The notes beneath the pieces are model-generated. The model saw nothing but the letters and a program-made list of their open reading frames with translations, was not told the DNA's origin and did no database searches. A stretch of 64,000 nucleotides of DNA from contig JAKBAD010000007.1 of the NCBI GenBank assembly GCA_021809435.1, positions 1 to 64,000 on the forward strand, written 5' to 3'. Of the stretch, positions 1 through 64,000 are shown piece by piece. A program made the position numbers and the translations under genes. Source of the DNA: Pseudomonadota bacterium. Lineage in GTDB: Bacteria > Pseudomonadota > Alphaproteobacteria > Acetobacterales > Acetobacteraceae. Numbering within the stretch: position 1 is the first letter of the stretch; every line of letters begins with the position of its first letter.

Positions 1-127
1 GTGCAGAAATCCCAAAAACGAAAGGAGAAAAACCAGTCCTTGACCCCATCATGAAACCCAAATCATAACCAAAGGGCGGGTCAAATCTCAGTGGAATTCC
101 CGGGTCACTTCTCAGTGGAAATCAACA
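1..127. mobile_element. End of an IS21-like insertion sequence (partial)
   Basis: Two near-identical 21-base direct repeats lie at 78-98 and 102-122, sharing GGGTCA followed after two bases by TCTCAGTGGAA, with 3 mismatches and starts 24 bases apart. The block ends in ATCAACA at 121-127, which read on the other strand is TGTTGAT. Paired internal repeats next to a TGTTGA-type tip are typical of IS21-family ends. A short open frame at the left edge (1-54, stopping at TGA) could be the last codons of an istB gene, but it is too short to identify. The transposase genes would lie outside the window to the left. Confidence 0.5.
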
Positions 128-305
128 GGGTGGGGCCCAGACTTAGCCCATTGGACACACTGGCCTGCATACGTCGAACGCCCGCACGGTGTCGGGCGCG
201 AATCCAGATTCCGGTCTTCCTGCTTCCGTGGTGCTTCCGCGGAGAAATTTTACTTCTTTTTCAAAACGGATTAACTTGACAAGTCATTGATTATACTAAT
301 AAAAA
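128..305. other. Intergenic, no gene seen
   Basis: This stretch separates the IS21-like end from tRNA-Arg. The last 70 bases are AT-rich compared with the surroundings. A TTGACA hexamer near 276 has no well-spaced -10 partner and points away from the minus-strand tRNA. I see no convincing gene. Confidence 0.4.
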
Positions 306-382
306 TGGCGGACCCGGCGCGATTCGAACGCGCGACCTTTGCCTTCGGAGGGCAACGCTCTATCCAGCTGAGCTACGGGTCC
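306..382 (-). tRNA. tRNA-Arg (anticodon CCG)
   Basis: The minus strand folds as a full cloverleaf. It has acceptor GGACCCG/CGGGTCC, D-arm GCTC/GAGC, anticodon stem TTGCC/GGCAA around loop CTCCGAA (anticodon CCG, reading CGG), T-arm with TTCGAAT, and an encoded 3' CCA. It sits 49 bases downstream of the secA stop on the same strand. An IS21-like end lies about 180 bases away on its 3' side. Confidence 0.95.
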
Positions 383-431
383 TTGCGAGTGTCTTCTATC
401 CGCAAATGCGCGCGTTAAGCAACTGCCCCGG

Positions 432-3161
<2,730 letters not shown>

Positions 3162-3244
3162 GTTGGGGGCGGGTTCCGCTAAATATTATAAAGAAAAGGC
3201 TGCGTTCACATAGTCGCCGGGGGGGGCGGGGTCAAATCCGGGGG

Positions 3245-4168
3245 TCATAGCAGTACGAAATCCCGCGGTGCCAGCGGGGGCGGGGGCGCTTCGCCCTGGG
3301 CTTCGGCCGCGCTGATCTCTATGGCGCGCACCATGGCGTCGAGCGGCAGGGCATTGGCGGTCTGGCCGAAAGGCTCTTCAAGCTCCTCACCCAAGGCGTC
3401 GAGCCCCAGAAAGGCGTAGGCCAGCACCAGCGAGAGCACCGGCGTGACGATGTTAAGGGAATCGACCATGGCGAACGGCAGGATCAGACAGAACAGCCAG
3501 ACCGAGCGATGCAGCATGAGCGAGTAGGCAAAGGGCAGGGGGGTGTTGCGCAGCCGCTCGCAAGCGGCCTGGATGGCGGTCATGGCATCGAGATGCGCGC
3601 ACAAGCGGGTAAGCAGAATATCGGAGAGGGCGCCCTGGCGATAGAGGGCGGTGAATTCCTCGGCCTGTATTTGCTGCACCAGCAGGGCGCGGTTACGCCG
3701 GGCGTTCAGCCGGGTCTGGCCGCCGGCGGGCAGCCAATCGGCGGCCGGTGCCGGGGGCGCATCGCGCAGTTGGTCGCGCAGGGCATGGGCAAACGCCGCG
3801 ACCCGCGCGGCGGCGCGGCGCTTGAGCGCCGAGTCGGGCTCGGGCAGCAGCGTGGCGATATCGCGCAGCAATGCCCGGCTGATACTGACCAGCGCGCCCC
3901 ATTGCTTGCGTCCCTCCCACCAGCGTTCGTAACAGGCATTGTTACGAAAACCTAAAAAGATTGACACGCCAAGCCCCAGCAACGTGAACGGCGCGGGGCT
4001 GATTTGCGGGAAGTGGCCGGGCCAAGCCTGGTGCACGGCAACCGCGACCACGGCGATGGCCAGGACAAGTGCCAGCCGGGGCGCGATGATGGGCAGAACC
4101 GAGCCGCGCATGGCCAACAGCAGCGCAATTCCGTTGGGGCGGGAGCGAACGATCATACCCTGTCTCAT
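3245..4168 (-). CDS. Bestrophin-like / UPF0187 family membrane protein
   Basis: This 307-residue integral membrane protein matches the bacterial bestrophin (YneE/UPF0187) family, whose members form pentameric anion or ion channels. Signs are an N-terminal hydrophobic helix pair followed by FRNNACYERWWEGRKQWG, the family's characteristic segment after the first helices, and a later hydrophobic pair around RSVWLFCLILPFAMVD. The open frame extends far upstream, but that part is antisense to the PPIase gene, so the start is placed at ATG 4168; ATG 4156 is the alternative. It lies downstream of nothing obvious and diverges from the PPIase gene (88 bases between starts). The transported ion cannot be told from sequence. 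Confidence 0.8.
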   Translation of the reverse strand: MRQGMIVRSRPNGIALLLAMRGSVLPIIAPRLALVLAIAVVAVAVHQAWPGHFPQISPAPFTLLGLGVSIFLGFRNNACYERWWEGRKQWGALVSISRALLRDIATLLPEPDSALKRRAAARVAAFAHALRDQLRDAPPAPAADWLPAGGQTRLNARRNRALLVQQIQAEEFTALYRQGALSDILLTRLCAHLDAMTAIQAACERLRNTPLPFAYSLMLHRSVWLFCLILPFAMVDSLNIVTPVLSLVLAYAFLGLDALGEELEEPFGQTANALPLDAMVRAIEISAAEAQGEAPPPPLAPRDFVLL

Positions 4169-4255
4169 ACACGCAGTTTTACGCCTCGGGCCAGTCTTGC
4201 CGGGGGCCTGAAGCTGGTTCATAGGGTGGCACAAATTCAGGAAGGGTTTTGTTCC

Positions 4256-5128
4256 ATGCGCCGTTTCGCCTCGCTTTCCGTTCTGGCTCTGGCTGCTGCC
4301 CTGGCGGCGCCGGCCGCTTTTGCCCAGTCCACCTCCGCCGCCGCGCCGGCGAAGGACCCGGTGGTGGCAACCGTGAACGGTTCGGCCATTCACCTGTCCG
4401 ATATGCAGGCCGCCGTGCAGAACCTGCCGCCCGAGGCTCAGCAATTGCCGCCCGATCAATTGTTTCAGGCAGTGCTGAACCAGCTGATCGACGGCAAGGC
4501 CCTGCTGGCCGCCGCCCACAAGGAAGGGTTGGAGAAGAACCCCGCCGTGCAGCAGGCCATGCAGGATGCCGCCAATTTCCGGCTGGAAAAGGCCTATGTG
4601 CAGGAGCACGAGGCCAGCGCCGTGACCGATACGGCCGTGCAAGCCGAGTATGACCGCGATTATGCCAACAAGCCGGGCCCTCAGCAGGTTGAGGCACGCC
4701 ATATTCTGGTGCAGACCCAGGCCCAGGCTGAGACCATCATCAAACAGCTCGACAAGGGCGCCGATTTCGCTACCCTCGCCAAGAAATATTCCATCGATCC
4801 CGGCGCCTCGAACGGCGGCGAGCTCGGCTGGTTCAGCGAGGATGAGATGGTGCCGGCCTTCGCCAAGGCGGCCTTTGCCCTCAAGCCCGGCCATTATACC
4901 GAGACCCCGGTGCAAACCCAGTTCGGCTGGCATGTGATTCTCTGCGAGGGCAAGCGTACCGCCCCCACCCCCAAGCTCGCTGATGTCGCTGACCAGATCA
5001 AGCAGAAGCTGGCCAATCAGGCGGGCGAGCAGGCAATCAACGATGCCCGCGCCGCGGCCACGGTGGTGGTTTATGACAAGGACGGCAAGCCCGTGCAGCC
5101 CAGCGCCGCCCCGGCCGCGGGCAACTGA
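4256..5128 (+). CDS. Periplasmic peptidyl-prolyl cis-trans isomerase (parvulin/PpiC type)
   Basis: This 290-residue protein has a signal peptide ([19 protein letters not shown], cleaved near AFA-QS), then a SurA-N-like helical region, then a parvulin rotamase domain from about residue 140 to 235. Conserved parvulin segments are [26 protein letters not shown] and FGWHVI. It should catalyse proline isomerisation and help fold exported proteins. A GGAAGG ribosome site precedes ATG 4256; the in-frame extension upstream to 4004 is antisense to the bestrophin gene and lacks a signal peptide. argJ begins two bases after the stop, so the two are probably co-transcribed. A secA-PPIase-argJ order is known from related genomes (recalled, not checked). 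Confidence 0.92.
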
Positions 5129-5130
5129 CC

Positions 5131-6357
5131 ATGGCCAAGCTCCCCGTTTCACCGCTGGCGCTGCCCTTGCCGGAACTGCCCGCCATTGCGGGCGTGAAGC
5201 TGGCCACGGGCGAAGCGGGGATTCGCTATAAAGGCCGTACCGATGTGCTTTTGGCGGACTTCGCCGAAGGCACCACGGTGGCCGGTGTGTTCACCAAAAA
5301 CTTGTGTCCCGGTGCACCGGTGACCTGGTGCCGCGAGGTGCTGGGGGGGGGGCTGGCGCGGGGGCTGGTGGTGAATGCCGGCAATGCCAACGTGTTCACC
5401 GGGGCGGCCGGCGTGAAGGCGGTGACCGAAACCGCCGAGGCTGCCGCCGCCACGCTGGGCACCACCCCCAACCGGATTTTTCTGGCCTCGACTGGCGTGA
5501 TCGGCGAGAAGCTGCCCGCTGAGCGGATTGTGGCGGCACTGGACGGGCTGAAGGCCGGGCTGGCCGCGGATCGTTTCGTGCAGGCCGCCCACGCCATCAT
5601 GACCACCGACACCTTTGCCAAGGGGGCCACCCGCACCGCCGAAATTGGCGGAGTTGGCGTGCGCATCAACGGTATTGCCAAGGGTAGCGGCATGATCGCT
5701 CCCGATATGGCGACCATGCTGAGCTTCATTTTCACCGATGCCGCGATTCCCGCCCCCGCCTTGCAAGACATGCTGGCCAAGGGCGTGGAGCCGACCTTCA
5801 ATAGTGTGACCATCGATTCCGATACCTCGACATCGGATACCGTCTTGTTGTTTGCCACCGCTCAGGCGGGCAACGCGCCCACCGAGGATCCCGGCGAACT
5901 CGCTGATTTCCGCCGGGCCCTGCATGAGGTGATGCATGATCTCGCCCTGATGGTGGCGCGCGATGGTGAAGGCGCCCAAAAGCTGGTGCAGATTACCGTT
6001 GAGGGCGCGGTGTCGAATCATTCGGCCAAACGCATCGCCATGGCCATTGCCAATTCGCCGCTGGTGAAAACCGCTGTGGCCGGCGAGGACGCCAATTGGG
6101 GGCGCATTGTGATGGCTGTTGGCAAGGCCGGTGAGCCAGCCGACCGTGACAAGCTGGCCGTGGCGGTCGGCGGGGTGTGGATGGCCCAGGCCGGCGGCGT
6201 GGTGCCGGGCTATGATGAAACCCCCGTGGTGGCGCACATGAAGGGCCGCGAGATCGAGATTACCGTCGATATCGGGCTGGGCGAGGGGCGCGCGGTGGTG
6301 TGGACCTGCGATCTGACCCATGGCTACATCGACATCAACGGCTCCTACCGCAGCTGA
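5131..6357 (+). CDS. argJ: Glutamate N-acetyltransferase / amino-acid acetyltransferase ArgJ
   Basis: ArgJ transfers acetyl from N-acetylornithine to glutamate in the cyclic arginine pathway; some members also use acetyl-CoA. The 408-residue precursor self-cleaves into two chains at an Ala-Thr bond, and the expected motif PDMATMLSF is present with the nucleophile at Thr195. Other family marks are [10 protein letters not shown] near residue 83, the TGVIG turn, KGSGMIAPD, and the terminal [10 protein letters not shown]. Whether it is mono- or bifunctional cannot be read from sequence. It directly follows the PPIase gene and converges on cydC. Confidence 0.96.
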
Positions 6358-6424
6358 CAATCTGTCTATGGCGGCGCTGGGGGCGCTCGCGTGCCGGTCT
6401 GAGCACGCGCCGTCCGCGTCGGTT

Positions 6425-8068
6425 TTATGGGGCGGGCAGTTCGAGAACGGCGGTGGCCAGCCGTAGCGGGGCCTGGCGGTGTGTGGTGAGCAGGCAGGTG
6501 CGGCCCTGGCATAGCCGCGCCAGCGCGGCCAGAACTGCGTGTTCCGTGGCGCTGTCGAGCCCTTCGGTTGGCTCATCGAGCAGCAGAATTGGGCGGGGGC
6601 GCAAGAAGGCGCGGGCGAGCGCCAGGCGGCGGCGCTGGCCGCCCGAGAGCGCCGCGCCTTGTTCACCCACGCGGGTCTCGAGCCCGGCAGGCATGGCCCG
6701 CACCTCATCGCCTAGCGCCGCCTCATCCAGAGCCCGCCACAAGGCCGAACCATCGGCGCCGGGGGCGGCCAGCAGCAGATTCTCACGAATGGTGGTGTTG
6801 AACAGATAGGGCGCTTGCGGGACCACGGTGATCAGTTCCCGCAATGTGGCCGAAGGCAGGGCCGCCAAGCCAGTGCCGCCAATGGTCAGGCGCCCGCCGC
6901 GCAGGGGCCAAAATCCCTCGAGCGCGCTGAGCACACTGGTTTTGCCAGCACCCGACGGGCCGGTGATGGCCAGGCATGTGCCTTGCGGGACGCTAAATGT
7001 AAGCCCGGTGATGATTGGCGGCTGATCGGGCTCATAACCCAGGGTAAGGGCCTGGGCCTCAATGTCGAAACGCGAGGGCGGGGGAGCGGGATGGGCTGGC
7101 TCGGCCACCGGGGGCGGGGCGTCGGTGAGGTCAAAAATACGCGCGGCGGCGCCGCGCAATTCGGCGCGCGCTTTGAGAGAGGCCGGCAGCGCGGCAACGG
7201 CCTCGAAACTGCCCAGCACCAGCAGCGCGGCCATGGCCAACCCGGGCCCGTCCAGCCGGCCCTGCGTCACGGGCACCGCGAGCGCAAACAGCACCGCCAC
7301 CAGCATCCCGCCCAAAATGAGCGCGCCCGCGCCATTGCCAAGGGCGTTGCTCCAGGCCAGACGGCGCTCCAGCATTTGCGCGGCCATGGCATTGGCCTCG
7401 GCGCGCGCAGCCAGCCGGGGCAGCGCGCCATCCACCAGCCATTCAGGGTAGCCGCGCGTGAGATCGGTCAGATCGGCCGCATAGGCGCCGCGCCGCTGGG
7501 GCAGGGTGCGGTCAAACCGGCGTGTGAGACGGGCAAGCGCCATGGGCACGCCAAAACCGGCCAGTATCAGCCCGGCCAATACCACCCCCCCGGCCCGCCC
7601 GCTGAACCATGCCGTCGCCAGAGCCAGCAGCGGGATGGTCAGCGCCGCCACCCCCATGGGCAGCACCAAGCGCAGATAGACGCTCTCAAGGCTGTCAACA
7701 TCCGCCCGCAGGCGGTTGAGCAGATCGCCGTCGCGATAACGCGCGAGGCCCGCCGGGGCAAGCGGCACCAGGCGCTCATAGAGCCACACACGCAGGCGGG
7801 CCAGCAGGCGCAGCGTCGTATCATGCGTTTGCACCCGCTCGCCATAGCGGCCCATGGTACGCAGAATGGCCAAACCGCGTATGGCGGCGGCAGGGGTGAA
7901 ATATTCCAGCCGTGGGCCGCCATGGCCGCTTAACGCCATGGCCGCAATAAACCAGCCAGAGAGCGCCAGCAGCGCGACATTGGCGGCGATGACCAAGACG
8001 CCGAGCACCATGCCAGCCAGGGCCCGGCGCCACTGGGGCAGCAGCAAGGCCAGCAACCGTGTCAGCAT
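6425..8068 (-). CDS. cydC: Heterodimeric ABC exporter subunit CydC
   Basis: CydC pairs with CydD to form an inner-membrane exporter of reduced thiols or haem-related cargo needed to assemble cytochrome bd. The 547-residue protein has an N-terminal six-helix ABC transmembrane region and a C-terminal ATPase with Walker A GPSGAGKTS near residue 370, signature LSGGQRRR and Walker B LLLDEPTEGLD. Its ATG overlaps the cydD stop by 7 bases, showing translational coupling. It is the last gene of the regulator-cydA-cydB-cydD-cydC set and converges on argJ. Confidence 0.93.
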   Translation of the reverse strand: MLTRLLALLLPQWRRALAGMVLGVLVIAANVALLALSGWFIAAMALSGHGGPRLEYFTPAAAIRGLAILRTMGRYGERVQTHDTTLRLLARLRVWLYERLVPLAPAGLARYRDGDLLNRLRADVDSLESVYLRLVLPMGVAALTIPLLALATAWFSGRAGGVVLAGLILAGFGVPMALARLTRRFDRTLPQRRGAYAADLTDLTRGYPEWLVDGALPRLAARAEANAMAAQMLERRLAWSNALGNGAGALILGGMLVAVLFALAVPVTQGRLDGPGLAMAALLVLGSFEAVAALPASLKARAELRGAAARIFDLTDAPPPVAEPAHPAPPPSRFDIEAQALTLGYEPDQPPIITGLTFSVPQGTCLAITGPSGAGKTSVLSALEGFWPLRGGRLTIGGTGLAALPSATLRELITVVPQAPYLFNTTIRENLLLAAPGADGSALWRALDEAALGDEVRAMPAGLETRVGEQGAALSGGQRRRLALARAFLRPRPILLLDEPTEGLDSATEHAVLAALARLCQGRTCLLTTHRQAPLRLATAVLELPAP

Positions 8069-9744
8069 ATCTGGCCTCCAGATAGGTGCAGCACCCGGTC
8101 GAACCCGGCCACGGCCTCGGGCCGGTGGGCCACCATCAGCACCGCGTGGGTGCGCGCGAGCTCGGCGCTCAGGGCATTGATATGACCAATGAGCGTGCGA
8201 TCGAGACTGGCCTCGGGCTCATCGAAGACATAAAGCGCGGCGGGTTTGAGCAGGGCGCGCGCCAGGGCCAGACGGCGGATTTGCCCCCCCGAGAGCCCGG
8301 CGCCATGCTCACCCAGCCGGGTGTGCAGCCCGTGGGGCAGGCGGGCGAGAATGTCGTCCGCGCCGGCCTGGCGTAGGGCGGCCAGCAGCGCGGAGTCGGG
8401 GGCGGCGGGGTGGCTGAGGCGCAGAATTTCGGCCAGACTGCCCGCGCATAAGGTGGGTGTCTGCGGTAACCAGGCCACGCGCGAGACCCAGGAGGCGAGA
8501 TCGATGGCGCGCAGATCCTGGCCATTGATCGTAACCCGCCCGCCGGTTGGGCTTTCGAGACCCAGCAGCAGCTTGATCAGGGTGGATTTGCCGCTGCCTG
8601 TCTTGCCCAGCAGCCCCACGCGCTCGCCTGGGCGCAGGGTGAGGGAGAGATTGTTCAGCACTGGCTGCGCGGGCTGATAAGAGAAGCTCACCGCCTCTAA
8701 GCGCACCTCGCGAACGGGCCCGCTCAGGCGCAGCCCTGTTGAACGCGCCGGCTCAGGGGTGGCGAGCAAGGCGGTGATGTCCTCGGCGGCGGCCAGGGCT
8801 TCCATGCGCGCGTGATGCTGGGCGCCCATTGCCCGCAGCGGGCGGTAGAATTCGGGCGCCAGCAACAGCACGAAAAACCCCGGGAGAAACGCCATGCCGC
8901 CATAATAGAGCCGGAAACCGACATAGACCGCGACCATGGCGATGCTGAGTGTGGCGAAAAATTCCAGCACCAACGCGGAGAGAAAGGCGACACGCAACAC
9001 TGCCATCACGCCGCGCCGGTAATCCTCCGACACATCGGCGACGATCCGTGCCTGTAGCGCGCTGGCATCAAGGCGCCTGAGTGTCGCCAGCCCCGCGATG
9101 ACATCGAACAAATGCGCGCTGAGCAGCCCCAGGCGCTGCCAGGACCGTTTGTTGAGCGCCTCGGCCCCCTTGCCGACCACGATCATGAAGAGCGGCAGCA
9201 GAGGCGCGCTGAGCAGCATGATGAGCCCGGTTACCCAGTCGGCCGGAAACACCATGGTGAGCAGAGCCAGCGGCACAAACGCCGCCATAACCGCCTGGGG
9301 CAGATAGGCGGCGTAGAACGGGTCAAGCCGGGTAAGCCCCTCGGTGAGTAGTGTGGACAGGCGGCCGCTCGGATAGGCGGCCATGGCATGTGGGCCAAGG
9401 CGGGTCAGCTTGGCCAGCATTTGCCCGCGCAGCCCGGCGCGCACTGCCAGGGCGGCCTCTTGCGCCAGCCCCTCGGCCACCGTGCCCAGCGCGGCGCGGG
9501 CGGCGAATACACCCAGCAGCGCCCAGAGGCGTGGCGCCTGCGCGCCCAGGGGTTGGTGGTGGGTCAGCACGCCGTCAACCACCTCGGCCAGCAGCCAGGC
9601 CTGCGGCCCGAGCAGCAGCCCCGAGAGCGCGGCACCGGCCATAGCGCCCACGAGCCGGCCCCGGGCGGCGCTGGCGCGTGCGCGCAGCCACCCCCCAAGG
9701 CGGCGGCTTTCGGCGGCGTCGAGCGGTGCGGCATGGGTGGTCAT
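8062..9744 (-). CDS. cydD: Heterodimeric ABC exporter subunit CydD
   Basis: This is the partner of CydC, a 560-residue half-transporter. It has a membrane domain in the first 330 residues and an ATPase with Walker A GKTGSGKSTLI, signature LSGGQIRRLALARA and a D-loop DEPEASLD. The D-loop/Walker B reads YVFDEPEASLD, a normal arrangement with catalytic Glu. The start is set at ATG 9744 (MTTHAAPLDAAE); the open frame continues upstream but there it is out of frame over cydB. It begins 29 bases after the cydB stop, consistent with one operon dedicated to bd-oxidase assembly. Confidence 0.93.
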   Translation of the reverse strand: MTTHAAPLDAAESRRLGGWLRARASAARGRLVGAMAGAALSGLLLGPQAWLLAEVVDGVLTHHQPLGAQAPRLWALLGVFAARAALGTVAEGLAQEAALAVRAGLRGQMLAKLTRLGPHAMAAYPSGRLSTLLTEGLTRLDPFYAAYLPQAVMAAFVPLALLTMVFPADWVTGLIMLLSAPLLPLFMIVVGKGAEALNKRSWQRLGLLSAHLFDVIAGLATLRRLDASALQARIVADVSEDYRRGVMAVLRVAFLSALVLEFFATLSIAMVAVYVGFRLYYGGMAFLPGFFVLLLAPEFYRPLRAMGAQHHARMEALAAAEDITALLATPEPARSTGLRLSGPVREVRLEAVSFSYQPAQPVLNNLSLTLRPGERVGLLGKTGSGKSTLIKLLLGLESPTGGRVTINGQDLRAIDLASWVSRVAWLPQTPTLCAGSLAEILRLSHPAAPDSALLAALRQAGADDILARLPHGLHTRLGEHGAGLSGGQIRRLALARALLKPAALYVFDEPEASLDRTLIGHINALSAELARTHAVLMVAHRPEAVAGFDRVLHLSGGQIC

Positions 9745-9773
9745 GGGGCTTGGCGCTTGGTTCGGCGGGGCGA

Positions 9774-10817
9774 TTAGTGATAGGCGGCCAGGGCTGAGAT
9801 GCGGGCGCGGAATACCCAGATCTGGTAGGCATTGTACATCAGCATGATGGGAATGAACCCGCCCATGGCCAAGGTGAAGGTGAACAGCGACACCGCCGGG
9901 CTGGCGCCCGTGTAAATGGTCCAGGTGCCGGGCACGAGCCAGGGATACATGGTGGCCAGCATGGCCCCCGCCATGAGCGCCACGCCCGCGTTGAACCACA
10001 GAATGGCTGCAAGATCGCGCTCGGCGCGCATGGCGGCGCGCATGCGCACCACCACCGCCAGCACGGCCAGCGGCACCAGCGCCCACAGCCACATATGCGG
10101 CCCGAACCAGCGCAGTTGCGCCCAGGGAAACAGCCGCGCGCTGACGATGAGCGTGACGCCCACGGCCACCAGGGCAAGGTAGAACACCCCGTTGGTCCAG
10201 GACGCGGCTTGCCGGCGAATGGGCTCGGCCTTTTCAAAGCGGGCGCGCACGAACAGCAGGCCGGCCAGCAGCACGGCGATCACGGCGGCGGCGCCGGTCC
10301 AGAGGCTGAAAGGCGAGATAAAGCGCAGCGCGCCCCCCACATAGGTGGGAACCTGGCCGGGCGTAGTGGTGAGCGGGTAGCCCTGCAACACCGCCCCCAC
10401 CGCCATGCCGCCAAAAAAGGTGGTGGTCAGGCTGCCCAGGCCGAAAGCAAGGTCGGTGAAGCGCAGCCAGCGCTGATGCGCGAGATGGCGGAATTCAAGC
10501 GCCACGGCGCGGGTTATCATGCCCCACAGCGCCAGCGCCAGCGGCAGCATGAGGTAGCTGAACGTGGCGCCATAAACGAACGGGAACGTGCCAAACAGCA
10601 CGCCGCCCGCCACAATCAGCCAGGTTTCATTGGCATCCCATGTACCGGCCATGGCCGACATGATGGCCCCGCGCTCGTGTGGCTCGCGCACGAACAGCGA
10701 GAAAATGCCAGCCCCGAGATCGGCGCCGTCGAGCACCACATAGAGCAGCACGCATAAATCGAGCGCCAGCCACCAGGCAAATGTGACGAGGGTTTGGATT
10801 TGGGTCAGAGTATCCAT
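9774..10817 (-). CDS. cydB: Cytochrome bd-type ubiquinol oxidase subunit II (CioB/CydB)
   Basis: Subunit II of the bd-type quinol oxidase is a purely membrane-embedded partner of the haem-bearing subunit I. The 347-residue protein shows about eight or nine hydrophobic helices and the family opening WWLALDLCVLLYVVLDGADLG, plus GTWDANETWLIVAGG. The length is closer to CioB of cyanide-insensitive oxidases than to E. coli CydB (379). It begins 10 bases after cydA. The start is ATG 10817; the longer frame upstream runs antisense-like through cydA and is not used. Confidence 0.93.
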   Translation of the reverse strand: MDTLTQIQTLVTFAWWLALDLCVLLYVVLDGADLGAGIFSLFVREPHERGAIMSAMAGTWDANETWLIVAGGVLFGTFPFVYGATFSYLMLPLALALWGMITRAVALEFRHLAHQRWLRFTDLAFGLGSLTTTFFGGMAVGAVLQGYPLTTTPGQVPTYVGGALRFISPFSLWTGAAAVIAVLLAGLLFVRARFEKAEPIRRQAASWTNGVFYLALVAVGVTLIVSARLFPWAQLRWFGPHMWLWALVPLAVLAVVVRMRAAMRAERDLAAILWFNAGVALMAGAMLATMYPWLVPGTWTIYTGASPAVSLFTFTLAMGGFIPIMLMYNAYQIWVFRARISALAAYH

Positions 10818-10827
10818 GGCGGTGACC

Positions 10828-12270
10828 TCAGATGGGACGGACATAGGAGGGCAGGGCGGCCGGGTCGTGCGGCGCCGGCTCGAGGTGACCGAGCGGCTGG
10901 TTTCCCTCGGCCACCACGGGGCTGGCGAGATCGGGCCCCTGGCGGACGATTTTGGCCAGAAAATACCACACACTCCCCCACACCGTGAGCTCGAACGCCA
11001 TGTAGCCCACCAGCCAGAACAACGCGGCCACCACGCTCATGTGGCTGACCCCTTGATCGGTGCGCATGAGCCCATAAACCACGAAGGGTTGGCGGCAGAC
11101 CTCGCGCACCCACCAGCCGCACCATACGCCGATATAAGGGAGCACACCGCCCGCCACCACCGCGCGCAAAAACCAACGCTGCGCCGGCGCATTGCCAGGG
11201 CTAAGGCGGCCGCGCAGCATGAGAATCAGCCCCCAAAACGCCAGCGGCACCAGCGCGAACCCGGCCGCCACCATGACGCGGAAGGCATAGAACGGCACCA
11301 CCACCGGCGGCCGGTTTGGCGCGGGAATGTCATCGAGGCCAGTAACCTTGCCACTCCAGCTATGGGTTTCGATGAGGCTGAGCGCATGGGGGATGCTGAT
11401 GGACCAGGCAAAATCATCGCCCTTGGCGTTAGGCCAGCCGATAACCTGCCAGGAGGTGTCGACCGAGCCGTCGGCGTTATAAGTGTGATAATGTCCTTCC
11501 ATGGCGGCCAGCGCGGCGGGCTGGTCATCGGCCACCACGCGGCCCAGACCATCGCCCAGATAAATCTGCAGGGGCGCCACCACCACCAGCGCCGCGATGG
11601 CGTGGGTCAGGCTGCGCTGAAACAGCGCGGCATGGCGCTGCTTGAGCACAAACCAGGCCGAGATGGCGGCGACGAAACAAAGGGCGAGCTCGAGCGCGGC
11701 CAGCAGCATGTGCGGAAAACCAAGCAGCACATCGGGGTTGAGCAGCGCCGCCGCCCAATCGGTGACCTGGAAAATACCGTCCTTGAACACCACGCCCGCG
11801 GGCGTCTGCATCCAGGAATTGGCGTCCATGATCCACATGGCCGAGAGGCTGGAGGAAAGCGCGACATTGAAAGTGGCGAACAGATGCATTTTGCGGCTGA
11901 TCTTGCCCCAGCCAAAAATCATCAGCCCGATGAAGCCGGCTTCATACATGAAGGCGGTGATGGTCTCATAGCCCAGCACCTGGCCGAAAAACGGCCCCGC
12001 GGCCTGGGAGAACGGGCCGTAGAGAATGCCGAACGCCATTTCCATGGTGATGCCGGTGGCAACGCCGGCGGCGAAATTGACGATGAAGAGCTTCTCAAAG
12101 AAGCGCGTGAGACGGTACCACAGCTCATCTTGGCTACGCAGCCAGCGCCATTCGGCGAAGAACAGCAACATCGCCAGCCCGATGGTGAGCGGCGGATAGA
12201 GGATGTGCATGGAGGTGATCCAGGCGAAATCGAGCCGCGACAAAAGCACGGCCAGCGGGCTGTCTTGCAT
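10828..12270 (-). CDS. cydA: Cytochrome bd-type ubiquinol oxidase subunit I (CioA/CydA)
   Basis: This subunit oxidises ubiquinol and reduces oxygen to water without pumping protons, using haems b558, b595 and d. The 480-residue sequence aligns by eye with E. coli CydA. His22 in SMHILYPPLT matches the haem ligand His19. The pair of acidic residues in YETITAFMYEAGF matches Glu99 and Glu107. A His in GFPHMLLAA sits at the b558 ligand region. The loop after the fifth helix is short (GLDDIPAPNRPP follows quickly), which is the Q-loop form of cyanide-insensitive oxidases. It follows a GbsR/MarR-type regulator by 63 bases. Confidence 0.95.
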   Translation of the reverse strand: MQDSPLAVLLSRLDFAWITSMHILYPPLTIGLAMLLFFAEWRWLRSQDELWYRLTRFFEKLFIVNFAAGVATGITMEMAFGILYGPFSQAAGPFFGQVLGYETITAFMYEAGFIGLMIFGWGKISRKMHLFATFNVALSSSLSAMWIMDANSWMQTPAGVVFKDGIFQVTDWAAALLNPDVLLGFPHMLLAALELALCFVAAISAWFVLKQRHAALFQRSLTHAIAALVVVAPLQIYLGDGLGRVVADDQPAALAAMEGHYHTYNADGSVDTSWQVIGWPNAKGDDFAWSISIPHALSLIETHSWSGKVTGLDDIPAPNRPPVVVPFYAFRVMVAAGFALVPLAFWGLILMLRGRLSPGNAPAQRWFLRAVVAGGVLPYIGVWCGWWVREVCRQPFVVYGLMRTDQGVSHMSVVAALFWLVGYMAFELTVWGSVWYFLAKIVRQGPDLASPVVAEGNQPLGHLEPAPHDPAALPSYVRPI

Positions 12271-12333
12271 TGATAATCCCCAGTGATGTGTCTGCCGGTG
12301 TTCCGGCTTGTTTGACCCTGCTTCGGGCTAAAA

Positions 12334-12927
12334 TCAGTCCGGCGGCGGGCTGTCCTCGGCGGAGTGTGCCTCGCGACGTTTCTGCCCGATGAAGGGCAGA
12401 CGGTTCTTGAGTTCAAGCAGCCCCACCACCCGGCTGCCCAGTTTAAGCAGCGAGACCAGTTCGCCTGTATCGAGCTTTTGCACTTCGTCGGCCCAGCCGG
12501 TCAGCAATTCGATGAGATCATGCATCTCACGCAGCTTCTCCTGGGCGTGGCGCTCCTCCGCGCCGGCGGGCTGGGCAACAATGAGGTCACGCAGCACGCT
12601 CAATGTCGGGTCGATCTCCCGGCGCCGCCGCTGCTCGGCCAGAGTGCGCACAATCTGCCAAATATCGTCTGGGGTGGAGAAATGCTCGCGGCGGTCTCCG
12701 GGCAAGTGCTGCAAGCGGACCAACTGCCAGGATTGCAACTCCTTGAGCCCCATCGACACGTTGGAGCGCGAAAAATTCAGGGTTTCGGCAATCTCGTCCG
12801 CGGGCAGCGGGTGGGCGCTGATATAGAGCAGGGCATAGATTTGCCCAACCGTGCGGTTGATACCCCAACGGCTGCCCATCTCGCCAAAATGAAGCACAAA
12901 GGCTTCAGCCAAAGGTGACATCCCCAT
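12334..12927 (-). CDS. GbsR/MarR-type transcriptional regulator, first gene of the cyd operon
   Basis: This 197-residue winged-helix protein has the GbsR (COG1510) layout. It opens with EAFVLHFGEMGSRWGINRTVGQIYALLY, followed by a recognition helix region LNFSRSNVSMGLKELQSWQLV and the wing LPGDRREHF. Its C-terminal half is helical and probably dimerises. It lies 63 bases upstream of cydA on the same strand, so it probably controls the cyd genes and itself. A set of three TTCTGA/TCAGAA half-sites ends two bases before its start codon. The ligand is unknown. ATG 12921 is an alternative start two codons in. Confidence 0.85.
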   Translation of the reverse strand: MGMSPLAEAFVLHFGEMGSRWGINRTVGQIYALLYISAHPLPADEIAETLNFSRSNVSMGLKELQSWQLVRLQHLPGDRREHFSTPDDIWQIVRTLAEQRRRREIDPTLSVLRDLIVAQPAGAEERHAQEKLREMHDLIELLTGWADEVQKLDTGELVSLLKLGSRVVGLLELKNRLPFIGQKRREAHSAEDSPPPD

Positions 12928-12928
12928 T

Positions 12929-12954
12929 TTCTGATCTTTCAGAATTTTCTGAAA
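12929..12954. promoter_or_regulatory. Three-half-site inverted repeat before the cyd regulator
   Basis: TTCTGA at 12929-12934, TCAGAA at 12939-12944 and TTCTGA at 12947-12952 make two overlapping inverted repeats. The second, TTTCAGAA-TT-TTCTGAAA (12937-12954), has perfect 8-base arms. The array abuts the start of the GbsR-like gene, so a bound protein would block initiation. By position it is a likely autoregulatory operator for the regulator-cydABDC operon; this is inference. Confidence 0.6.
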
Positions 12955-13112
12955 TTACAGATATGCCAGACGGGACGGCGGGGCAACGGAAGAGAATGCG
13001 TGTTTTTCGCATTTGCCCATGCGCCCTACGCATGGTTTGCATCGCTTCTGACTCCGCCAACGCCTGCGGCCGCCCCCCCTAAACCAAAGCCGGAACCGTC
13101 GCGCGGCGGCAT

Positions 13113-13475
13113 TTAGGGTGATCCTGGCAGGCCCCGCCGCCAGGAGCGGCGCAGCCGGAGAAACAGCCGATAACCGCGCTCAGCCGTCCACAGCGCCGGG
13201 GGCCACGTCATGAGCCGCCCCGCCCAGGCCAAGCCCGGCAGACTAGACCAGATAACGGCGAACGCCGCCGCGCCACTGACGAGCGTGCCATCGGGGCGGC
13301 GGACATGCAGCCGAGCCAGCGCGGCGCTTTGCGTGAGGTCAGGAGCCAGAAGCGGGGCAGGCACCGAAACATCCTGCCACTCGATCTGATCCGCCCCCGC
13401 GCACCCCTGATAGGCGCGTATTTCGCGCGCGCACACGGGGCAGGCCCCATCATAATAAACCACGGGCTTAGGCAT
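13113..13475 (-). CDS. DCC-family (DUF393) thiol-disulfide oxidoreductase-like protein
   Basis: The 120-residue protein begins with VVYYDGACPVCAREI, the YDG-x-CPxC signature of DUF393, a thioredoxin-fold-like family named for its DxxCxxC motif. Cys14 and Cys17 (in ACPVC) would be the redox pair. The rest has a TAERGYRLFLRLR tail typical of the family. Its ATG overlaps the stop of the photolyase-like gene by 8 bases, so translation is coupled. DUF393 genes are often found next to photolyases in proteobacteria (recalled), but the biochemical link is not established. Confidence 0.82.
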   Translation of the reverse strand: MPKPVVYYDGACPVCAREIRAYQGCAGADQIEWQDVSVPAPLLAPDLTQSAALARLHVRRPDGTLVSGAAAFAVIWSSLPGLAWAGRLMTWPPALWTAERGYRLFLRLRRSWRRGLPGSP

Positions 13476-14736
13476 GCGAACTCCTCGGCGTGTCCGGCAG
13501 CAATTTGGCGAGCAGTGCCGGGATATGGGTCTTGAAGGCGAAAAACCCCCGCTGCGCCAAGGGCCAGCAGGTTTCGTCCCACGCCCGGCGGTGGCGGATG
13601 AGATGAATACCCGCCGCCGCCAATGGCTGCTCCAGCCGGTTCAGCTCATCAGCCACCCACCCCACCGGCGCCCAGGGGGTGAGCACGGCATCCAGCCCGG
13701 CCGCGCGCGCCCAGCCGCACACATCATCAGGGGTGAGCAGGGGGCTCTTCCCCTCCAAACAGGCCCCCACCCGGGTCAGGGCATCTTGCACGGCATGGCG
13801 TGTCCAGGCGCCGGCCAGAGCACTGGCGCCCTGGGGAGAGCGGGCATCGGGCACCGCCAGCCCCGCCACGGCGGCGGGAACCATCCCGCCCAGCTCCAGG
13901 GTCTCGAAGCCGAGATCATCCTCGTGCAACAGCACGCCGACACGGCCGCCGGGCAGCGGCGCGGCCGTGGGCAGGCCAGGCAAGGGCGCGGGGTTGGGTT
14001 CTATAATCGGCGCGGGTGTTTCATTCAGCCTGCCATGAGGGGCAAAACGCCCCTGGGTGTAGGTCTCGATATTCGCGGCCCGCGCGACATAATGCTTGCC
14101 CGGCGTCTGGCTGCCCGCGACCCAGCGCCATGAGAGCAGGTTTGAGGCGGCATCGGCATCGAGCAGATGATGAAAGAAGGCGTCGGCCCCCACCACCCAG
14201 GGCAGTTCGAGCGTAAAGCACCAAATGCTGGCAAACCACATGCGGATATGGTTGTGCAGCGTGCCCGTGGCCGTCAGCTCATGCGCCCAGGCATCAAAAC
14301 AATCGATCCCGGTTTGCCCCCGCATGGCCTGATGGGCCCGAGCCATGAGCGCGCGATCCTGCTGGCAGGCGGCCAGGCGGGCTTTGTAGCTGTCCCAGAG
14401 GGCAGGGCGTAACTCGAGCCAACCTTTCCAATAGCTGCGCCAGAACACTTCCCGGATGAAGGCCTCGCCCACCACGGGGCCGTGGCGCTCGAGCACCGGC
14501 GCCAGGACTTCAGCCTCGGTGATGAGCCGATGGCGGATATAAGGCGATAGACCCGAAACCGCGCCCTGTTGGCCCGGCGCGGTGGCGGTGTTGCGGCCCT
14601 GGGCGTAGGCTTGACCCGCGCGTGGCACAAAGGCGTCCAGACACGCCATCGCTGCCGCGCGGGTGGGCACGGGCGGGCTTGCATATTCTGTTTTCCCATC
14701 GGCCTTCGCGGGGGGCGCGCCGCCAGATTTGGTCAT
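13468..14736 (-). CDS. Photolyase/cryptochrome-family FAD-binding protein, apparently permuted
   Basis: The 422-residue protein carries the helical FAD-binding domain of the photolyase/cryptochrome family near its N-terminus. Clear segments are LSPYIRHRLITEAEV, REVFWRSYWKGWLE, TGTLHNHIRMWFAS and NLLSWRWVAGSQTPGKHY. Normally this domain is C-terminal, after an alpha/beta antenna domain. Here about 170 residues follow it, with VGVLLHEDDLGFETLELGG and RGFFAFKTHIPALL, which look like a Rossmann-type domain moved to the C-terminus. DNA repair, light sensing or neither cannot be decided from sequence. The start ATG 14736 is chosen; an upstream extension to 14832 is not photolyase-like. Confidence 0.82.
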   Translation of the reverse strand: MTKSGGAPPAKADGKTEYASPPVPTRAAAMACLDAFVPRAGQAYAQGRNTATAPGQQGAVSGLSPYIRHRLITEAEVLAPVLERHGPVVGEAFIREVFWRSYWKGWLELRPALWDSYKARLAACQQDRALMARAHQAMRGQTGIDCFDAWAHELTATGTLHNHIRMWFASIWCFTLELPWVVGADAFFHHLLDADAASNLLSWRWVAGSQTPGKHYVARAANIETYTQGRFAPHGRLNETPAPIIEPNPAPLPGLPTAAPLPGGRVGVLLHEDDLGFETLELGGMVPAAVAGLAVPDARSPQGASALAGAWTRHAVQDALTRVGACLEGKSPLLTPDDVCGWARAAGLDAVLTPWAPVGWVADELNRLEQPLAAAGIHLIRHRRAWDETCWPLAQRGFFAFKTHIPALLAKLLPDTPRSSHA

Positions 14737-14879
14737 GTGCCCCACTACGCCAGCGGCCCGGCATTGGATCACAGACCAAGCGAGGATCGGCCACCCCGTC
14801 CGGATCACATCGTTTTCATCGCTTGTCCCCAACCGGCAGGTCAGCCCTCACCTCGAGGGTATTTCAGCGAGCAGGCTTA

Positions 14880-15446
14880 TCATTTCACCGTCACGGTTTC
14901 GGCCATCAGCGGCTGGGCAGGAGCTTTGGCGGCCCAGCTTTCGGTGCCGGCAAAGCTAAGCCGGGCGGTGGTGGGGTTGAAGTACCAGTTGCGCTGGGCG
15001 CTGGCCCAGTTGAGCAAAATATTTTGCACCGCCGTGCTGGGCGCGTGGCGGGAGAGAAACAGGGTCAGCTTGGGTGTGGCGGCGGTGCCGTCTTGCAAAA
15101 TGGCGGCGCCCAGCACCCAGCCATGGGGTGAGAGCACCAGGGCGCCGGCGGTATCGGCGGGAGCCAGGCAGGGACCGCCGCCAGTGCCGGCTTCCAGCCG
15201 CCAGCCCTGGCCGAGCGGCGGAAATTTCGCCAGCGCCAGCCCCTGGGCGGTGTAGTCCATGCACAGGGCGTTCTCCATCTGCCAGCTCAGGCGGACGTTT
15301 TTTTGCACATAATCACCCCGGGCTTGGCCGAAGAAGGCATTGAGCGCGATGTCTTTCCGGGGGGCCGAGAAATAGCCTTGGGCATGCGCGGCGGCCGGGC
15401 AGAGCAGGGCGAGAGCGAGGACGAAACGGGCCAGGATGCGTGTCAT
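14880..15446 (-). CDS. Secreted protein of unknown function
   Basis: I do not recognise this 188-residue protein. It has a clear signal peptide (MTRILARFVLALALLCPAAAHA, likely cleaved before QGYFS), so it is probably periplasmic. Two cysteines, in NALCMDYTA and GGPCLAPAD, could form a disulfide. The sequence is otherwise a mix of short beta-prone stretches without a motif. AAGGTGG sits a few bases before ATG 15446. It diverges from eipB with about 100 bases between the starts, so both may share a control region. Confidence 0.65.
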   Translation of the reverse strand: MTRILARFVLALALLCPAAAHAQGYFSAPRKDIALNAFFGQARGDYVQKNVRLSWQMENALCMDYTAQGLALAKFPPLGQGWRLEAGTGGGPCLAPADTAGALVLSPHGWVLGAAILQDGTAATPKLTLFLSRHAPSTAVQNILLNWASAQRNWYFNPTTARLSFAGTESWAAKAPAQPLMAETVTVK

Positions 15447-15547
15447 GAAGCCACCTTAACCTATTCGCGCCCGTTCGTTGAGGCCCCGCGTGCCGAATCC
15501 ACGCATTTGGTTTGACCGGCGCGGGGGGCGCGGGGTTTAATGGGGCC

Positions 15548-16357
15548 ATGTCTCGTTTGTTTGCGTTACTCTCTTTGTTTGGTCTGGCCGGCTCACCCGC
15601 GCCGGCCTCCGCGCTGCCCTCGCTGGCCAGCCAGCTCACCGGCCAGCAGGCGCTCTACACGCTCACCCTCTCCAAGCTGCGCACCGAGGATATCACCGGC
15701 GCCACGGGGCAGATGAGCTTTAATATCGCCGATGGCTGCACTGGCTGGGGCACGACCCAGCACATGACCCTGATCGTGCGCAATGCCGACGGCTCGCTGA
15801 CCAAGACGGTAAGCGATTATGTGACCTGGGAGCGCAAGGATGGCAAATCGATGAGCTTTTCGCTCACCGAGCGCGATAATGACGGCAAATTACAGGTCGA
15901 TGATGCCGGTACGGCCTACCATACCGGGGCGGACGGCGCGGGAGAGGTGGATTACACCACGCCCGCCAATACCCGCCTCAAGCTGCCGCCTGGCACGTTA
16001 TTCCCCATGCAGCACACCGAGGCGCTGCTGGCCGCCGGGCGGGAGAGGAAAAAATTCATTGCGCCCCCCTTGTTCGATGGCACTGACACCGATGGCGCCG
16101 AGGCGACCTTTGTCGCCATGCTCGGCCATCAGGGGCCGGGCGATGCCCCTGACCCGGCGCTCGCCAAAATCGCCTCGACTAATGTCGATATCGCCTTTTT
16201 CGACCGCAAGACCGATGACGAGACACCGCAGTTCCGCACCTCGATGCGCTATTTCGAGGATGGGGTGGCGACAAATCTGGTGCTCGATTTCGGCGATTTC
16301 GTGATGACCGCCAAACTCGACAAGCTCACCATCCCACCCAGCCCCTGCAAGGGCTGA
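15548..16357 (+). CDS. eipB: EipB-family (DUF1849) periplasmic envelope integrity protein
   Basis: EipB is an alphaproteobacterial periplasmic beta-spiral protein needed for envelope integrity, first studied in Brucella. This 269-residue copy starts MSRLFALLSLFGLAG (signal peptide, cleavage near ASA-LP). It has family marks: YTLTLSKLRTEDITGATGQM, DGCTGW, WERKDGKSMSFSLTE, LPPGTLFPMQHTE and RYFEDGVATNLVLDFGDF. Cys in DGC and the Cys in the last residues (SPCKG) match the conserved disulfide. The frame could start at 15512, but that would bury the signal peptide. Downstream is a long imperfect inverted repeat facing the convergent MarR gene. Confidence 0.85.
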   Translation: MSRLFALLSLFGLAGSPAPASALPSLASQLTGQQALYTLTLSKLRTEDITGATGQMSFNIADGCTGWGTTQHMTLIVRNADGSLTKTVSDYVTWERKDGKSMSFSLTERDNDGKLQVDDAGTAYHTGADGAGEVDYTTPANTRLKLPPGTLFPMQHTEALLAAGRERKKFIAPPLFDGTDTDGAEATFVAMLGHQGPGDAPDPALAKIASTNVDIAFFDRKTDDETPQFRTSMRYFEDGVATNLVLDFGDFVMTAKLDKLTIPPSPCKG

Positions 16358-16366
16358 GGCGGGTTA

Positions 16367-16423
16367 GAGCAATATGTGCTTAGGTTGATGCGCCAGTGGT
16401 AAGCTAAGCACATGAAATTGCTC
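16367..16423. repeat. Imperfect inverted repeat between eipB and marR
   Basis: GAGCAATATGTGCTTAG at 16367-16383 pairs with CTAAGCACAT-gaa-ATTGCTC at 16404-16423; the arms are complementary except for a 3-base insertion, around a 20-base loop. It lies between two convergent genes. It could act as a bidirectional terminator, although no T-run follows, or be a copy of a dispersed intergenic palindrome. Confidence 0.6.
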
Positions 16424-16447
16424 GCTTAAATGAAAAGTTAAAGGCTC

Positions 16448-16918
16448 TTAATCGCGCTTGAGCCGGGCGCGGCCGTGATTGTTACCTTCATCCACCAGCT
16501 TGGTGAGCAGTTCGAGGAACTGGCTTTGCTGATCGGCGCCAAGCGGGGCGAGCAACGTCTCCTGGCTGGCCCGCAGGGCGGGCCAGGCTTTTTCCACCAC
16601 CCGGCGGCCCTTGGGGGTGAGGGCGAGCAGCTTCTGGCGCCGATCATGGCGGCTGACGCTGCGCTTGAGCAGCCCGGCAGCTTCGAGTCTGGCCACCACG
16701 CTGGCCATGGTGGCGCGGTCGGCGCCCACGGCTTCAGCCACTTCCGACTGGTCCTGCCCGCTCTTGGCGCCAATAACGGTGAGCACCGAGAGCTGCACTG
16801 AGGTGACCCCCGTGCCGGCCACCAGCTCGGCGAACAGGGCTTGATTGATCTGGTGAAGGCGGCGAATCAGGAACCCCGGTAGGTGGGATAATTCTTCAGT
16901 CAATTCGTCTGCGGGCAT
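16448..16918 (-). CDS. MarR-family transcriptional regulator
   Basis: This is a winged-helix regulator of about 156 residues. The DNA-binding core runs from GVTSVQLSVLTVIG through QSEVAEAVGADRATMASVVARLEAAGLLKR to the wing SRHDRRQKLLALTPKG, which contains the DxR wing signature of MarR proteins. ATG 16918 has a GGAG site six bases upstream and gives a normal family length; ATG 16948 and a TTG at 16960 are alternatives. No adjacent gene shares its strand closely, so its target cannot be assigned. Upstream (16961-17140) is unusually AT-rich for the window and may hold its operator. Confidence 0.9.
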   Translation of the reverse strand: MPADELTEELSHLPGFLIRRLHQINQALFAELVAGTGVTSVQLSVLTVIGAKSGQDQSEVAEAVGADRATMASVVARLEAAGLLKRSVSRHDRRQKLLALTPKGRRVVEKAWPALRASQETLLAPLGADQQSQFLELLTKLVDEGNNHGRARLKRD

Positions 16919-17141
16919 CAAAAGCTCCACGTCACCCGCTCGGGGCATTAAATAAATCAATTTAAGTCACATCGATTGCTATGCGCCTAATTAATCCTCA
17001 GATGAAATTAAATTGCGATATTTTCAAGGCAGATTCATGGTTTTTTCTCGCCTCGACAAACGAAACGAGCGGGGCGGAAGGTCGCTGATATGGCCGGGAA
17101 GAAAATGTTTGGCTAACTGATTGTATCGGGGCGGCGGACAG

Positions 17142-17167
17142 GCCCTCCCCCGCGAAGGGGAGGGGGC
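17142..17167 (-). terminator. Hairpin just after metH
   Basis: GCCCTCCCC at 17142-17150 pairs with GGGGAGGGGGC at 17157-17167 with one bulged base. It sits 8 bases beyond the metH stop on the minus strand. No T-run follows, so it may stabilise the mRNA end rather than terminate by itself. Confidence 0.35.
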
Positions 17168-17174
17168 TTGACGC

Positions 17175-20100
17175 TCAGACCGAGAAATACCGGGCGTGGC
17201 GGTTGAGAATCACCAGCGCCGAGGTGGATTGCTCGGGATGGAGCTGGAACTCGTCGGAGAGCGAGATGCCGATCCGCTCGGCGCCCAGCAGCCGCAAAAT
17301 CTGGGCCTGGTCTTCAAGCTTGGGGCAGGCGGGGTAGCCGAACGAATAGCGCGACCCGCGGTAGCCCTGCGCCAGCATGGCCTCGATCTCGCGGGCATCC
17401 TCGGCCGCGAAGCCGAGTTCAGCGCGGATGCGCTTGTGGGTATATTCAGCCAGCGCCTCGGCCATCTCCACCGAGAGCCCGTGCAGATAGAGATAATCCT
17501 GGTAGCGGTTGCCCTCGAACCATTGGCGCGCCACTTCCGAGGCCTGCTGGCCCATGGTCACGGCCTGCAGCCCCACCACGCCCCGCCCCTGGCCAATATC
17601 GGGCAGGAAATCGGCGATGCACTCGCCATCGTCTCGTGGCTGGCGGGGCAGGCTGAAGCGCGCCACCTCGGCATCGCCCTCGAATAGCACGAGGTCATTG
17701 CCATCGCCCGCCGCCCGCCAATAGCCATAGACCGCCTGCGGGTGCAAAATCTCCTCGGCCTCGCACAGATCGAGCATGCGCTTCATCACCGGTCGCAACT
17801 CGGTGCGTGCCCATGCCAGAAACTCCTCCAGCGTGCGGTCTTGCTTACGAAACCCCCATTGGAACTGGAACAGCGAGCGCTCATTAATGAACGGCACCAG
17901 CGCCTTGGGCGCGGCCTCCAGAATTTTGGCGCCCCAGAAAGGCGGGGTGAGGGCGGGCTCGCCCTCGTTCAGCCGCGCGCGCCGCGCCGTGGCGGCGGCT
18001 TTGTCGATGGGGGCGAAGGCGGCCTCTTGGGCCTGGCCCAGCGTGCGGCGAGTGTTGCGGGCCTTGCCCGCCCGCTTGGCCTGGGTGGCGGCGAGATAGC
18101 CGTCGAACTGGCCGCTCACCACCTTGTCCATCAGGTGCAGCCCATCGAACGCATCGCGCGCATAGGCCACCCGGCCCGAGGCGTAGGCGGCCACGCAATC
18201 CTCCTCGACATAATTGCGCGTGAGCGCCGCGCCGCCCAGCAGCACCGGCACATCGAGCCCAAGGCGCGACATTTCCTCAAGGTTTTCGCGCATCACCACG
18301 GTCGATTTAACCAGCAAGCCAGACATGCCGAGCGCCTGCGCCTTATGGGCGCGCACCGCCTCCACCATCTCGGCCAGCGGCACCTTGATGCCGAGATTAA
18401 CGACCTTGTAGCCATTATTAGTGAGGATGATATCGACCAGATTCTTGCCGATGTCATGCACATCGCCTTTCACGGTGGCCAGCACCATGATGCCGCGCTC
18501 CTCGCCCGCCACCCGCTCCATCAGCGGCTCCAAATGCGCTACCGCCGCCTTCATCGTCTCCGCCGATTGCAGCACGAAGGGCAGCTGCATCTTGCCGGCG
18601 CCAAACAGCTCGCCCACCACTTTCATGCCATCGAGCAAAATGGTGTTGATGATTTCAAGCGGCGTGTAGCGCGTCAGCGCCTCATCGAGGTCGGCGTCCA
18701 ACCCCTTGCGGTCGCCATCGACAATCCGCTCCTTCAGCCGCTCCTCGATTGTCTCGGCCTTTTTCTTGGCGCCCAGATCGGCGGCCTTGCGGCCGGCGAA
18801 CATCTCCAGCAGCTTTTGCAGCGGGTCATAACCTTCGGCGCGGCGGTCATAGATCAGGTCTTCGCAAACCTTCACCTCCGCCGGATCGATCATGTGCAGC
18901 GGGCGGATTTTCGAGACATGCACGATGGCGCCGGTCATGCCGGCCTTCACCGCATGATCGAGAAACACCGAGTTCAGCACCGCGCGCGCGGCGGGGTTCA
19001 AACCGAACGAAATATTCGACAGCCCAAGGATAATCTGAATATCGGGAAATTCCTCGCGAATGGCGCGAATTCCTTCGAGCGTCCACAAACCTAATTTGCG
19101 GTCATCTTCATTGCCGGTGGCGATGGTGAAGGTCAGCGGGTCGATCAATAAATCGGATTGCGCCAAGCCATATTGATCGCAGGCGAACTTCACCAGCCGG
19201 CGGGCGATTTCGAGCTTGCGCTCGGGCTCCTTGGCCATGCCCGTCTCATCGATGGTCAGCGCGATGACGGCGGCGCCGAATGTCTTGGCGAGCTTCAGCC
19301 GCTCATGGGCATGACCCTCGCCATCCTCGAAATTGATCGAATTGATGATCGCCTTACCGCCATGCAGCTTGAGCGCGGCCTCGATCACCGGGGTTTCGGT
19401 GCTATCGATGACCAGCGGCGCGTTGACCGAGGCGGTGAAGCGTTTCACCACCTCGTTCATCTCGAAGGTTTCGTTGCGCCCGACAAAAGCGGTGCAGATG
19501 TCGAGCGCGTTCGAGGCCTCGGCCACCTGCTCGCGACCCATGGCCACGCAGCCATCCCAATCGCCCTGCTCCTGCAGCTCGCGCCATTTTTTCGAGCCAT
19601 TGGCGTTGCAGCGCTCGCCGATGGAGAAATAAGCATTCTCCTGGCGCAGCGGCACGCTGTTATAGAGGCTCGACACCGAGGGCACCCAGGTGAAGCGGCG
19701 CTTGACCGGCGCGGGACGAAAGCCGCCGCGTTTGCGCAGCATGGCGTCGAGCGCCTGGATATGGGGGATGGAGGTGCCGCAGCACCCGCCCACCAGATTA
19801 ACCCCATCCTCGGCCACGAACCGCTCCACCCAGGTGGCCATGTCGGCGCCCGAGAGCGGGTAATGGGTCTTGCCGTCCACCAGCTCGGGCAACCCGGCAT
19901 TGGGCTGCACCGAGATCAGGCCCGGCCAGTTTTGCGACAGATAGCGCACATGCTCGGCCATTTCCTGCGGGCCGGTGGCGCAATTCAGCCCCAGCAGCGG
20001 CACATCGAGCGCCTGCACAATGGTGGTGGCGGCGCCGATATCGGGGCCCACCAGCAGGGTGCCCGTGGTCTCGACCGTCACCTGCACGAAAATGGGAATA

Positions 20101-20666
20101 TCCGATCCAGCCTCGGCCACCGCGCGCTTGGCGCCGTTCACGGCGGCTTTAATCTGCAGCGTATCCTGGCAGGTCTCGATCAGCAGCGCATCCGCCCCGC
20201 CCGCGATCAGCCCGGCGCATTGCACGAACAGCGCCGCCTCGAGCGGGTCATAGGCGATATTGCCAAGGGTGGGCAGCTTGGTGCCGGGGCCGATGGAGCC
20301 CACCACCCAGCGGGGCCGGTCATCGGCGAAGCTTTCCGCGGCTTCGCGCGCCAGCTCGGCGGCGATTTTGTTGATCTCGAAGGCTTTGTCGTCGAGCTCG
20401 AACTCGGCCAGGGTGAGGGGCGAGCCGCCGAAGGAGTTGGTCTCAACCATATCCGCGCCAGCCTCGAAATAGCCGCGGTGGATGTCACGCACCAGCTCGG
20501 GACGCGAGAGGTTGAGCACCTCGGTGCAATTTTCCCGCCCCCAGAAATCGCGTTCGGTATCGAGGGTGAGAGCCTGTACCCGTGAGCCCATGCCGCCATC
20601 ACAAAGCAGCACGGAGCGGTTGAGGGCCTCGAGGAGGTGCGGACGGGAGGGAGAGCGATGAGACAT
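17175..20666 (-). CDS. metH: Cobalamin-dependent methionine synthase MetH
   Basis: MetH transfers a methyl group from methyltetrahydrofolate through methylcobalamin to homocysteine. The 1163-residue protein contains all modules in order: a homocysteine-binding barrel with zinc ligands Cys229, Cys295 and Cys296 (VGGCCGT), a pterin-binding barrel, a cobalamin cap plus B12 domain with VKGDVHDIGKN (lower axial His), and a C-terminal reactivation domain with SFGYPACPKLEDQ. E. coli MetH is 1227 residues, so nothing large is missing. The start is ATG 20666. Only 39 bases separate it from the divergent small CxCC protein, leaving no room for a cobalamin riboswitch. Confidence 0.97.
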   Translation of the reverse strand: MSHRSPSRPHLLEALNRSVLLCDGGMGSRVQALTLDTERDFWGRENCTEVLNLSRPELVRDIHRGYFEAGADMVETNSFGGSPLTLAEFELDDKAFEINKIAAELAREAAESFADDRPRWVVGSIGPGTKLPTLGNIAYDPLEAALFVQCAGLIAGGADALLIETCQDTLQIKAAVNGAKRAVAEAGSDIPIFVQVTVETTGTLLVGPDIGAATTIVQALDVPLLGLNCATGPQEMAEHVRYLSQNWPGLISVQPNAGLPELVDGKTHYPLSGADMATWVERFVAEDGVNLVGGCCGTSIPHIQALDAMLRKRGGFRPAPVKRRFTWVPSVSSLYNSVPLRQENAYFSIGERCNANGSKKWRELQEQGDWDGCVAMGREQVAEASNALDICTAFVGRNETFEMNEVVKRFTASVNAPLVIDSTETPVIEAALKLHGGKAIINSINFEDGEGHAHERLKLAKTFGAAVIALTIDETGMAKEPERKLEIARRLVKFACDQYGLAQSDLLIDPLTFTIATGNEDDRKLGLWTLEGIRAIREEFPDIQIILGLSNISFGLNPAARAVLNSVFLDHAVKAGMTGAIVHVSKIRPLHMIDPAEVKVCEDLIYDRRAEGYDPLQKLLEMFAGRKAADLGAKKKAETIEERLKERIVDGDRKGLDADLDEALTRYTPLEIINTILLDGMKVVGELFGAGKMQLPFVLQSAETMKAAVAHLEPLMERVAGEERGIMVLATVKGDVHDIGKNLVDIILTNNGYKVVNLGIKVPLAEMVEAVRAHKAQALGMSGLLVKSTVVMRENLEEMSRLGLDVPVLLGGAALTRNYVEEDCVAAYASGRVAYARDAFDGLHLMDKVVSGQFDGYLAATQAKRAGKARNTRRTLGQAQEAAFAPIDKAAATARRARLNEGEPALTPPFWGAKILEAAPKALVPFINERSLFQFQWGFRKQDRTLEEFLAWARTELRPVMKRMLDLCEAEEILHPQAVYGYWRAAGDGNDLVLFEGDAEVARFSLPRQPRDDGECIADFLPDIGQGRGVVGLQAVTMGQQASEVARQWFEGNRYQDYLYLHGLSVEMAEALAEYTHKRIRAELGFAAEDAREIEAMLAQGYRGSRYSFGYPACPKLEDQAQILRLLGAERIGISLSDEFQLHPEQSTSALVILNRHARYFSV

Positions 20667-20705
20667 GGGCTTTCAGATACACTCGAAATGCGCCATGTCC
20701 AGCAC

Positions 20706-21026
20706 ATGAACGCAGATACCCGCATAGAGGTGGTGTTTGGGCAGCAGCCAGGCCCGCACGATGCCGTACTGGCCGAGGCGCACCACGCCGTGCCGCCCGG
20801 CCTGCACGCGGCTTATTTCGCCATCAGCCACCCGGTGGGCTGCACCTGTTGTGTGGGCCAAAGCCCGGCGGGCGCGGCCTTGGCCACGCTGTTTCGCGCG
20901 CGCGCCACGGGGCGGGCACCGTTTTTCCGCCGTGTGGTGGTGCTGGCCAGCCCGGCGGGCGAGGCGGCGGTGCGCCAGGCCTTGACCCAGGAGGCGTTGG
21001 CCATGGCCCGCTACCGGCCTGGCTGA
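20706..21026 (+). CDS. Small protein with a CobW-like CxCC metal-binding segment
   Basis: This 106-residue open frame has no P-loop but contains GCTCC (Cys46, Cys48, Cys49) followed by a segment that reads like the matching part of COG0523/CobW GTPases: after the cysteines a helix, then RATGRAPFFRRVVV, where GTPases have R-x-G-x-x-P-x-FDRVVIE. That suggests a stand-alone metal-site domain derived from, or mimicking, a metallochaperone. The similarity is my own reading by eye. It diverges from metH across 39 bases, and its end overlaps the convergent GNAT toxin gene by 16 bases. No strong ribosome site is visible; ATG 20688 is an alternative start. I cannot name a function. Confidence 0.6.
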   Translation: MNADTRIEVVFGQQPGPHDAVLAEAHHAVPPGLHAAYFAISHPVGCTCCVGQSPAGAALATLFRARATGRAPFFRRVVVLASPAGEAAVRQALTQEALAMARYRPG

Positions 21027-21490
21027 AGGGCCAGGAACATCTGTCCTCCCCGGTCTGAGAAAGCGCGGAAACCGTGACGGGCGTAGAAATGGCGCGCCCG
21101 GGGGGTTGGCGTGTCGGCAATGGCGGCGAGTGGCGGGGCGGGCAGGGCGCTTAGCCGGTTCAGCGCGTCCTCGAGCATCAGGGCCCCCAGGCCTTGGCGG
21201 CGGTGGCGCTTATCCATGCACAGGCGCGAGAGGCGCGCGGCGGCGATTTCAGGGTAGCGTGAGGGGCGCGTGCCGACTTCGCCCAGCAGGTCAGGGAGCA
21301 GCAGGGTCAGCCCCGAGAGGGCATAAAACCCGCACGGGGCGGCGCTATGGGGCTGGATGAGCACGAACAACGCGATGAGGCCCTTGCCTGCCGCGCGCGG
21401 GCCGAGGCTGCGGAAATACCGGTCGATAGCGGGAGAGCCTGAGCGGAAGCCCCCGCGCTCATGCGTGGCCGAGAGCGGGGTGATCACCAC
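21011..21490 (-). CDS. GNAT-family toxin of a DUF1778-GNAT toxin-antitoxin pair
   Basis: TacT/AtaT-type toxins acetylate the amino group of charged tRNAs and stop translation. This 159-residue protein has the toxin-subfamily opening GGFRSGSPAIDRYFR, the acetyl-CoA loop RRQGLG (residues 97-102) and the Tyr in HFYARHGF (Tyr136) that serves as catalytic acid in this group. It starts with GTG at 21490, directly abutting the antitoxin stop, and GTG 21487 is an alternative. Its gene order (antitoxin first) is the usual one. Activity is inferred from family and context. Confidence 0.85.
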   Translation of the reverse strand: MVITPLSATHERGGFRSGSPAIDRYFRSLGPRAAGKGLIALFVLIQPHSAAPCGFYALSGLTLLLPDLLGEVGTRPSRYPEIAAARLSRLCMDKRHRRQGLGALMLEDALNRLSALPAPPLAAIADTPTPRARHFYARHGFRAFSDRGGQMFLALQPGR

Positions 21491-21745
21491 TCAGCCGCCC
21501 CGGCGCGCGCTCACCAGCGCCTCGACCAGGGCCCGGCCATCCTGCACCGAAAGGGTCAGGCGCTGATGCGCCTCGATCGCACGGGCGGCGCCCTCTTGCA
21601 CGGCGGTGAGCACAAAATCGGTCACCGTGCGGCCGGTGAGCGCGGCGGCGTGCTCGATCAGCGTTTTTTGCTCGCCGGTCAAGCGCACTTCCAGTCGCTC
21701 CGCCCGTGCCCGGGCCGCGCGCGGCTTCGCCGTTTCATCCGCCAT
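21491..21745 (-). CDS. DUF1778 antitoxin (TacA/AtaR-like)
   Basis: The product of about 84 residues has an Arg/Ala-rich ribbon-helix-helix N-terminus, RAERLEVRLTGEQKTLIEHAAALTG, then RTVTDFVLTAV and the toxin-binding tail ending in DGRALVEAL. This is the standard DUF1778 pattern: it binds DNA as a dimer and neutralises the GNAT toxin. I place the start at ATG 21745. The alternative ATG 21784 would make the coding region run through the tandem repeat that looks like its operator. Confidence 0.85.
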   Translation of the reverse strand: MADETAKPRAARARAERLEVRLTGEQKTLIEHAAALTGRTVTDFVLTAVQEGAARAIEAHQRLTLSVQDGRALVEALVSARRGG

Positions 21746-21754
21746 TCTGTCTGT

Positions 21755-21798
21755 CTTGCCGTTTAAGGTTGCCCGTCTTGCCATTTAAGGTTGCTTGT
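21755..21798. promoter_or_regulatory. Tandem 22-base repeat, likely toxin-antitoxin operator
   Basis: Two head-to-tail copies, 21755-21776 and 21777-21798, share CTTGCC-R-TTTAAGGTTGC and differ at only three positions. They lie just upstream of the antitoxin start at 21745. DUF1778 antitoxins bind operators as repeated ribbon-helix-helix dimers, so the position and repetition fit autoregulation. Confidence 0.65.
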
Positions 21799-21849
21799 CT
21801 CGTAACATTTTATCGAGGTGGTTGCAATGCATACCGACCGGATCGTTGG

Positions 21850-22104
21850 CTACAGGGGCAGTGTGGTTTTACGTTGGCTGAGCGGGCAGCGCGCCAGGAG
21901 GCCGCCCAGCCAGCTGCGGGGTGGCGCGGGGGGCAGGGCAAAGCGCCCGCCCATGGCGAACCGCGTGAGGAGATAAGCGGCCTCGGGGTGACGCTTGAAA
22001 TAGGCGCGCACGATGGTCTCAGCCTCGACATCAGGCTCAGGCTCGGCCGCCGCCAGCAGGCGGTCGAGAAACGCCAAAATCGCCAGATGCTCGTCACGGG
22101 TCAT
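21850..22104 (-). CDS. Small DUF2076-like protein
   Basis: This product of about 84 residues begins MTRDEHLAILAFLDRLL and contains EAETIVRAYFKRHPEAAYLL. The pattern resembles the helical N-terminal part of DUF2076 proteins, where a short pair of helices with AE-x-x-I and PDAAY-like segments is conserved. The rest of that family's length is absent, so it is either a short relative or a chance resemblance. ATG 22140 would add twelve residues (MPPPAATAKKPT). It sits between the antitoxin and the GNAT gene. Confidence 0.45.
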   Translation of the reverse strand: MTRDEHLAILAFLDRLLAAAEPEPDVEAETIVRAYFKRHPEAAYLLTRFAMGGRFALPPAPPRSWLGGLLARCPLSQRKTTLPL

Positions 22105-22167
22105 GGTCGGTTTCTTGGCGGTGGCGGCAGGCGGGGGCAAGGGCCAATTGGCCTTGTAACAGCGAAT

Positions 22168-22692
22168 TCACCCCTCATCAGTGTAACAGACAGATTGATA
22201 TATCAGCATCGTCTCACCCAGGCGCGGAAAGCGGGCGCATTCGCTCATGCCAATGGCGCCGAGCACGGCGCGGGAGGCGAAATTGCTCTCGCGCGCCACC
22301 GCCACAATGCGGGGCAGTCCCGCCACCTCATGGCCAAAGCGGCGCGCGGCGCCCGCCGCCTCCACCGCCAGGCCCGCGCCCCGCACATCGGGCAGCATGG
22401 CGAAGCGCAGCGCCACGCCCAGCCCATCGGGCCGGTGCTGAAGTGCGACAATACCCAGAAACTTACCCCGGTGCGCGCGCACCGCCCACACGCCAAAGCC
22501 GTAACGGCCCCAGTCCTGAATTTCGTGGGCCAACTCCTCGGCCACTTGGCTCGCGCTGCGCACACCGCCCAGCATCAGCGCATAGGCGCGCGGATCACTT
22601 TTGAGCCGGACCAGATCACGTAAATCCCAATACCCCACCGGGGTGAGGCGCAACCGACCCGTGGCGATGATCCAGGCCGGAGTGATGGTCAT
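22168..22692 (-). CDS. GNAT N-acetyltransferase, RimJ/RimL-like
   Basis: This 174-residue protein fits the RimJ/RimL-type GNAT group: an N-terminal LIATGRLRLTPV-like start (IIATGRLRLTPVGYWDL), a middle GFGVWAVRAHRGKFLG strand, LPDVRGAGLAVEAAGAA where the acetyl-CoA pyrophosphate loop lies, and ESNFASRAVLGAIGM near the end. The loop R-x-x-G-x-A is present. The substrate could be a protein N-terminus, an amine or an antibiotic. The start is ATG 22692, directly beside the hairpin array that separates it from ettA. Confidence 0.82.
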   Translation of the reverse strand: MTITPAWIIATGRLRLTPVGYWDLRDLVRLKSDPRAYALMLGGVRSASQVAEELAHEIQDWGRYGFGVWAVRAHRGKFLGIVALQHRPDGLGVALRFAMLPDVRGAGLAVEAAGAARRFGHEVAGLPRIVAVARESNFASRAVLGAIGMSECARFPRLGETMLIYQSVCYTDEG

Positions 22693-22703
22693 GCGGGCGT
22701 GTC

Positions 22704-22871
22704 CTGGGGGGACGCTGTCCCCCCAGACCCCCCAGCCAAGGGCCGTGAGGCCCTTGGAACCCGCCCGGCTCTCTGCGGGCACCCCACAAGGGGGTACCCG
22801 CAGAGAGCCGAATATTGAGGTCCAGGGGCTCGGCCCCTGGCGGGGGTTCTAAGGGGGCAGAGCCCCCTTAG
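22704..22871. repeat. Array of five perfect hairpins between ettA and a GNAT gene
   Basis: Five adjacent inverted repeats with perfect arms occupy the gap. They are CTGGGGGGAC/GTCCCCCCAG (22704-22726), CCAAGGGCC/GGCCCTTGG (22736-22757), CGGCTCTCTGCGGG/CCCGCAGAGAGCCG (22766-22810, with further pairing inside), CCAGGGGC/GCCCCTGG (22822-22840) and CTAAGGGGGC/GCCCCCTTAG (22849-22871). Loops of the small ones are 3-4 bases. The block would insulate or attenuate transcription from ettA into the GNAT gene. It looks like a REP/mosaic-type dispersed element, which cannot be tested within one window. Confidence 0.8.
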
Positions 22872-22907
22872 GAAACACCCCCCCGCATGCGTCATTCCGG
22901 GCTCCGC

Positions 22908-24587
22908 TCAGCGCGTCAGGGGGCGGTATTTGATACGGTGCGGCTCGGTGGCGTCCTGGCCCAGACGGCGGCGCTTGTCTTCCTCGTAGGCCTGGAAATT
23001 GCCCTCGAACCATTCCACGTGGCTGTCACCTTCGAAGGCCAGGATATGGGTGGCCAGGCGGTCGAGGAACCAGCGATCATGCGAGATGATCACGGCGCAG
23101 CCGGGGAACTCGAACAACGCCTCTTCGAGCGCGCGCAGCGTATCCACATCGAGGTCGTTGGTCGGCTCGTCGAGCAGGATGACATTGGCTTCGGATTTCA
23201 GCATCTTGGCCAGATGCACGCGGTTGCGCTCACCGCCCGAGAGCACGCCCACCTTTTTCTGCTGATCGGCGCCCTTGAAATTGAACGCCCCCACATAGGC
23301 GCGCGACGCGACCGCCCGCTTGCCCAGATAGATCACATCCGTGCCGCCCGAGATTTCCTCCCAAACATTCTTGCTGTCATCGAGGCTGTCGCGGCTCTGG
23401 TCGACATAGCCGAGCTTCACGGTCTCACCGATCTTGAGGCTGCCCGAATCGGGCGTCTCGCCGCCGGTGATCATCTTGAACAGGGTCGATTTACCCGCGC
23501 CATTGGGCCCGATGACACCGACAATGCCACCCGGCGGCAGCTTGAAATTCAGCCCCTCGATCAGCTCGCGGTCGCCAAACCCCTTGCACAGATCGATCGC
23601 CTCGATCACCGTGCCACCCAGGCGCGGGCCGGGCGGAATGACGATCTCGGCCACGCCGGTCTGCATCTCCTGCGACTTTTGCAGCATCTCCTCATAGCGC
23701 TGAATGCGCGCGCGCGACTTGGTCTGGCGGGCCTTCGGGCTGGCTGAAATCCATTCCTGCTCCTCGGCCAGGGCGCGCTGGCGGGCGGTCTCTTCCTTCT
23801 CTTCCTGGGCCAGGCGCTTTTGCTTCTGGGCCAGCCAGGAGGAGTAATTACCCTCATAAGGATAGCCGCGCCCGCGCTCGATCTCGAGGATCCAGTTGGT
23901 CACGTTATCGAGGAAGTAACGGTCGTGAGTGACCAGAATGACCGTGCCGGTGTATTTTTGCAGCGTGCGCTCCAGCCAGGCCACCGACTCAGCGTCGAGA
24001 TGGTTGGTCGGCTCGTCGAGCAGCAGCAAATCGGGCTTTTCGAGCAGCAACCGGCACAGCGCCACGCGCCGGCGCTCACCGCCCGAGAGCGGGCCGACGG
24101 CCGCATCGGCCGGCGGGCAGCGCAGCGCGTCGAGCGCGATCTCGATCTGGCGGTCGAGATCCCAGCCATCGGCGGCGTCGATCTGCTCTTGCAACTGCGC
24201 CTGCTCGGCCAGCAGCTCGTTCATCTTGTCATCGTCCATGGGCTCCATGAACGCTTCCGAGATCTCGTTGAACCGTGTGATGGCGCCCTTGAGCTCGGCA
24301 AACGCCAGGGCGACGTTTTCGCCAACGGTCTTTTCGGGGTCGAGATGCGGCTCCTGGGGCAAATACCCCACCCGCGCGCCCTCGGCCGCCCAGGCCTCGC
24401 CGCCATATTCCTTCTCGATCCCGGCCATGATTTTCAGCAGCGTCGACTTACCCGCGCCGTTCACGCCCAGCACGCCAATCTTCACCCCCGGCAAAAACGA
24501 GAGCGTGATGCCCTTGAACACCTCACGCCCGCCCGGATAGGCTTTGGTGAGGTCCTTCATCACATACACATACTGATACGAGGCCAT
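22908..24587 (-). CDS. ettA: Energy-dependent translational throttle protein EttA
   Basis: EttA is an ABC-F ATPase that binds the ribosomal E site and gates entry into elongation according to the ATP/ADP ratio. The 559-residue protein has two ATPase domains with no membrane part: Walker A motifs GVNGAGKST and GPNGAGKST, signatures LSGGERRRVAL and LSGGERNRVHL, and Walker B motifs LLLLDEPTNHLD and ILLDEPTNDLD. The interdomain linker is rich in Lys, Glu and Arg. The start MASYQYVYVMKDLTK matches the family. E. coli EttA is 555 residues. Confidence 0.95.
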   Translation of the reverse strand: MASYQYVYVMKDLTKAYPGGREVFKGITLSFLPGVKIGVLGVNGAGKSTLLKIMAGIEKEYGGEAWAAEGARVGYLPQEPHLDPEKTVGENVALAFAELKGAITRFNEISEAFMEPMDDDKMNELLAEQAQLQEQIDAADGWDLDRQIEIALDALRCPPADAAVGPLSGGERRRVALCRLLLEKPDLLLLDEPTNHLDAESVAWLERTLQKYTGTVILVTHDRYFLDNVTNWILEIERGRGYPYEGNYSSWLAQKQKRLAQEEKEETARQRALAEEQEWISASPKARQTKSRARIQRYEEMLQKSQEMQTGVAEIVIPPGPRLGGTVIEAIDLCKGFGDRELIEGLNFKLPPGGIVGVIGPNGAGKSTLFKMITGGETPDSGSLKIGETVKLGYVDQSRDSLDDSKNVWEEISGGTDVIYLGKRAVASRAYVGAFNFKGADQQKKVGVLSGGERNRVHLAKMLKSEANVILLDEPTNDLDVDTLRALEEALFEFPGCAVIISHDRWFLDRLATHILAFEGDSHVEWFEGNFQAYEEDKRRRLGQDATEPHRIKYRPLTR

Positions 24588-24669
24588 GTCGCGCGTCCTG
24601 AAAATAAAGTCTGGAGCGGGATATAAAGGCCGGGCAGGGCAGGGGCAAGCTGGCTGGCCTGGGGGCGCG

Positions 24670-24745
24670 TGGTGCGCCGGGCAGGATTCGAACCTGCAAC
24701 CAAACCGTTATGAGCGGTCCGCTCTAACCGTTGAGCTACCAGCGC
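24670..24745 (-). tRNA. tRNA with CAT anticodon (probably Ile2, possibly Met)
   Basis: The minus strand gives GCGCTGG acceptor, D-arm GCTC/GAGC, anticodon stem GACCG/CGGTT around loop CTCATAA, T-arm GCAGG/CCTGC and an encoded CCA. CAT can mean elongator Met or the lysidine-modified Ile2. The C4-G69 pair and a variable region like that of E. coli Ile2 (TTGGTTGC versus TTGGTCGC) favour Ile2, but not decisively. No TilS is visible nearby. Confidence 0.88.
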
Positions 24746-24870
24746 GCGCGGGCCAGCGCGCCATTATGGCGCAGCCCTGGGGTGCCCCAACATAGCCACC
24801 TCACCCGCGTTGGCAAGATGCCCGGCAAAAGCTATACCCCGCGCAGCTTTCAACAGGGAGATCCACCACA

Positions 24871-25398
24871 ATGGACGTGAGCAAACTTTCCCCCGGCAAG
24901 GACGTGCCCCGCGACATCAATGTCGTCATCGAAATCCCCGCCGGTTCGGGCGTGAAATACGAGATCGACAAGGACAGCGGCGCGCTGATCGTCGACCGCG
25001 TGGTCTTCACCCCCATGACCTACCCGGCCGCCTATGGTTTCATCCCCGGCACGCTGGCCGATGACGGCGACCCGGCCGACGTGCTCGTGCTGCTGCCCAC
25101 CGCCGTGGTGCCGGGCGCGGTCATTCGCTGCCGCCCCATCGGCATGCTGCAAATGGAAGACGAATCCGGTCAGGACGAGAAAATCGTCGCCGTGCCGCAC
25201 GACAAGGTGCACCCCCAATACACCGACATCACCGAGATCGAGCAGTTGCCCGCCATCACCCGCGATGTCATCAAGCATTTTTTCGAGCACTATAAGGACC
25301 TCGAGAAAGGCAAGTGGGTGAAGGTCACCGGCTGGGCCGACCGCGCCGCCTCCGAGGCCGCCATTGTCAAGAGCCTGGACCGCGCCCAGGCCAAGTAA
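24871..25398 (+). CDS. ppa: Inorganic pyrophosphatase
   Basis: This family I soluble pyrophosphatase hydrolyses pyrophosphate from biosynthetic reactions. The 175-residue length equals the bacterial hexameric enzyme. Catalytic metal ligands are visible in [11 protein letters not shown] (D-x-x-D-P-x-D motif), with the preceding YGFIPGT and substrate-binding KYEIDK. GGGAGA lies 12 bases before ATG 24871. It ends shortly before a strong bidirectional terminator that also stops pstA transcription. Confidence 0.97.
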
Positions 25399-25442
25399 CG
25401 GGCCCTCGCCAAGGCGGCCATGCCCTCCTTGGCGACTATCCC

Positions 25443-25489
25443 AAAAAAAACCGCCTGCGCCCTCTCAATGGGCACAGGCGGTTTTTTTT
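25443..25489. terminator. Bidirectional rho-independent terminator between ppa and pstA
   Basis: CCGCCTGCGCCC at 25451-25462 pairs with GGGCACAGGCGG at 25470-25481 with one mismatch. Runs of eight A before and eight T after give a U-tract in both directions. It sits between the convergent ppa and pstA genes. Confidence 0.93.
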
Positions 25490-25532
25490 GAGGCTGCGTG
25501 AAAGGCGAGCAGTGTTCCCCGCTTAATCTCGC

Positions 25533-26402
25533 TCAGCTGAACTTCGTCCGTTTCACCATCAGGCGGACACCGACATTGATGGCGAGCACCACGAGCATGA
25601 CCAGGAAGGCGGCGGCGTAGGCCAGCTGGTGAGAATGTTCGTCGGGCTGGTTGATGAAGGTCCAGATGACGTAAGTGAGATAAGCCAGCGGCGACTGGGT
25701 GAAGCGGCCGGTCCACATTTGGTCCGACCAGCCGGCGGTATAGATGAGCGGCGCGGTTTCGCCGACGGAGATGGCCAAGCCCAGCAGACCGCCGGTGATG
25801 ACGGCCCCCGACGCGGCGGGCAGCACCACCTTGAACACCACCACACCATCGGTGGCGCCCAGCGCGTAGGCGGCTTCACGCATGGGGTTGGGCACCTGCT
25901 GGAGCGCCAACTCGGTGATACGCGCCAGATAAGGGATGATGAGGATGGCGATGGTGATGGCGGCGGCCAGCAGCGAGAACCCCCAGCCCAGCGCGGTGAT
26001 GAACACGATATAGGAAAAATACCCCAGCACGATGGACGGCGTGCCGGTGAGGGTGTCGGACATGAAGCGGATGGCGCTGCCCAGCCGGTTCTTGCCGTAT
26101 TCGGACAGGTGGATGCCCGCGCCGACGCCGACAGGCACGGCAATGAGCATGGCGAACAGGGTGATGACGAACGTGCCCTCGATGGCGTTGGCCAGGCCAT
26201 TCGCGGGGCCGGTGGTGGTCTGGGTGAACAGCTCGAAGGAGAGGGCGGCGATGCCATGCCCGGCCACGACGCCCACGATATCGAGCAGCGGGAAGATGAC
26301 ACCGAGCAGTGCCAGGGCGCACAAGCCCCAGCCCGCCACGCTCAGCGCGACACGTCTGACTTCCTGCGCGCTGCGTGATTCAAGCTTTGCGACTGCGGAC
26401 AT
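25533..26402 (-). CDS. pstA: Phosphate ABC transporter permease PstA
   Basis: PstA is one of two inner-membrane permeases of the high-affinity phosphate importer. The 289-residue protein shows six hydrophobic helices and the permease coupling loop around EAAYALGATDGVVVFKVVLPAA, the EAA motif that contacts PstB. Its ATG overlaps the end of pstC by 23 bases. It is the last gene of the operon here; the expected ATPase gene pstB and phoU do not follow, because the ppa terminator lies directly downstream. Confidence 0.94.
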   Translation of the reverse strand: MSAVAKLESRSAQEVRRVALSVAGWGLCALALLGVIFPLLDIVGVVAGHGIAALSFELFTQTTTGPANGLANAIEGTFVITLFAMLIAVPVGVGAGIHLSEYGKNRLGSAIRFMSDTLTGTPSIVLGYFSYIVFITALGWGFSLLAAAITIAILIIPYLARITELALQQVPNPMREAAYALGATDGVVVFKVVLPAASGAVITGGLLGLAISVGETAPLIYTAGWSDQMWTGRFTQSPLAYLTYVIWTFINQPDEHSHQLAYAAAFLVMLVVLAINVGVRLMVKRTKFS

Positions 26403-27345
26403 TGAGCGCTCCCGAGGACAGCAGTTTGGCGGCGATGTTGACCGCGAGGGTAATGACGAACAGCACGAAGGCGATTTCGGCGAGCGCCTTCACCGACATC
26501 GAGGTCGGGTCGGATTCGGCGCTGTCGAGCTGGCTGACAATGAAGGAGGCAATGGTGGAAATCGGCGAGAACAGCGACGTGGGCAGCATATTGAGCCCGC
26601 CGCCCGAGACCATGAGCACGGCCATGGTCTCGCCCAAGGCACGCCCGAGTGCCAGCACAATGCCGCCGGCCAGGGTCGAGCGTACCATCGGCATCATGGC
26701 TTTCGAGACCACCTCGAAATGGGTGGAGCCGAGCGCGAAGGCCGATTCGCGGTTTTCCTTGGGCACTTGCAGCAGCGCGTCATAGAGGGTGGAGGCGATG
26801 ATGGGGGTGATCATGAGCGCCAGCACGATGGCGGTGGCAAGCAACCCGTAGCCGTTGCCGGTGGGGCTGATATAATGGCCAATAAACGGTACCAGCACGG
26901 CGATTCCCCACAGCCCGAACACCACCGAGGGCACCACCGCCACCAGCTCGACCAGCATGGCCAGCACGGGGCGGATGGGCGGCAGCCAGGAGAGTTTTTG
27001 CCGCGCCCGACTTTCCAGCACGGGCACGGCCTCGGCCAGAAAGATGGCGGCACCCACCGAGAGCGGCACGGCGATGAGAATGGCCAGCCCGGAGGACGAG
27101 AGTGTGCCGACAATGAACGCCAACACGCCATATTCGGCGCCCATGGGCAGGGTGTAGCCGTTGACCGTCACCGGATCGCTGTAGAGATCGCCGAGATTCC
27201 ACGTCTCGTCCCACAAAAAATGCAGGCCGTTGAAGGAGATGGCTTGGCCCGCATACCCTGCCAGAAACAAAACAACCGCGCAGAGCGCGGCGGGGATAAG
27301 CAGGCTGATACAAAGCACCAGGAGGCGGAAAGGCCGAATGGTCAT
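26380..27345 (-). CDS. pstC: Phosphate ABC transporter permease PstC
   Basis: The second phosphate permease has 321 residues and six to seven hydrophobic helices. It shows the family loop ESAFALGSTHFEVVSKAMMP (EAA-like) and the conserved LGRALGETMAVLMVSGG. The first periplasmic loop (SFNGLHFLWDETWNLGD...YGVLAFIVGTL) is typical of PstC. It starts 60 bases after pstS, with a perfect hairpin between them, and overlaps pstA. Confidence 0.95.
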   Translation of the reverse strand: MTIRPFRLLVLCISLLIPAALCAVVLFLAGYAGQAISFNGLHFLWDETWNLGDLYSDPVTVNGYTLPMGAEYGVLAFIVGTLSSSGLAILIAVPLSVGAAIFLAEAVPVLESRARQKLSWLPPIRPVLAMLVELVAVVPSVVFGLWGIAVLVPFIGHYISPTGNGYGLLATAIVLALMITPIIASTLYDALLQVPKENRESAFALGSTHFEVVSKAMMPMVRSTLAGGIVLALGRALGETMAVLMVSGGGLNMLPTSLFSPISTIASFIVSQLDSAESDPTSMSVKALAEIAFVLFVITLAVNIAAKLLSSGALNVRSRKA

Positions 27346-27366
27346 GGGTCACCGTTGCACAGAGGG

Positions 27367-27392
27367 GCCCTTCCGGCGTGAACCGGAAGGGC
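27367..27392 (-). terminator. Intercistronic hairpin between pstS and pstC
   Basis: GCCCTTCCGG (27367-27376) and CCGGAAGGGC (27383-27392) form a perfect 10-base stem with a 6-base loop, with no T-run. Between a binding-protein gene and its permease genes such a stem usually lowers permease expression and protects the upstream mRNA; that role is inferred. Confidence 0.65.
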
Positions 27393-27405
27393 GTTACGGT
27401 CTTCT

Positions 27406-28461
27406 TTACTTGATTTTGTTGATCTGCGCGACCGACAGCGTCTTCACGGCATCCGGCAGCGCCATGAAGTGCACCTTGTCGAGATAGGTCGGCACGTTGC
27501 CGCCCTGCACGCACCAGCTCAGGAACTCGCGGATCGCCTTGGCGGTGGCGGCATCCGGCTGGTCGGCCTTCACGATCGCATATTCATAGTTGACGATCGG
27601 GTAAGCATCGGCGCCGGGGGCGAACACCATCGAGATGCGTTCATCGGCCGGGGTGGTGCTGGCAACGCTCTGGGCGGCGGCGCTGATGGTTTTGGCGGTG
27701 GGCAGCACGAACTTGCCGGCCTTGTTCAGCAGCTCGGCCTCGCCGAGGTTGGCGGCCTTCACCTGGTCGGCGAAGGAAATGCCGATATAGGCAATGCCGT
27801 AGGGGTTGTTCTTCAGCGCGGTGACCATGCCGGGGTTGCCGTTGGCGCCAATGCCGCCGGTCACGGCGGGCCAGGAGATCGAGGTGCCGAAATGCTCGGT
27901 CGAGGCCCAGTTGGCATCGGAGAAGGCCAGGTACTGGCTGAAGATGAAGGTGTCACCCGACCCGTCGATGCGGTGGATGGGCACGATCACATGGTTCGGC
28001 AGGGTCACGCCCGGGTTGAGCGCGGCGATCGCCGGATCGTTCCAGTTGGTGATCTTGCCGGTATAGATGCCAGCCAGAACCGGGCCCGAAAGGCGGAGGT
28101 TGGTGATGCCGGGCAGGTTGTAATTGATCATCTGCGAGGAGATGCCCAGCGGGATGCTCATCATGTCGGGGTGAGCCTTGACGATGGCGTCCGAGAGATA
28201 GGCGTCAGAGGCGCCGATCTGCACCAGGCCCTGGATCGACTGCGCGATGCCCGCGCCCGAGCCGGTCGAGGTGGTGGTGATGCTGACATCGGTATGGGCG
28301 GTGGTGTAGCTGGCAACCCACAGGTTGAACAGCGGATAGAGCAGGCTCGAACCGGTCTCGACCAGCGAAACGGTGGCAGCATGAGCGGGGGCGGCAAAGC
28401 CGGCGGCGGTGGCGATCGCCAGGGCGGCGGCGCCGTTACGCAGGAGCTTGGTGAGTTTCAT
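27406..28461 (-). CDS. pstS: Phosphate-binding protein PstS
   Basis: PstS captures phosphate in the periplasm and delivers it to PstCA. The 351-residue protein has a Sec signal (MKLTKLLRNGAAALAIATAAG, cleavage near AHA-AT). Binding-site segments are ETGSSLLYPLF, STGSGAGIAQ, IHRIDGSGDTFIFSQYL and YGIAYIGIS. This variant carries the SGSGD-like loop as GSGDT, typical of the family. It is the first gene of pstSCA and diverges from the chrA pair. Confidence 0.95.
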   Translation of the reverse strand: MKLTKLLRNGAAALAIATAAGFAAPAHAATVSLVETGSSLLYPLFNLWVASYTTAHTDVSITTTSTGSGAGIAQSIQGLVQIGASDAYLSDAIVKAHPDMMSIPLGISSQMINYNLPGITNLRLSGPVLAGIYTGKITNWNDPAIAALNPGVTLPNHVIVPIHRIDGSGDTFIFSQYLAFSDANWASTEHFGTSISWPAVTGGIGANGNPGMVTALKNNPYGIAYIGISFADQVKAANLGEAELLNKAGKFVLPTAKTISAAAQSVASTTPADERISMVFAPGADAYPIVNYEYAIVKADQPDAATAKAIREFLSWCVQGGNVPTYLDKVHFMALPDAVKTLSVAQINKIK

Positions 28462-28581
28462 AGCAATCGCGTTCCTTAGTCTGTGAGTCCCGGAGACGGG
28501 CTTCCTGTGTCAGACGGCGGGGTGCTCCCCGCGTCGATCCCGCACATAAAAGATGAGTGTGACAAACCCAACGGGTTTCGG

Positions 28582-28599
28582 GTTGCAGTTTCATGACAT
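28582..28599. promoter_or_regulatory. Weak candidate Pho box upstream of pstS
   Basis: Read on the minus strand the site is ATGTCAT-GAAA-CTGCAAC, against the Pho box CTGTCAT-N4-CTGTCAT: 6 of 7 in the first half and about 4 of 7 in the second. It lies 121 bases before pstS and 53 before the divergent chromate transporter. The second half is poor, so this needs testing. Confidence 0.3.
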
Positions 28600-28651
28600 T
28601 TTCCCGCCTCCCGCGTTGCGCCCCGTAAAAAACCACCATATTGGCCGGCCC

Positions 28652-29206
28652 ATGAGCGAGGCCCAACCGTCATGTCTGTCACACAGGGCGCTGTTTTTGG
28701 CGTTTCTGGAATCCAGCCTCGCGGGGTTTGGCGGCGTGCTGCCCGCCGCCCGCCGCGTGCTGGTCGATGGCCGTAAATGGCTGACCCAGGAGGAGTTCAA
28801 CGAGCTGTTCGCGCTTTGCCAAGCCATGCCGGGTGCCAACATCACCAACCTGTCGTTTCTGTTCGGCGCCCGTGCGCGTGGCTGGTCGGGGGCGGCGGCG
28901 GCGGTCTCGGGGCTGCTGGGTGTGCCGGTGGTGCTGGTGGTCTTGTTCACTGGGCTTTATGCCCGCTACGGCACGCTAGGCCCGGTGCGCCATGCGCTGG
29001 GCGGGTTGGGCGCGGCGGCGGCCGGGCTGTTGCTGGGGGCTGCGGGGCGCATCGCATTGCCCAGCCTCAGGCGCGGCTGGCGCGATGTGCTCATGGTGGT
29101 TCTGGTATTCGCCCTGGCCGGCCTGGCTCGCCTGCCCATGATCTGGGTGATGGCGCTGAGCGTGCCGTTGGCGCTGCTGCTGGCGGCGCGGGTGGTGCGG
29201 CCATGA
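28652..29206 (+). CDS. Chromate transporter, first half (short-chain ChrA)
   Basis: This 184-residue protein carries one CHR domain with about five to six hydrophobic helices. Family marks are ESSLAGFGGVLPAARR near the start and the membrane loop LCQAMPGANITNLSFLFG, matching the conserved QxxPGP-type segment. Short-chain members work as pairs with opposite topology to move chromate or a related anion. The next gene starts in its stop codon (ATGA). The true substrate may be a sulfate-like anion rather than chromate. Confidence 0.87.
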   Translation: MSEAQPSCLSHRALFLAFLESSLAGFGGVLPAARRVLVDGRKWLTQEEFNELFALCQAMPGANITNLSFLFGARARGWSGAAAAVSGLLGVPVVLVVLFTGLYARYGTLGPVRHALGGLGAAAAGLLLGAAGRIALPSLRRGWRDVLMVVLVFALAGLARLPMIWVMALSVPLALLLAARVVRP

Positions 29207-29721
29207 GCGGCGTGCTGGTAGAGCTGGGGCTGTTGTTCGGCCGTCTTTCCCTGCTGGCGGTGGGGGGTACCAATTCGGTGGTGCCCGAGATTTTACGCGC
29301 GACTCTGGCCCATGGCTGGGCCACGCGCGCGCAGTTCGTGCAACTATTTGCCATCAGCAACGCCGCGCCCGGGCCCAACGTCATGATCTCGACCGTGCTG
29401 GGCGCGCATGTGGCGGGCTGGCCCGGCGCGTTGGTGGCCTCGGTGGCGATGGTGCTGCCCTCTGGCGTGCTGGTGATTTGGGCCGGACGCGCCTGGGAGA
29501 CATGGCGCGAAACCCGCGCGCGGCGGCTGTTGCAGGCGGCGCTGCTGCCCGTTACCGCCGGGCTGATCACGGCGGCGGCCTGGCTCATCACCTGTCAGGC
29601 GGTCACCGGGCTGGTCACCGAGCTGATCGCGGCATTGTGCGCTTTTGGATCATATAATGGCCGTCTGCATCCGCTGCTGCTACTGGGCGCGGGGGCGCTG
29701 GCCGGGCTGTTGCTGCTTTAA
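29203..29721 (+). CDS. Chromate transporter, second half (short-chain ChrA)
   Basis: The partner half has 172 residues with the CHR-domain segments LAVGGTNSVVPEI and AISNAAPGPNVMISTVLG, the latter the conserved APGPN motif. Its ATG overlaps the stop of the first half by 4 bases, so the two proteins are made together in equal amounts, fitting a heterodimer. Several hydrophobic helices fill the C-terminal half. A tRNA-Cys follows on the other strand. Confidence 0.88.
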   Translation: MSGVLVELGLLFGRLSLLAVGGTNSVVPEILRATLAHGWATRAQFVQLFAISNAAPGPNVMISTVLGAHVAGWPGALVASVAMVLPSGVLVIWAGRAWETWRETRARRLLQAALLPVTAGLITAAAWLITCQAVTGLVTELIAALCAFGSYNGRLHPLLLLGAGALAGLLLL

Positions 29722-29792
29722 AATTATGCTCTTCCCCCGCACGCGGACATTGCTGGTGAGGGAGCGCATATCGCCAAAACTGGCGTAACCCC

Positions 29793-29866
29793 TGGAGGTC
29801 CGGGCGGGAATCGAACCCACATACACGGATTTGCAGTCCGCTGCATCACCACTCTGCCACCGGACC
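29793..29866 (-). tRNA. tRNA-Cys (anticodon GCA)
   Basis: The minus strand folds with acceptor GGTCCGG/CCGGACC, discriminator T, anticodon loop CTGCAAA (GCA) on stem CGGA/TCCG, T-arm with TTCGATT and an encoded CCA. The 74-base length is usual. It lies between the chrA pair and the pcm-like gene. Confidence 0.95.
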
Positions 29867-29995
29867 AGGGGTGGGCGCCTATATCCATGTTAGGCGCGCG
29901 CCGGTCAAGGGCTGAGTTTTGTGGGTGCGGTTGAGTTGTGGCCCCATCCGCCGCTATAGTAGATGGCGAATATGCAAGTTAGCGGAAGGGTTTCC

Positions 29996-30655
29996 ATGAC
30001 CGGTCAGACCATCACGGACAAGGCGCGCGCGAACATGGTCGACAGCCAGGTCCGGCCCAATCATGTGCACGATGAGCGTGTAATCGCGGCGATGCGCGCC
30101 CTGCCGCGTGAAGCCTTCGCGCCGTCAGGCGCGCTGCCCTACGCGGATGCCGACATCGCGCTGGGTCAGGGGCGTTATCTGGCCGCCCCCATGCTCACCG
30201 CCCGCCTCGCCCAGCTGGCGCTGGCGCAAAATCCGGCCCATGTGTTGGTGGTGGGGGCGGGCAGCGGCTATCTGGCCGCCATTTTGTCGCATGCGGGGGT
30301 TGATGTGGTCGCGCTCGAGGCCGAGTCGCGGCTCGATACCGGTGCGCTGGCCGCCCATGCGCCCAAGGTCGAGCGGGTGAGCGGCCCGCTCGAAGCCGGC
30401 TGGCCCGCCGGCGGTCCGTTCGATGTTATTCTGGTCGAAGGCGCGATCGGCGCCGTGCCGCCCGCCTGGGTGGCGCAACTCGCCAAAGCCGGGCGCGTGG
30501 TGGCCGTGCTGGCCGATGACATGGCCGCGCAGGGCGGCTTGGGCCGCGCCGTGCTGGCCTCACCCGCGGGCGAGGGGTTCGCGGCCGTGTGGCAGTTCGA
30601 CACCACGGCCAGACCGCTGCCCGCCTTCCGCCCGGCTCCGGCCTTTGCGTTCTAA
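29996..30655 (+). CDS. pcm: Protein-L-isoaspartate O-methyltransferase family protein
   Basis: PCMT enzymes methylate damaged isoaspartyl residues to start their repair. This 219-residue member begins MTGQTITDKARANMVDSQVRPN and has the SAM-binding glycine motif VLVVGAGSGYLAAIL and FDVILVEGAIG. In alphaproteobacteria this gene type commonly sits directly before tolC, as here. The repair activity has not been shown for this branch, which lacks a clear match to the usual substrate loop. GGAAGG precedes ATG 29996; an upstream start at 29963 is less supported. Confidence 0.83.
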   Translation: MTGQTITDKARANMVDSQVRPNHVHDERVIAAMRALPREAFAPSGALPYADADIALGQGRYLAAPMLTARLAQLALAQNPAHVLVVGAGSGYLAAILSHAGVDVVALEAESRLDTGALAAHAPKVERVSGPLEAGWPAGGPFDVILVEGAIGAVPPAWVAQLAKAGRVVAVLADDMAAQGGLGRAVLASPAGEGFAAVWQFDTTARPLPAFRPAPAFAF

Positions 30656-30674
30656 AAAGGCGGGGTACATATCC

Positions 30675-32186
30675 ATGAGCTTTCGTCTTTCCGTGCTCGC
30701 CGGCGTTGCGCTGGTGCCCTTGCTGGCCGCCCTGCCGCACTCTGTGCGGGCTGATGAGCCGCTGCCCGCCAGCCTGCCGTCACCCGCCACCCTCACCGAT
30801 GCGCTGGCACTGGCCTATTACAATAATCCTACCCTGCAAGGGCAGCGCGCCGCGCTGCGCGCCGCCGATGAGAACGTGCCCGCCGCGCTCTCGGGCTGGC
30901 GCCCGACCGTCACCTTGCAAAGCAGCGTCACGCGCGATGGCGGCAAAGAGGTGCTTTCACAGTATGGCCTGTCCAGCACCATAGGTCTCACCCACAACTC
31001 CATGATCAATTCGGCCACCGCCAGCATCAACGTGTTTAATGGCGGCAAGACCATCGACCAGACCCGCCAGGCCAAGAACCAGGTTTACGCCGCGCGCGCC
31101 CAGTTGCTGGCCACCGAACAGACGGTGTTCACCAATGTGGTCAATGCGTACGTGTCAGTGATCACCGACCAGCAACTCCTCGCCCTGCAGCAAAATGACG
31201 CGCAGGTGCTTCAGCAGCAGCTCAAAGATACCGAGGCGCAGTTCTCGGTGGGCGAGATCACCCAGACCGATGTCGCCCAGGCCGAGGCGTCGCTGGCCGC
31301 CGCCCAGGAGCAGGTGGAGGTGGCGCGCGGCAATCTGGCCATCGCGCGGGAGAATTTCCGCCAATATGTCGGCGCCTACCCGGCCAGCCATCTGGCCCCG
31401 CCCCAGCCGCTCTTGCTGCCCGTCAACAACAAAGACAGCGCCGGCAAGACCGCAACCTTCAACAATCCCAACGTGGTGAGCGCCGAATACAGCCACGCCG
31501 CCGACCAGGACGCGGTGGATATCGCCTTTGCCACGCTGCTGCCCAGCGTTACCGTGCAGGCCCAGGAATACTACGAATCCAACCCGACTCTCGGGCAGAA
31601 ATCGCACATCTCAGGCAGCGCCATCACCGGCCAGCTGACCGTGCCGCTCTATCAGGGCGGCTCTGAATATGCCGCCATCCGCCAGGCACGCGATAAAGCC
31701 CAGCAGAGCTTCGCGGCCGTGCTCGAGGCCCAGCGTCAGGCCTTTGCCCAGGCAACGCAGGCCTGGGAGGGGCTCACCTCGTCGCGCGCGGCCATCGTCT
31801 CGACCAATGCCGAGATCAAGTCGAACGCCATCGCGCTCGATGGCACCGAGCGCGAGGAGCTGGTCGGCACGCGCACCACCCTCGATGTGCTCAATGCCCA
31901 GCAATTATTGTTGAATTCCCAGGTGCAACAAGTTCAAAATATCGCTAATCTGGTTGAGTATTCCTATGGCGTGGCGGCGGCGATCGGGCGTTTGACGGCG
32001 CGTGATCTGAACCTCCCCGTCAAGTCATACGATGACGAGCGTTATTACGATGTTGTCGCCCTGGCGCCGTTTGGCACCGGCGAGTTGGCCGACCACCATG
32101 CGGGCATTCTGCCCGATGGCACATTGGCCAACACGCCCCTGCCGGCAGACATGGACAGCACGCCCAACAGCGCGCCGGCCAAATAG
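30675..32186 (+). CDS. tolC: TolC-family outer-membrane export protein
   Basis: TolC trimers form the outer-membrane duct for efflux pumps and type I secretion. The 503-residue protein has a signal peptide (MSFRLSVLAGVALVPLLAALP, cleaved near VRA-DE). It has two internal repeats of coiled-coil-forming helices, visible as long Ala/Gln-rich stretches such as QLKDTEAQFSVGEITQTDVA and REELVGTRTTLDVLNAQ. These GE-x-TQTDV / GTRTTLDVLNA segments are the family's repeat signature. It follows the pcm gene by 19 bases and precedes popZ by 12, suggesting one transcript. Confidence 0.93.
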   Translation: MSFRLSVLAGVALVPLLAALPHSVRADEPLPASLPSPATLTDALALAYYNNPTLQGQRAALRAADENVPAALSGWRPTVTLQSSVTRDGGKEVLSQYGLSSTIGLTHNSMINSATASINVFNGGKTIDQTRQAKNQVYAARAQLLATEQTVFTNVVNAYVSVITDQQLLALQQNDAQVLQQQLKDTEAQFSVGEITQTDVAQAEASLAAAQEQVEVARGNLAIARENFRQYVGAYPASHLAPPQPLLLPVNNKDSAGKTATFNNPNVVSAEYSHAADQDAVDIAFATLLPSVTVQAQEYYESNPTLGQKSHISGSAITGQLTVPLYQGGSEYAAIRQARDKAQQSFAAVLEAQRQAFAQATQAWEGLTSSRAAIVSTNAEIKSNAIALDGTEREELVGTRTTLDVLNAQQLLLNSQVQQVQNIANLVEYSYGVAAAIGRLTARDLNLPVKSYDDERYYDVVALAPFGTGELADHHAGILPDGTLANTPLPADMDSTPNSAPAK

Positions 32187-32198
32187 AGGACTGAGAGA

Positions 32199-32864
32199 AT
32201 GAGCGAAGGTCAAGGTATCCGAAATACTCCTGCGCCGGCCAGTTCGGCGGAGCCGTCGATGGAAGAAATCCTGGCCTCCATCCGGCGTATTCTCACCGAG
32301 GAGGAGAATGAGCGCCAAGCCGCGGGCGGTTCGTCCGAGCCCGAGGATGACGTGCTCGTGCTCGGCTCTGGCATGGTTAGCGGCGGTGAGCCGCCAGTGT
32401 CGGCGCCGCCCCTCTCACCTCAGCCCGGCGGATATGAGCCGTTGAGCCAGTCCGGTGCGTTCGGCGCCGAGCCGCATATGCACATCGACGATTTCGGCGC
32501 CCTGCCGCCGGACGCGATCGACCCCTATCTGCCGGCTTCGGTCATCGAGCCCGCGCAGCCTGATTATTCCGCAACGATGTCCCAAGAGGAACAGTTCATG
32601 CCGCAAGATCAAGTGCAGTCCCCCTTAGGCTTGGTCAGCGACCAGGCGGCCACCGAAATCGCCAACACGGTCGGTTCCCTGGTGCGCAGCGTCAGCGCCG
32701 AGCGCTCGGTTGGCATCGGCCGCCCGGGGCTCACCATCGAGGATCTGGTGCGCGAAGAGATCAAGCCCGTGCTCAAATCCTGGCTCGATTCGCATTTGCC
32801 CAGCCTGGTTGAGCGCGTGGTACGCGCCGAGATCGGCCGCGTCGTCGATCGTATGGGTTCGTAA
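32199..32864 (+). CDS. popZ: Polar organising protein PopZ (DUF2497)
   Basis: PopZ self-assembles into a matrix at the cell pole that anchors ParB-bound chromosome origins and polar regulators. The 221-residue protein has the conserved N-terminal helix EPSMEEILASIRRIL (client binding), a long acidic Pro-rich disordered middle (about residues 40-140), and the C-terminal helices IEDLVREEIKPVLKSWLD and LVERVVRAEIGRVVDRM for oligomerisation. It is longer than the Caulobacter protein (177) because of the linker. The tolC-popZ-valS order is a common alphaproteobacterial arrangement. Confidence 0.93.
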   Translation: MSEGQGIRNTPAPASSAEPSMEEILASIRRILTEEENERQAAGGSSEPEDDVLVLGSGMVSGGEPPVSAPPLSPQPGGYEPLSQSGAFGAEPHMHIDDFGALPPDAIDPYLPASVIEPAQPDYSATMSQEEQFMPQDQVQSPLGLVSDQAATEIANTVGSLVRSVSAERSVGIGRPGLTIEDLVREEIKPVLKSWLDSHLPSLVERVVRAEIGRVVDRMGS

Positions 32865-32882
32865 AAGCCCGCCTGTTCTGCG

Positions 32883-32939
32883 TCGGCCCGGCTTTGTCCG
32901 GGCCGAACCCCTGCCTGCATCGCACGCGCGCCGCGCGTG
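32883..32939 (+). promoter_or_regulatory. Two hairpins in the leader of valS
   Basis: TCGGCCCGG/CCGGGCCGA (32883-32906, 6-base loop) and CACGCGC/GCGCGTG (32923-32939, 3-base loop) fold in the gap between popZ and valS. Neither has a T-run. They may attenuate read-through or lie in the valS 5' leader; no direct evidence decides. Confidence 0.45.
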
Positions 32940-32955
32940 GCCCGGAGTTTAACCC

Positions 32956-35601
<2,646 letters not shown>

Positions 35602-35660
35602 ATGCGCCCAAACCCGCCCTCACTCCTGCCGGTTTGCCCGGAGGTGGCGAGGGTGGGCAC

Positions 35661-36440
35661 GTGAGACACGATCTGGCCATTGCCATCGCCACCGTTTGCC
35701 GCCCCAGTCTGTTGCGGGCGGTGCGCTCGGTGTTCGCCCAATCCCCTGATCTGCGGCTGCAGGTGCTGATCGGGGTCGATGCCGATTTGTTCGGCGCGGG
35801 GCCGGCGCTGCGCGACGTCATCGCCCGTGAGACGCCCGCCAATGTCACGGTGACATGGGTCGATCCGGGCTATTCCACCTCGCGCCGCCATGGCGGCCCA
35901 CACGCGTGCGGCTATGGCGGCGCATTGCGCACGGTGCTCAGTTTTTTAGCCGATGCCCGCCATGTCATGTACCTCGATGACGATGATTGGCTGGCCCCCA
36001 GCCATTGTGCCGACATCATCGCCGTACTGCCGGGCCATAAATGGGCGTTCGCCTATAGCATCTACGCCGATGGCGCCAGCGCTCGCGGGCTGGCGGTGGA
36101 TGAGCTGGAAAGCGTTGGCGTTGGGCGCGGTGTGTTCGCCGAGCGGTTTGGCGGGTTTGTGCGCCCATCGGGGCTGGCGCTCGATAAGCTGGCCCTGCTC
36201 CATATCCTGCATCTTTGGGCCTGCTCGCCCTTCGAGGGCGGCGATGGCGAGGACCGGCTGATTTTCACGCAGCTCAAGGATCAACCTCATGCCTGCACCG
36301 GCAAGGCGACGATATTCTACGCCCTCGACCCCAAAGACGGCATGCACCCCCAGCGCTGTGCCTTCATCGCCCGACGGGGTGGCGTGTTTGAATCCGAACA
36401 AAAAAAATATTCTCTGCGTTTGAAGCCGAATCATACCTGA
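35661..36440 (+). CDS. Glycosyltransferase-like (GT-A fold) protein
   Basis: This 259-residue product looks like a small GT-A glycosyltransferase. It opens LAIAIATVCRPSLLRAVRSVF, the nucleotide-binding start of family 2, and has MYLDDDDWL with the DxD-type metal-binding acidic cluster. A His-rich HGGPHACGYGGAL stretch precedes it. No membrane helix or signal is visible, so it is probably cytosolic. The sugar and acceptor are unknown. I use GTG 35661; an ATG at 35634 is in frame but its region does not look coding. Confidence 0.7.
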   Translation: MRHDLAIAIATVCRPSLLRAVRSVFAQSPDLRLQVLIGVDADLFGAGPALRDVIARETPANVTVTWVDPGYSTSRRHGGPHACGYGGALRTVLSFLADARHVMYLDDDDWLAPSHCADIIAVLPGHKWAFAYSIYADGASARGLAVDELESVGVGRGVFAERFGGFVRPSGLALDKLALLHILHLWACSPFEGGDGEDRLIFTQLKDQPHACTGKATIFYALDPKDGMHPQRCAFIARRGGVFESEQKKYSLRLKPNHT

Positions 36441-36505
36441 CTCGGTCTAAGAACTGAATCCGCCGCTAAATCACGATTTTAGAGCGCGATGCTCAGGAGA
36501 GGTAA

Positions 36506-36958
36506 ATGTCCATCACGATCCGCCCCATCACCGCCGCCGACCGTCCCGCCTGGGCGCCGCTCTGGCAGGGTTATCTTGAGTTCTACAAGGTGCCCGACCT
36601 CGCCGCCGAGATCACCGACAAGACCTTCGCGCGCCTGCTCGATGACGCCGAGCCCGTGCATGGCTTTGTCGCCGAGGACGAGGCCGGCGCGCTGCTGGGC
36701 TTTGTGCATTACATCTTCCATCGCAATACCTGGATGATCGCCGATGTCTGCTATCTCGAGGATCTGTTCACGGCACCGCAAGCACGCGGCAAGGGTGTGG
36801 GCACGGCGCTGATCGAGGCTGTCTATGGCGCGGCCCAGAGGCGCGGGGCGCCGCGCGTTTACTGGCTGACCCACGAAACCAACAAGACCGCCCAATCGCT
36901 CTATGACAAGGTGGCGGAGCGGTCGGGTTTCATCCAATTTCGCCGGAATTTCGCCTGA
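36506..36958 (+). CDS. GNAT N-acetyltransferase
   Basis: The 150-residue protein has the GNAT pattern: an N-terminal ITIRPITAADRPAWAPLW, a beta-bulge region FVHYIFHRNTWMIADVCYLEDLF, and the acetyl-CoA loop ARGKGVG followed by helix TALIEAVYGAA, then YWLTHETNKTAQSLYDKVA. This is the small-molecule or protein N-acetyltransferase layout; the substrate cannot be named. AGGAGAGG precedes ATG 36506 by 4 bases. Its stop is one base from the stop of the convergent membrane gene. Confidence 0.9.
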   Translation: MSITIRPITAADRPAWAPLWQGYLEFYKVPDLAAEITDKTFARLLDDAEPVHGFVAEDEAGALLGFVHYIFHRNTWMIADVCYLEDLFTAPQARGKGVGTALIEAVYGAAQRRGAPRVYWLTHETNKTAQSLYDKVAERSGFIQFRRNFA

Positions 36959-36959
36959 G

Positions 36960-37304
36960 TTAAAAGCCGCGCGCGGTCCAGAAGGTCATCAGTAAGCCGC
37001 CGGAAATGATGAGCGCGCCGCCAGCCAGCACGGGTGGCGAGGGCGCCATACCGAAAGCGAAATAATTTATCAGCTGCGCGACCATAAAGAACAGCGCGAC
37101 ATAAACGCCAAGCAGCCGGCCAAAATCCCAGGGCGGCAAATTGACCGTGACGCCATAGGCAAACAGCACCAGCGCGGCGGCCAGAAACGCGCCAACCCTG
37201 ATCAGCATGGCCTGGCTGTGCAGCCCGGTGCGCGCCAAGGCATCGCCCCCGGCTTCGAGCGTGGCAGCCACGGCCAGCAGCGCCAGCCAGATGATGTTTT
37301 TCAT
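36960..37304 (-). CDS. Small four-helix membrane protein, SMR/DMT-like
   Basis: The 114-residue protein has four hydrophobic segments (starts MKNIIWLALLAVAATLEAGGDA, then LIRVGAFLAAALVLFAYG, LLGVYVALFFMVAQLI and LAGGALIISGGLLMTF). A Glu in the first helix (TLEAGGD) is placed like the essential Glu of small multidrug resistance proteins, so it may belong to the DMT superfamily. It could transport a small cation or just be a related unknown. The upstream in-frame ATG 37331 is less likely since the hydrophobic start begins at 37304. Confidence 0.6.
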   Translation of the reverse strand: MKNIIWLALLAVAATLEAGGDALARTGLHSQAMLIRVGAFLAAALVLFAYGVTVNLPPWDFGRLLGVYVALFFMVAQLINYFAFGMAPSPPVLAGGALIISGGLLMTFWTARGF

Positions 37305-37440
37305 GCCACGCCCCCAAAGTTCATCAAGCATTGGCGTGGTGAAACCACATAAGACCGCGCAAATCCATCATTTTCGCGCGGCTTGCGCGGGGCGGCGGGC
37401 TCTGCCAAGTTCGCGCCACCCGGAAGGTGAGGGGAAGGCT

Positions 37441-37794
37441 GTGAGCGAGAAGCTGGTGACGGTGTCGGTGCAAAACATGGCGGCGGGTATCACGCGCCTG
37501 ACGCTTGGCGGGCGATTCGAGCCGATGGCCGTGGCTGAGCTCGCAGCCGCGCTTGACGGGCTCGGTGCCCAAGAGACGCGCATTCTCGCCGATCTCACTG
37601 GCCTTGCCTTCATGGCACCTCATGGCCTGCGGCTATTCGTGCGCCTGGCCAGAAAATTGCAGGAAAGCAGAGGGAAACTCGTGTTCCTGGCGCCCCAGCC
37701 GATGGTCGAGGAGGTGATCAGCCTCGCGGGTGTCGATGAGCTGATCCCGCTTTTCCATACCGAAACCGAGGCCCTGGCGGCACTGTCCAATTAG
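37441..37794 (+). CDS. STAS-domain protein (anti-sigma antagonist-like, serine site lost)
   Basis: This 117-residue protein is a single STAS domain, with ITRLTLGGRFEPMAV at the start and DLTGLAFMAPHGLRLFVRLARKL at the phosphoacceptor position. In SpoIIAA-type proteins this reads D-S-S-G, with Ser phosphorylated by an anti-sigma kinase; here it reads A-P-H-G, so the regulatory Ser is missing. It starts with GTG at 37441 preceded by GGGGAAGG. No partner kinase or phosphatase is adjacent. It may be a structural or non-phosphorylated STAS protein. Confidence 0.75.
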   Translation: MSEKLVTVSVQNMAAGITRLTLGGRFEPMAVAELAAALDGLGAQETRILADLTGLAFMAPHGLRLFVRLARKLQESRGKLVFLAPQPMVEEVISLAGVDELIPLFHTETEALAALSN

Positions 37795-37813
37795 CCCCAG
37801 TCCCCATCATGCT

Positions 37814-38587
37814 CTAAGCCCCATGGCGGCGCTTGGAGAGTTCGGAGATGATGCCGTGCAGGGTCATTAATTCCTGCTTCGTCACCTCCCCGCGGGTAAA
37901 GAAATGGCGGAGATTGCGCACCATGCCGGGGCGCTTTTGTTCGTTGCGCAAAAACCCGCATTCATCGGCCGCGCGCACCAGATGATGCATGAAATTATCC
38001 AACTCGCCCTTGGTGGCGATATGGGTTTCATTCACCTGCAACTCGCGCTGAGGCTGTTGGTTGGTGCGCGCCAGCCACCATTCATAGCCAAACACCATCA
38101 CCGCCTGCGCCAAGTTGAGAGACATGAAATCAGGGTTGAGATCGTAACGGATCAGGCTGTCGGCACAGGCGATGTCGTCATTGTCGAGCCCGGTGCGCTC
38201 AGGGCCAAACAGCACGCCGGTGCGCAGGCCGCGTGTCTCCGCCTCGGCAATTTCAGCGGCACCGCCCCGGGCCGAGTGCACGGGCTTGATGATATGGCGC
38301 GGGCGCGGGCAGGTGGCGAACACGCGGTGCAGGTCCTTGGTGGCCTCCTCAACCGTGTCGTGCACGGTGGCATGGTCGAGAATCCGGTGCGCACCCGAAC
38401 CGGTGATATAGGCGCGCTGCTGCGGCCAGCCATCGCGCGGGGCGACGATGCGCAGATGAAACAACCCGCCATTGCCCATGGCGCGCGCCACCGCGCCGAT
38501 ATTCTCAGCCATTTGCGGGCGCACCAGAATCACCACCGGCGAAGGATCGATGGGGCGCAGATCCGCCCCGCCATTACGGCCGGTCAT
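37814..38587 (-). CDS. trmJ: tRNA (Cm32/Um32) methyltransferase TrmJ family
   Basis: TrmJ is a SPOUT methyltransferase for ribose 32 of several tRNAs. The 257-residue protein has the SpoU pattern PVVILVRPQMAENIGAVARAM at the start, TGVLFGPERTGLDNDD in the middle and NPDFMSLNLAQAVMVFGYE at the knot. The C-terminal tail with FFTRGEVTKQELMTLHGI is family typical. It starts one base after the cysS stop on the same strand. An upstream in-frame extension (to 38746) runs through cysS in another frame and is discarded. Confidence 0.9.
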   Translation of the reverse strand: MTGRNGGADLRPIDPSPVVILVRPQMAENIGAVARAMGNGGLFHLRIVAPRDGWPQQRAYITGSGAHRILDHATVHDTVEEATKDLHRVFATCPRPRHIIKPVHSARGGAAEIAEAETRGLRTGVLFGPERTGLDNDDIACADSLIRYDLNPDFMSLNLAQAVMVFGYEWWLARTNQQPQRELQVNETHIATKGELDNFMHHLVRAADECGFLRNEQKRPGMVRNLRHFFTRGEVTKQELMTLHGIISELSKRRHGA

Positions 38588-38588
38588 C

Positions 38589-39935
38589 TCAGGATTTCCG
38601 AAGTTTGTAGGTTTGGTTCGGGCCATCCTCGACCGTGTAGCCAAGCGCCGCGATCTCATCGCGCAGCCGGTCGGATTGCGCGAAGTCGCGCGCCTTGCGG
38701 GCCGCGATGCGGGCATCGGCCAGCGCCCGTACCTCGGCCGGCACATCGCCCGCGAACCATTGCGCGGGGCTGAGATTGAACAGCCCCATAACCGCCCCCG
38801 CCGCCTTCAGCCCCGCCGCCGCGCTGGCATCACCCGCCAGCGCGGCATCGGCCAGGGCGTGCAGGGCGGCAATGGCGCCCGGGGTATTCAAATCATCGCA
38901 CAAGGGCTCGAGCACCGAAGCGGGAATTTCCGCCGCCGCCTCGATGCCAGAATGCGTCTCAAGCGCGCGGTAGAACCGGTCAAGCTCCTTGCGGGCCTCG
39001 ATGAGGGCGGCGTCGGAGAAATCGAGCGTCGAGCGGTAATGTGAGCGCATGAGCAAAAACCGCACGGCCTCGCCCGGCGCCTTGGCCAGCACATCGTGCA
39101 GCACCAGAAAATTGCCGAGTGATTTGCTCATCTTCTCGCCATTCACCAGCAACATGCGGTTATGCACCCAGACATTGGCGAAGTGCGAGCCCGGAAAGGC
39201 GCAGCAGCTCTGGGCGATCTCGTTCTCGTGGTGCGGGAAGATGAGATCGTCGCCGCCGCCATGGATGTCGAAATCCTGGCCCAGATGTTTCCAGCTCATG
39301 GCCGAGCATTCAATATGCCAGCCGGGCCGCCCGCGCCCCCAGGGGCTGGGCCAGCCGGGCAGGTCGGGGGTCGAGGGCTTCCAGAGCACGAAATCCCCGG
39401 CATCGCGCTTATAGGGCGCGATATCGACCCGCGCGCCCGCGATCAGCTCATCGGGCGTGCGGCCGGAAAATTTGCCATACTCCTTGTCGGAGGCCACCGA
39501 GAACAGCACATGGCCCTCGGCCACATAGGCGTGGCCGTTCTGGATCAGCCGCTCGATGATCTCGATGATCTCGGCCAGATGGTCGGTCGCGCGGGGCTCG
39601 ATATCGGGCGGCAATGTGAAGAGCGCGCCCATATCCTCGTGATACCAGCGGATCGGCCCTTCAGTGACCTGCTCGATGGAAACGCCCCGCTCCTTGGCGC
39701 GGTTATTAATCTTGTCATCAATGTCGGTGATGTTGCGGACATAGGTGACGCGCGGATAAAGCCGGCGCAACAGGCGGATGAGGATGTCGAAAATCACCAC
39801 ATTGCGGGCATTGCCCAGATGGGCGCGGTCATACACCGTGGGGCCGCACAGATAGGCGCGCACATTCGAGGCATCGAGCGGCGTGAAGGGCGCCTTGGCG
39901 CGGGTGCGGGTGTTGTAGAGCGTCAGCTGGGTCAT
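38589..39935 (-). CDS. cysS: Cysteinyl-tRNA synthetase
   Basis: CysS charges tRNA-Cys. The 448-residue class I enzyme has AYLCGPTVYDRAHLGNARN near the start, with HIGH as HLGN and the zinc-site Cys just before it, WHIECSAM and the HENE-type zinc ligands in FPHHENEIAQS, plus the KMSKS loop EKMSKSLGNF. The length matches the family (461 in E. coli). Start ATG 39935 gives MTQLTLYNTRTR. trmJ follows with a single base between. Confidence 0.97.
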   Translation of the reverse strand: MTQLTLYNTRTRAKAPFTPLDASNVRAYLCGPTVYDRAHLGNARNVVIFDILIRLLRRLYPRVTYVRNITDIDDKINNRAKERGVSIEQVTEGPIRWYHEDMGALFTLPPDIEPRATDHLAEIIEIIERLIQNGHAYVAEGHVLFSVASDKEYGKFSGRTPDELIAGARVDIAPYKRDAGDFVLWKPSTPDLPGWPSPWGRGRPGWHIECSAMSWKHLGQDFDIHGGGDDLIFPHHENEIAQSCCAFPGSHFANVWVHNRMLLVNGEKMSKSLGNFLVLHDVLAKAPGEAVRFLLMRSHYRSTLDFSDAALIEARKELDRFYRALETHSGIEAAAEIPASVLEPLCDDLNTPGAIAALHALADAALAGDASAAAGLKAAGAVMGLFNLSPAQWFAGDVPAEVRALADARIAARKARDFAQSDRLRDEIAALGYTVEDGPNQTYKLRKS

Positions 39936-40006
39936 GGGCACCCTTTTGGCCGGTTTTGCCGGCAAATCAAGTTGTCATTGCGCCGGCCCGGCGCCAGATT
40001 GGGCAC

Positions 40007-41386
40007 ATGGAAAAGATTCTGAGCCATATCGACGCCACCCAAAACGCCGCGCTCGAGCGGCTGTTCGCGTTTTTGCGCATCCCCTCCATCAGCGCCCAGC
40101 CCACCCATGCGGGTGATTGCCGAAGGGCCGCGCAATGGGCCGTGGACTTGCTGGCCGGCATGGGGTTCGAAGCCCGTCTCTCCGAGACGTCAGGCCTGCC
40201 CGGCGTGATCGCCACCAACCACCAGGCCGGCCCAGGCGCGCCGCATGTGCTGTTTTACGGCCATTACGACGTCCAGCCCGCCGACCCGCTGGACCTCTGG
40301 CACTCCGACCCATTCGCGCCAGTGCTGGCCGATGGCCCCAGGGGCAAGAGAATCGTCGCGCGCGGCGCGGTGGATGATAAGGGGCAGGTGATCTCGTTTC
40401 TCGAGGCCGTGAGGGCGCATATCGAGGTCGCCGGGCGCCTGCCGGTGCGCCTCACCGTGCTGCTCGAAGGCGAGGAGGAAAATGGCAGCCCGTCTCTGGC
40501 CGAGCTGCTGGCCAACGAGAAAGACACGCTGGCGGCGGATTTCGTCTATGTCGCCGATACCAATATGTGGAGCCCCGAGGTGCCGGCGATCACCGCCTCG
40601 CTGCGCGGGCTGGCAGCCACCGAGGTACGTGTGCACGGCCCCTCGCGTGATCTCCATTCCGGCCTGTTTGGCGGACCCGCGCGCAACCCCATTCAGGCGC
40701 TGGTGGATGTGCTGGGCCAGCTCAAGGACGCCGAAGGGCGCGTGCAAATCCCCGGGTTTTATGAGGGCGTGGAGCCCGTAAGCCCAGAACAGGCGGCGCA
40801 ATGGGCGGCGCTGGGGTTCGATGAGGCGGGGTTTCTGGCCGATATCGGGCTCTCACAGCCCGCCGGCGAGGCGGGGCTCGGCGCGCTCGCCCAGCTCTGG
40901 GCCAGGCCCACCGCTGAGCTGAACGGCATTTATGGCGGCTATCAGGGCGAGGGCAGCAAAACCGTGATCCCCGCCCATGCCACCGCCAAACTCACTTTCC
41001 GGCTGGTGAAAGGCCAGGAGCCAGGGCGGATTCTGGACGGGTTCGAGCGCTTCGTGCGCGATCGCCTGCCGCCCGACGCGCGCGCCGAGTTCAAGCGCGG
41101 CGGCGGCGCGCCGGGCTTTGGGCTCTCGGCCAGCGCGCCATTCCTCAAGGCCGCCCAGGCCGCGCTCACGGCCGAGTTCGGGCGGGCGCCGGCGCTCATC
41201 GGCTCAGGCGCGTCGATTCCGGTGGTCCAGGCCTTCGCCACCCATCTGGGGCTGGATACGCTGCTGGTCGGGTTCGGGCTCGATGATGATTGCATCCACT
41301 CGCCCAACGAGAAATTCGACCTGGTGTGCTTCTCGCGTGGCACGCGGGCCCATGCGCGGCTCCTGGCCGAGCTGGGTCAAAGCTGA
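40007..41386 (+). CDS. M20-family metallopeptidase (dipeptidase-like)
   Basis: This 459-residue zinc peptidase has the M20 signature in order: VLFYGHYDVQPAD (zinc His), GAVDDKGQVISFL (bridging Asp), LLEGEEENGSPSL (catalytic Glu pair), then VYVADTNMWSPEVPAI and DLHSGLFGGPARNP (dimerisation-domain His). It should cleave a dipeptide or N-acyl amino acid in the cytoplasm. The start is ATG 40007; the frame extends upstream to 39956 but that stretch is unlike the family. cysS diverges on the other side. Confidence 0.9.
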   Translation: MEKILSHIDATQNAALERLFAFLRIPSISAQPTHAGDCRRAAQWAVDLLAGMGFEARLSETSGLPGVIATNHQAGPGAPHVLFYGHYDVQPADPLDLWHSDPFAPVLADGPRGKRIVARGAVDDKGQVISFLEAVRAHIEVAGRLPVRLTVLLEGEEENGSPSLAELLANEKDTLAADFVYVADTNMWSPEVPAITASLRGLAATEVRVHGPSRDLHSGLFGGPARNPIQALVDVLGQLKDAEGRVQIPGFYEGVEPVSPEQAAQWAALGFDEAGFLADIGLSQPAGEAGLGALAQLWARPTAELNGIYGGYQGEGSKTVIPAHATAKLTFRLVKGQEPGRILDGFERFVRDRLPPDARAEFKRGGGAPGFGLSASAPFLKAAQAALTAEFGRAPALIGSGASIPVVQAFATHLGLDTLLVGFGLDDDCIHSPNEKFDLVCFSRGTRAHARLLAELGQS

Positions 41387-41406
41387 GGCGCTGGGCTTCA
41401 CCGCGC

Positions 41407-41805
41407 TCAGCAGGGGCGGATGGCATCTTCGATGATGGAGACTCCGCCATGGGCGACCAAGGCAACATCAAAGCGCGTGTCCGATCGGGCCCAGCCGGGG
41501 TTTTGCGCCAGCGCGATGGTGGCGGCGGCATGCAGCCGAGCCTGTTGGCGGGGGGTGAGGCACTCGGCGGCCTCGTGGAAGCTGGGGCGGGATTTGACCT
41601 CGATGAAGAGAAGGGTGCGCGCGCTCGCCACCACAAGGTCGATTTCTCCGGCCGGGGTCCGCAGGCGAGTGGCGAGAATGGTGAAGCCCCGTTCCTCGAA
41701 TTGTTCGGCGACCAGGGTTTCGGCCTCACGCCCGGCCTGTTCGGCTTTCCGGCGGGTAGCGCGGGGGCGGTGCGGCGAAAGGGTGGCGGTGTATGGCGCA
41801 AACAT
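41407..41805 (-). CDS. YraN-family (UPF0102) endonuclease-like protein
   Basis: The 132-residue protein has the UPF0102 core: EQAGREAETLVAEQF, ERGFTILATRLRT, GEIDLVVASARTLLFIEVKSR. This is a PD-(D/E)XK nuclease fold, with GEID and the EVK sequence carrying the catalytic Asp, Glu and Lys. The cellular role is unsettled, with proposals around DNA processing. The usual neighbour rsmI is not here. Convergent to the M20 peptidase with 20 bases between. Confidence 0.88.
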   Translation of the reverse strand: MFAPYTATLSPHRPRATRRKAEQAGREAETLVAEQFEERGFTILATRLRTPAGEIDLVVASARTLLFIEVKSRPSFHEAAECLTPRQQARLHAAATIALAQNPGWARSDTRFDVALVAHGGVSIIEDAIRPC

Positions 41806-41864
41806 CCGGCTATTCCTGAAATTAGCCCGAAGTTAAGCCAAAATAGTTAACATCTGCTTTACGC

Positions 41865-42905
41865 TCAGTTCCAGGAGCCCCGTGGCTGTCCGGCGAACTC
41901 CTCGGCCAGGGCCAACCCCAGCACCAGCAATACCGGCCCCAGAAAGATACCCAGCGCGCCAAAGGCCAGGGCGCCGCCCACCACGCCGATGAGGGTGATG
42001 GCATAAGGCAGCTCGGCCCCGCGGGCGATGAGCCAGGGGCGCAATATGGAGTCGGCGCCGCCCACCACGACAAAACAATAGCTGACCAGCAGCAGCGCGA
42101 TAACCGGATGGCCAACGGCCAGCAGATACAGGCAGAGCGGTACATAAATCACCACGGCTCCCGCCGGCACAATGGAGATGAGCCCAGCCAACGTGGCCAA
42201 TAATGGCGCCTGGGGAGCGTGGGCAAGCTCGAAGCCGAGCGCGTAAAGCACACCCTGGAAAGCGGCGGTGCCAATGATGCCAATCACCACACCGCGCACC
42301 GTGCCCGCGACCAGGGTAAACAGCGCATCCAGCCGCGCCTGGGGCATCAGGCGCAGCAACACTTGGCGTGTGCGCGTCAGCAGTGATTCGCCGGCCAGGA
42401 AAAAGAAATAAGCGAAGCACAGTGCCACCACGGCGTCGAGCAGCCCGTGGGCGATGTGAGACAGCGCATGCAGCGCCGAGTGCGCCACCGTGCCCAGCAC
42501 GGGTTGCAACTGTGTGGCCATACCGCCCAGATCATCCGCCGAGCTGTTCCAGAAATCAGACAGCAGCCCGCCAATGAGCGGAATTTTACCCAGAAAAGCC
42601 GGCGCTGGGGGCAAGCCGTTCTGAATGACATCCTCAACCCAGCCGCGGCTATTGCGCAGTTCCTTGGCCGAGAGCAGCCCAACATGCACCAGCGGCAAGA
42701 TCACCAGCGCCGCCGCCACCACGGTAATGACAAAAGCCGAAACCCCAGGCCGCACATAGCGGCAAAACCCCCGGTGCACCGGCCAGAGCACGTAAACCAG
42801 AATACCCGCCCAGGCCATGGCGGGCAGAAAGGGCAGCAAAATAAGCAGGCACCCGGCTCCCAGAACGGCGCTCAAGGTCAGCAGGATGATCCGGTCTGGT
42901 TTCAT
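41865..42905 (-). CDS. AI-2E family (UPF0118/TqsA-type) membrane protein
   Basis: The 346-residue protein has about seven to eight hydrophobic segments and the AI-2E family tail QAPLLATLAGLISIVPAGAVVIYVPL and ILRPWLIARGAELPYAITLIGVVGG, followed by GALGIFLGPVLLVL. Family members export autoinducer-2, polyamines or ions, so the substrate is open. The start is ATG 42905 (MKPDRIILLTL); an upstream extension exists but is not needed for the family. It faces away from the XRE regulator across 253 bases. Confidence 0.87.
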   Translation of the reverse strand: MKPDRIILLTLSAVLGAGCLLILLPFLPAMAWAGILVYVLWPVHRGFCRYVRPGVSAFVITVVAAALVILPLVHVGLLSAKELRNSRGWVEDVIQNGLPPAPAFLGKIPLIGGLLSDFWNSSADDLGGMATQLQPVLGTVAHSALHALSHIAHGLLDAVVALCFAYFFFLAGESLLTRTRQVLLRLMPQARLDALFTLVAGTVRGVVIGIIGTAAFQGVLYALGFELAHAPQAPLLATLAGLISIVPAGAVVIYVPLCLYLLAVGHPVIALLLVSYCFVVVGGADSILRPWLIARGAELPYAITLIGVVGGALAFGALGIFLGPVLLVLGLALAEEFAGQPRGSWN

Positions 42906-43158
42906 GGGACTGTGATGCCCGACCTGCCGCGCGCCGGCAAGCGGCACGGAGGGCGCGATTTGCGGCGCCAAAAATAAAATACCCAATAATCAAGCGGCTT
43001 GGCGGGTTTTCGCATAATTACGCCGGCGCCGCGTGGATATGCCTGTGCCGGTTTTTGGTTGCGCGGTAATGGGGATGGTATTATGCCACATGTCCTGAGA
43101 TGTCGTCTATTATATGTGACAGAACGGCAAAGGCGCATTGGGTGGAGGTCTGAATACC
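42906..43158. other. Intergenic region before the XRE-sseA-metC operon
   Basis: No gene is visible. CACAT near 43086 and ATGTG near 43115 form a spaced inverted pair, and ATGTC recurs as a direct repeat between them. GGAGGT at 43143-43148 is the ribosome site for the regulator. The repeats could be its operator, but they are short. Confidence 0.35.
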
Positions 43159-44037
43159 ATGCGGTTCAATGAAATCGGTCAGCAATTGCGCGCCTACCGG
43201 ATGGAGTCTGGGTTGAAGGCGGAGGAGATCTCGGCGCGGCTCGGCGTATCGCGCGCGGCCTTGTACCGCTACGAGAAAGGGGAGGTGATCAAGCTCGACA
43301 CGGTCAACCGCCTGGCCGAGCTGCTAAAGATCTCACCGCTCACGCTGCTGGGCATCGGGGTGGAATATTATGCCAAGCCGGTGGGCTATGCCGAGCGCCT
43401 GCGCCAGGTGGAAGAAGCCGCCGACCAGATTTTGCAGGTGTTCGGGCCGGTCTGCTATCTCATCACGTCGGACCAGTTCGATTCGATGCTTGGGCAGATT
43501 TTTGAAGAGACGGCAGAGGCCGCCGGGGCCGACAAGCCGCTGGCCCGCGCCGCGGCCGAGCAGTTACTCACCGTGATGCTCTCGCGCAAGCGCATGTATG
43601 CCTCGCGTAAGCCGTCGATCATTTCCATCCTCACCCTGGGCACGCTGCAAAAATTTCTGACCGACGGGGTCTGCCCCCACGCCCCGCTATCCGAGCGCAC
43701 CCGCGCCCAGGCCCGCGAGTCCGCGCTGTTCGAGGCCGAGCTGATCGCCAATCTGATGGAAAGCGAGCCGATCGGGCTGCAGCTGGGGCTCATGGCCCAG
43801 GGCGAGCCGAACGGCCCCTTCACCCTGCTGCGCTCGCGTGAGCGCGCGACGTTGGCCATAAACCCCTTCCCGGCCGATTCGCTGCCCAGCGCGCAGTCCG
43901 GGGTGGCGATGATCACCAACGCCGAGGATGCCGTGGCCGCCCATCAGCGCGTGGCCGAACAAACCTGGCGCGATGCCGTGAAAGGCGGCGCGGCGGCGGC
44001 GCGGGTGCGCGCGCTGATCAAAGCCGTGCGCGGCTGA
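43159..44037 (+). CDS. XRE-family regulator with a large C-terminal domain
   Basis: The 292-residue protein has an N-terminal Cro/CI helix-turn-helix (residues 5-60: IGQQLRAYRMESGLKAEEIS followed by LGVSRAALYRYEKGEVIKLDTVN). A mostly helical domain of about 220 residues follows, which I do not recognise and which may bind a ligand or partner. It begins with ATG 43159 behind GGAGGT. Its TGA overlaps the sseA ATG by one base, so it is co-translated with the sulfur genes and probably controls the operon. Confidence 0.85.
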   Translation: MRFNEIGQQLRAYRMESGLKAEEISARLGVSRAALYRYEKGEVIKLDTVNRLAELLKISPLTLLGIGVEYYAKPVGYAERLRQVEEAADQILQVFGPVCYLITSDQFDSMLGQIFEETAEAAGADKPLARAAAEQLLTVMLSRKRMYASRKPSIISILTLGTLQKFLTDGVCPHAPLSERTRAQARESALFEAELIANLMESEPIGLQLGLMAQGEPNGPFTLLRSRERATLAINPFPADSLPSAQSGVAMITNAEDAVAAHQRVAEQTWRDAVKGGAAAARVRALIKAVRG

Positions 44038-44870
44038 TGAGCGCGCTCATCAGCCCAGCCGCGTTGAACGCGCTGTTGGGGCCAAGCGGGCCGGTGGTGG
44101 TGGATGCCAGCTGGTACATGCCCGCCGAGGGCCAGAACGCCCGGTCCAATTTCACCATGGCACACATCCCCGGCGCCCGCTTCTTCGACCTCGACGCCAC
44201 CAGCGACCAAAGCTCGCCCTTGCCCCACATGTTGCCGCCGCCTCAGGCCTTCTCCGCCGCCATGGCGGCATTAGGCATAACCCAGGGCGCGCGGGTGGTG
44301 GTATATGACCAGCAAGGGCTGTTCTCAGCCGCCCGGCTGTGGTGGATGCTGCGCGCCTTTGGCCATGACCATGTGCAGGTCATCGATGGGGGGCTACCCG
44401 CCTGGCAGGCCGCGGGCTTTGCGCTTGAAACCGGCGCCCCCGCGCTGGCCCAAGGCAGCTTCACGGCCACCCCGCGCCCTGCGCTGGTGCGCGGACGCCA
44501 GGAGATGCTGGCCAACCTCGCCAGCCGTGCCGCCCTGGTGCTCGATGCCCGCAGCCGCCCGCGCTTCTTGGGCGAGGCCGCCGAACCTCGGCCGGGCCTG
44601 CGCGCGGGCCATATACCAGGGGCGCTCAATCTGCCCTTCACCGAGCTGGTAAAGGGCGGGCGTCTGCTGGCGCCCGAGATTTTGCGCGTCAAATTCGCGG
44701 ACTTTGGCGTCCATGCGGACACCGGCGTCATCGCCTCCTGCGGCTCTGGCGTCACGGCCTGCATCATCGCGCTGGCGATGTTTGAAGCGGGCTTGTCCGA
44801 GGCCGCCATTTATGATGGCTCTTGGGCCGAATGGGGCGCTGACCCTGAACTTCCGATCGAGACCGGGTGA
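44037..44870 (+). CDS. sseA: Sulfurtransferase, rhodanese / 3-mercaptopyruvate type
   Basis: This 277-residue tandem rhodanese has an inactive first domain and an active second one. The active-site loop CGSGVTAC begins with the catalytic Cys and resembles the CGSGVTA loop of mercaptopyruvate sulfurtransferases rather than CRKGVT of thiosulfate rhodanese. Other marks are VDASWYMP, AHIPGARFFDLD and RAGHIPGALNLPF. It takes sulfur from 3-mercaptopyruvate or thiosulfate. Stop-start overlaps link it to the regulator before it and to metC after it. Confidence 0.9.
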   Translation: MSALISPAALNALLGPSGPVVVDASWYMPAEGQNARSNFTMAHIPGARFFDLDATSDQSSPLPHMLPPPQAFSAAMAALGITQGARVVVYDQQGLFSAARLWWMLRAFGHDHVQVIDGGLPAWQAAGFALETGAPALAQGSFTATPRPALVRGRQEMLANLASRAALVLDARSRPRFLGEAAEPRPGLRAGHIPGALNLPFTELVKGGRLLAPEILRVKFADFGVHADTGVIASCGSGVTACIIALAMFEAGLSEAAIYDGSWAEWGADPELPIETG

Positions 44871-46042
44871 TGGACAAGAAATTTGAAACCAAGCTGGTGC
44901 AAGCCGGCCGCCGGCCTACCCGTGACTACGGGTTCGTCAATCCGCCCCTCACGCGCGGCTCGACCGTGCTCTACCCCGACATCGCCACCAAACAAGCCAT
45001 CGGCCCCAGGCGGCTAGAGCCCGTTGAGATTTACGGGCTCTACGGCAATGAGACGCATTTTGCCCTCGAAGCCGCGCTCGCCGAGCTCGAAGGCGGCAGC
45101 CGCGCGCAGGTCACGGGCTCGGGGCTCTCGGCCATCACCGTGCCGCTGCTGGCTTATCTCAAGGCGGGCGACCATCTGCTGGTGCCCGACTCGGTCTATG
45201 GCCCCACCCGCTCCTTCTGCGATGGCATGCTCCGCCGCTATGGCGTCGAGACCAGCTATTACGACCCCATGATCTCACCCGACGCGCTGACGCCCAAATT
45301 CCGCCCCCAAACGCGCGTGCTGTTCACCGAATCACCTGGCAGCCATACGTTCGAGGTGCAGGATATCCCCGCCCTCGCCGCGCTTGCCCACGCGCGCGGC
45401 GCCAAGCTGTTTCTCGATAACACCTGGGGCATCGGCCATTTCGCGCCCTTCGAGAAGGGGGTCGATGTCTCCATCCACGCCCTGACCAAATATCCCGGTG
45501 GCCATTCCGACATTATTCTCGGCGCGGTGGTGGTGAATACCGACGAGGATTGGCACTGGCTGCGCAACGGCGCGCTGGAGCTGGGCAATTACGCCAGCCC
45601 CGATGATTGCTGGCTGGCGCTCAGAGGCCTGCGCACGCTGGCGGTGCGGCTAAAGGCCCAGGAGGCGGCGGGGCTGCGCCTGGCCCATTGGCTGGCTGAT
45701 CGCCCTGAGATCGCGCGCGTGCTGCACCCGGCGCTGCCCTCATGCCCGGGGCATGAAATCTGGGCGCGCGACTTCACCGGCTCCTGCGGGTTGTTCGGCG
45801 CCGTGTTCGCGCCCCGCTATTCGGCCGCGCAGGTGGTGGGCTTCATCGATGCCCTGACCCTGTTCGGCATCGGCGCCTCGTGGGGCGGCTATGAGAGCCT
45901 CGTGCTGCCGACCACCGGCACCATCAAGCGCACCGAGGGCACGGGAAGCTTCGAGGGTCACGCGGTGCGTTTCCAGGTCGGCCTCGAACATACCGACGAT
46001 CTGATCGCCGATCTCACCCAGGCGCTGGACCGGCTGGGATGA
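44870..46042 (+). CDS. metC: Cystathionine beta-lyase-type PLP enzyme
   Basis: The 390-residue Cys/Met-metabolism PLP enzyme cleaves cystathionine to homocysteine, pyruvate and ammonia, or a related C-S substrate. It shows the N-terminal YGLYGNETHFALEAALAELEGG, the phosphate-binding TGSGLSAI, and the PLP lysine in HALTKYPGGHSD. The ATG shares one base with the sseA TGA, and the next gene starts in its stop as ATGA. With sseA it would liberate sulfur from cysteine or cystathionine. It may be metC or a close C-S lyase; the exact substrate is inferred. Confidence 0.9.
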   Translation: MDKKFETKLVQAGRRPTRDYGFVNPPLTRGSTVLYPDIATKQAIGPRRLEPVEIYGLYGNETHFALEAALAELEGGSRAQVTGSGLSAITVPLLAYLKAGDHLLVPDSVYGPTRSFCDGMLRRYGVETSYYDPMISPDALTPKFRPQTRVLFTESPGSHTFEVQDIPALAALAHARGAKLFLDNTWGIGHFAPFEKGVDVSIHALTKYPGGHSDIILGAVVVNTDEDWHWLRNGALELGNYASPDDCWLALRGLRTLAVRLKAQEAAGLRLAHWLADRPEIARVLHPALPSCPGHEIWARDFTGSCGLFGAVFAPRYSAAQVVGFIDALTLFGIGASWGGYESLVLPTTGTIKRTEGTGSFEGHAVRFQVGLEHTDDLIADLTQALDRLG

Positions 46043-47307
46043 GCCCCCTGGTGCCCCCGCTGCTGACCGGGTTTTTCGGCACCGTGGGGCTGGCGCTGAT
46101 CATCGGGCTCGAGCTGCACGCCTATCGGCGGCGCGGCCTGCCCAATCTCGCGCCCGAGCTGCAGGGCTTTGGCACCACGCGCACGGCCACGCTCATCGCG
46201 GCGCTGGGGTTTGTGCTGTGGGTGGCGGGCGGGGTGGCGCCGTTTTGTGTCGGGCTCGCGGTCATCGGCGCGGCGCTGCTGCTGGAATATCGCGCGCGCG
46301 TGCAGGCGGGCGACAGTTCGCTGCTGCCCAGCGTGGTGGGGTTGTTATGTTTCGCGCTGGGTCCGGTGGTGCTGAGCGTCCCGCTCGCCGTGCTGGCCGG
46401 GCTGGTGATCATCATTCTGTTCACCTTGGGCGAGCAGGGGCAAATCCGCCGCTTCTCCGATGCCTTCCCGTCCGAAGAGGGCGTGACGCTGGCCAAATTC
46501 CTGGTTCTCGCCGGGGTCATCTATCCGCTGCTGCCCGATACCGAACTGCCCTATTTGCCGGGCATCACCTATCCCAAAATCTGGGCGGCGGTGCTGGTGA
46601 TCTCGGGCATTTCCTATCTCGGCTATCTGGCCCACCGCTATGCGTTTCCGCGCGCGGGCACACTGCTCACCGGCGTGCTGGGCGGCATTTACTCCTCAAC
46701 CGCCGCCACGGTGGTGCTGGCGCGCGCGGTGCGTGCCGATGGCAGCCAGGGCACGCTGGCGCCCGCCGCCGCCGTGCTCGCCACCGGCATGATGTATGCC
46801 CGGCTGCTGATGGTCATCGCCCTGCTCGGCCATATCGATGCCGTGCGGCTGCTCGGCCTACCGTTTGGCGTGTTGTTTTTCGCCTCGCTGGCCGTGGGCG
46901 GGCTGTTGGCGCGCCGCGCGCCACGGGGGGCGGCGGCCACCCATGGCCAGGTCAGCGCCAACCCCCTCGACCTGCCGGTGGCCCTGCTGTTTGCCGTGCT
47001 GTTCGTGGTGTTCGCCGGGGTCACGCAGGCGGTAACCGCGCGCTACGGCGTCTCGGGCTTGCATGTGCTCAGCTTCGTGGTTGGCTTCTCCGACATCGAC
47101 CCCTTCATCTTCTCATTGCTCGACGGCAAGTTCCAAGTGGGCGTGAGCGGCGTGGCCGGGGCGGTGCTGATCGCCTCCGCCAGCAACAACCTGCTCAAGG
47201 CGCTCTATGCGCTGGGGTTTTCGCGCTCAAAAGCCATGCTTCCGGCCGCGCTCTGGCTGATTTTGTCCATGGCGCTCTCGCTCATCTACGCCTTCACGGT
47301 GCTCTGA
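46039..47307 (+). CDS. DUF4010 multi-pass membrane protein
   Basis: The 422-residue protein has about 11 to 13 hydrophobic segments and belongs to the MgtC-like/DUF4010 membrane group, recognised from TLLTGVLGGIYSSTAATVVLA, FVVGFSDIDPFI and SASNNLLKALYALGF. The substrate is unknown. Its ATG overlaps the metC stop by 4 bases, making it the fourth gene of the sulfur operon. Its place there suggests transport of a sulfur compound or a counter-ion, but that is inference only. Confidence 0.82.
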   Translation: MSPLVPPLLTGFFGTVGLALIIGLELHAYRRRGLPNLAPELQGFGTTRTATLIAALGFVLWVAGGVAPFCVGLAVIGAALLLEYRARVQAGDSSLLPSVVGLLCFALGPVVLSVPLAVLAGLVIIILFTLGEQGQIRRFSDAFPSEEGVTLAKFLVLAGVIYPLLPDTELPYLPGITYPKIWAAVLVISGISYLGYLAHRYAFPRAGTLLTGVLGGIYSSTAATVVLARAVRADGSQGTLAPAAAVLATGMMYARLLMVIALLGHIDAVRLLGLPFGVLFFASLAVGGLLARRAPRGAAATHGQVSANPLDLPVALLFAVLFVVFAGVTQAVTARYGVSGLHVLSFVVGFSDIDPFIFSLLDGKFQVGVSGVAGAVLIASASNNLLKALYALGFSRSKAMLPAALWLILSMALSLIYAFTVL

Positions 47308-47491
47308 GCGGCCGTTCTGGTCTGCGCGGCCGTGCGCGCGCTTTGCGTTTTTTGCGTGGCTCAAAGCCGGCGGGCCAGCGTAGCCTGCATAAACCGGCGA
47401 CGCGAAGATTTGGCCGGATGACGCTCACACCGCGAAGCTTGGCGCGGGGCTAACATCCGCGCCGGATAAAAAAAGAACGAGGGGACAGATC

Positions 47492-48280
47492 ATGAGTGTA
47501 TCTTCGACGATCGCCGGCCATGCCGAGGGTGGACGGCCGCTTAAATTCCACCAGCTCAGCACGCAGGATCTGCGCCAAGCCTTCGCCCGCGGTGTGGATG
47601 ACTGGAAAAGCTGCCATAGCGAAACCCTGGTATTATGCGTGGTCTATCCGATCGCCGGGATTCTCGCCGGCGCCATGTGGGCGGCGCCCAATTTGCTGCC
47701 GTTCCTGTTCCCCATTCTGGCCGGTTTCGCGCTTCTTGGGCCATTGGCCACGCTTTGGTTCTCGGCGCTCTCCAAAGCCCGGGAAGAGCAGGGCGCAGCC
47801 TCGGCCGAAGCCGCGGGCAAGGTGTTCGACACCGACCGCCGCCAGACCATTCAGGGTCTCGCCATGATCGCGGTGGCCCTCTATCTCGCCTGGATTGTGG
47901 CCGCTGGGTTGATTTATGACAATTATTTCGGTGGCCAGGCGGTAAAGGGGCTGGGCTTTTTCGTCACCGTGCTGACCACGTCCCAGGGGCAGGCCATGGC
48001 GGTGGTCGGCACGCTGGTGGGCGCGTTGTTCGCGGTGGTGATGCTGGGCATCGGCGTGATCGCCTTTCCCGCCGCGCTCGACCGCGACATCGGCGTGGGC
48101 GAGGCGCTGCTCGCCGCCTTCCAGGGTATGATCCGCAATCCGCTGGTGCTGTTTGGCTGGGGTGGACTGGTCGCGGTGCTGCTGGTGCTGGGCGCGCTGC
48201 CGTTGCTGCTGGGCTTGGCCATCGTGCTGCCGGTGCTTGGCCATTCCACCTGGCACCTCTACCGCGCCATGACCGACTGA
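47492..48280 (+). CDS. DUF2189 integral membrane protein
   Basis: The 262-residue protein has a soluble N-terminus (about 45 residues) and six hydrophobic helices. Segments LSTQDLRQAFARGVDDWKS and FPILAGFALLGPLATLWFSALSKAREEQG match DUF2189 (COG5473), an uncharacterised family. AGGGGA precedes ATG 47492. It ends 90 bases before a strong terminator and is thus probably a separate unit from cyoABCD. Confidence 0.85.
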   Translation: MSVSSTIAGHAEGGRPLKFHQLSTQDLRQAFARGVDDWKSCHSETLVLCVVYPIAGILAGAMWAAPNLLPFLFPILAGFALLGPLATLWFSALSKAREEQGAASAEAAGKVFDTDRRQTIQGLAMIAVALYLAWIVAAGLIYDNYFGGQAVKGLGFFVTVLTTSQGQAMAVVGTLVGALFAVVMLGIGVIAFPAALDRDIGVGEALLAAFQGMIRNPLVLFGWGGLVAVLLVLGALPLLLGLAIVLPVLGHSTWHLYRAMTD

Positions 48281-48369
48281 GCGGGCGAAATGGTTTATCC
48301 AAACCAGGCTCACGCGGCACGGCCATCCTGATGGCGTAACGGGCGAGCGTTTTCATAACCCCGAATCGA

Positions 48370-48400
48370 CCGGGCGGCAGGGAGGGCCGCCCGGTTTTTT
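48370..48400 (+). terminator. Rho-independent terminator after the DUF2189 gene
   Basis: CCGGGCGGC at 48370-48378 pairs with GCCGCCCGG at 48386-48394 (7-base loop) and is followed by six T. It separates the DUF2189 gene from the palindrome cluster and cyoABCD. Confidence 0.92.
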
Positions 48401-48454
48401 GTGCGCGGGGTACCATGTGGGATGGTTTCCCTGATCGAGAGAATTGGCCCGGAC

Positions 48455-48514
48455 CATGCACAATTGTGCATGTCATTGATTTAAATCAATGAACAGGAAC
48501 GCCCCGTTCCTGTT
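48455..48514. promoter_or_regulatory. Three adjacent perfect palindromes with an FNR/FixK box
   Basis: First, CATGCACAATTGTGCATG at 48455-48472 is a perfect 18-base palindrome. Second, CATTGATTTAAATCAATG at 48474-48491 is another perfect one, with core TTGAT-N4-ATCAA (48476-48489), the exact FNR/FixK/Anr consensus. Third, AACAGGAACG and CGTTCCTGTT (48492-48501 and 48505-48514) make a perfect hairpin. Only one base separates the first two and none the last two. The cluster starts 462 bases before cyoA. The FNR match implies oxygen-dependent control; what is controlled is inferred. Confidence 0.72.
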
Positions 48515-48916
48515 TGGTCTGGCTGTGGCGGTTGCCCCTGTCACGGCCGCTTTAGTTGCGATCCCGATCCGTAACCGTTACCTTGAGTGGCGGGCAAGCG
48601 GGTGGCGTTGGCGGTTTTTGGCCGGGGGGCTGTGCGCGCATTCAAGGCAATATCAGGCCTTGGTCATGCTTGGCCGGGACGGGGGAAGAAACTCATGCGA
48701 TTTGGGCGAAAACCGGGGCGGGTGGCCCCAGCGGCGCTGTGCCGCCCTGACACAACTCCCCATGCCTTGTTGCAATGCATCGTGGAATCAGTTTAATCGA
48801 GGCAGCCTGACCGCCGGATGACGGGGCGTTAACGCGCCCGCGTTATGGGCTGGCGGAGTTATGCGGCTGATGTGAAGTGACTCAGAGGGCAGAAACTCTG
48901 AGCGGAGGGTGTTGAA
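48515..48916. other. Long leader region before cyoA, no convincing gene
   Basis: Within this 402-base stretch a short ORF (48489-48821) is open on the plus strand, but its composition is irregular and it lacks a ribosome site, so I do not call it. GGAGGG at 48904-48909 is the ribosome site of cyoA. The region may be an untranslated leader or hold a small RNA. Confidence 0.4.
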
Positions 48917-49852
48917 TTGCGAGTTTTGGGACTTGTGGCGCTCTTGGCGCCGCTGATGCTGGCGGGCTGTTCGGTGCACGACATGGTGCTGTTCTTCCCT
49001 GCCGGGCCGATGGCGGCGTCAGAGCTGCATTACACATATCTGATCACCGGCATCATGATGGTGATCATTGTGCCGACTTTGCTGATGAGCATATGGTTCC
49101 CGATCAAATACCATATCAGCCGGCAGCATAAGGAAAAATATACGCCGGATTGGACCTTCTCCTACGCCATCGAGGTGCTGGCCTGGGGCATTCCGCTCGG
49201 CATCGTGGCCGTGCTGGCCTGGCTCTCGGTGCATGGCATTCGGGGCATCGACCCCTGGAACCCGCCGCTGCTGGCCAAGATCGCGCCCAACGCTCCGGTC
49301 GAGGAGGTGGATGTCATCGCCACTGACTGGCAATGGGTGTTCATCTACCCGGCCGAGAAGCTCGTCACCATCGATGAGCTGACCATCCCAGCCGGCGCGC
49401 GCATCGATCTCAAGCTCACCGCGACCCAGAACATGGATGGGTTCTACATTCCCCAGGTCGCCCCCATGGTCGATGCCATGCCCGCCATGCAGACCAAGGA
49501 TACGTTCCTGGTCAGCCAGCCCGGCGATTTCACCGGCTTCTCGACCGATTTCTCGGGCGCGGGTTTCTCCTGGATGCGCTTTGCCGTGCATGCCGTGAGC
49601 ACCGCCGATTTCGCCGCCTGGGTGCAAAGCCATCAGGGTGCAGCGCCGCTTGATTACGCCGCGTTCGACGCCCATATCGCCCAGCCGCAGGTGAATTACG
49701 GCGCCACGCCGTCTTACTTCACCCTGACCGATCCCAAGCTCTTTGGTGAGGTCATTTCGGCCGCCCAGATGGGCAAGACCTATCCAGTCTCGCAAGCCCT
49801 TAACAAGGCTGTTGCCGACGACGATGCCGCCCCCGTGGCCGGCGCCCAATAA
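48917..49852 (+). CDS. cyoA: Ubiquinol oxidase bo3 subunit II, CyoA
   Basis: CyoA is subunit II of the proton-pumping quinol oxidase. The 311-residue lipoprotein starts MRVLGLVALLAPLMLAGCSVH, with lipobox LAGC (mature N-terminus Cys18). Two membrane helices follow, then a cupredoxin-like domain without the copper ligands of cytochrome oxidases, as expected for a quinol enzyme. Segments TDWQWVFIYP and MQTKDTFLV... fit the family. The start is TTG 48917 with GGAGGG nine bases upstream. E. coli CyoA is 315 residues. First gene of cyoABCD. Confidence 0.94.
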   Translation: MRVLGLVALLAPLMLAGCSVHDMVLFFPAGPMAASELHYTYLITGIMMVIIVPTLLMSIWFPIKYHISRQHKEKYTPDWTFSYAIEVLAWGIPLGIVAVLAWLSVHGIRGIDPWNPPLLAKIAPNAPVEEVDVIATDWQWVFIYPAEKLVTIDELTIPAGARIDLKLTATQNMDGFYIPQVAPMVDAMPAMQTKDTFLVSQPGDFTGFSTDFSGAGFSWMRFAVHAVSTADFAAWVQSHQGAAPLDYAAFDAHIAQPQVNYGATPSYFTLTDPKLFGEVISAAQMGKTYPVSQALNKAVADDDAAPVAGAQ

Positions 49853-49867
49853 GGAAGGATTGCAACC

Positions 49868-51928
49868 GTGCAAGTTGCCATTGAAGGACCCTGGTCGCCG
49901 CTGTTCGGCCGCCTGACGTTAGATGCCATTCCCTATAACAACCCAATCATCGTGCCGACCTTCATCGTCGCCGCGCTGGCCGGGCTGGTCGCCGTAGGCG
50001 CCGTGCTTTACTACAAAAAGCTGGGCTATATCTGGCGCGAGTGGCTGTGCTCGGTCGATCACAAGAAGATCGGCGTGATGTACATCATCCTTGGCCTGGT
50101 CATGCTGTTCCGCGGCTATGCCGACGGGCTGATGATCCGCACCCAGCAAGCCATCGCCATCGGCCCCAACAGCCCCGGCTTCCTGGGCGCCAAGCATGGC
50201 TATCTGCCGCCCTTCCATTTCGACCAGATCTACTCGGCCCACGGCACGATCATGCTGATCTTCGCCGCCACGCCGCTGCTCACCGGTCTGGGCAATGTCA
50301 TCGTGCCGCTGCAAATCGGCGCGCGCGACATGGCGTTCCCCTACCTCAACGCCACCTCGCTGTGGCTCACCTTCGCGGGCGCCGCGCTGGTCATGATCTC
50401 ACTGTTCGTGGGTGAGTTCTCCAGCGCCACCTGGGTAGGCCTGATGCCCTACTCCGAAATGGCCTCGAACCCGGGCGTCGGCGTGGATTACTGGATGTGG
50501 GCCATTCAGATCTCCTCGATCGGCACCACCTTCAACTCCATCAACATCATCGCCACCATCGTCAAGATGCGCGCGCCCGGCATGACCTGGTTCAAGCTGC
50601 CGGTGTTCTCGTGGGTGCAGCTCACCACGGCCATCATCGGCCTCACGGCGTTCCCCATCCTCACCGTGGCGCTGACCATGCTGGGCATCGACCGCTATCT
50701 CGGCACGCATTTCTTCACCGCCGGGATGGGGGGCAATTTCATGCTCTACATCAACCTGTTCTGGATCTGGGGCCACCCCGAGGTGTACTTCCTGGTGCTG
50801 CCCGCCTTTGGCGTGCTGTCCGAGGTCGTGCCCGCCTTCTCGCGCAAGGCGCTGTTTGGCTACCCCACCATGGTGGCGGCGTCCTTCTCCATCGCCGGCA
50901 TCGGCTGGATGGTCTGGGCGCACCATTTCTTCACCATGGGCATGGGCCCGAACCAGATCGGCTTCTTCTCCGCCGCCACCATGATCGTGGGCATCCCCAC
51001 GGGCGTGAAGGCGTTCAACTGGCTGTTTACCATGTATCGCGGCCGCATCTCCTACGAGACCCCGATGCTGTGGGCGATGATCTCCATCGTGCTGCTGCTC
51101 ATTGGCGGCCTCACGGGCATGATGCTCTCGGCCTCCGTCATCGATTACTCGGTGCATGACAGCGTGTTCGTGGTGGCGCATTTCCACTGCATGGTGCTGG
51201 TCATCGGTGCCTCGGCGTTCGCGGCCGTCATCTTCTGGTGGCCCAAGGTGTTTGGCTTCAAGCTGAACGAGACGCTGGGCAAATGGTTCTTCTGGACCTT
51301 CATCGCCGGCTCGCTGCTGGTGTTCGTGCCAATGTTCATGGCCGGTCTGGCCGGCGAAACCCGCCGTCTTGACTACGTGTTCAACACCGCCCTGGCGCCT
51401 TACATGCTGTGGGAAGAGGTGGGTGTGCTGGTTTACCTCGCTTCCATCTTCTTCTTCGTGGCCATGCTTGTCGTCTCGCTCTGGCAGCGCGTGCCGGCGG
51501 GTGAGAGCCCGTGGGGCACCGAGCGCGGTTTGGAATGGCTGACCCGCACGCCGGTGCCGTTCTATAACTTCGCGGTCACCCCGCATGTGAACGCGCTGGA
51601 CGAAACCTCCTGGCGGCGTGAGGTCGGCGCCGCGCTGCGCCCCACGCGCTACGTGCCCATCCATCTGCCGCACGGCTCGGGTCTGCCCTTCATCCTGGGC
51701 ATGGATGTGTTCGCTTGGGGCTTCGCGCTCACCTGGCGCATCGACTGGCTGATCGTGCTGACCACCATCGCCATGATCGCCATCGTGTTCATCCGCTCGT
51801 TCGACCGTAACGAAGGCTTCATCATCCCCGCCGAAGAGGTGGAAGCCTATGAAGCCAATATCAGCACCGCCAGCATTTTCGCCGAGCAGCCCAAGCGCGG
51901 CCACGGCCTGGTGGGGGAGGCGCACTGA
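49868..51928 (+). CDS. cyoB: Ubiquinol oxidase bo3 subunit I, CyoB
   Basis: This catalytic subunit has two haems and CuB and pumps protons. The 686-residue protein keeps the ligands and channel residues. They are the haem b His in IYSAHGTIM, proton-channel Asp in GARDMAFPYLN, Glu and His-Tyr of the CuB site in WGHPEVY, His-His in WAHHFFTMG, Lys in IPTGVKAFNW, and the haem His pair in VAHFHCMVL. It has about 15 helices. The start is GTG 49868 behind GGAAGG. Its TGA overlaps the cyoC ATG by one base. Confidence 0.97.
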   Translation: MQVAIEGPWSPLFGRLTLDAIPYNNPIIVPTFIVAALAGLVAVGAVLYYKKLGYIWREWLCSVDHKKIGVMYIILGLVMLFRGYADGLMIRTQQAIAIGPNSPGFLGAKHGYLPPFHFDQIYSAHGTIMLIFAATPLLTGLGNVIVPLQIGARDMAFPYLNATSLWLTFAGAALVMISLFVGEFSSATWVGLMPYSEMASNPGVGVDYWMWAIQISSIGTTFNSINIIATIVKMRAPGMTWFKLPVFSWVQLTTAIIGLTAFPILTVALTMLGIDRYLGTHFFTAGMGGNFMLYINLFWIWGHPEVYFLVLPAFGVLSEVVPAFSRKALFGYPTMVAASFSIAGIGWMVWAHHFFTMGMGPNQIGFFSAATMIVGIPTGVKAFNWLFTMYRGRISYETPMLWAMISIVLLLIGGLTGMMLSASVIDYSVHDSVFVVAHFHCMVLVIGASAFAAVIFWWPKVFGFKLNETLGKWFFWTFIAGSLLVFVPMFMAGLAGETRRLDYVFNTALAPYMLWEEVGVLVYLASIFFFVAMLVVSLWQRVPAGESPWGTERGLEWLTRTPVPFYNFAVTPHVNALDETSWRREVGAALRPTRYVPIHLPHGSGLPFILGMDVFAWGFALTWRIDWLIVLTTIAMIAIVFIRSFDRNEGFIIPAEEVEAYEANISTASIFAEQPKRGHGLVGEAH

Positions 51929-52560
51929 TGCATTCCGAAAAACCCATTCTCACCGCCAAAACCGCCCTGTGGGCGTATGAGGGTGAGGAGCATGATTTCA
52001 TCTCCACCCGCACGTTCGGCTTCTGGCTGTACCTGCTCTCCGACGCGCTGATCTTCGCCGGCCTGTTCGCCTCCTACGCGGTCATGGATAATCCGATGTC
52101 CGCGTTCGGCCACCCGCTGGCCGATGGGCTGCTCTCCGCCTCGCGCGGGCTGGAGCAGACCTTCATCGTGCTAGGCTCGGTGTTTGCCGTCTCCATCGGC
52201 TCGCTCGGGCTCAAATCGGGCAATAAGGGCCTGGTTCTGGGCGGTCTGGCGGTTGGCGGGCTGCTGGGCGCGCTGTTCATCTGGTTCGGCGTCTCCGATA
52301 TGCTGGCCATGGCCGCCGCCGGCAATGGCCCGCTCGAGAGCGGCTATCTCTCCTGCCTCTACACGCTGCTCATCACCCATGCGCTGCATATGGGCTTCGG
52401 GCTGCTGTGGATTTTGGCCATGTTCATCCATATCGCCCGCTGGGGGCTGGATGCCATGAACACCGCCCGCCTCCTGTGCCTGCGCATGTTCTGGCAGTTC
52501 CAGGCCAGCGTGTGGGTGATCGTTTACGTTTATGTCTATCTGTTTGGAGGAGCGCACTGA
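51928..52560 (+). CDS. cyoC: Ubiquinol oxidase bo3 subunit III, CyoC
   Basis: This 210-residue five-helix subunit stabilises the enzyme core. It begins MHSEKPILTAKTALW, with FGFWLYLLSDALIFAGLFASYAV as its first membrane helix and family segments RGLEQTFIVLGS and LLITHALHMGFGLLWIL. Its TGA overlaps the start of cyoD by one base (TGATG), like the other junctions in this operon. Confidence 0.95.
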   Translation: MHSEKPILTAKTALWAYEGEEHDFISTRTFGFWLYLLSDALIFAGLFASYAVMDNPMSAFGHPLADGLLSASRGLEQTFIVLGSVFAVSIGSLGLKSGNKGLVLGGLAVGGLLGALFIWFGVSDMLAMAAAGNGPLESGYLSCLYTLLITHALHMGFGLLWILAMFIHIARWGLDAMNTARLLCLRMFWQFQASVWVIVYVYVYLFGGAH

Positions 52561-52925
52561 TGGGTACGCATCATTACGACCCCACCCAGCACCCCGAGGT
52601 GCGCCAGGGCACGGCTCTGCGCTATGTGCTGGCTACCGTGATCTCAGCCGGGGCCATGGTGGCGGCTTATTATGTCGCCATGAGCAAGCCGCCACTGGTC
52701 ACCCTGCTCGAGGAACTGGCGGGCACGCTGCTCGTCGCCCTGCTGGCCCAGGCCGCGCTTTATTTCGGGCTCGATATTTCGCGCGCCCAGATCTGGAAGT
52801 CGGTCAGCCTGGTGCTCACCTTGCCGCTGTTCATCATCTCCATCGGCATCACGGTATGGGCGTTCTCTTCGCTCTATGGCCGCACCATGCCCGATCCCGC
52901 GATCATGAGCTCAATGGCGATGTAA
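52560..52925 (+). CDS. cyoD: Ubiquinol oxidase bo3 subunit IV, CyoD
   Basis: The 121-residue subunit IV starts MGTHHYDPTQHPEVRQGTAL, with three hydrophobic helices (for example LVTLLEELAGTLLVALLAQAALYFG and LVLTLPLFIISIGITVWAF). It helps assemble the oxidase. The ATG at 52560 is inside the cyoC stop overlap. After it come two tandem hairpins that close the operon. No cyoE (haem O synthase) follows, so that gene must be elsewhere. Confidence 0.93.
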   Translation: MGTHHYDPTQHPEVRQGTALRYVLATVISAGAMVAAYYVAMSKPPLVTLLEELAGTLLVALLAQAALYFGLDISRAQIWKSVSLVLTLPLFIISIGITVWAFSSLYGRTMPDPAIMSSMAM

Positions 52926-52992
52926 GGGCCAAACCGCCGGGCAATGGGGCTTTTTTTGCCAGTCGGCTCCATGCCCCCGGAAAAATTTTGAT

Positions 52993-53048
52993 AAAACGAC
53001 GTAGTCGTTTTGAGCGCCGCCTTTTTTCAAAGGGCGGCGTTTCTTTTA
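52993..53048 (+). terminator. Double hairpin terminator after cyoABCD
   Basis: First, AAAACGAC/GTCGTTTT (52993-53011, 3-base loop) ends in T. Then CGCCGCC/GGCGGCG (53015-53039) is followed by a T-rich run. Either or both could end transcription of the cyo operon before the aldo/keto reductase gene. Confidence 0.82.
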
Positions 53049-53080
53049 TAAGGGGGCGAACCTGAACGAAGGGGATACGC

Positions 53081-54127
53081 ATGAAGTATAATCAACTGGG
53101 CCGCACGGGTCTGTTTGTGTCCGAGCTGTGCCTTGGCACCATGACCTTTGGCGGCAACGAGGATGCCGGCTGGTGGAGCGTGATCGGCAAGGTGGCGCAG
53201 GACGGGGTGGATGCCATTCTCGCCCGCGCTCTCGCCGCCGGGATCAATTTCATCGACACGGCCGATGTTTATTCCATGGGCGGCGCCGAGCGGCTGCTCG
53301 GCCAGTCATTGAAAAATCTGGGGGTGAAGCGCTCGGATGTGGTCATCGCCACCAAGGTCTATGGCGAGGTCGGCCCCGGCCCGAATGATCGCGGCGCCTC
53401 GCGCGGGCATATCATGGATGGCGTGCAACGCAGCCTGGAGCGTATGGGCCTCGATCATATCGATCTCTACCAGATTCACGGTCACGACCCGATCACCCCC
53501 ATCGAGGAAACGCTGCGCGCGCTCGATGACCTCACCCGCCAAGGGCTGGTGCGCTATGTCGGCGTGTCCAACTGGGCGGCTTGGCGCATCGCCAAGGCGC
53601 TGGGTATTTCAGAGCGCCGCGGCTTCGCGCGCTTCGAGACGCTGCAAGCCTATTACACCATCGCCGGGCGCGACCTGGAGCGCGAGCTGGTGCCGCTGAT
53701 CGACGAGGAGAAGCTGGGGCTGATGGTATGGTCGCCACTGGCCGGCGGGCTGCTCTCGGGCAAGTTCGGCCCCGGCGCCCCCAATCCCGCCGATTCCCGT
53801 CGCGCCAATTTCGACTTCCCCGTGGTCGATAAGGACCGCGCCTGGGCCTGCGTGGCGGCGATGCGTGAAATCGGCGCCGCCAAGGGTGTGTCTGTGGCGC
53901 GTATCGCGCTCGCCTGGCTGCTGCACCAAAAAGCGGTGATGAGCGTCATTATCGGCGCCAAAACGGTCGAGCAGCTCGATGATAATCTGGCCGCGGTGAA
54001 TGTGGTTCTGAGTGCCGAGGAGCTGGCCCGCTTGGCCGAGGTGAGCGCGCTGCCGCCCGAATATCCCGGCTGGATGTTCGAGCGCCAAAGCCGCGCCCGG
54101 ATTCCGCAGCCCTTCAAGCCCGCCTGA
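53081..54127 (+). CDS. Aldo/keto reductase
   Basis: The 348-residue NAD(P)H-dependent reductase has the AKR barrel and catalytic tetrad: Asp and Tyr in FIDTADVYSMG, Lys in VVIATKVYG, and His in DLYQIHGHD. The coenzyme-binding end IIGAKTVEQLDDNLAAV is also present. Physiological substrates are usually aldehydes or ketones but the specific one cannot be told. GGGGAT precedes ATG 53081. It stands alone between two terminators. Confidence 0.92.
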   Translation: MKYNQLGRTGLFVSELCLGTMTFGGNEDAGWWSVIGKVAQDGVDAILARALAAGINFIDTADVYSMGGAERLLGQSLKNLGVKRSDVVIATKVYGEVGPGPNDRGASRGHIMDGVQRSLERMGLDHIDLYQIHGHDPITPIEETLRALDDLTRQGLVRYVGVSNWAAWRIAKALGISERRGFARFETLQAYYTIAGRDLERELVPLIDEEKLGLMVWSPLAGGLLSGKFGPGAPNPADSRRANFDFPVVDKDRAWACVAAMREIGAAKGVSVARIALAWLLHQKAVMSVIIGAKTVEQLDDNLAAVNVVLSAEELARLAEVSALPPEYPGWMFERQSRARIPQPFKPA

Positions 54128-54130
54128 TAA

Positions 54131-54166
54131 AAAAACAGGGGGCGCTTCACGAAGCGCCCCCCACTT
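54131..54166. terminator. Bidirectional terminator between the reductase and gdhA
   Basis: GGGGGCGCTTC (54138-54148) pairs with GAAGCGCCCCC (54151-54161). An A-run precedes the stem and TTTT follows it, fitting termination for both convergent genes. Confidence 0.85.
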
Positions 54167-54185
54167 TTCCCGAAATGCCGTAGCG

Positions 54186-55487
54186 TTAGGGATAAAGTCC
54201 GCGCTCCGCGCGTGCCTGGAGGATGCGCGAGCAGGCCACCGTGAAGGCGCCGGTGCGCAGCGAGATGTCATGCTTCTCGGCCGTGCCCCAAATATGGCTG
54301 AGCGCGCCGGTCAAAATCTTGTCGAGCCGCAGATTAATCTCGTCCTCGCTCCAGAAGAATGACGAGAAATCCTGCACCCACTCGAAGTAAGACACAATCA
54401 CGCCACCGGCATTGCAGATGACATCGGGCAGCACCACAATGCCGCGCTGGGCCAGAATGTCATCGGCGGCTGGCACGGTGGGGCCGTTGGCGGCTTCGAG
54501 CACGATCTTGGTGCGCAAACGCTGGGCGCGGGCTTCGGTAATCTGGCCTTCGAGCGCGGCGGGTATCAGCACGTCGCTCTCAACGTCCCAAAACTCCTCC
54601 AGCCCCAGCACGTCGCCGCCCGCAAAGCCGGCCACGGTGCCAAATTGCTCAACATGCGCGGTCAGCGCCGCCACATCCAGCCCGCCTTTATTCACCACGC
54701 CGCCGCCATGGTCCTGCACAGCCACCACCTTGGCGTCGTGATAGGCAAACATGGCCGCCGCGTTGGCGCCCACATTACCAAAGCCCTGAATGGCGATGCG
54801 CGCCCCCTCGAGCGGCAGTTTCAAGCGCCGCAGCGCCTCGCGCCCGGTCACGAACACACCGCGCCCCGTGGCTTTCACGCGCCCCAGCGAGCCACCCAGC
54901 TCAACCGGCTTACCCGTGACCACGCCGGTCGCCGTGGCGCCGGTGTTCATCGAATATGTGTCCATCATCCAGGCCATGATCTGACCGTTGGTGTTCACAT
55001 CGGGGGCTGGAATATCCTGGTGCGGGCCGATGATCAGCCCGATCTCGGAGGTATAGCGCCGCGTCACGCGCTCAAGCTCCTTGAGCGAGAGCGTCTTCGG
55101 GTCAACGCGGATACCGCCCTTGGCGCCGCCATAGGGCAGGTTCACCGCGGCGTTCTTCACGGTCATCCAGGCCGAGAGGGCCATGACCTCCTCGAGCGTG
55201 ACGGCGGGGTGGTAGCGCACCCCCCCTTTGCCTGGCCCGCGCGAGAGATTGTGCTGCACGCGATACCCCTCAAAATGCCTGATCTCGCCATTATCGAGCT
55301 CGATCGGCACATCCACGATCAGCGCCCGCTTAGGCCGGCGCAGCGTCTCGGCCCAGCGCGCGAGCGGACCAAGATAAGGCACCACCCGGTCCACCTGCGA
55401 GAGATAGGTGCCCCACGGGCTGGTGATGGTGGGCGAGACATAAGAAAGATTAGCGCGCATCCGCGCAGCCTGGCCGGAATCCGGCAT
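54186..55487 (-). CDS. gdhA: Glutamate dehydrogenase
   Basis: This 433-residue enzyme interconverts glutamate and 2-oxoglutarate plus ammonia. It has the catalytic Lys in [14 protein letters not shown], the substrate-binding KNAAVNLP, the catalytic Asp in IPAPDVNTN, and a Rossmann motif [14 protein letters not shown]. It is of the hexameric bacterial type. Read toward lower coordinates, it follows gabT on the same strand, 117 bases after its stop; a hairpin separates them. NAD or NADP use cannot be decided. Confidence 0.94.
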
Positions 55488-55552
55488 GGTCGTTATCCCT
55501 GATTATTTGGTTTTGAGAGGAGTCAGCAGCCGCGCCCCTGAAGCGCGGTAAT

Positions 55553-55591
55553 CTCCAGGGCGCGGGGGAGAGAGAGATCCGCGCCCTGGAG
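55553..55591 (-). terminator. Long hairpin between gabT and gdhA
   Basis: CTCCAGGGCGCGG (55553-55565) and CCGCGCCCTGGAG (55579-55591) form a perfect 13-base stem with a 13-base loop; a second small stem CAGGCCT/AGGCCTG (55595-55613) overlaps the gabT stop. No T-run follows, so attenuation or mRNA processing is likelier than full termination. Confidence 0.6.
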
Positions 55592-55604
55592 GAGCAGGCC
55601 TAAC

Positions 55605-56903
55605 TCAGGCCTGGAGCAGAGCGGCTTCGAGAATATCGAGCGCCTCGTTGAACACCGCGTCCTGAATGGTCAGCGGATAGAGGAAGCGGATGACATTATA
55701 ATAAGCGCCGCAGGTGAGCAGAATGAGCTTGTGCTTGATCGCGAAAGCCTGGACCGCCTTGGCGGCCTCGGCGGAGGGCTTGCCGTCCTTGAAGAACTCG
55801 ATGGCCACCATCGAGCCCGGGCCGCGCACATCGGCAATGGCCGGAACCTTGGCCCTCAACCCGTTCACGCGGGCCTTCAGCCGGTCGCCCAGCTCGTTGG
55901 CGCGGGCGCAGAGATTTTCCTCATCGATGATCTTGAGCACTTCCAGCGCCGCCGCCACCGAGAGCGGGTTACCGGCATAGGTGCCGCCCAGCCCGCCCGG
56001 CGCCGGGGCGTCCATCACCTCGGCGCGGCCGACCACACCGGCAATCGGCATGCCACCGCCGATCGATTTGGCGAAGGTCCAGATATCGAACTTGGTGTCG
56101 TAGTGCGACGAGGCAAACAGCTTGCCCGTGCGCGCGGCACCGGCCTGCACCTCATCGGCGATCAGCAGAATGCCGTGTTCATCGGCGATCTTGCGCAGCC
56201 CCGCGACAAACTCGGCCGGCGCCTGATAAAACCCGCCCTCGCCCTGCACGGGCTCGAAAATAAACGCGGCCACGCGCTTGGGGTCGATATCGCACTTGAA
56301 CAGGCGCTCGATGCCCTTGAGCGCATCCTCGACCGAAACGCCATGCACGGGGTTGGGGAAGGGGGCGTGGTACACGTCGGGCACGGCGGCGCCGAAATTG
56401 AGCTTATAGGGCGCGACCTTGCCGGTGAGCGCCATGGTCATGGCGGTGCGGCCATGGAAGGCGGCGTCAAACGCGATGATGCCGCCGCGGCCGGTGGCGG
56501 CGCGGGCAATTTTCACGGCGTTTTCCACGGCTTCGGCGCCGGTGGTCACAAACATGGTTTTCTTGGCGAAGTCGCCGGGGGCGCGCTTGGCCATTTCCTC
56601 GGCCAGCTCGACATAGCCGGCATAAGGCACCACCTGGTAACAGGTGTGGGTAAATTTCTCGGCCTGGGCCTTCACGGCCTCAATCACGCGCGGGTTGGCA
56701 TGCCCCACATTGAGCACGCCAATGCCGCCGGCGAAGTCGATATAGCGGTTACCCTCAATGTCCCACAGCTCGGCATTCTGGGCGCGGGCGGCATAAAAGC
56801 TCTGGCCAACGCCCACGCCGCGCGGCGTAATGGCCTGGCGGCGGGCTTCCAGGGCGGCATTGCTGCCAGCCTGCTGTACAGGGGGAAAATCGGCATTTGG
56901 CAT
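55605..56903 (-). CDS. gabT: 4-aminobutyrate aminotransferase
   Basis: GabT moves the amino group of GABA to 2-oxoglutarate, yielding succinate semialdehyde and glutamate. The 432-residue class III aminotransferase shows [48 protein letters not shown] and the PLP Lys in [10 protein letters not shown]. Close relatives act on 5-aminovalerate or diaminobutyrate, so the exact substrate is not proven. It diverges from a MocR regulator, and gdhA next door could dispose of the glutamate formed. Confidence 0.92.
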
Positions 56904-57019
56904 GGAACACTCTCCAACATAAAAGCGCGGGCGGTCATCGCGGCGCGTTTATCACTTTCACATCATAGCAAAATGTGGTTCTGGTTTTAGAGCCAGTTTC
57001 GGCTATTTTAGGGAGCCAC

Positions 57020-58480
57020 ATGACCAGCATCGCCCTTTCCGACTGGCTCCAGGCCAGGTTGAATCGCCAGAGCGCGGTGCCGCTTTACCGGCAGCTGCAG
57101 GAATCTCTGCTGGAAGCGGTGCTGGAAGGCGAGCTGCCGCCGGGGCGCAAACTGCCCTCCTCGCGGCTGCTGGCGGGTGAGCTGGGGCTGGCGCGCAACA
57201 CGGTCATCGAGGTTTATGAGGCGCTTTCCGCCCAGGGCTGCCTCGAAACCCGCCATGGCAGCGGCACCTATGTCGCCGATCTGGCGTCCGAGCGCCTGCC
57301 GCCCCCACCGGCCACCATCGCCCCCGTGGCCCCCAAGCTCTCGGCGCGCGGGCGGGTGCTCATCGAGGATGCCCAGGTGTTCCCCCGCCAATGGGGCGCC
57401 TTCATGCCGGGCGTGCCCGATGTCACCGAGTTTCCCACCCGCATCTGGGCGCGTCTCCACAACCGCCACTGGAGCCGCGCCGCCCCCGAGCGCCTCACCT
57501 ATGCCCCCGGGGGCGGGTTGAAGGCGCTGCGCGTGGCGCTGGCCGAGCATCTGCGCACGGCGCGCGGCGTGCGCTGCGAGCCGGGGCAAATCGTCATCAC
57601 CACCGGCATCCATCAATCCATCGACCTCACCGCCCGCCTGCTCACCGACCAGGGCGACACCGTATGGCTCGAAGACCCGTGCTATTGGGGGCTGCGCCAC
57701 TCGCTCCACTCGCTGGGGCTCAAATTACAATCCGTGCCGGTGGATGCCGAAGGGCTGAACTGGGCTGGGCTCAACAGCCCGCCGCCGCGCTTCATCGTCG
57801 CCACGCCCTCGCACCAATACCCGCTCGGCATGGTCATGACCCTGCCGCGCCGCCAGGCCCTGCTTGAGCAAGCCAAGGCCCAGGGCAGCTGGATCGTGGA
57901 AGATGATTATGACAGCGAGTTCCGCTATGGCACCCGGCCCATCACCTCGCTACAGGGGTTGGACCGCGACGGGCTGGTGATTTATGTCGGCTCGTTCAGC
58001 AAAACTCTGTTCCCTGGTCTTAGGCTGGGCTACATCGTCGCGCCCCCGCAACTGGCCGACTCCTTCGCCAAGGGGGTGGCCGAGCTCTACCGCGAAGGTC
58101 AGCTCCAGCAGCAGGCCATGCTGGCCGACTTCATCGCCGAAGGCTATTTCGCCGCCCATATCCGGCGCATGCGCGGTCTCTACAAAGCCCGCCGAGAGGC
58201 CCTGCTCGACGCCATCAGGCGTGAATTCGGTGACACCCTGCCCGTCATGGGCGATAATGCCGGGCTGCATCTGGTGCTGGGGCTGAACGGCGCCGATGAC
58301 CGCCAGATCGCCCGCGAGGCCGTGCAAGCCGGCATCGTCACCCGGCCGCTCAGCGGCTATTACCGCAGCCCCGGCCCGCCACAGAGTGGCCTGCTGCTGG
58401 GCTATGCCTGTGTGCGCGAAGACGCGATCGCCCCCGCCTTCGCCACGCTCAGCGCCGTTTTGCGGGCTCATCTTGGCTAA
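57020..58480 (+). CDS. MocR-family regulator (GabR/PdxR type)
   Basis: The 486-residue protein fuses a GntR-type winged helix (VPLYRQLQESLLEAVLEGELP, KLPSSRLLAGELGLARNTV) with a PLP-binding class I aminotransferase-like domain. PLP contacts appear in the latter part: EDDYDSEFRYG and the Lys in GSFSKTLFPGLRLGY. Such regulators sense PLP and GABA-like amines. It is divergent from gabT with 116 bases between, so it is well placed to control gabT and the downstream puuD-like genes. ATG 57020 follows AGGGAG. Confidence 0.93.
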   Translation: MTSIALSDWLQARLNRQSAVPLYRQLQESLLEAVLEGELPPGRKLPSSRLLAGELGLARNTVIEVYEALSAQGCLETRHGSGTYVADLASERLPPPPATIAPVAPKLSARGRVLIEDAQVFPRQWGAFMPGVPDVTEFPTRIWARLHNRHWSRAAPERLTYAPGGGLKALRVALAEHLRTARGVRCEPGQIVITTGIHQSIDLTARLLTDQGDTVWLEDPCYWGLRHSLHSLGLKLQSVPVDAEGLNWAGLNSPPPRFIVATPSHQYPLGMVMTLPRRQALLEQAKAQGSWIVEDDYDSEFRYGTRPITSLQGLDRDGLVIYVGSFSKTLFPGLRLGYIVAPPQLADSFAKGVAELYREGQLQQQAMLADFIAEGYFAAHIRRMRGLYKARREALLDAIRREFGDTLPVMGDNAGLHLVLGLNGADDRQIAREAVQAGIVTRPLSGYYRSPGPPQSGLLLGYACVREDAIAPAFATLSAVLRAHLG

Positions 58481-58588
58481 TATTTTAACCGCCCCCGCAA
58501 AGCGGCTGCGCTCTGTGGTCAAGGCTTGGTTGTTGACGTTTATTATTTTCAACCCCTACTCTCCCCAAAACGCTGCTTTGAGGAACGC

Positions 58589-59332
58589 ATGACCAACGCC
58601 CCAAAACCCGTCATCGGCCTGATCACCGACATGCGCGACCTGGGCGGCATGCCGTTTCAGGTGCTGGGCGATAAATACGTCCAGGCCGTGGCCGAGTTCG
58701 CCGATGCCGTGCCTCTGGCCATCCTCACCTCGCGCACCGGCAACGATATCGAGACCCTGCTCGCAACCTTCGATGGGTTTCTGTTCACCGGCAGCCCGTC
58801 CAACATCCGCCCCCATCTTTATGGCGAGGAAGGCGAGGGTGTGGGCCCGTTCGACGATGCGCGCGATGCGCTGTCCCTGCCGCTCATTCGTGCCGCGCTG
58901 GCGCGCAAAATGCCTTGCCTGTTCATCTGCCGCGGGCTGCAGGAGCTCAACGTCGCCCATGGCGGCACGCTCCATACCGGCCTGCCCGACCCCGGCGCTC
59001 ACCATTCCCCCGAAGACGCCCCCTACGAAGCTCGCTACGCCCCCCACCATGAGGTGATTTTAAAGCCCGGCAGCGGGCTCGATGAGGTGTTCGGCGCCGC
59101 CCGCTTCGAGGTCAATTCCCTCCATTACCAGGCGCTCGATCGCATCGGCGAGGGGCTGAGCGTGGCCGGCACCGCGCCCGATGGCATTCCCGAAGTGGTG
59201 GTGGCGAAAGACCAGCCCTTCGCCATCGGCGTGCAATGGCACCCCGAATTCCGCCCCGCGCAAAGCGCCCCCAACCGCGCTTTATTCGCCCATTTCGGCC
59301 AGGCCGCCCGCGCCTGGCGCGCCCAAAAATAA
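58589..59332 (+). CDS. puuD: Gamma-glutamyl-GABA hydrolase-like class I glutamine amidotransferase
   Basis: This 247-residue peptidase C26 family protein resembles PuuD, which hydrolyses gamma-glutamyl-GABA to glutamate and GABA in putrescine breakdown. The triad is visible: Cys in PCLFICRGLQELNVAHGG, and His-Glu in GVQWHPEFR. FLFTGSPSNIRP is a family segment. AGGAA precedes ATG 58589, and a TTGACG (58533) with TACTCT (58557) spaced 18 bases may be its promoter. The PuuD name is by family and context. Confidence 0.87.
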   Translation: MTNAPKPVIGLITDMRDLGGMPFQVLGDKYVQAVAEFADAVPLAILTSRTGNDIETLLATFDGFLFTGSPSNIRPHLYGEEGEGVGPFDDARDALSLPLIRAALARKMPCLFICRGLQELNVAHGGTLHTGLPDPGAHHSPEDAPYEARYAPHHEVILKPGSGLDEVFGAARFEVNSLHYQALDRIGEGLSVAGTAPDGIPEVVVAKDQPFAIGVQWHPEFRPAQSAPNRALFAHFGQAARAWRAQK

Positions 59333-59344
59333 TCCGGAGGTCAC

Positions 59345-60775
59345 ATGTCTCATAATTTGCAATTTTATATCGATGGCGCCTGGGTCGATCCCATCAGCCC
59401 GCGCACGCTCCCGGTCATCAACCCGGCGACTGAAGCGGCGTTCACCGAAATCGCCATCGGCACGGAGGCCGATGTCGACCGCGCGGTCAAGGCCGCCCAA
59501 AAGGCCTTCGAGAGCTTCTCGCAAACCACCAAGGCCGAGCGTCTGGCCCTGCTCAAGCGCATCGCCGAGGTTTACGCCAAACGTTACGACGATGTCGCCG
59601 ACGCCATCCGCCTGGAGCTGGGCGCGCCGGTGACGCTGGCCAAGAAATCCCAGGCCGCCATCGGCGCCGGGCATATCGGCCAGATCATCAAGGTGCTCGA
59701 AGATTTCGAATTCGACGAGCTGGCCCCCAACGGCACCCTCATCACCCGCGAGGCCTTTGGCGTGGTCGGCATGATCACCCCCTGGAACTGGCCGATGAAC
59801 CAGATCACCTGCAAGGTCTGCCCGGCCCTGGCGGCGGGCTGCACCATGGTGCTCAAACCCTCCGAAATCGCCCCGCTCGATGCCATCGTGTTCGCCGAGA
59901 TCATGGATGAGGCGGGCGTGCCGCCGGGGGTGTTCAACCTCGTCCATGGTCTGGGGCACGATGTCGGGGCCGCCATCTCGGCGCATCCGGGCATCGACAT
60001 GGTCTCCTTCACCGGCTCGACCCGGGCGGGCATCCTCATCTCCAAGGCGGCGTCGGAGACGGTGAAGAAAGTCCATCTCGAGCTGGGCGGCAAATCGCCC
60101 AATATCTTGCTCGATGATGCCGACATCGCCAAATCGGTCGCCACCGGCATTGTCGATGTGATGCAAAATACCGGCCAGAGCTGCAACGCTCCCACGCGCA
60201 TGTTCGTGCCCGCCCGCTTCCGCGATGCCGCCCTCGGCGCCGCCAAAAGCGCGGCCGAGGCCATCAAGGTCGGCAACCCCGAAGACCCGGATGTTTACAT
60301 GGGGCCGGTGATTTCGGAGCTGCAATACAACAAGATCCAGGACCTCATCCAATCGGGCATCGATGAAGGCGCGACCCTGGTCGCCGGTGGCACTGGCCGC
60401 CCGGCCGGGCTGAACAAGGGCTATTATGTCCGCCCCACGGTGTTCGCCGACGTCACACCGCAAATGCGTATCGCCCGGGAAGAAATTTTCGGCCCCGTGC
60501 TCTCGATCCTGTTCTACGAGACCGAGGAGGACGCGGTGCACATGGCCAATGACACGGTCTATGGCCTGGCGGCCTATATCCAGTCCGGCAACCATGCGCG
60601 GGCGCAAAACCTCTCGCGCCGGCTGCGTGCGGGCAATGTCTACATCAACAACCCGCGCCTCGACCTCAACGCGCCCTTTGGCGGCTACAAGCAATCGGGC
60701 AATGGCCGTGAATGGGGCATCTGGGGGCTCGAGGAATTCCTCGAAATCAAGGGCGTGGTCGGCTTTGGCGGCTGA
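59345..60775 (+). CDS. Aldehyde dehydrogenase family protein
   Basis: The 476-residue NAD(P)-dependent enzyme has the ALDH catalytic residues: Asn in ITPWNWPMN, Glu in HLELGGKSPN, Cys in NTGQSCNAPTRM and the FGP of EEIFGPVL. It could oxidise an amino-aldehyde such as gamma-glutamyl-gamma-aminobutyraldehyde or succinate semialdehyde. It lies 12 bases after puuD, behind GGAGG, so they form one transcript. With gabT and gdhA this makes a route from polyamine or GABA to central metabolism; the precise substrate is inferred. Confidence 0.92.
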   Translation: MSHNLQFYIDGAWVDPISPRTLPVINPATEAAFTEIAIGTEADVDRAVKAAQKAFESFSQTTKAERLALLKRIAEVYAKRYDDVADAIRLELGAPVTLAKKSQAAIGAGHIGQIIKVLEDFEFDELAPNGTLITREAFGVVGMITPWNWPMNQITCKVCPALAAGCTMVLKPSEIAPLDAIVFAEIMDEAGVPPGVFNLVHGLGHDVGAAISAHPGIDMVSFTGSTRAGILISKAASETVKKVHLELGGKSPNILLDDADIAKSVATGIVDVMQNTGQSCNAPTRMFVPARFRDAALGAAKSAAEAIKVGNPEDPDVYMGPVISELQYNKIQDLIQSGIDEGATLVAGGTGRPAGLNKGYYVRPTVFADVTPQMRIAREEIFGPVLSILFYETEEDAVHMANDTVYGLAAYIQSGNHARAQNLSRRLRAGNVYINNPRLDLNAPFGGYKQSGNGREWGIWGLEEFLEIKGVVGFGG

Positions 60776-60790
60776 GGGGGGATTTTCCCC

Positions 60791-61399
60791 TCACCCCGCC
60801 TTGGTGGCAATCACATAAATCCAGTCGGCCTCTGTGCGCGCGCTGTGGGCGGTTTCAATCTCACAGCGCGCAAACCCCGCCTCTGTCAGCAGGGCGGGCA
60901 GGGCCTCGGGTTGCCAATAGCAAAAATAGCGCGGCGCGTTCAGCTTCGCGCTGGAAACCTCCTCGCCATTCCCGCGCTTGAGGCTGAAGGCGAAGCGCCC
61001 GCTGGGCGCCAGCGCCCCGGCCATTTTGGCCAACACCCGCGCACATTCAACGGGCGTGAAATGCAGCAGCACGGCATTGGCGAGGATCAGCTCATACGGT
61101 CCCGTCAGCTCATCACGCAGCGCATTGAACCGCCGCGCCGCAATGCCCCGCGCGCGTAGATGGCTGACAAAAACCTCCACCGCATCGGTGCACTCCAGCC
61201 GGTAGCCGCGCGCCATCACATAGCGCGCATCGCGCCCAAAGGCGCTGCCAAGCTCAAGCAGCCTGGCCTCGGTGGCCACCCCGGCCAGCGCGCGCTCCAG
61301 CCAATCCCGCACGGGGCCCGAAACCTCGCCCGGCGTACCCTCGATATAAGCCCGCGCGGCGGCTTCATAGCTGGCGAGCGTCTCGGCATTGCTGGTCAT
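60791..61399 (-). CDS. SAM-dependent methyltransferase
   Basis: The 202-residue class I methyltransferase has the SAM-binding motif I as LLELGSAFGRDARYVMARG, then CTDAVEVFVSHL and LILANAVLLHF (motif IV region). The late strand ADWIYVIATKA closes the fold. It resembles small-molecule or protein methyltransferases of the Methyltransf_25 type; the substrate is unknown. The start is ATG 61399; ATG 61414 is an upstream option. It diverges from uvrA, and its end is 15 bases from the aldehyde dehydrogenase stop. Confidence 0.85.
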   Translation of the reverse strand: MTSNAETLASYEAAARAYIEGTPGEVSGPVRDWLERALAGVATEARLLELGSAFGRDARYVMARGYRLECTDAVEVFVSHLRARGIAARRFNALRDELTGPYELILANAVLLHFTPVECARVLAKMAGALAPSGRFAFSLKRGNGEEVSSAKLNAPRYFCYWQPEALPALLTEAGFARCEIETAHSARTEADWIYVIATKAG

Positions 61400-61473
61400 G
61401 CCCCGCTCTACCATGGCCGTGGCGGGCGGGGCAGGGGGGTTTGCAATCCCCCCGCCAGCACCCTACATTACCC

Positions 61474-61488
61474 GAACATTGCATGAAC
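61474..61488 (+). promoter_or_regulatory. LexA/SOS box upstream of uvrA
   Basis: GAAC-ATTGCAT-GAAC is an exact match to the alphaproteobacterial LexA site (direct repeat GTTC/GAAC with 7 bases between). It lies 14 bases before the uvrA ATG, where LexA would block initiation. It is also about 75 bases from the divergent methyltransferase start. Confidence 0.9.
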
Positions 61489-61501
61489 ATCCGGGGCGAT
61501 C

Positions 61502-64000
61502 ATGGCTGAGAACAAGGGCGCGGGCTTCATCACCATCCGCGGCGCGCGCGAACATAATCTCAAGAATCTCGATCTCCAGATCCCCCGCGAACAGCTCACC
61601 GTGCTCACCGGCCTCTCGGGCTCGGGCAAATCCTCGCTGGCGTTCGATACCATCTACGCCGAAGGTCAGCGCCGCTATGTTGAGAGTCTCTCGGCCTATG
61701 CCCGCCAGTTCCTGGAGCTGATGGGCAAGCCCGATGTCGATGCCATCGAGGGCCTCTCGCCCGCCATCTCGATCGAGCAAAAAACCACCTCGAAAAATCC
61801 CCGCTCCACGGTCGGCACGGTCACCGAAATCCACGATTATATGAGGCTTTTGTGGGCGCGTGCCGGCGTGCCCTATTCGCCCGCCACCGGCCTGCCGATC
61901 GAGGCGCAAACCATCAGCCAGATGGTCGATCGCGTGATGGCCATGAAAGAAGGCACGCGCCTGCTCATCCTCGCCCCCGTCATCCGCGACCGCAAGGGCG
62001 AATATAAAAAAGAACTCGCCGAGCTGCTGCGCAAGGGCTTCACCCGCGCGAAAATCGACGGCACGCTCTACGAGATCGACCAGGCGCCCAACCTCAACAA
62101 AAAACTCAAGCACAATATCGAAGTGGTGATCGACCGCATCGTCGTGCGCCCTGGCCTCGAACAACGCCTCGCCGACTCCTTCGAAACCGCCTTGGGACTT
62201 TCGGATGGCATCGTCTATACCGAAGATCATGACAGCACAGAGCGCACCGTTTTCTCGGCGCGCTTCGCCTGCCCGGTTTCAGGCTTCACCATCGAGGAAA
62301 TCGAACCCCGGCTGTTTTCCTTCAACTCCCCCCACGGCGCCTGCCCGGTATGCGACGGGCTGGGTCACGAAATTTATTTCGAGGCCAATCTGGTCGTGCC
62401 CGATGAGCAAAAAAGCCTCGAGCAAGGCGCCATCGCCCCCTGGACCGGCGTGCATTCCGCCTTCTACGACCAGACGCTGGCCAGCCTGGCCAAACATCTC
62501 AACATCAAAATGACCACGCCATGGGAAAAACTGCCCGAGGAAGCCCGCGCGGCCATTTTGCACGGTACCCGCGACGAGGTGAAAATCACCTACCGCGATT
62601 CCACCCGCAGCTTCACCACCAGCAAACCCTTTGAAGGCGTCATCCGCAATCTCGAGCGGCGATTGAAGGAAACCGACTCCGCCTGGGTGCGCGAGGAATT
62701 GTCGCGCTACCATGCCGAGCGCCCGTGCGGCGCCTGCCACGGCGCGCGGCTCAAGCCCGAGGCGCTGGCGGTCAAGGTGGCGGCGCGCAATCTGGCCGAA
62801 GTGGCCGAGCTGTCCATCCTCGACGCCAAATCGTGGTTCGATACGGTGGCCGATACGCTCACCCCCCAGCGCCTCGAAATCGCGCGCCGGATTTTGCGTG
62901 AAATTCACGACCGGCTACAGTTTTTGCTCGATGTCGGGCTCGATTATCTCACCCTCGCCCGCTCCAGCGCCACGCTTTCGGGTGGCGAGAGCCAGCGCAT
63001 CCGTCTCGCCTCCCAAATCGGCTCAGGCCTGACCGGCGTGCTGTACGTGCTCGATGAACCCTCCATCGGCCTGCATCAGCGCGATAATGACCGGCTGCTC
63101 GGCACGCTCGCGCGGCTGAAATCTCTGGGCAATACCGTATTGGTGGTCGAGCATGACGAAGACGCCATCAGAGCCGCCGATCACCTCATCGATATGGGGC
63201 CGGGCGCTGGTGTAAATGGCGGCCATGTGGTGGCGCAAGGCACGCCTGATGAGGTAGCCGCCAATCCCGCCTCCCTCACCGGCGATTATCTCTCGGGCCG
63301 CCGCCGCATCGAAATTCCCCACCGCCGCCCCATCCAACCCAACCGCACCATCAAGCTCATCGGCGCGCGCGGCAATAATCTCAAGGATGTCACCGCCGAA
63401 TTCCCGCTCGGCCTGTTCACCTGCGTCACCGGCGTCTCAGGCGGCGGCAAATCCACCTTGGTGATCGACACGCTCTACAAAGCCATCTCGCGCCGGCTCA
63501 TGGGCTCGGGCGAGGTGCCGGCGGTGCATGAGCGCATCGAGGGGCTGGAGCAGCTCGACAAGATCATCGACATCGACCAATCCCCCATCGGCCGCACGCC
63601 GCGCTCCAACCCCGCCACCTACACCGATTTATTCGCCCCCATCCGCGACTGGTTCGCCGAACTCCCCGAGAGCCGCCAGCGCGGCTACAAGCCGGGGCGC
63701 TTTTCCTTCAACGTCAAAGGCGGCCGTTGCGAGGCCTGCCAGGGCGATGGGCTGCTGAAAATCGAGATGCATTTCCTGCCCGACGTGTTCGTCACCTGCG
63801 ACACCTGCAAAGGCAAGCGCTATAACCGCGAAACGCTGGAGGTGAAGTTCAAGGGCAAATCCATCGCCGATGTGCTGGATATGTCGGTTGACGAAGCCAT
63901 CCCCTTTTTCGCTGCCGTGCCCAAAATCCACGACCGGCTGAGCGTGCTGGCACGCGTGGGGCTTGGTTATATCAAGCTCGGTCAGCAGGCCACCACCCTT
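61502..64000 (+). CDS. uvrA: Excinuclease ABC subunit A, UvrA (3' end beyond window)
   Basis: UvrA finds bulky DNA damage and loads UvrB for excision repair. The 833 codons present run open to the right edge with no stop. They show Walker [10 protein letters not shown] (residues 37-45), the zinc-finger segments [11 protein letters not shown] and [12 protein letters not shown], first signature [12 protein letters not shown] with its Walker [12 protein letters not shown], and the second Walker [11 protein letters not shown]. The window ends at GQQATTL, just before the second LSGGE signature, so roughly 100-130 residues are missing from a usual 940-residue enzyme. A LexA box lies upstream. Confidence 0.96.

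Follow-up and report, generated by a model that had tools for sequence, protein, structure and literature searches.

A likely FNR-type operator far upstream of cyoABCD, probably stranded by loss of the first of two tandem cyo operons

Why does an exact FNR box stand within a cluster of perfect palindromes some 430 bases upstream of a bo3 oxidase operon? The locus lies in a 64,000-nucleotide stretch of contig JAKBAD010000007.1 (the window), from a source genome (G000) of 2.65 Mb in 12 contigs, which we compared with the nearest relative found, G020. A first-pass annotation of the window had described three perfect palindromes at 48455..48514, one of them an FNR/FixK box. All three are present, as 18 + 18 (really 20) bases and a hairpin with 10-base arms, and the features of the cluster are as follows.

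48455..48472, no strand: perfect 18-base palindrome CATGCACAATTGTGCATG, partly kept in G020
48473..48492, no strand: 20-base perfect palindrome containing the exact FNR box TTGATTTAAATCAA (48476-48489)
48492..48514, + strand: hairpin with 10-bp arms and a 3-base loop, CCC; not formed in G020
48520..48549, + strand: imperfect inverted repeat, absent from the earlier list; its RNA hairpin forms also in G020

Both CATGCACAATTGTGCATG (48455-48472) and CATTGATTTAAATCAATG (48474-48491) are perfect palindromes. The T at 48473, which had been taken for a spacer base, pairs with the A at 48492, giving a middle palindrome of 20 bases; the first two palindromes therefore touch directly, and of the earlier description it is the adjoining palindromes that survive and the spacer that does not. 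Base 48492 is common to the middle palindrome and the third hairpin. Even perfect palindromes of at least 18 bases number three in the window, where 60 first-order Markov simulations give 0.77 on average, and two palindromes of at least 16 bases within at most 5 bases of each other occurred in one case among the 60 simulated windows. The cluster is thus more than chance would give, as had been supposed of the two adjoining 18-base palindromes. Elsewhere in the window, a 24-base perfect palindrome, GGCTGATGAGCGCGCTCATCAGCC, occupies 44032-44055, and two reading frames meet at 44037.

The core of the middle palindrome matches TTGAT-N4-ATCAA exactly at 48476-48489, as annotated. Exact sites of this form number 13 in the source genome and 12 in G020. 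Ten of the 13 are matched by an exact box in orthologous G020 DNA, and the ten core bases are identical in all 10 shared boxes. With up to one mismatch allowed, boxes occur at 70 places against 1 for a reversed-pattern control, a control with CTAG-like words that are perhaps rare for other reasons. The genes that read away from shared boxes include those for an Fnr-type regulator (27 bases from its box), cydA, hemB, hcp, and a hydrogenase small subunit; cydA lies several hundred bases from its box, and its frame extends past the fetched stretch. Other boxes adjoin genes without a known oxygen link, for example, bioB, a 2OG-Fe(II) oxygenase gene, and CBS-domain genes. Two candidate targets were set aside: hemN (L046), whose frame points toward the box and starts outside the fetched stretch, and a reductase gene (L037), whose end lies at its box. 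Beyond the L037 box, at a distance of 84 bases, a similar frame begins; no Pfam match was found for it. Eight bases after the cydA box (L036, G000 C3:60195), a second dyad is seen, CCTTACAATATGGTAAGG, whose G020 counterpart (L088) is TCTTACAATGTGGTAAGA, with the outer pair altered on both sides. This dyad is perhaps a second operator or promoter element.

An FNR/FixK homologue, which the first-pass annotation had presumed, is indeed encoded. The Fnr-type gene (L040/L050) contains HTH_Crp_2 above the cut-off, and the best NCBIfam models for its product are FnrL (153 bits) and FixK (147 bits), both below their cut-offs of 300. The protein has cysteines at positions 27, 30, 38, 126, and 188; the spacing of the first four (27, 30, 38, and 126) is what we take to be that of oxygen-sensing FnrL proteins. 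Compared with G020, the arms of the FNR palindrome are identical at 16 of 16 bases and its central four at 2 of 4, against 56 to 86% identity in the flanking blocks. Because orthologous boxes are conserved and the genome has an Fnr-type regulator with FnrL-like cysteines, the box at 48476 is very probably an FnrL-type site. Conservation of the palindromes in close relatives, to which the first-pass annotation had looked, extends to the FNR box in one relative, G020; there the first palindrome is partial and the third hairpin is not formed.

The cluster lies between a DUF2189 gene and the cyo operon, and a terminator-like hairpin is found upstream of it, where a terminator had been proposed.

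47492..48280, + strand: gene for a DUF2189 membrane protein, next to cyo on its upstream side (Pfam PF09955, E 4.6e-22)
48368..48396, + strand: terminator-like hairpin after the DUF2189 gene (arms 48369-48378 and 48386-48395)
48917..49852, + strand: cyoA, second-operon type, TTG start (COX2 domain)
49868..51928, + strand: cyoB (COX1, E 3.7e-126)
51928..52560, + strand: cyoC (assigned from its position and its resemblance to the G020 operons)
52560..52925, + strand: cyoD (assigned from its position and its resemblance to the G020 operons)

G020 shows a different arrangement at this locus. On one 84-kb contig, it carries a DUF2189-like gene, the box, cyoABCD-1, a terminator-like hairpin (L006 8998-9025), cyoABCD-2, and then the same next two genes as in the window. 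The source genome has one cyoA only (E<=1e-40), and that gene is 92% identical to G020 cyoA-2 and 64% identical to G020 cyoA-1. Alignment of the two loci places the following features between the box and the surviving cyoA.

48688..48739, + strand: remnant of cyoA-1: 16 initial codons with the preceding ribosome-binding region; the ATG is at 48695 (local alignment)
48737..48739, no strand: probable deletion junction CTG, with CTG at both G020 break points (L006 4918-4920 and 9052-9054)
48740..48916, + strand: cyo leader belonging to the second, surviving operon; homologue of L006 9055-9222

The remnant reads MRFGRKPGRVAPAALC in the window and VRIWRNLGLLAPLALAGC in G020. Its alignment (48688-48739) reaches a score of 52, whereas the highest of 1000 shuffles is 30; with a second scoring scheme, the corresponding values are 42 and 34. 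The box centre lies 212 bases from the remnant's start codon at 48695, and in G020 it lies 205 bases before the cyoA-1 start. At 48737-48739, homology shifts from codon 16 of cyoA-1 to the cyo-2 leader, of which the window has 177 bases, with several 20-base blocks 75 to 90% identical to G020 and others 45 to 65%. L006 4921-9054, about 4.1 kb that hold cyoABCD-1 and the terminator-like hairpin, is without counterpart in the window. Examined as the scar of a deletion between tandem operons, the locus thus has both break points visible in G020 and a remnant of the lost gene in the window. A deletion scar, and not original design, is the best account of the long distance from box to cyoA: the box is far from the surviving cyoA probably because the first of two tandem cyo operons was lost and its switch was left behind. 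What the first-pass annotation called a site far upstream of cyoABCD is therefore linked to a cyo operon, as it proposed, at a distance that probably reflects the scar, and its approximately 400 bases without a convincing gene include the decayed start of a lost one (48688-48739). By eye, a short hairpin, CTCAGA...TCTGAG, immediately precedes the ribosome-binding region of cyoA in the window (48881-48902) and in G020 cyo-2 (L006 9188-9208), and one is also seen near the cyoA start in G051 (L016).

Among the matches listed in the 38 genus genomes (the source genome included), the next best for this region beyond G020 has an E value of 0.001. A 306-base query run at E up to 1 matched all 38 genomes; outside the source genome and G020, these matches were short and scattered and were treated as chance. 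When 48281-48916 was compared with the stretches upstream of seven other genus cyoA loci, none scored above the best of 200 shuffles, although L010 nearly did (29 against a shuffle best of 30).

At E<=1e-40, cyoA is found in 25 of the 38 genus genomes, with two copies in G020, G042, and G013; both are on one contig in G020 only. We built a tree of 27 rows, 25 of them different (L058 and L059 are identical to L011 and L012), leaving out L016, which was not recognised as CyoA, and L025 and L028, which lack CyoB. The window Cyo and G020 cyo-2 form a pair (100/100), which groups only weakly with G011, G041, and G016 (84/86); G020 cyo-1 groups with G045, G008, and G015 (97/98). From these positions, the two cyo operons are distinct and not recent copies of each other. 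The G016 Cyo rows are identical to those of Acidocella sp. KAb 2-4, and we therefore take the genus to be Acidocella or a near neighbour.

Upstream of cyoA, a similar DUF2189 protein is seen by eye in L010, L011, L016, L022, and L023, and also before G020 cyo-1. In the 500 bases upstream of the cyoA frame, an exact box is present at 3 of the 27 readable genus loci (of 28; distances are to the open frame and not to an established start), namely, the window, G020 cyo-1, and G045, and at the other 24 it was not found with up to one mismatch. The G045 box (L014, reverse strand, position 922) is likewise embedded in a perfect palindrome of 20 bases, GAATTGATCTAGATCAATTC; a cyo-1-type cyoA has its open frame about 400 bases further on. 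A family sample gave cyoA matches at E<=1e-30 in 59 of 120 genomes; more matches existed than were fetched, and 23 of the 28 fetched loci were readable. One exact and four one-mismatch boxes are present upstream of cyoA at these 23 loci. For 51 stretches of 560 bases, plain arithmetic gives an expected 0.03 exact boxes and 0.84 with up to one mismatch. In four of the five family cases the open frame begins 148 to 209 bases after the box, in the fifth 469 bases after it, and all five boxes follow a similar membrane protein gene (by eye). They come from 4 genera (L130 and L134 are from one), suggesting that such control is wider in the family.

Taken together, we consider it likely that the cluster is the operator and promoter region of the lost cyoABCD-1, that it holds an FnrL site, and that a deletion of about 4.1 kb fused the cyoA-1 remnant to the leader of the second operon. 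The DNA itself shows the box and its conservation in one relative, together with the other boxes, the remnant, the junction, and the missing terminator-like hairpin; the steps that connect them are our reconstruction. The ancestor would have had cyoABCD-1 and cyoABCD-2 in tandem, with the FNR box controlling the first. The deletion would have removed cyoA-1 from codon 17 through the terminator-like hairpin of cyoABCD-1, joining the box, leader, ribosome-binding site, and 16 codons to the second-operon leader. FnrL would still bind the box under low oxygen, and an FnrL-controlled promoter that formerly served cyoABCD-1 would lie in about 48470-48690. FNR sites usually lie at about -41.5 from the promoter or further upstream; no sigma-70-like promoter was found in 48250-49000 or in the two G020 stretches scanned. 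Transcription from the box region may enter the surviving cyoABCD about 430 bases downstream and add to the operon's own promoter. Our guess is that FnrL would repress cyo, by analogy with its action at cytochrome oxidase genes of Rhodobacter sphaeroides, although in Sphingopyxis granuli anaerobic induction covers most of a cyo operon. Less favourable to the reading as a whole are the presence of the region in a single relative among the matches listed for the 38 genus genomes, the lack of a box at 24 of the 27 genus loci, the empty promoter scans, the FnrL score below its cut-off, and the mere 56% identity of 48578-48687 to G020. It is also plausible, and we propose it tentatively, that the event was a promoter swap. 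Losing cyoABCD-1 and its terminator may have put the remaining bo3 oxidase under the FnrL region of the lost copy, with two stacked promoters, a conserved leader hairpin (48520-48549), and possibly a young second operator (48455-48472).

The box might instead be a relic that FnrL can bind with no effect on any gene, with the surviving cyo operon transcribed solely from the promoter that it has between junction and cyoA. We regard this as possible but rather doubtful. The retained 177-base leader, with its blocks of 75 to 90% identity, and the failure to find a promoter-like match near the box are what such a relic would look like. However, all 16 arm bases are unchanged amid blocks of 56 to 86% identity, the terminator-like hairpin that separates the G020 operons is missing in the window, and some other family members have an FNR-like box ahead of cyoA.

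The first-pass annotation inferred a composite site with two different dimeric regulators, the second of which would act on the first palindrome. This we judge unlikely, despite the low chance (1 in 60 simulated windows for pairs of at least 16 bases) of a perfect 18-base palindrome touching the FNR palindrome. In G020, the first palindrome retains 14 of 18 bases and 6 of 9 pairs, which is no better than the adjoining blocks, although a residual 6-bp RNA stem including one G-U pair is left. A second copy was not found in the source genome at up to 3 mismatches. The pattern CATGCAC-N4-GTGCATG with up to one mismatch occurs once each in 9 of the 38 genus genomes (the reversed pattern, in 2 of 38), and is mismatch-free only in the source genome. 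At the remaining 12 exact FNR boxes, searched to a distance of 60 bases, the closest likeness is GCTTTGCACAAAGC before the cydA box, which has TGCACAA in common with the first palindrome and is absent in G020. Pattern searches for its regulator in the source genome and the 38 genus genomes gave nothing convincing, and the dyads before two other Crp-type genes (L051 and L052) are, by eye, unlike it. With a dyad neither kept in G020 nor repeated in the source genome, and a third hairpin that is not formed in G020, neither a second dimeric operator nor the claim of two regulators is borne out.

That a small RNA or structured leader starts at the cluster is quite improbable. The 106 bases from 48455 do fold well (z -5.99, and -2.14 in G020), but this score is largely a consequence of the DNA palindromes. 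The third hairpin is identical to G020 at 14 of 22 bases, and its fold is not formed there. The 63 bases after it are better kept (54 of 63 identical) and include the 48520-48549 hairpin, which forms in G020 as well (L006 4710-4734), in favour of a structured RNA. A scan of 47400-49000 against Rfam (E<=1) gave no match, the matches listed for the 38 genus genomes held no convincing relative other than G020, and the homologous G020 stretch is the cyo-1 leader, all of which speaks against the unannotated small RNA that had been suggested. A protein-coding frame at 48489-48821 (110 amino acids) was rejected: it has no Pfam match, and a one-base gap relative to G020 near 48535 breaks it.

A gain of cyo-1 in G020 by insertion after the species split, with the window as the original state, would fit five other genus members in which, by eye, a lone cyoA locus is preceded by a DUF2189-like gene, but it is highly improbable, since an uninserted ancestor would lack the cyoA-1 start, ribosome-binding region, and 16 codons that the window has. 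A gain of cyo-1 before the split, followed by its loss in the window lineage, is possible and agrees with the tree.

The FNR reading of the cluster is thus good, and the composite-site and small-RNA readings are not supported. With loss of cyoABCD-1 as the preferred explanation, a puzzle of palindromes becomes an event, in which a regulator site was stranded when its own operon was lost. The scar of a lost tandem operon is an ordinary but neat event, and G020, with the intact tandem, and the source species, with the fused remnant, would form a natural test of whether loss of a duplicate rewires oxygen control of the remaining copy.

Second bo3 (cyo) operons are already known in some Acidocella (PMC10715153), and Asaia has two cyo operons with opposite expression (PMC4596401). 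The duplicates resemble the G020 arrangement in having a second cyo operon; they differ in that the available parts of these two papers describe neither a tandem pair beside a DUF2189 gene nor a deletion scar. In the portion of the literature on Acidocella with FNR or ubiquinol oxidase that was available, no report of a box-plus-deletion-scar arrangement was found, which is not proof of absence. The closest regulatory parallel is the FnrL regulon of R. sphaeroides, which has the same box, TTGAT-N4-ATCAA, and overlapping kinds of targets, namely, genes of haem synthesis and the gene of the regulator itself; in that work (PMC2908626, in part), a '-' is given for the exact boxes at coxI and coxII-X-XI-III. 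Unlike that regulon, the target here would be a bo3 quinol oxidase operon ("cyo" is absent from the main text of PMC2908626), and the box is far from the gene, probably through a deletion. In Sphingopyxis granuli TFA, going by part of PMC7713065, an alphaproteobacterial cyo operon is likewise tied to Fnr sites; it differs in that most of the operon belongs to the anaerobically induced genes and that the Fnr sites were found inside it. Finally, GoxR of Gluconobacter oxydans, as described in part of PMC9429829, offers a likeness in an acetic acid bacterium, being an FNR-type iron-sulphur regulator of respiration genes.
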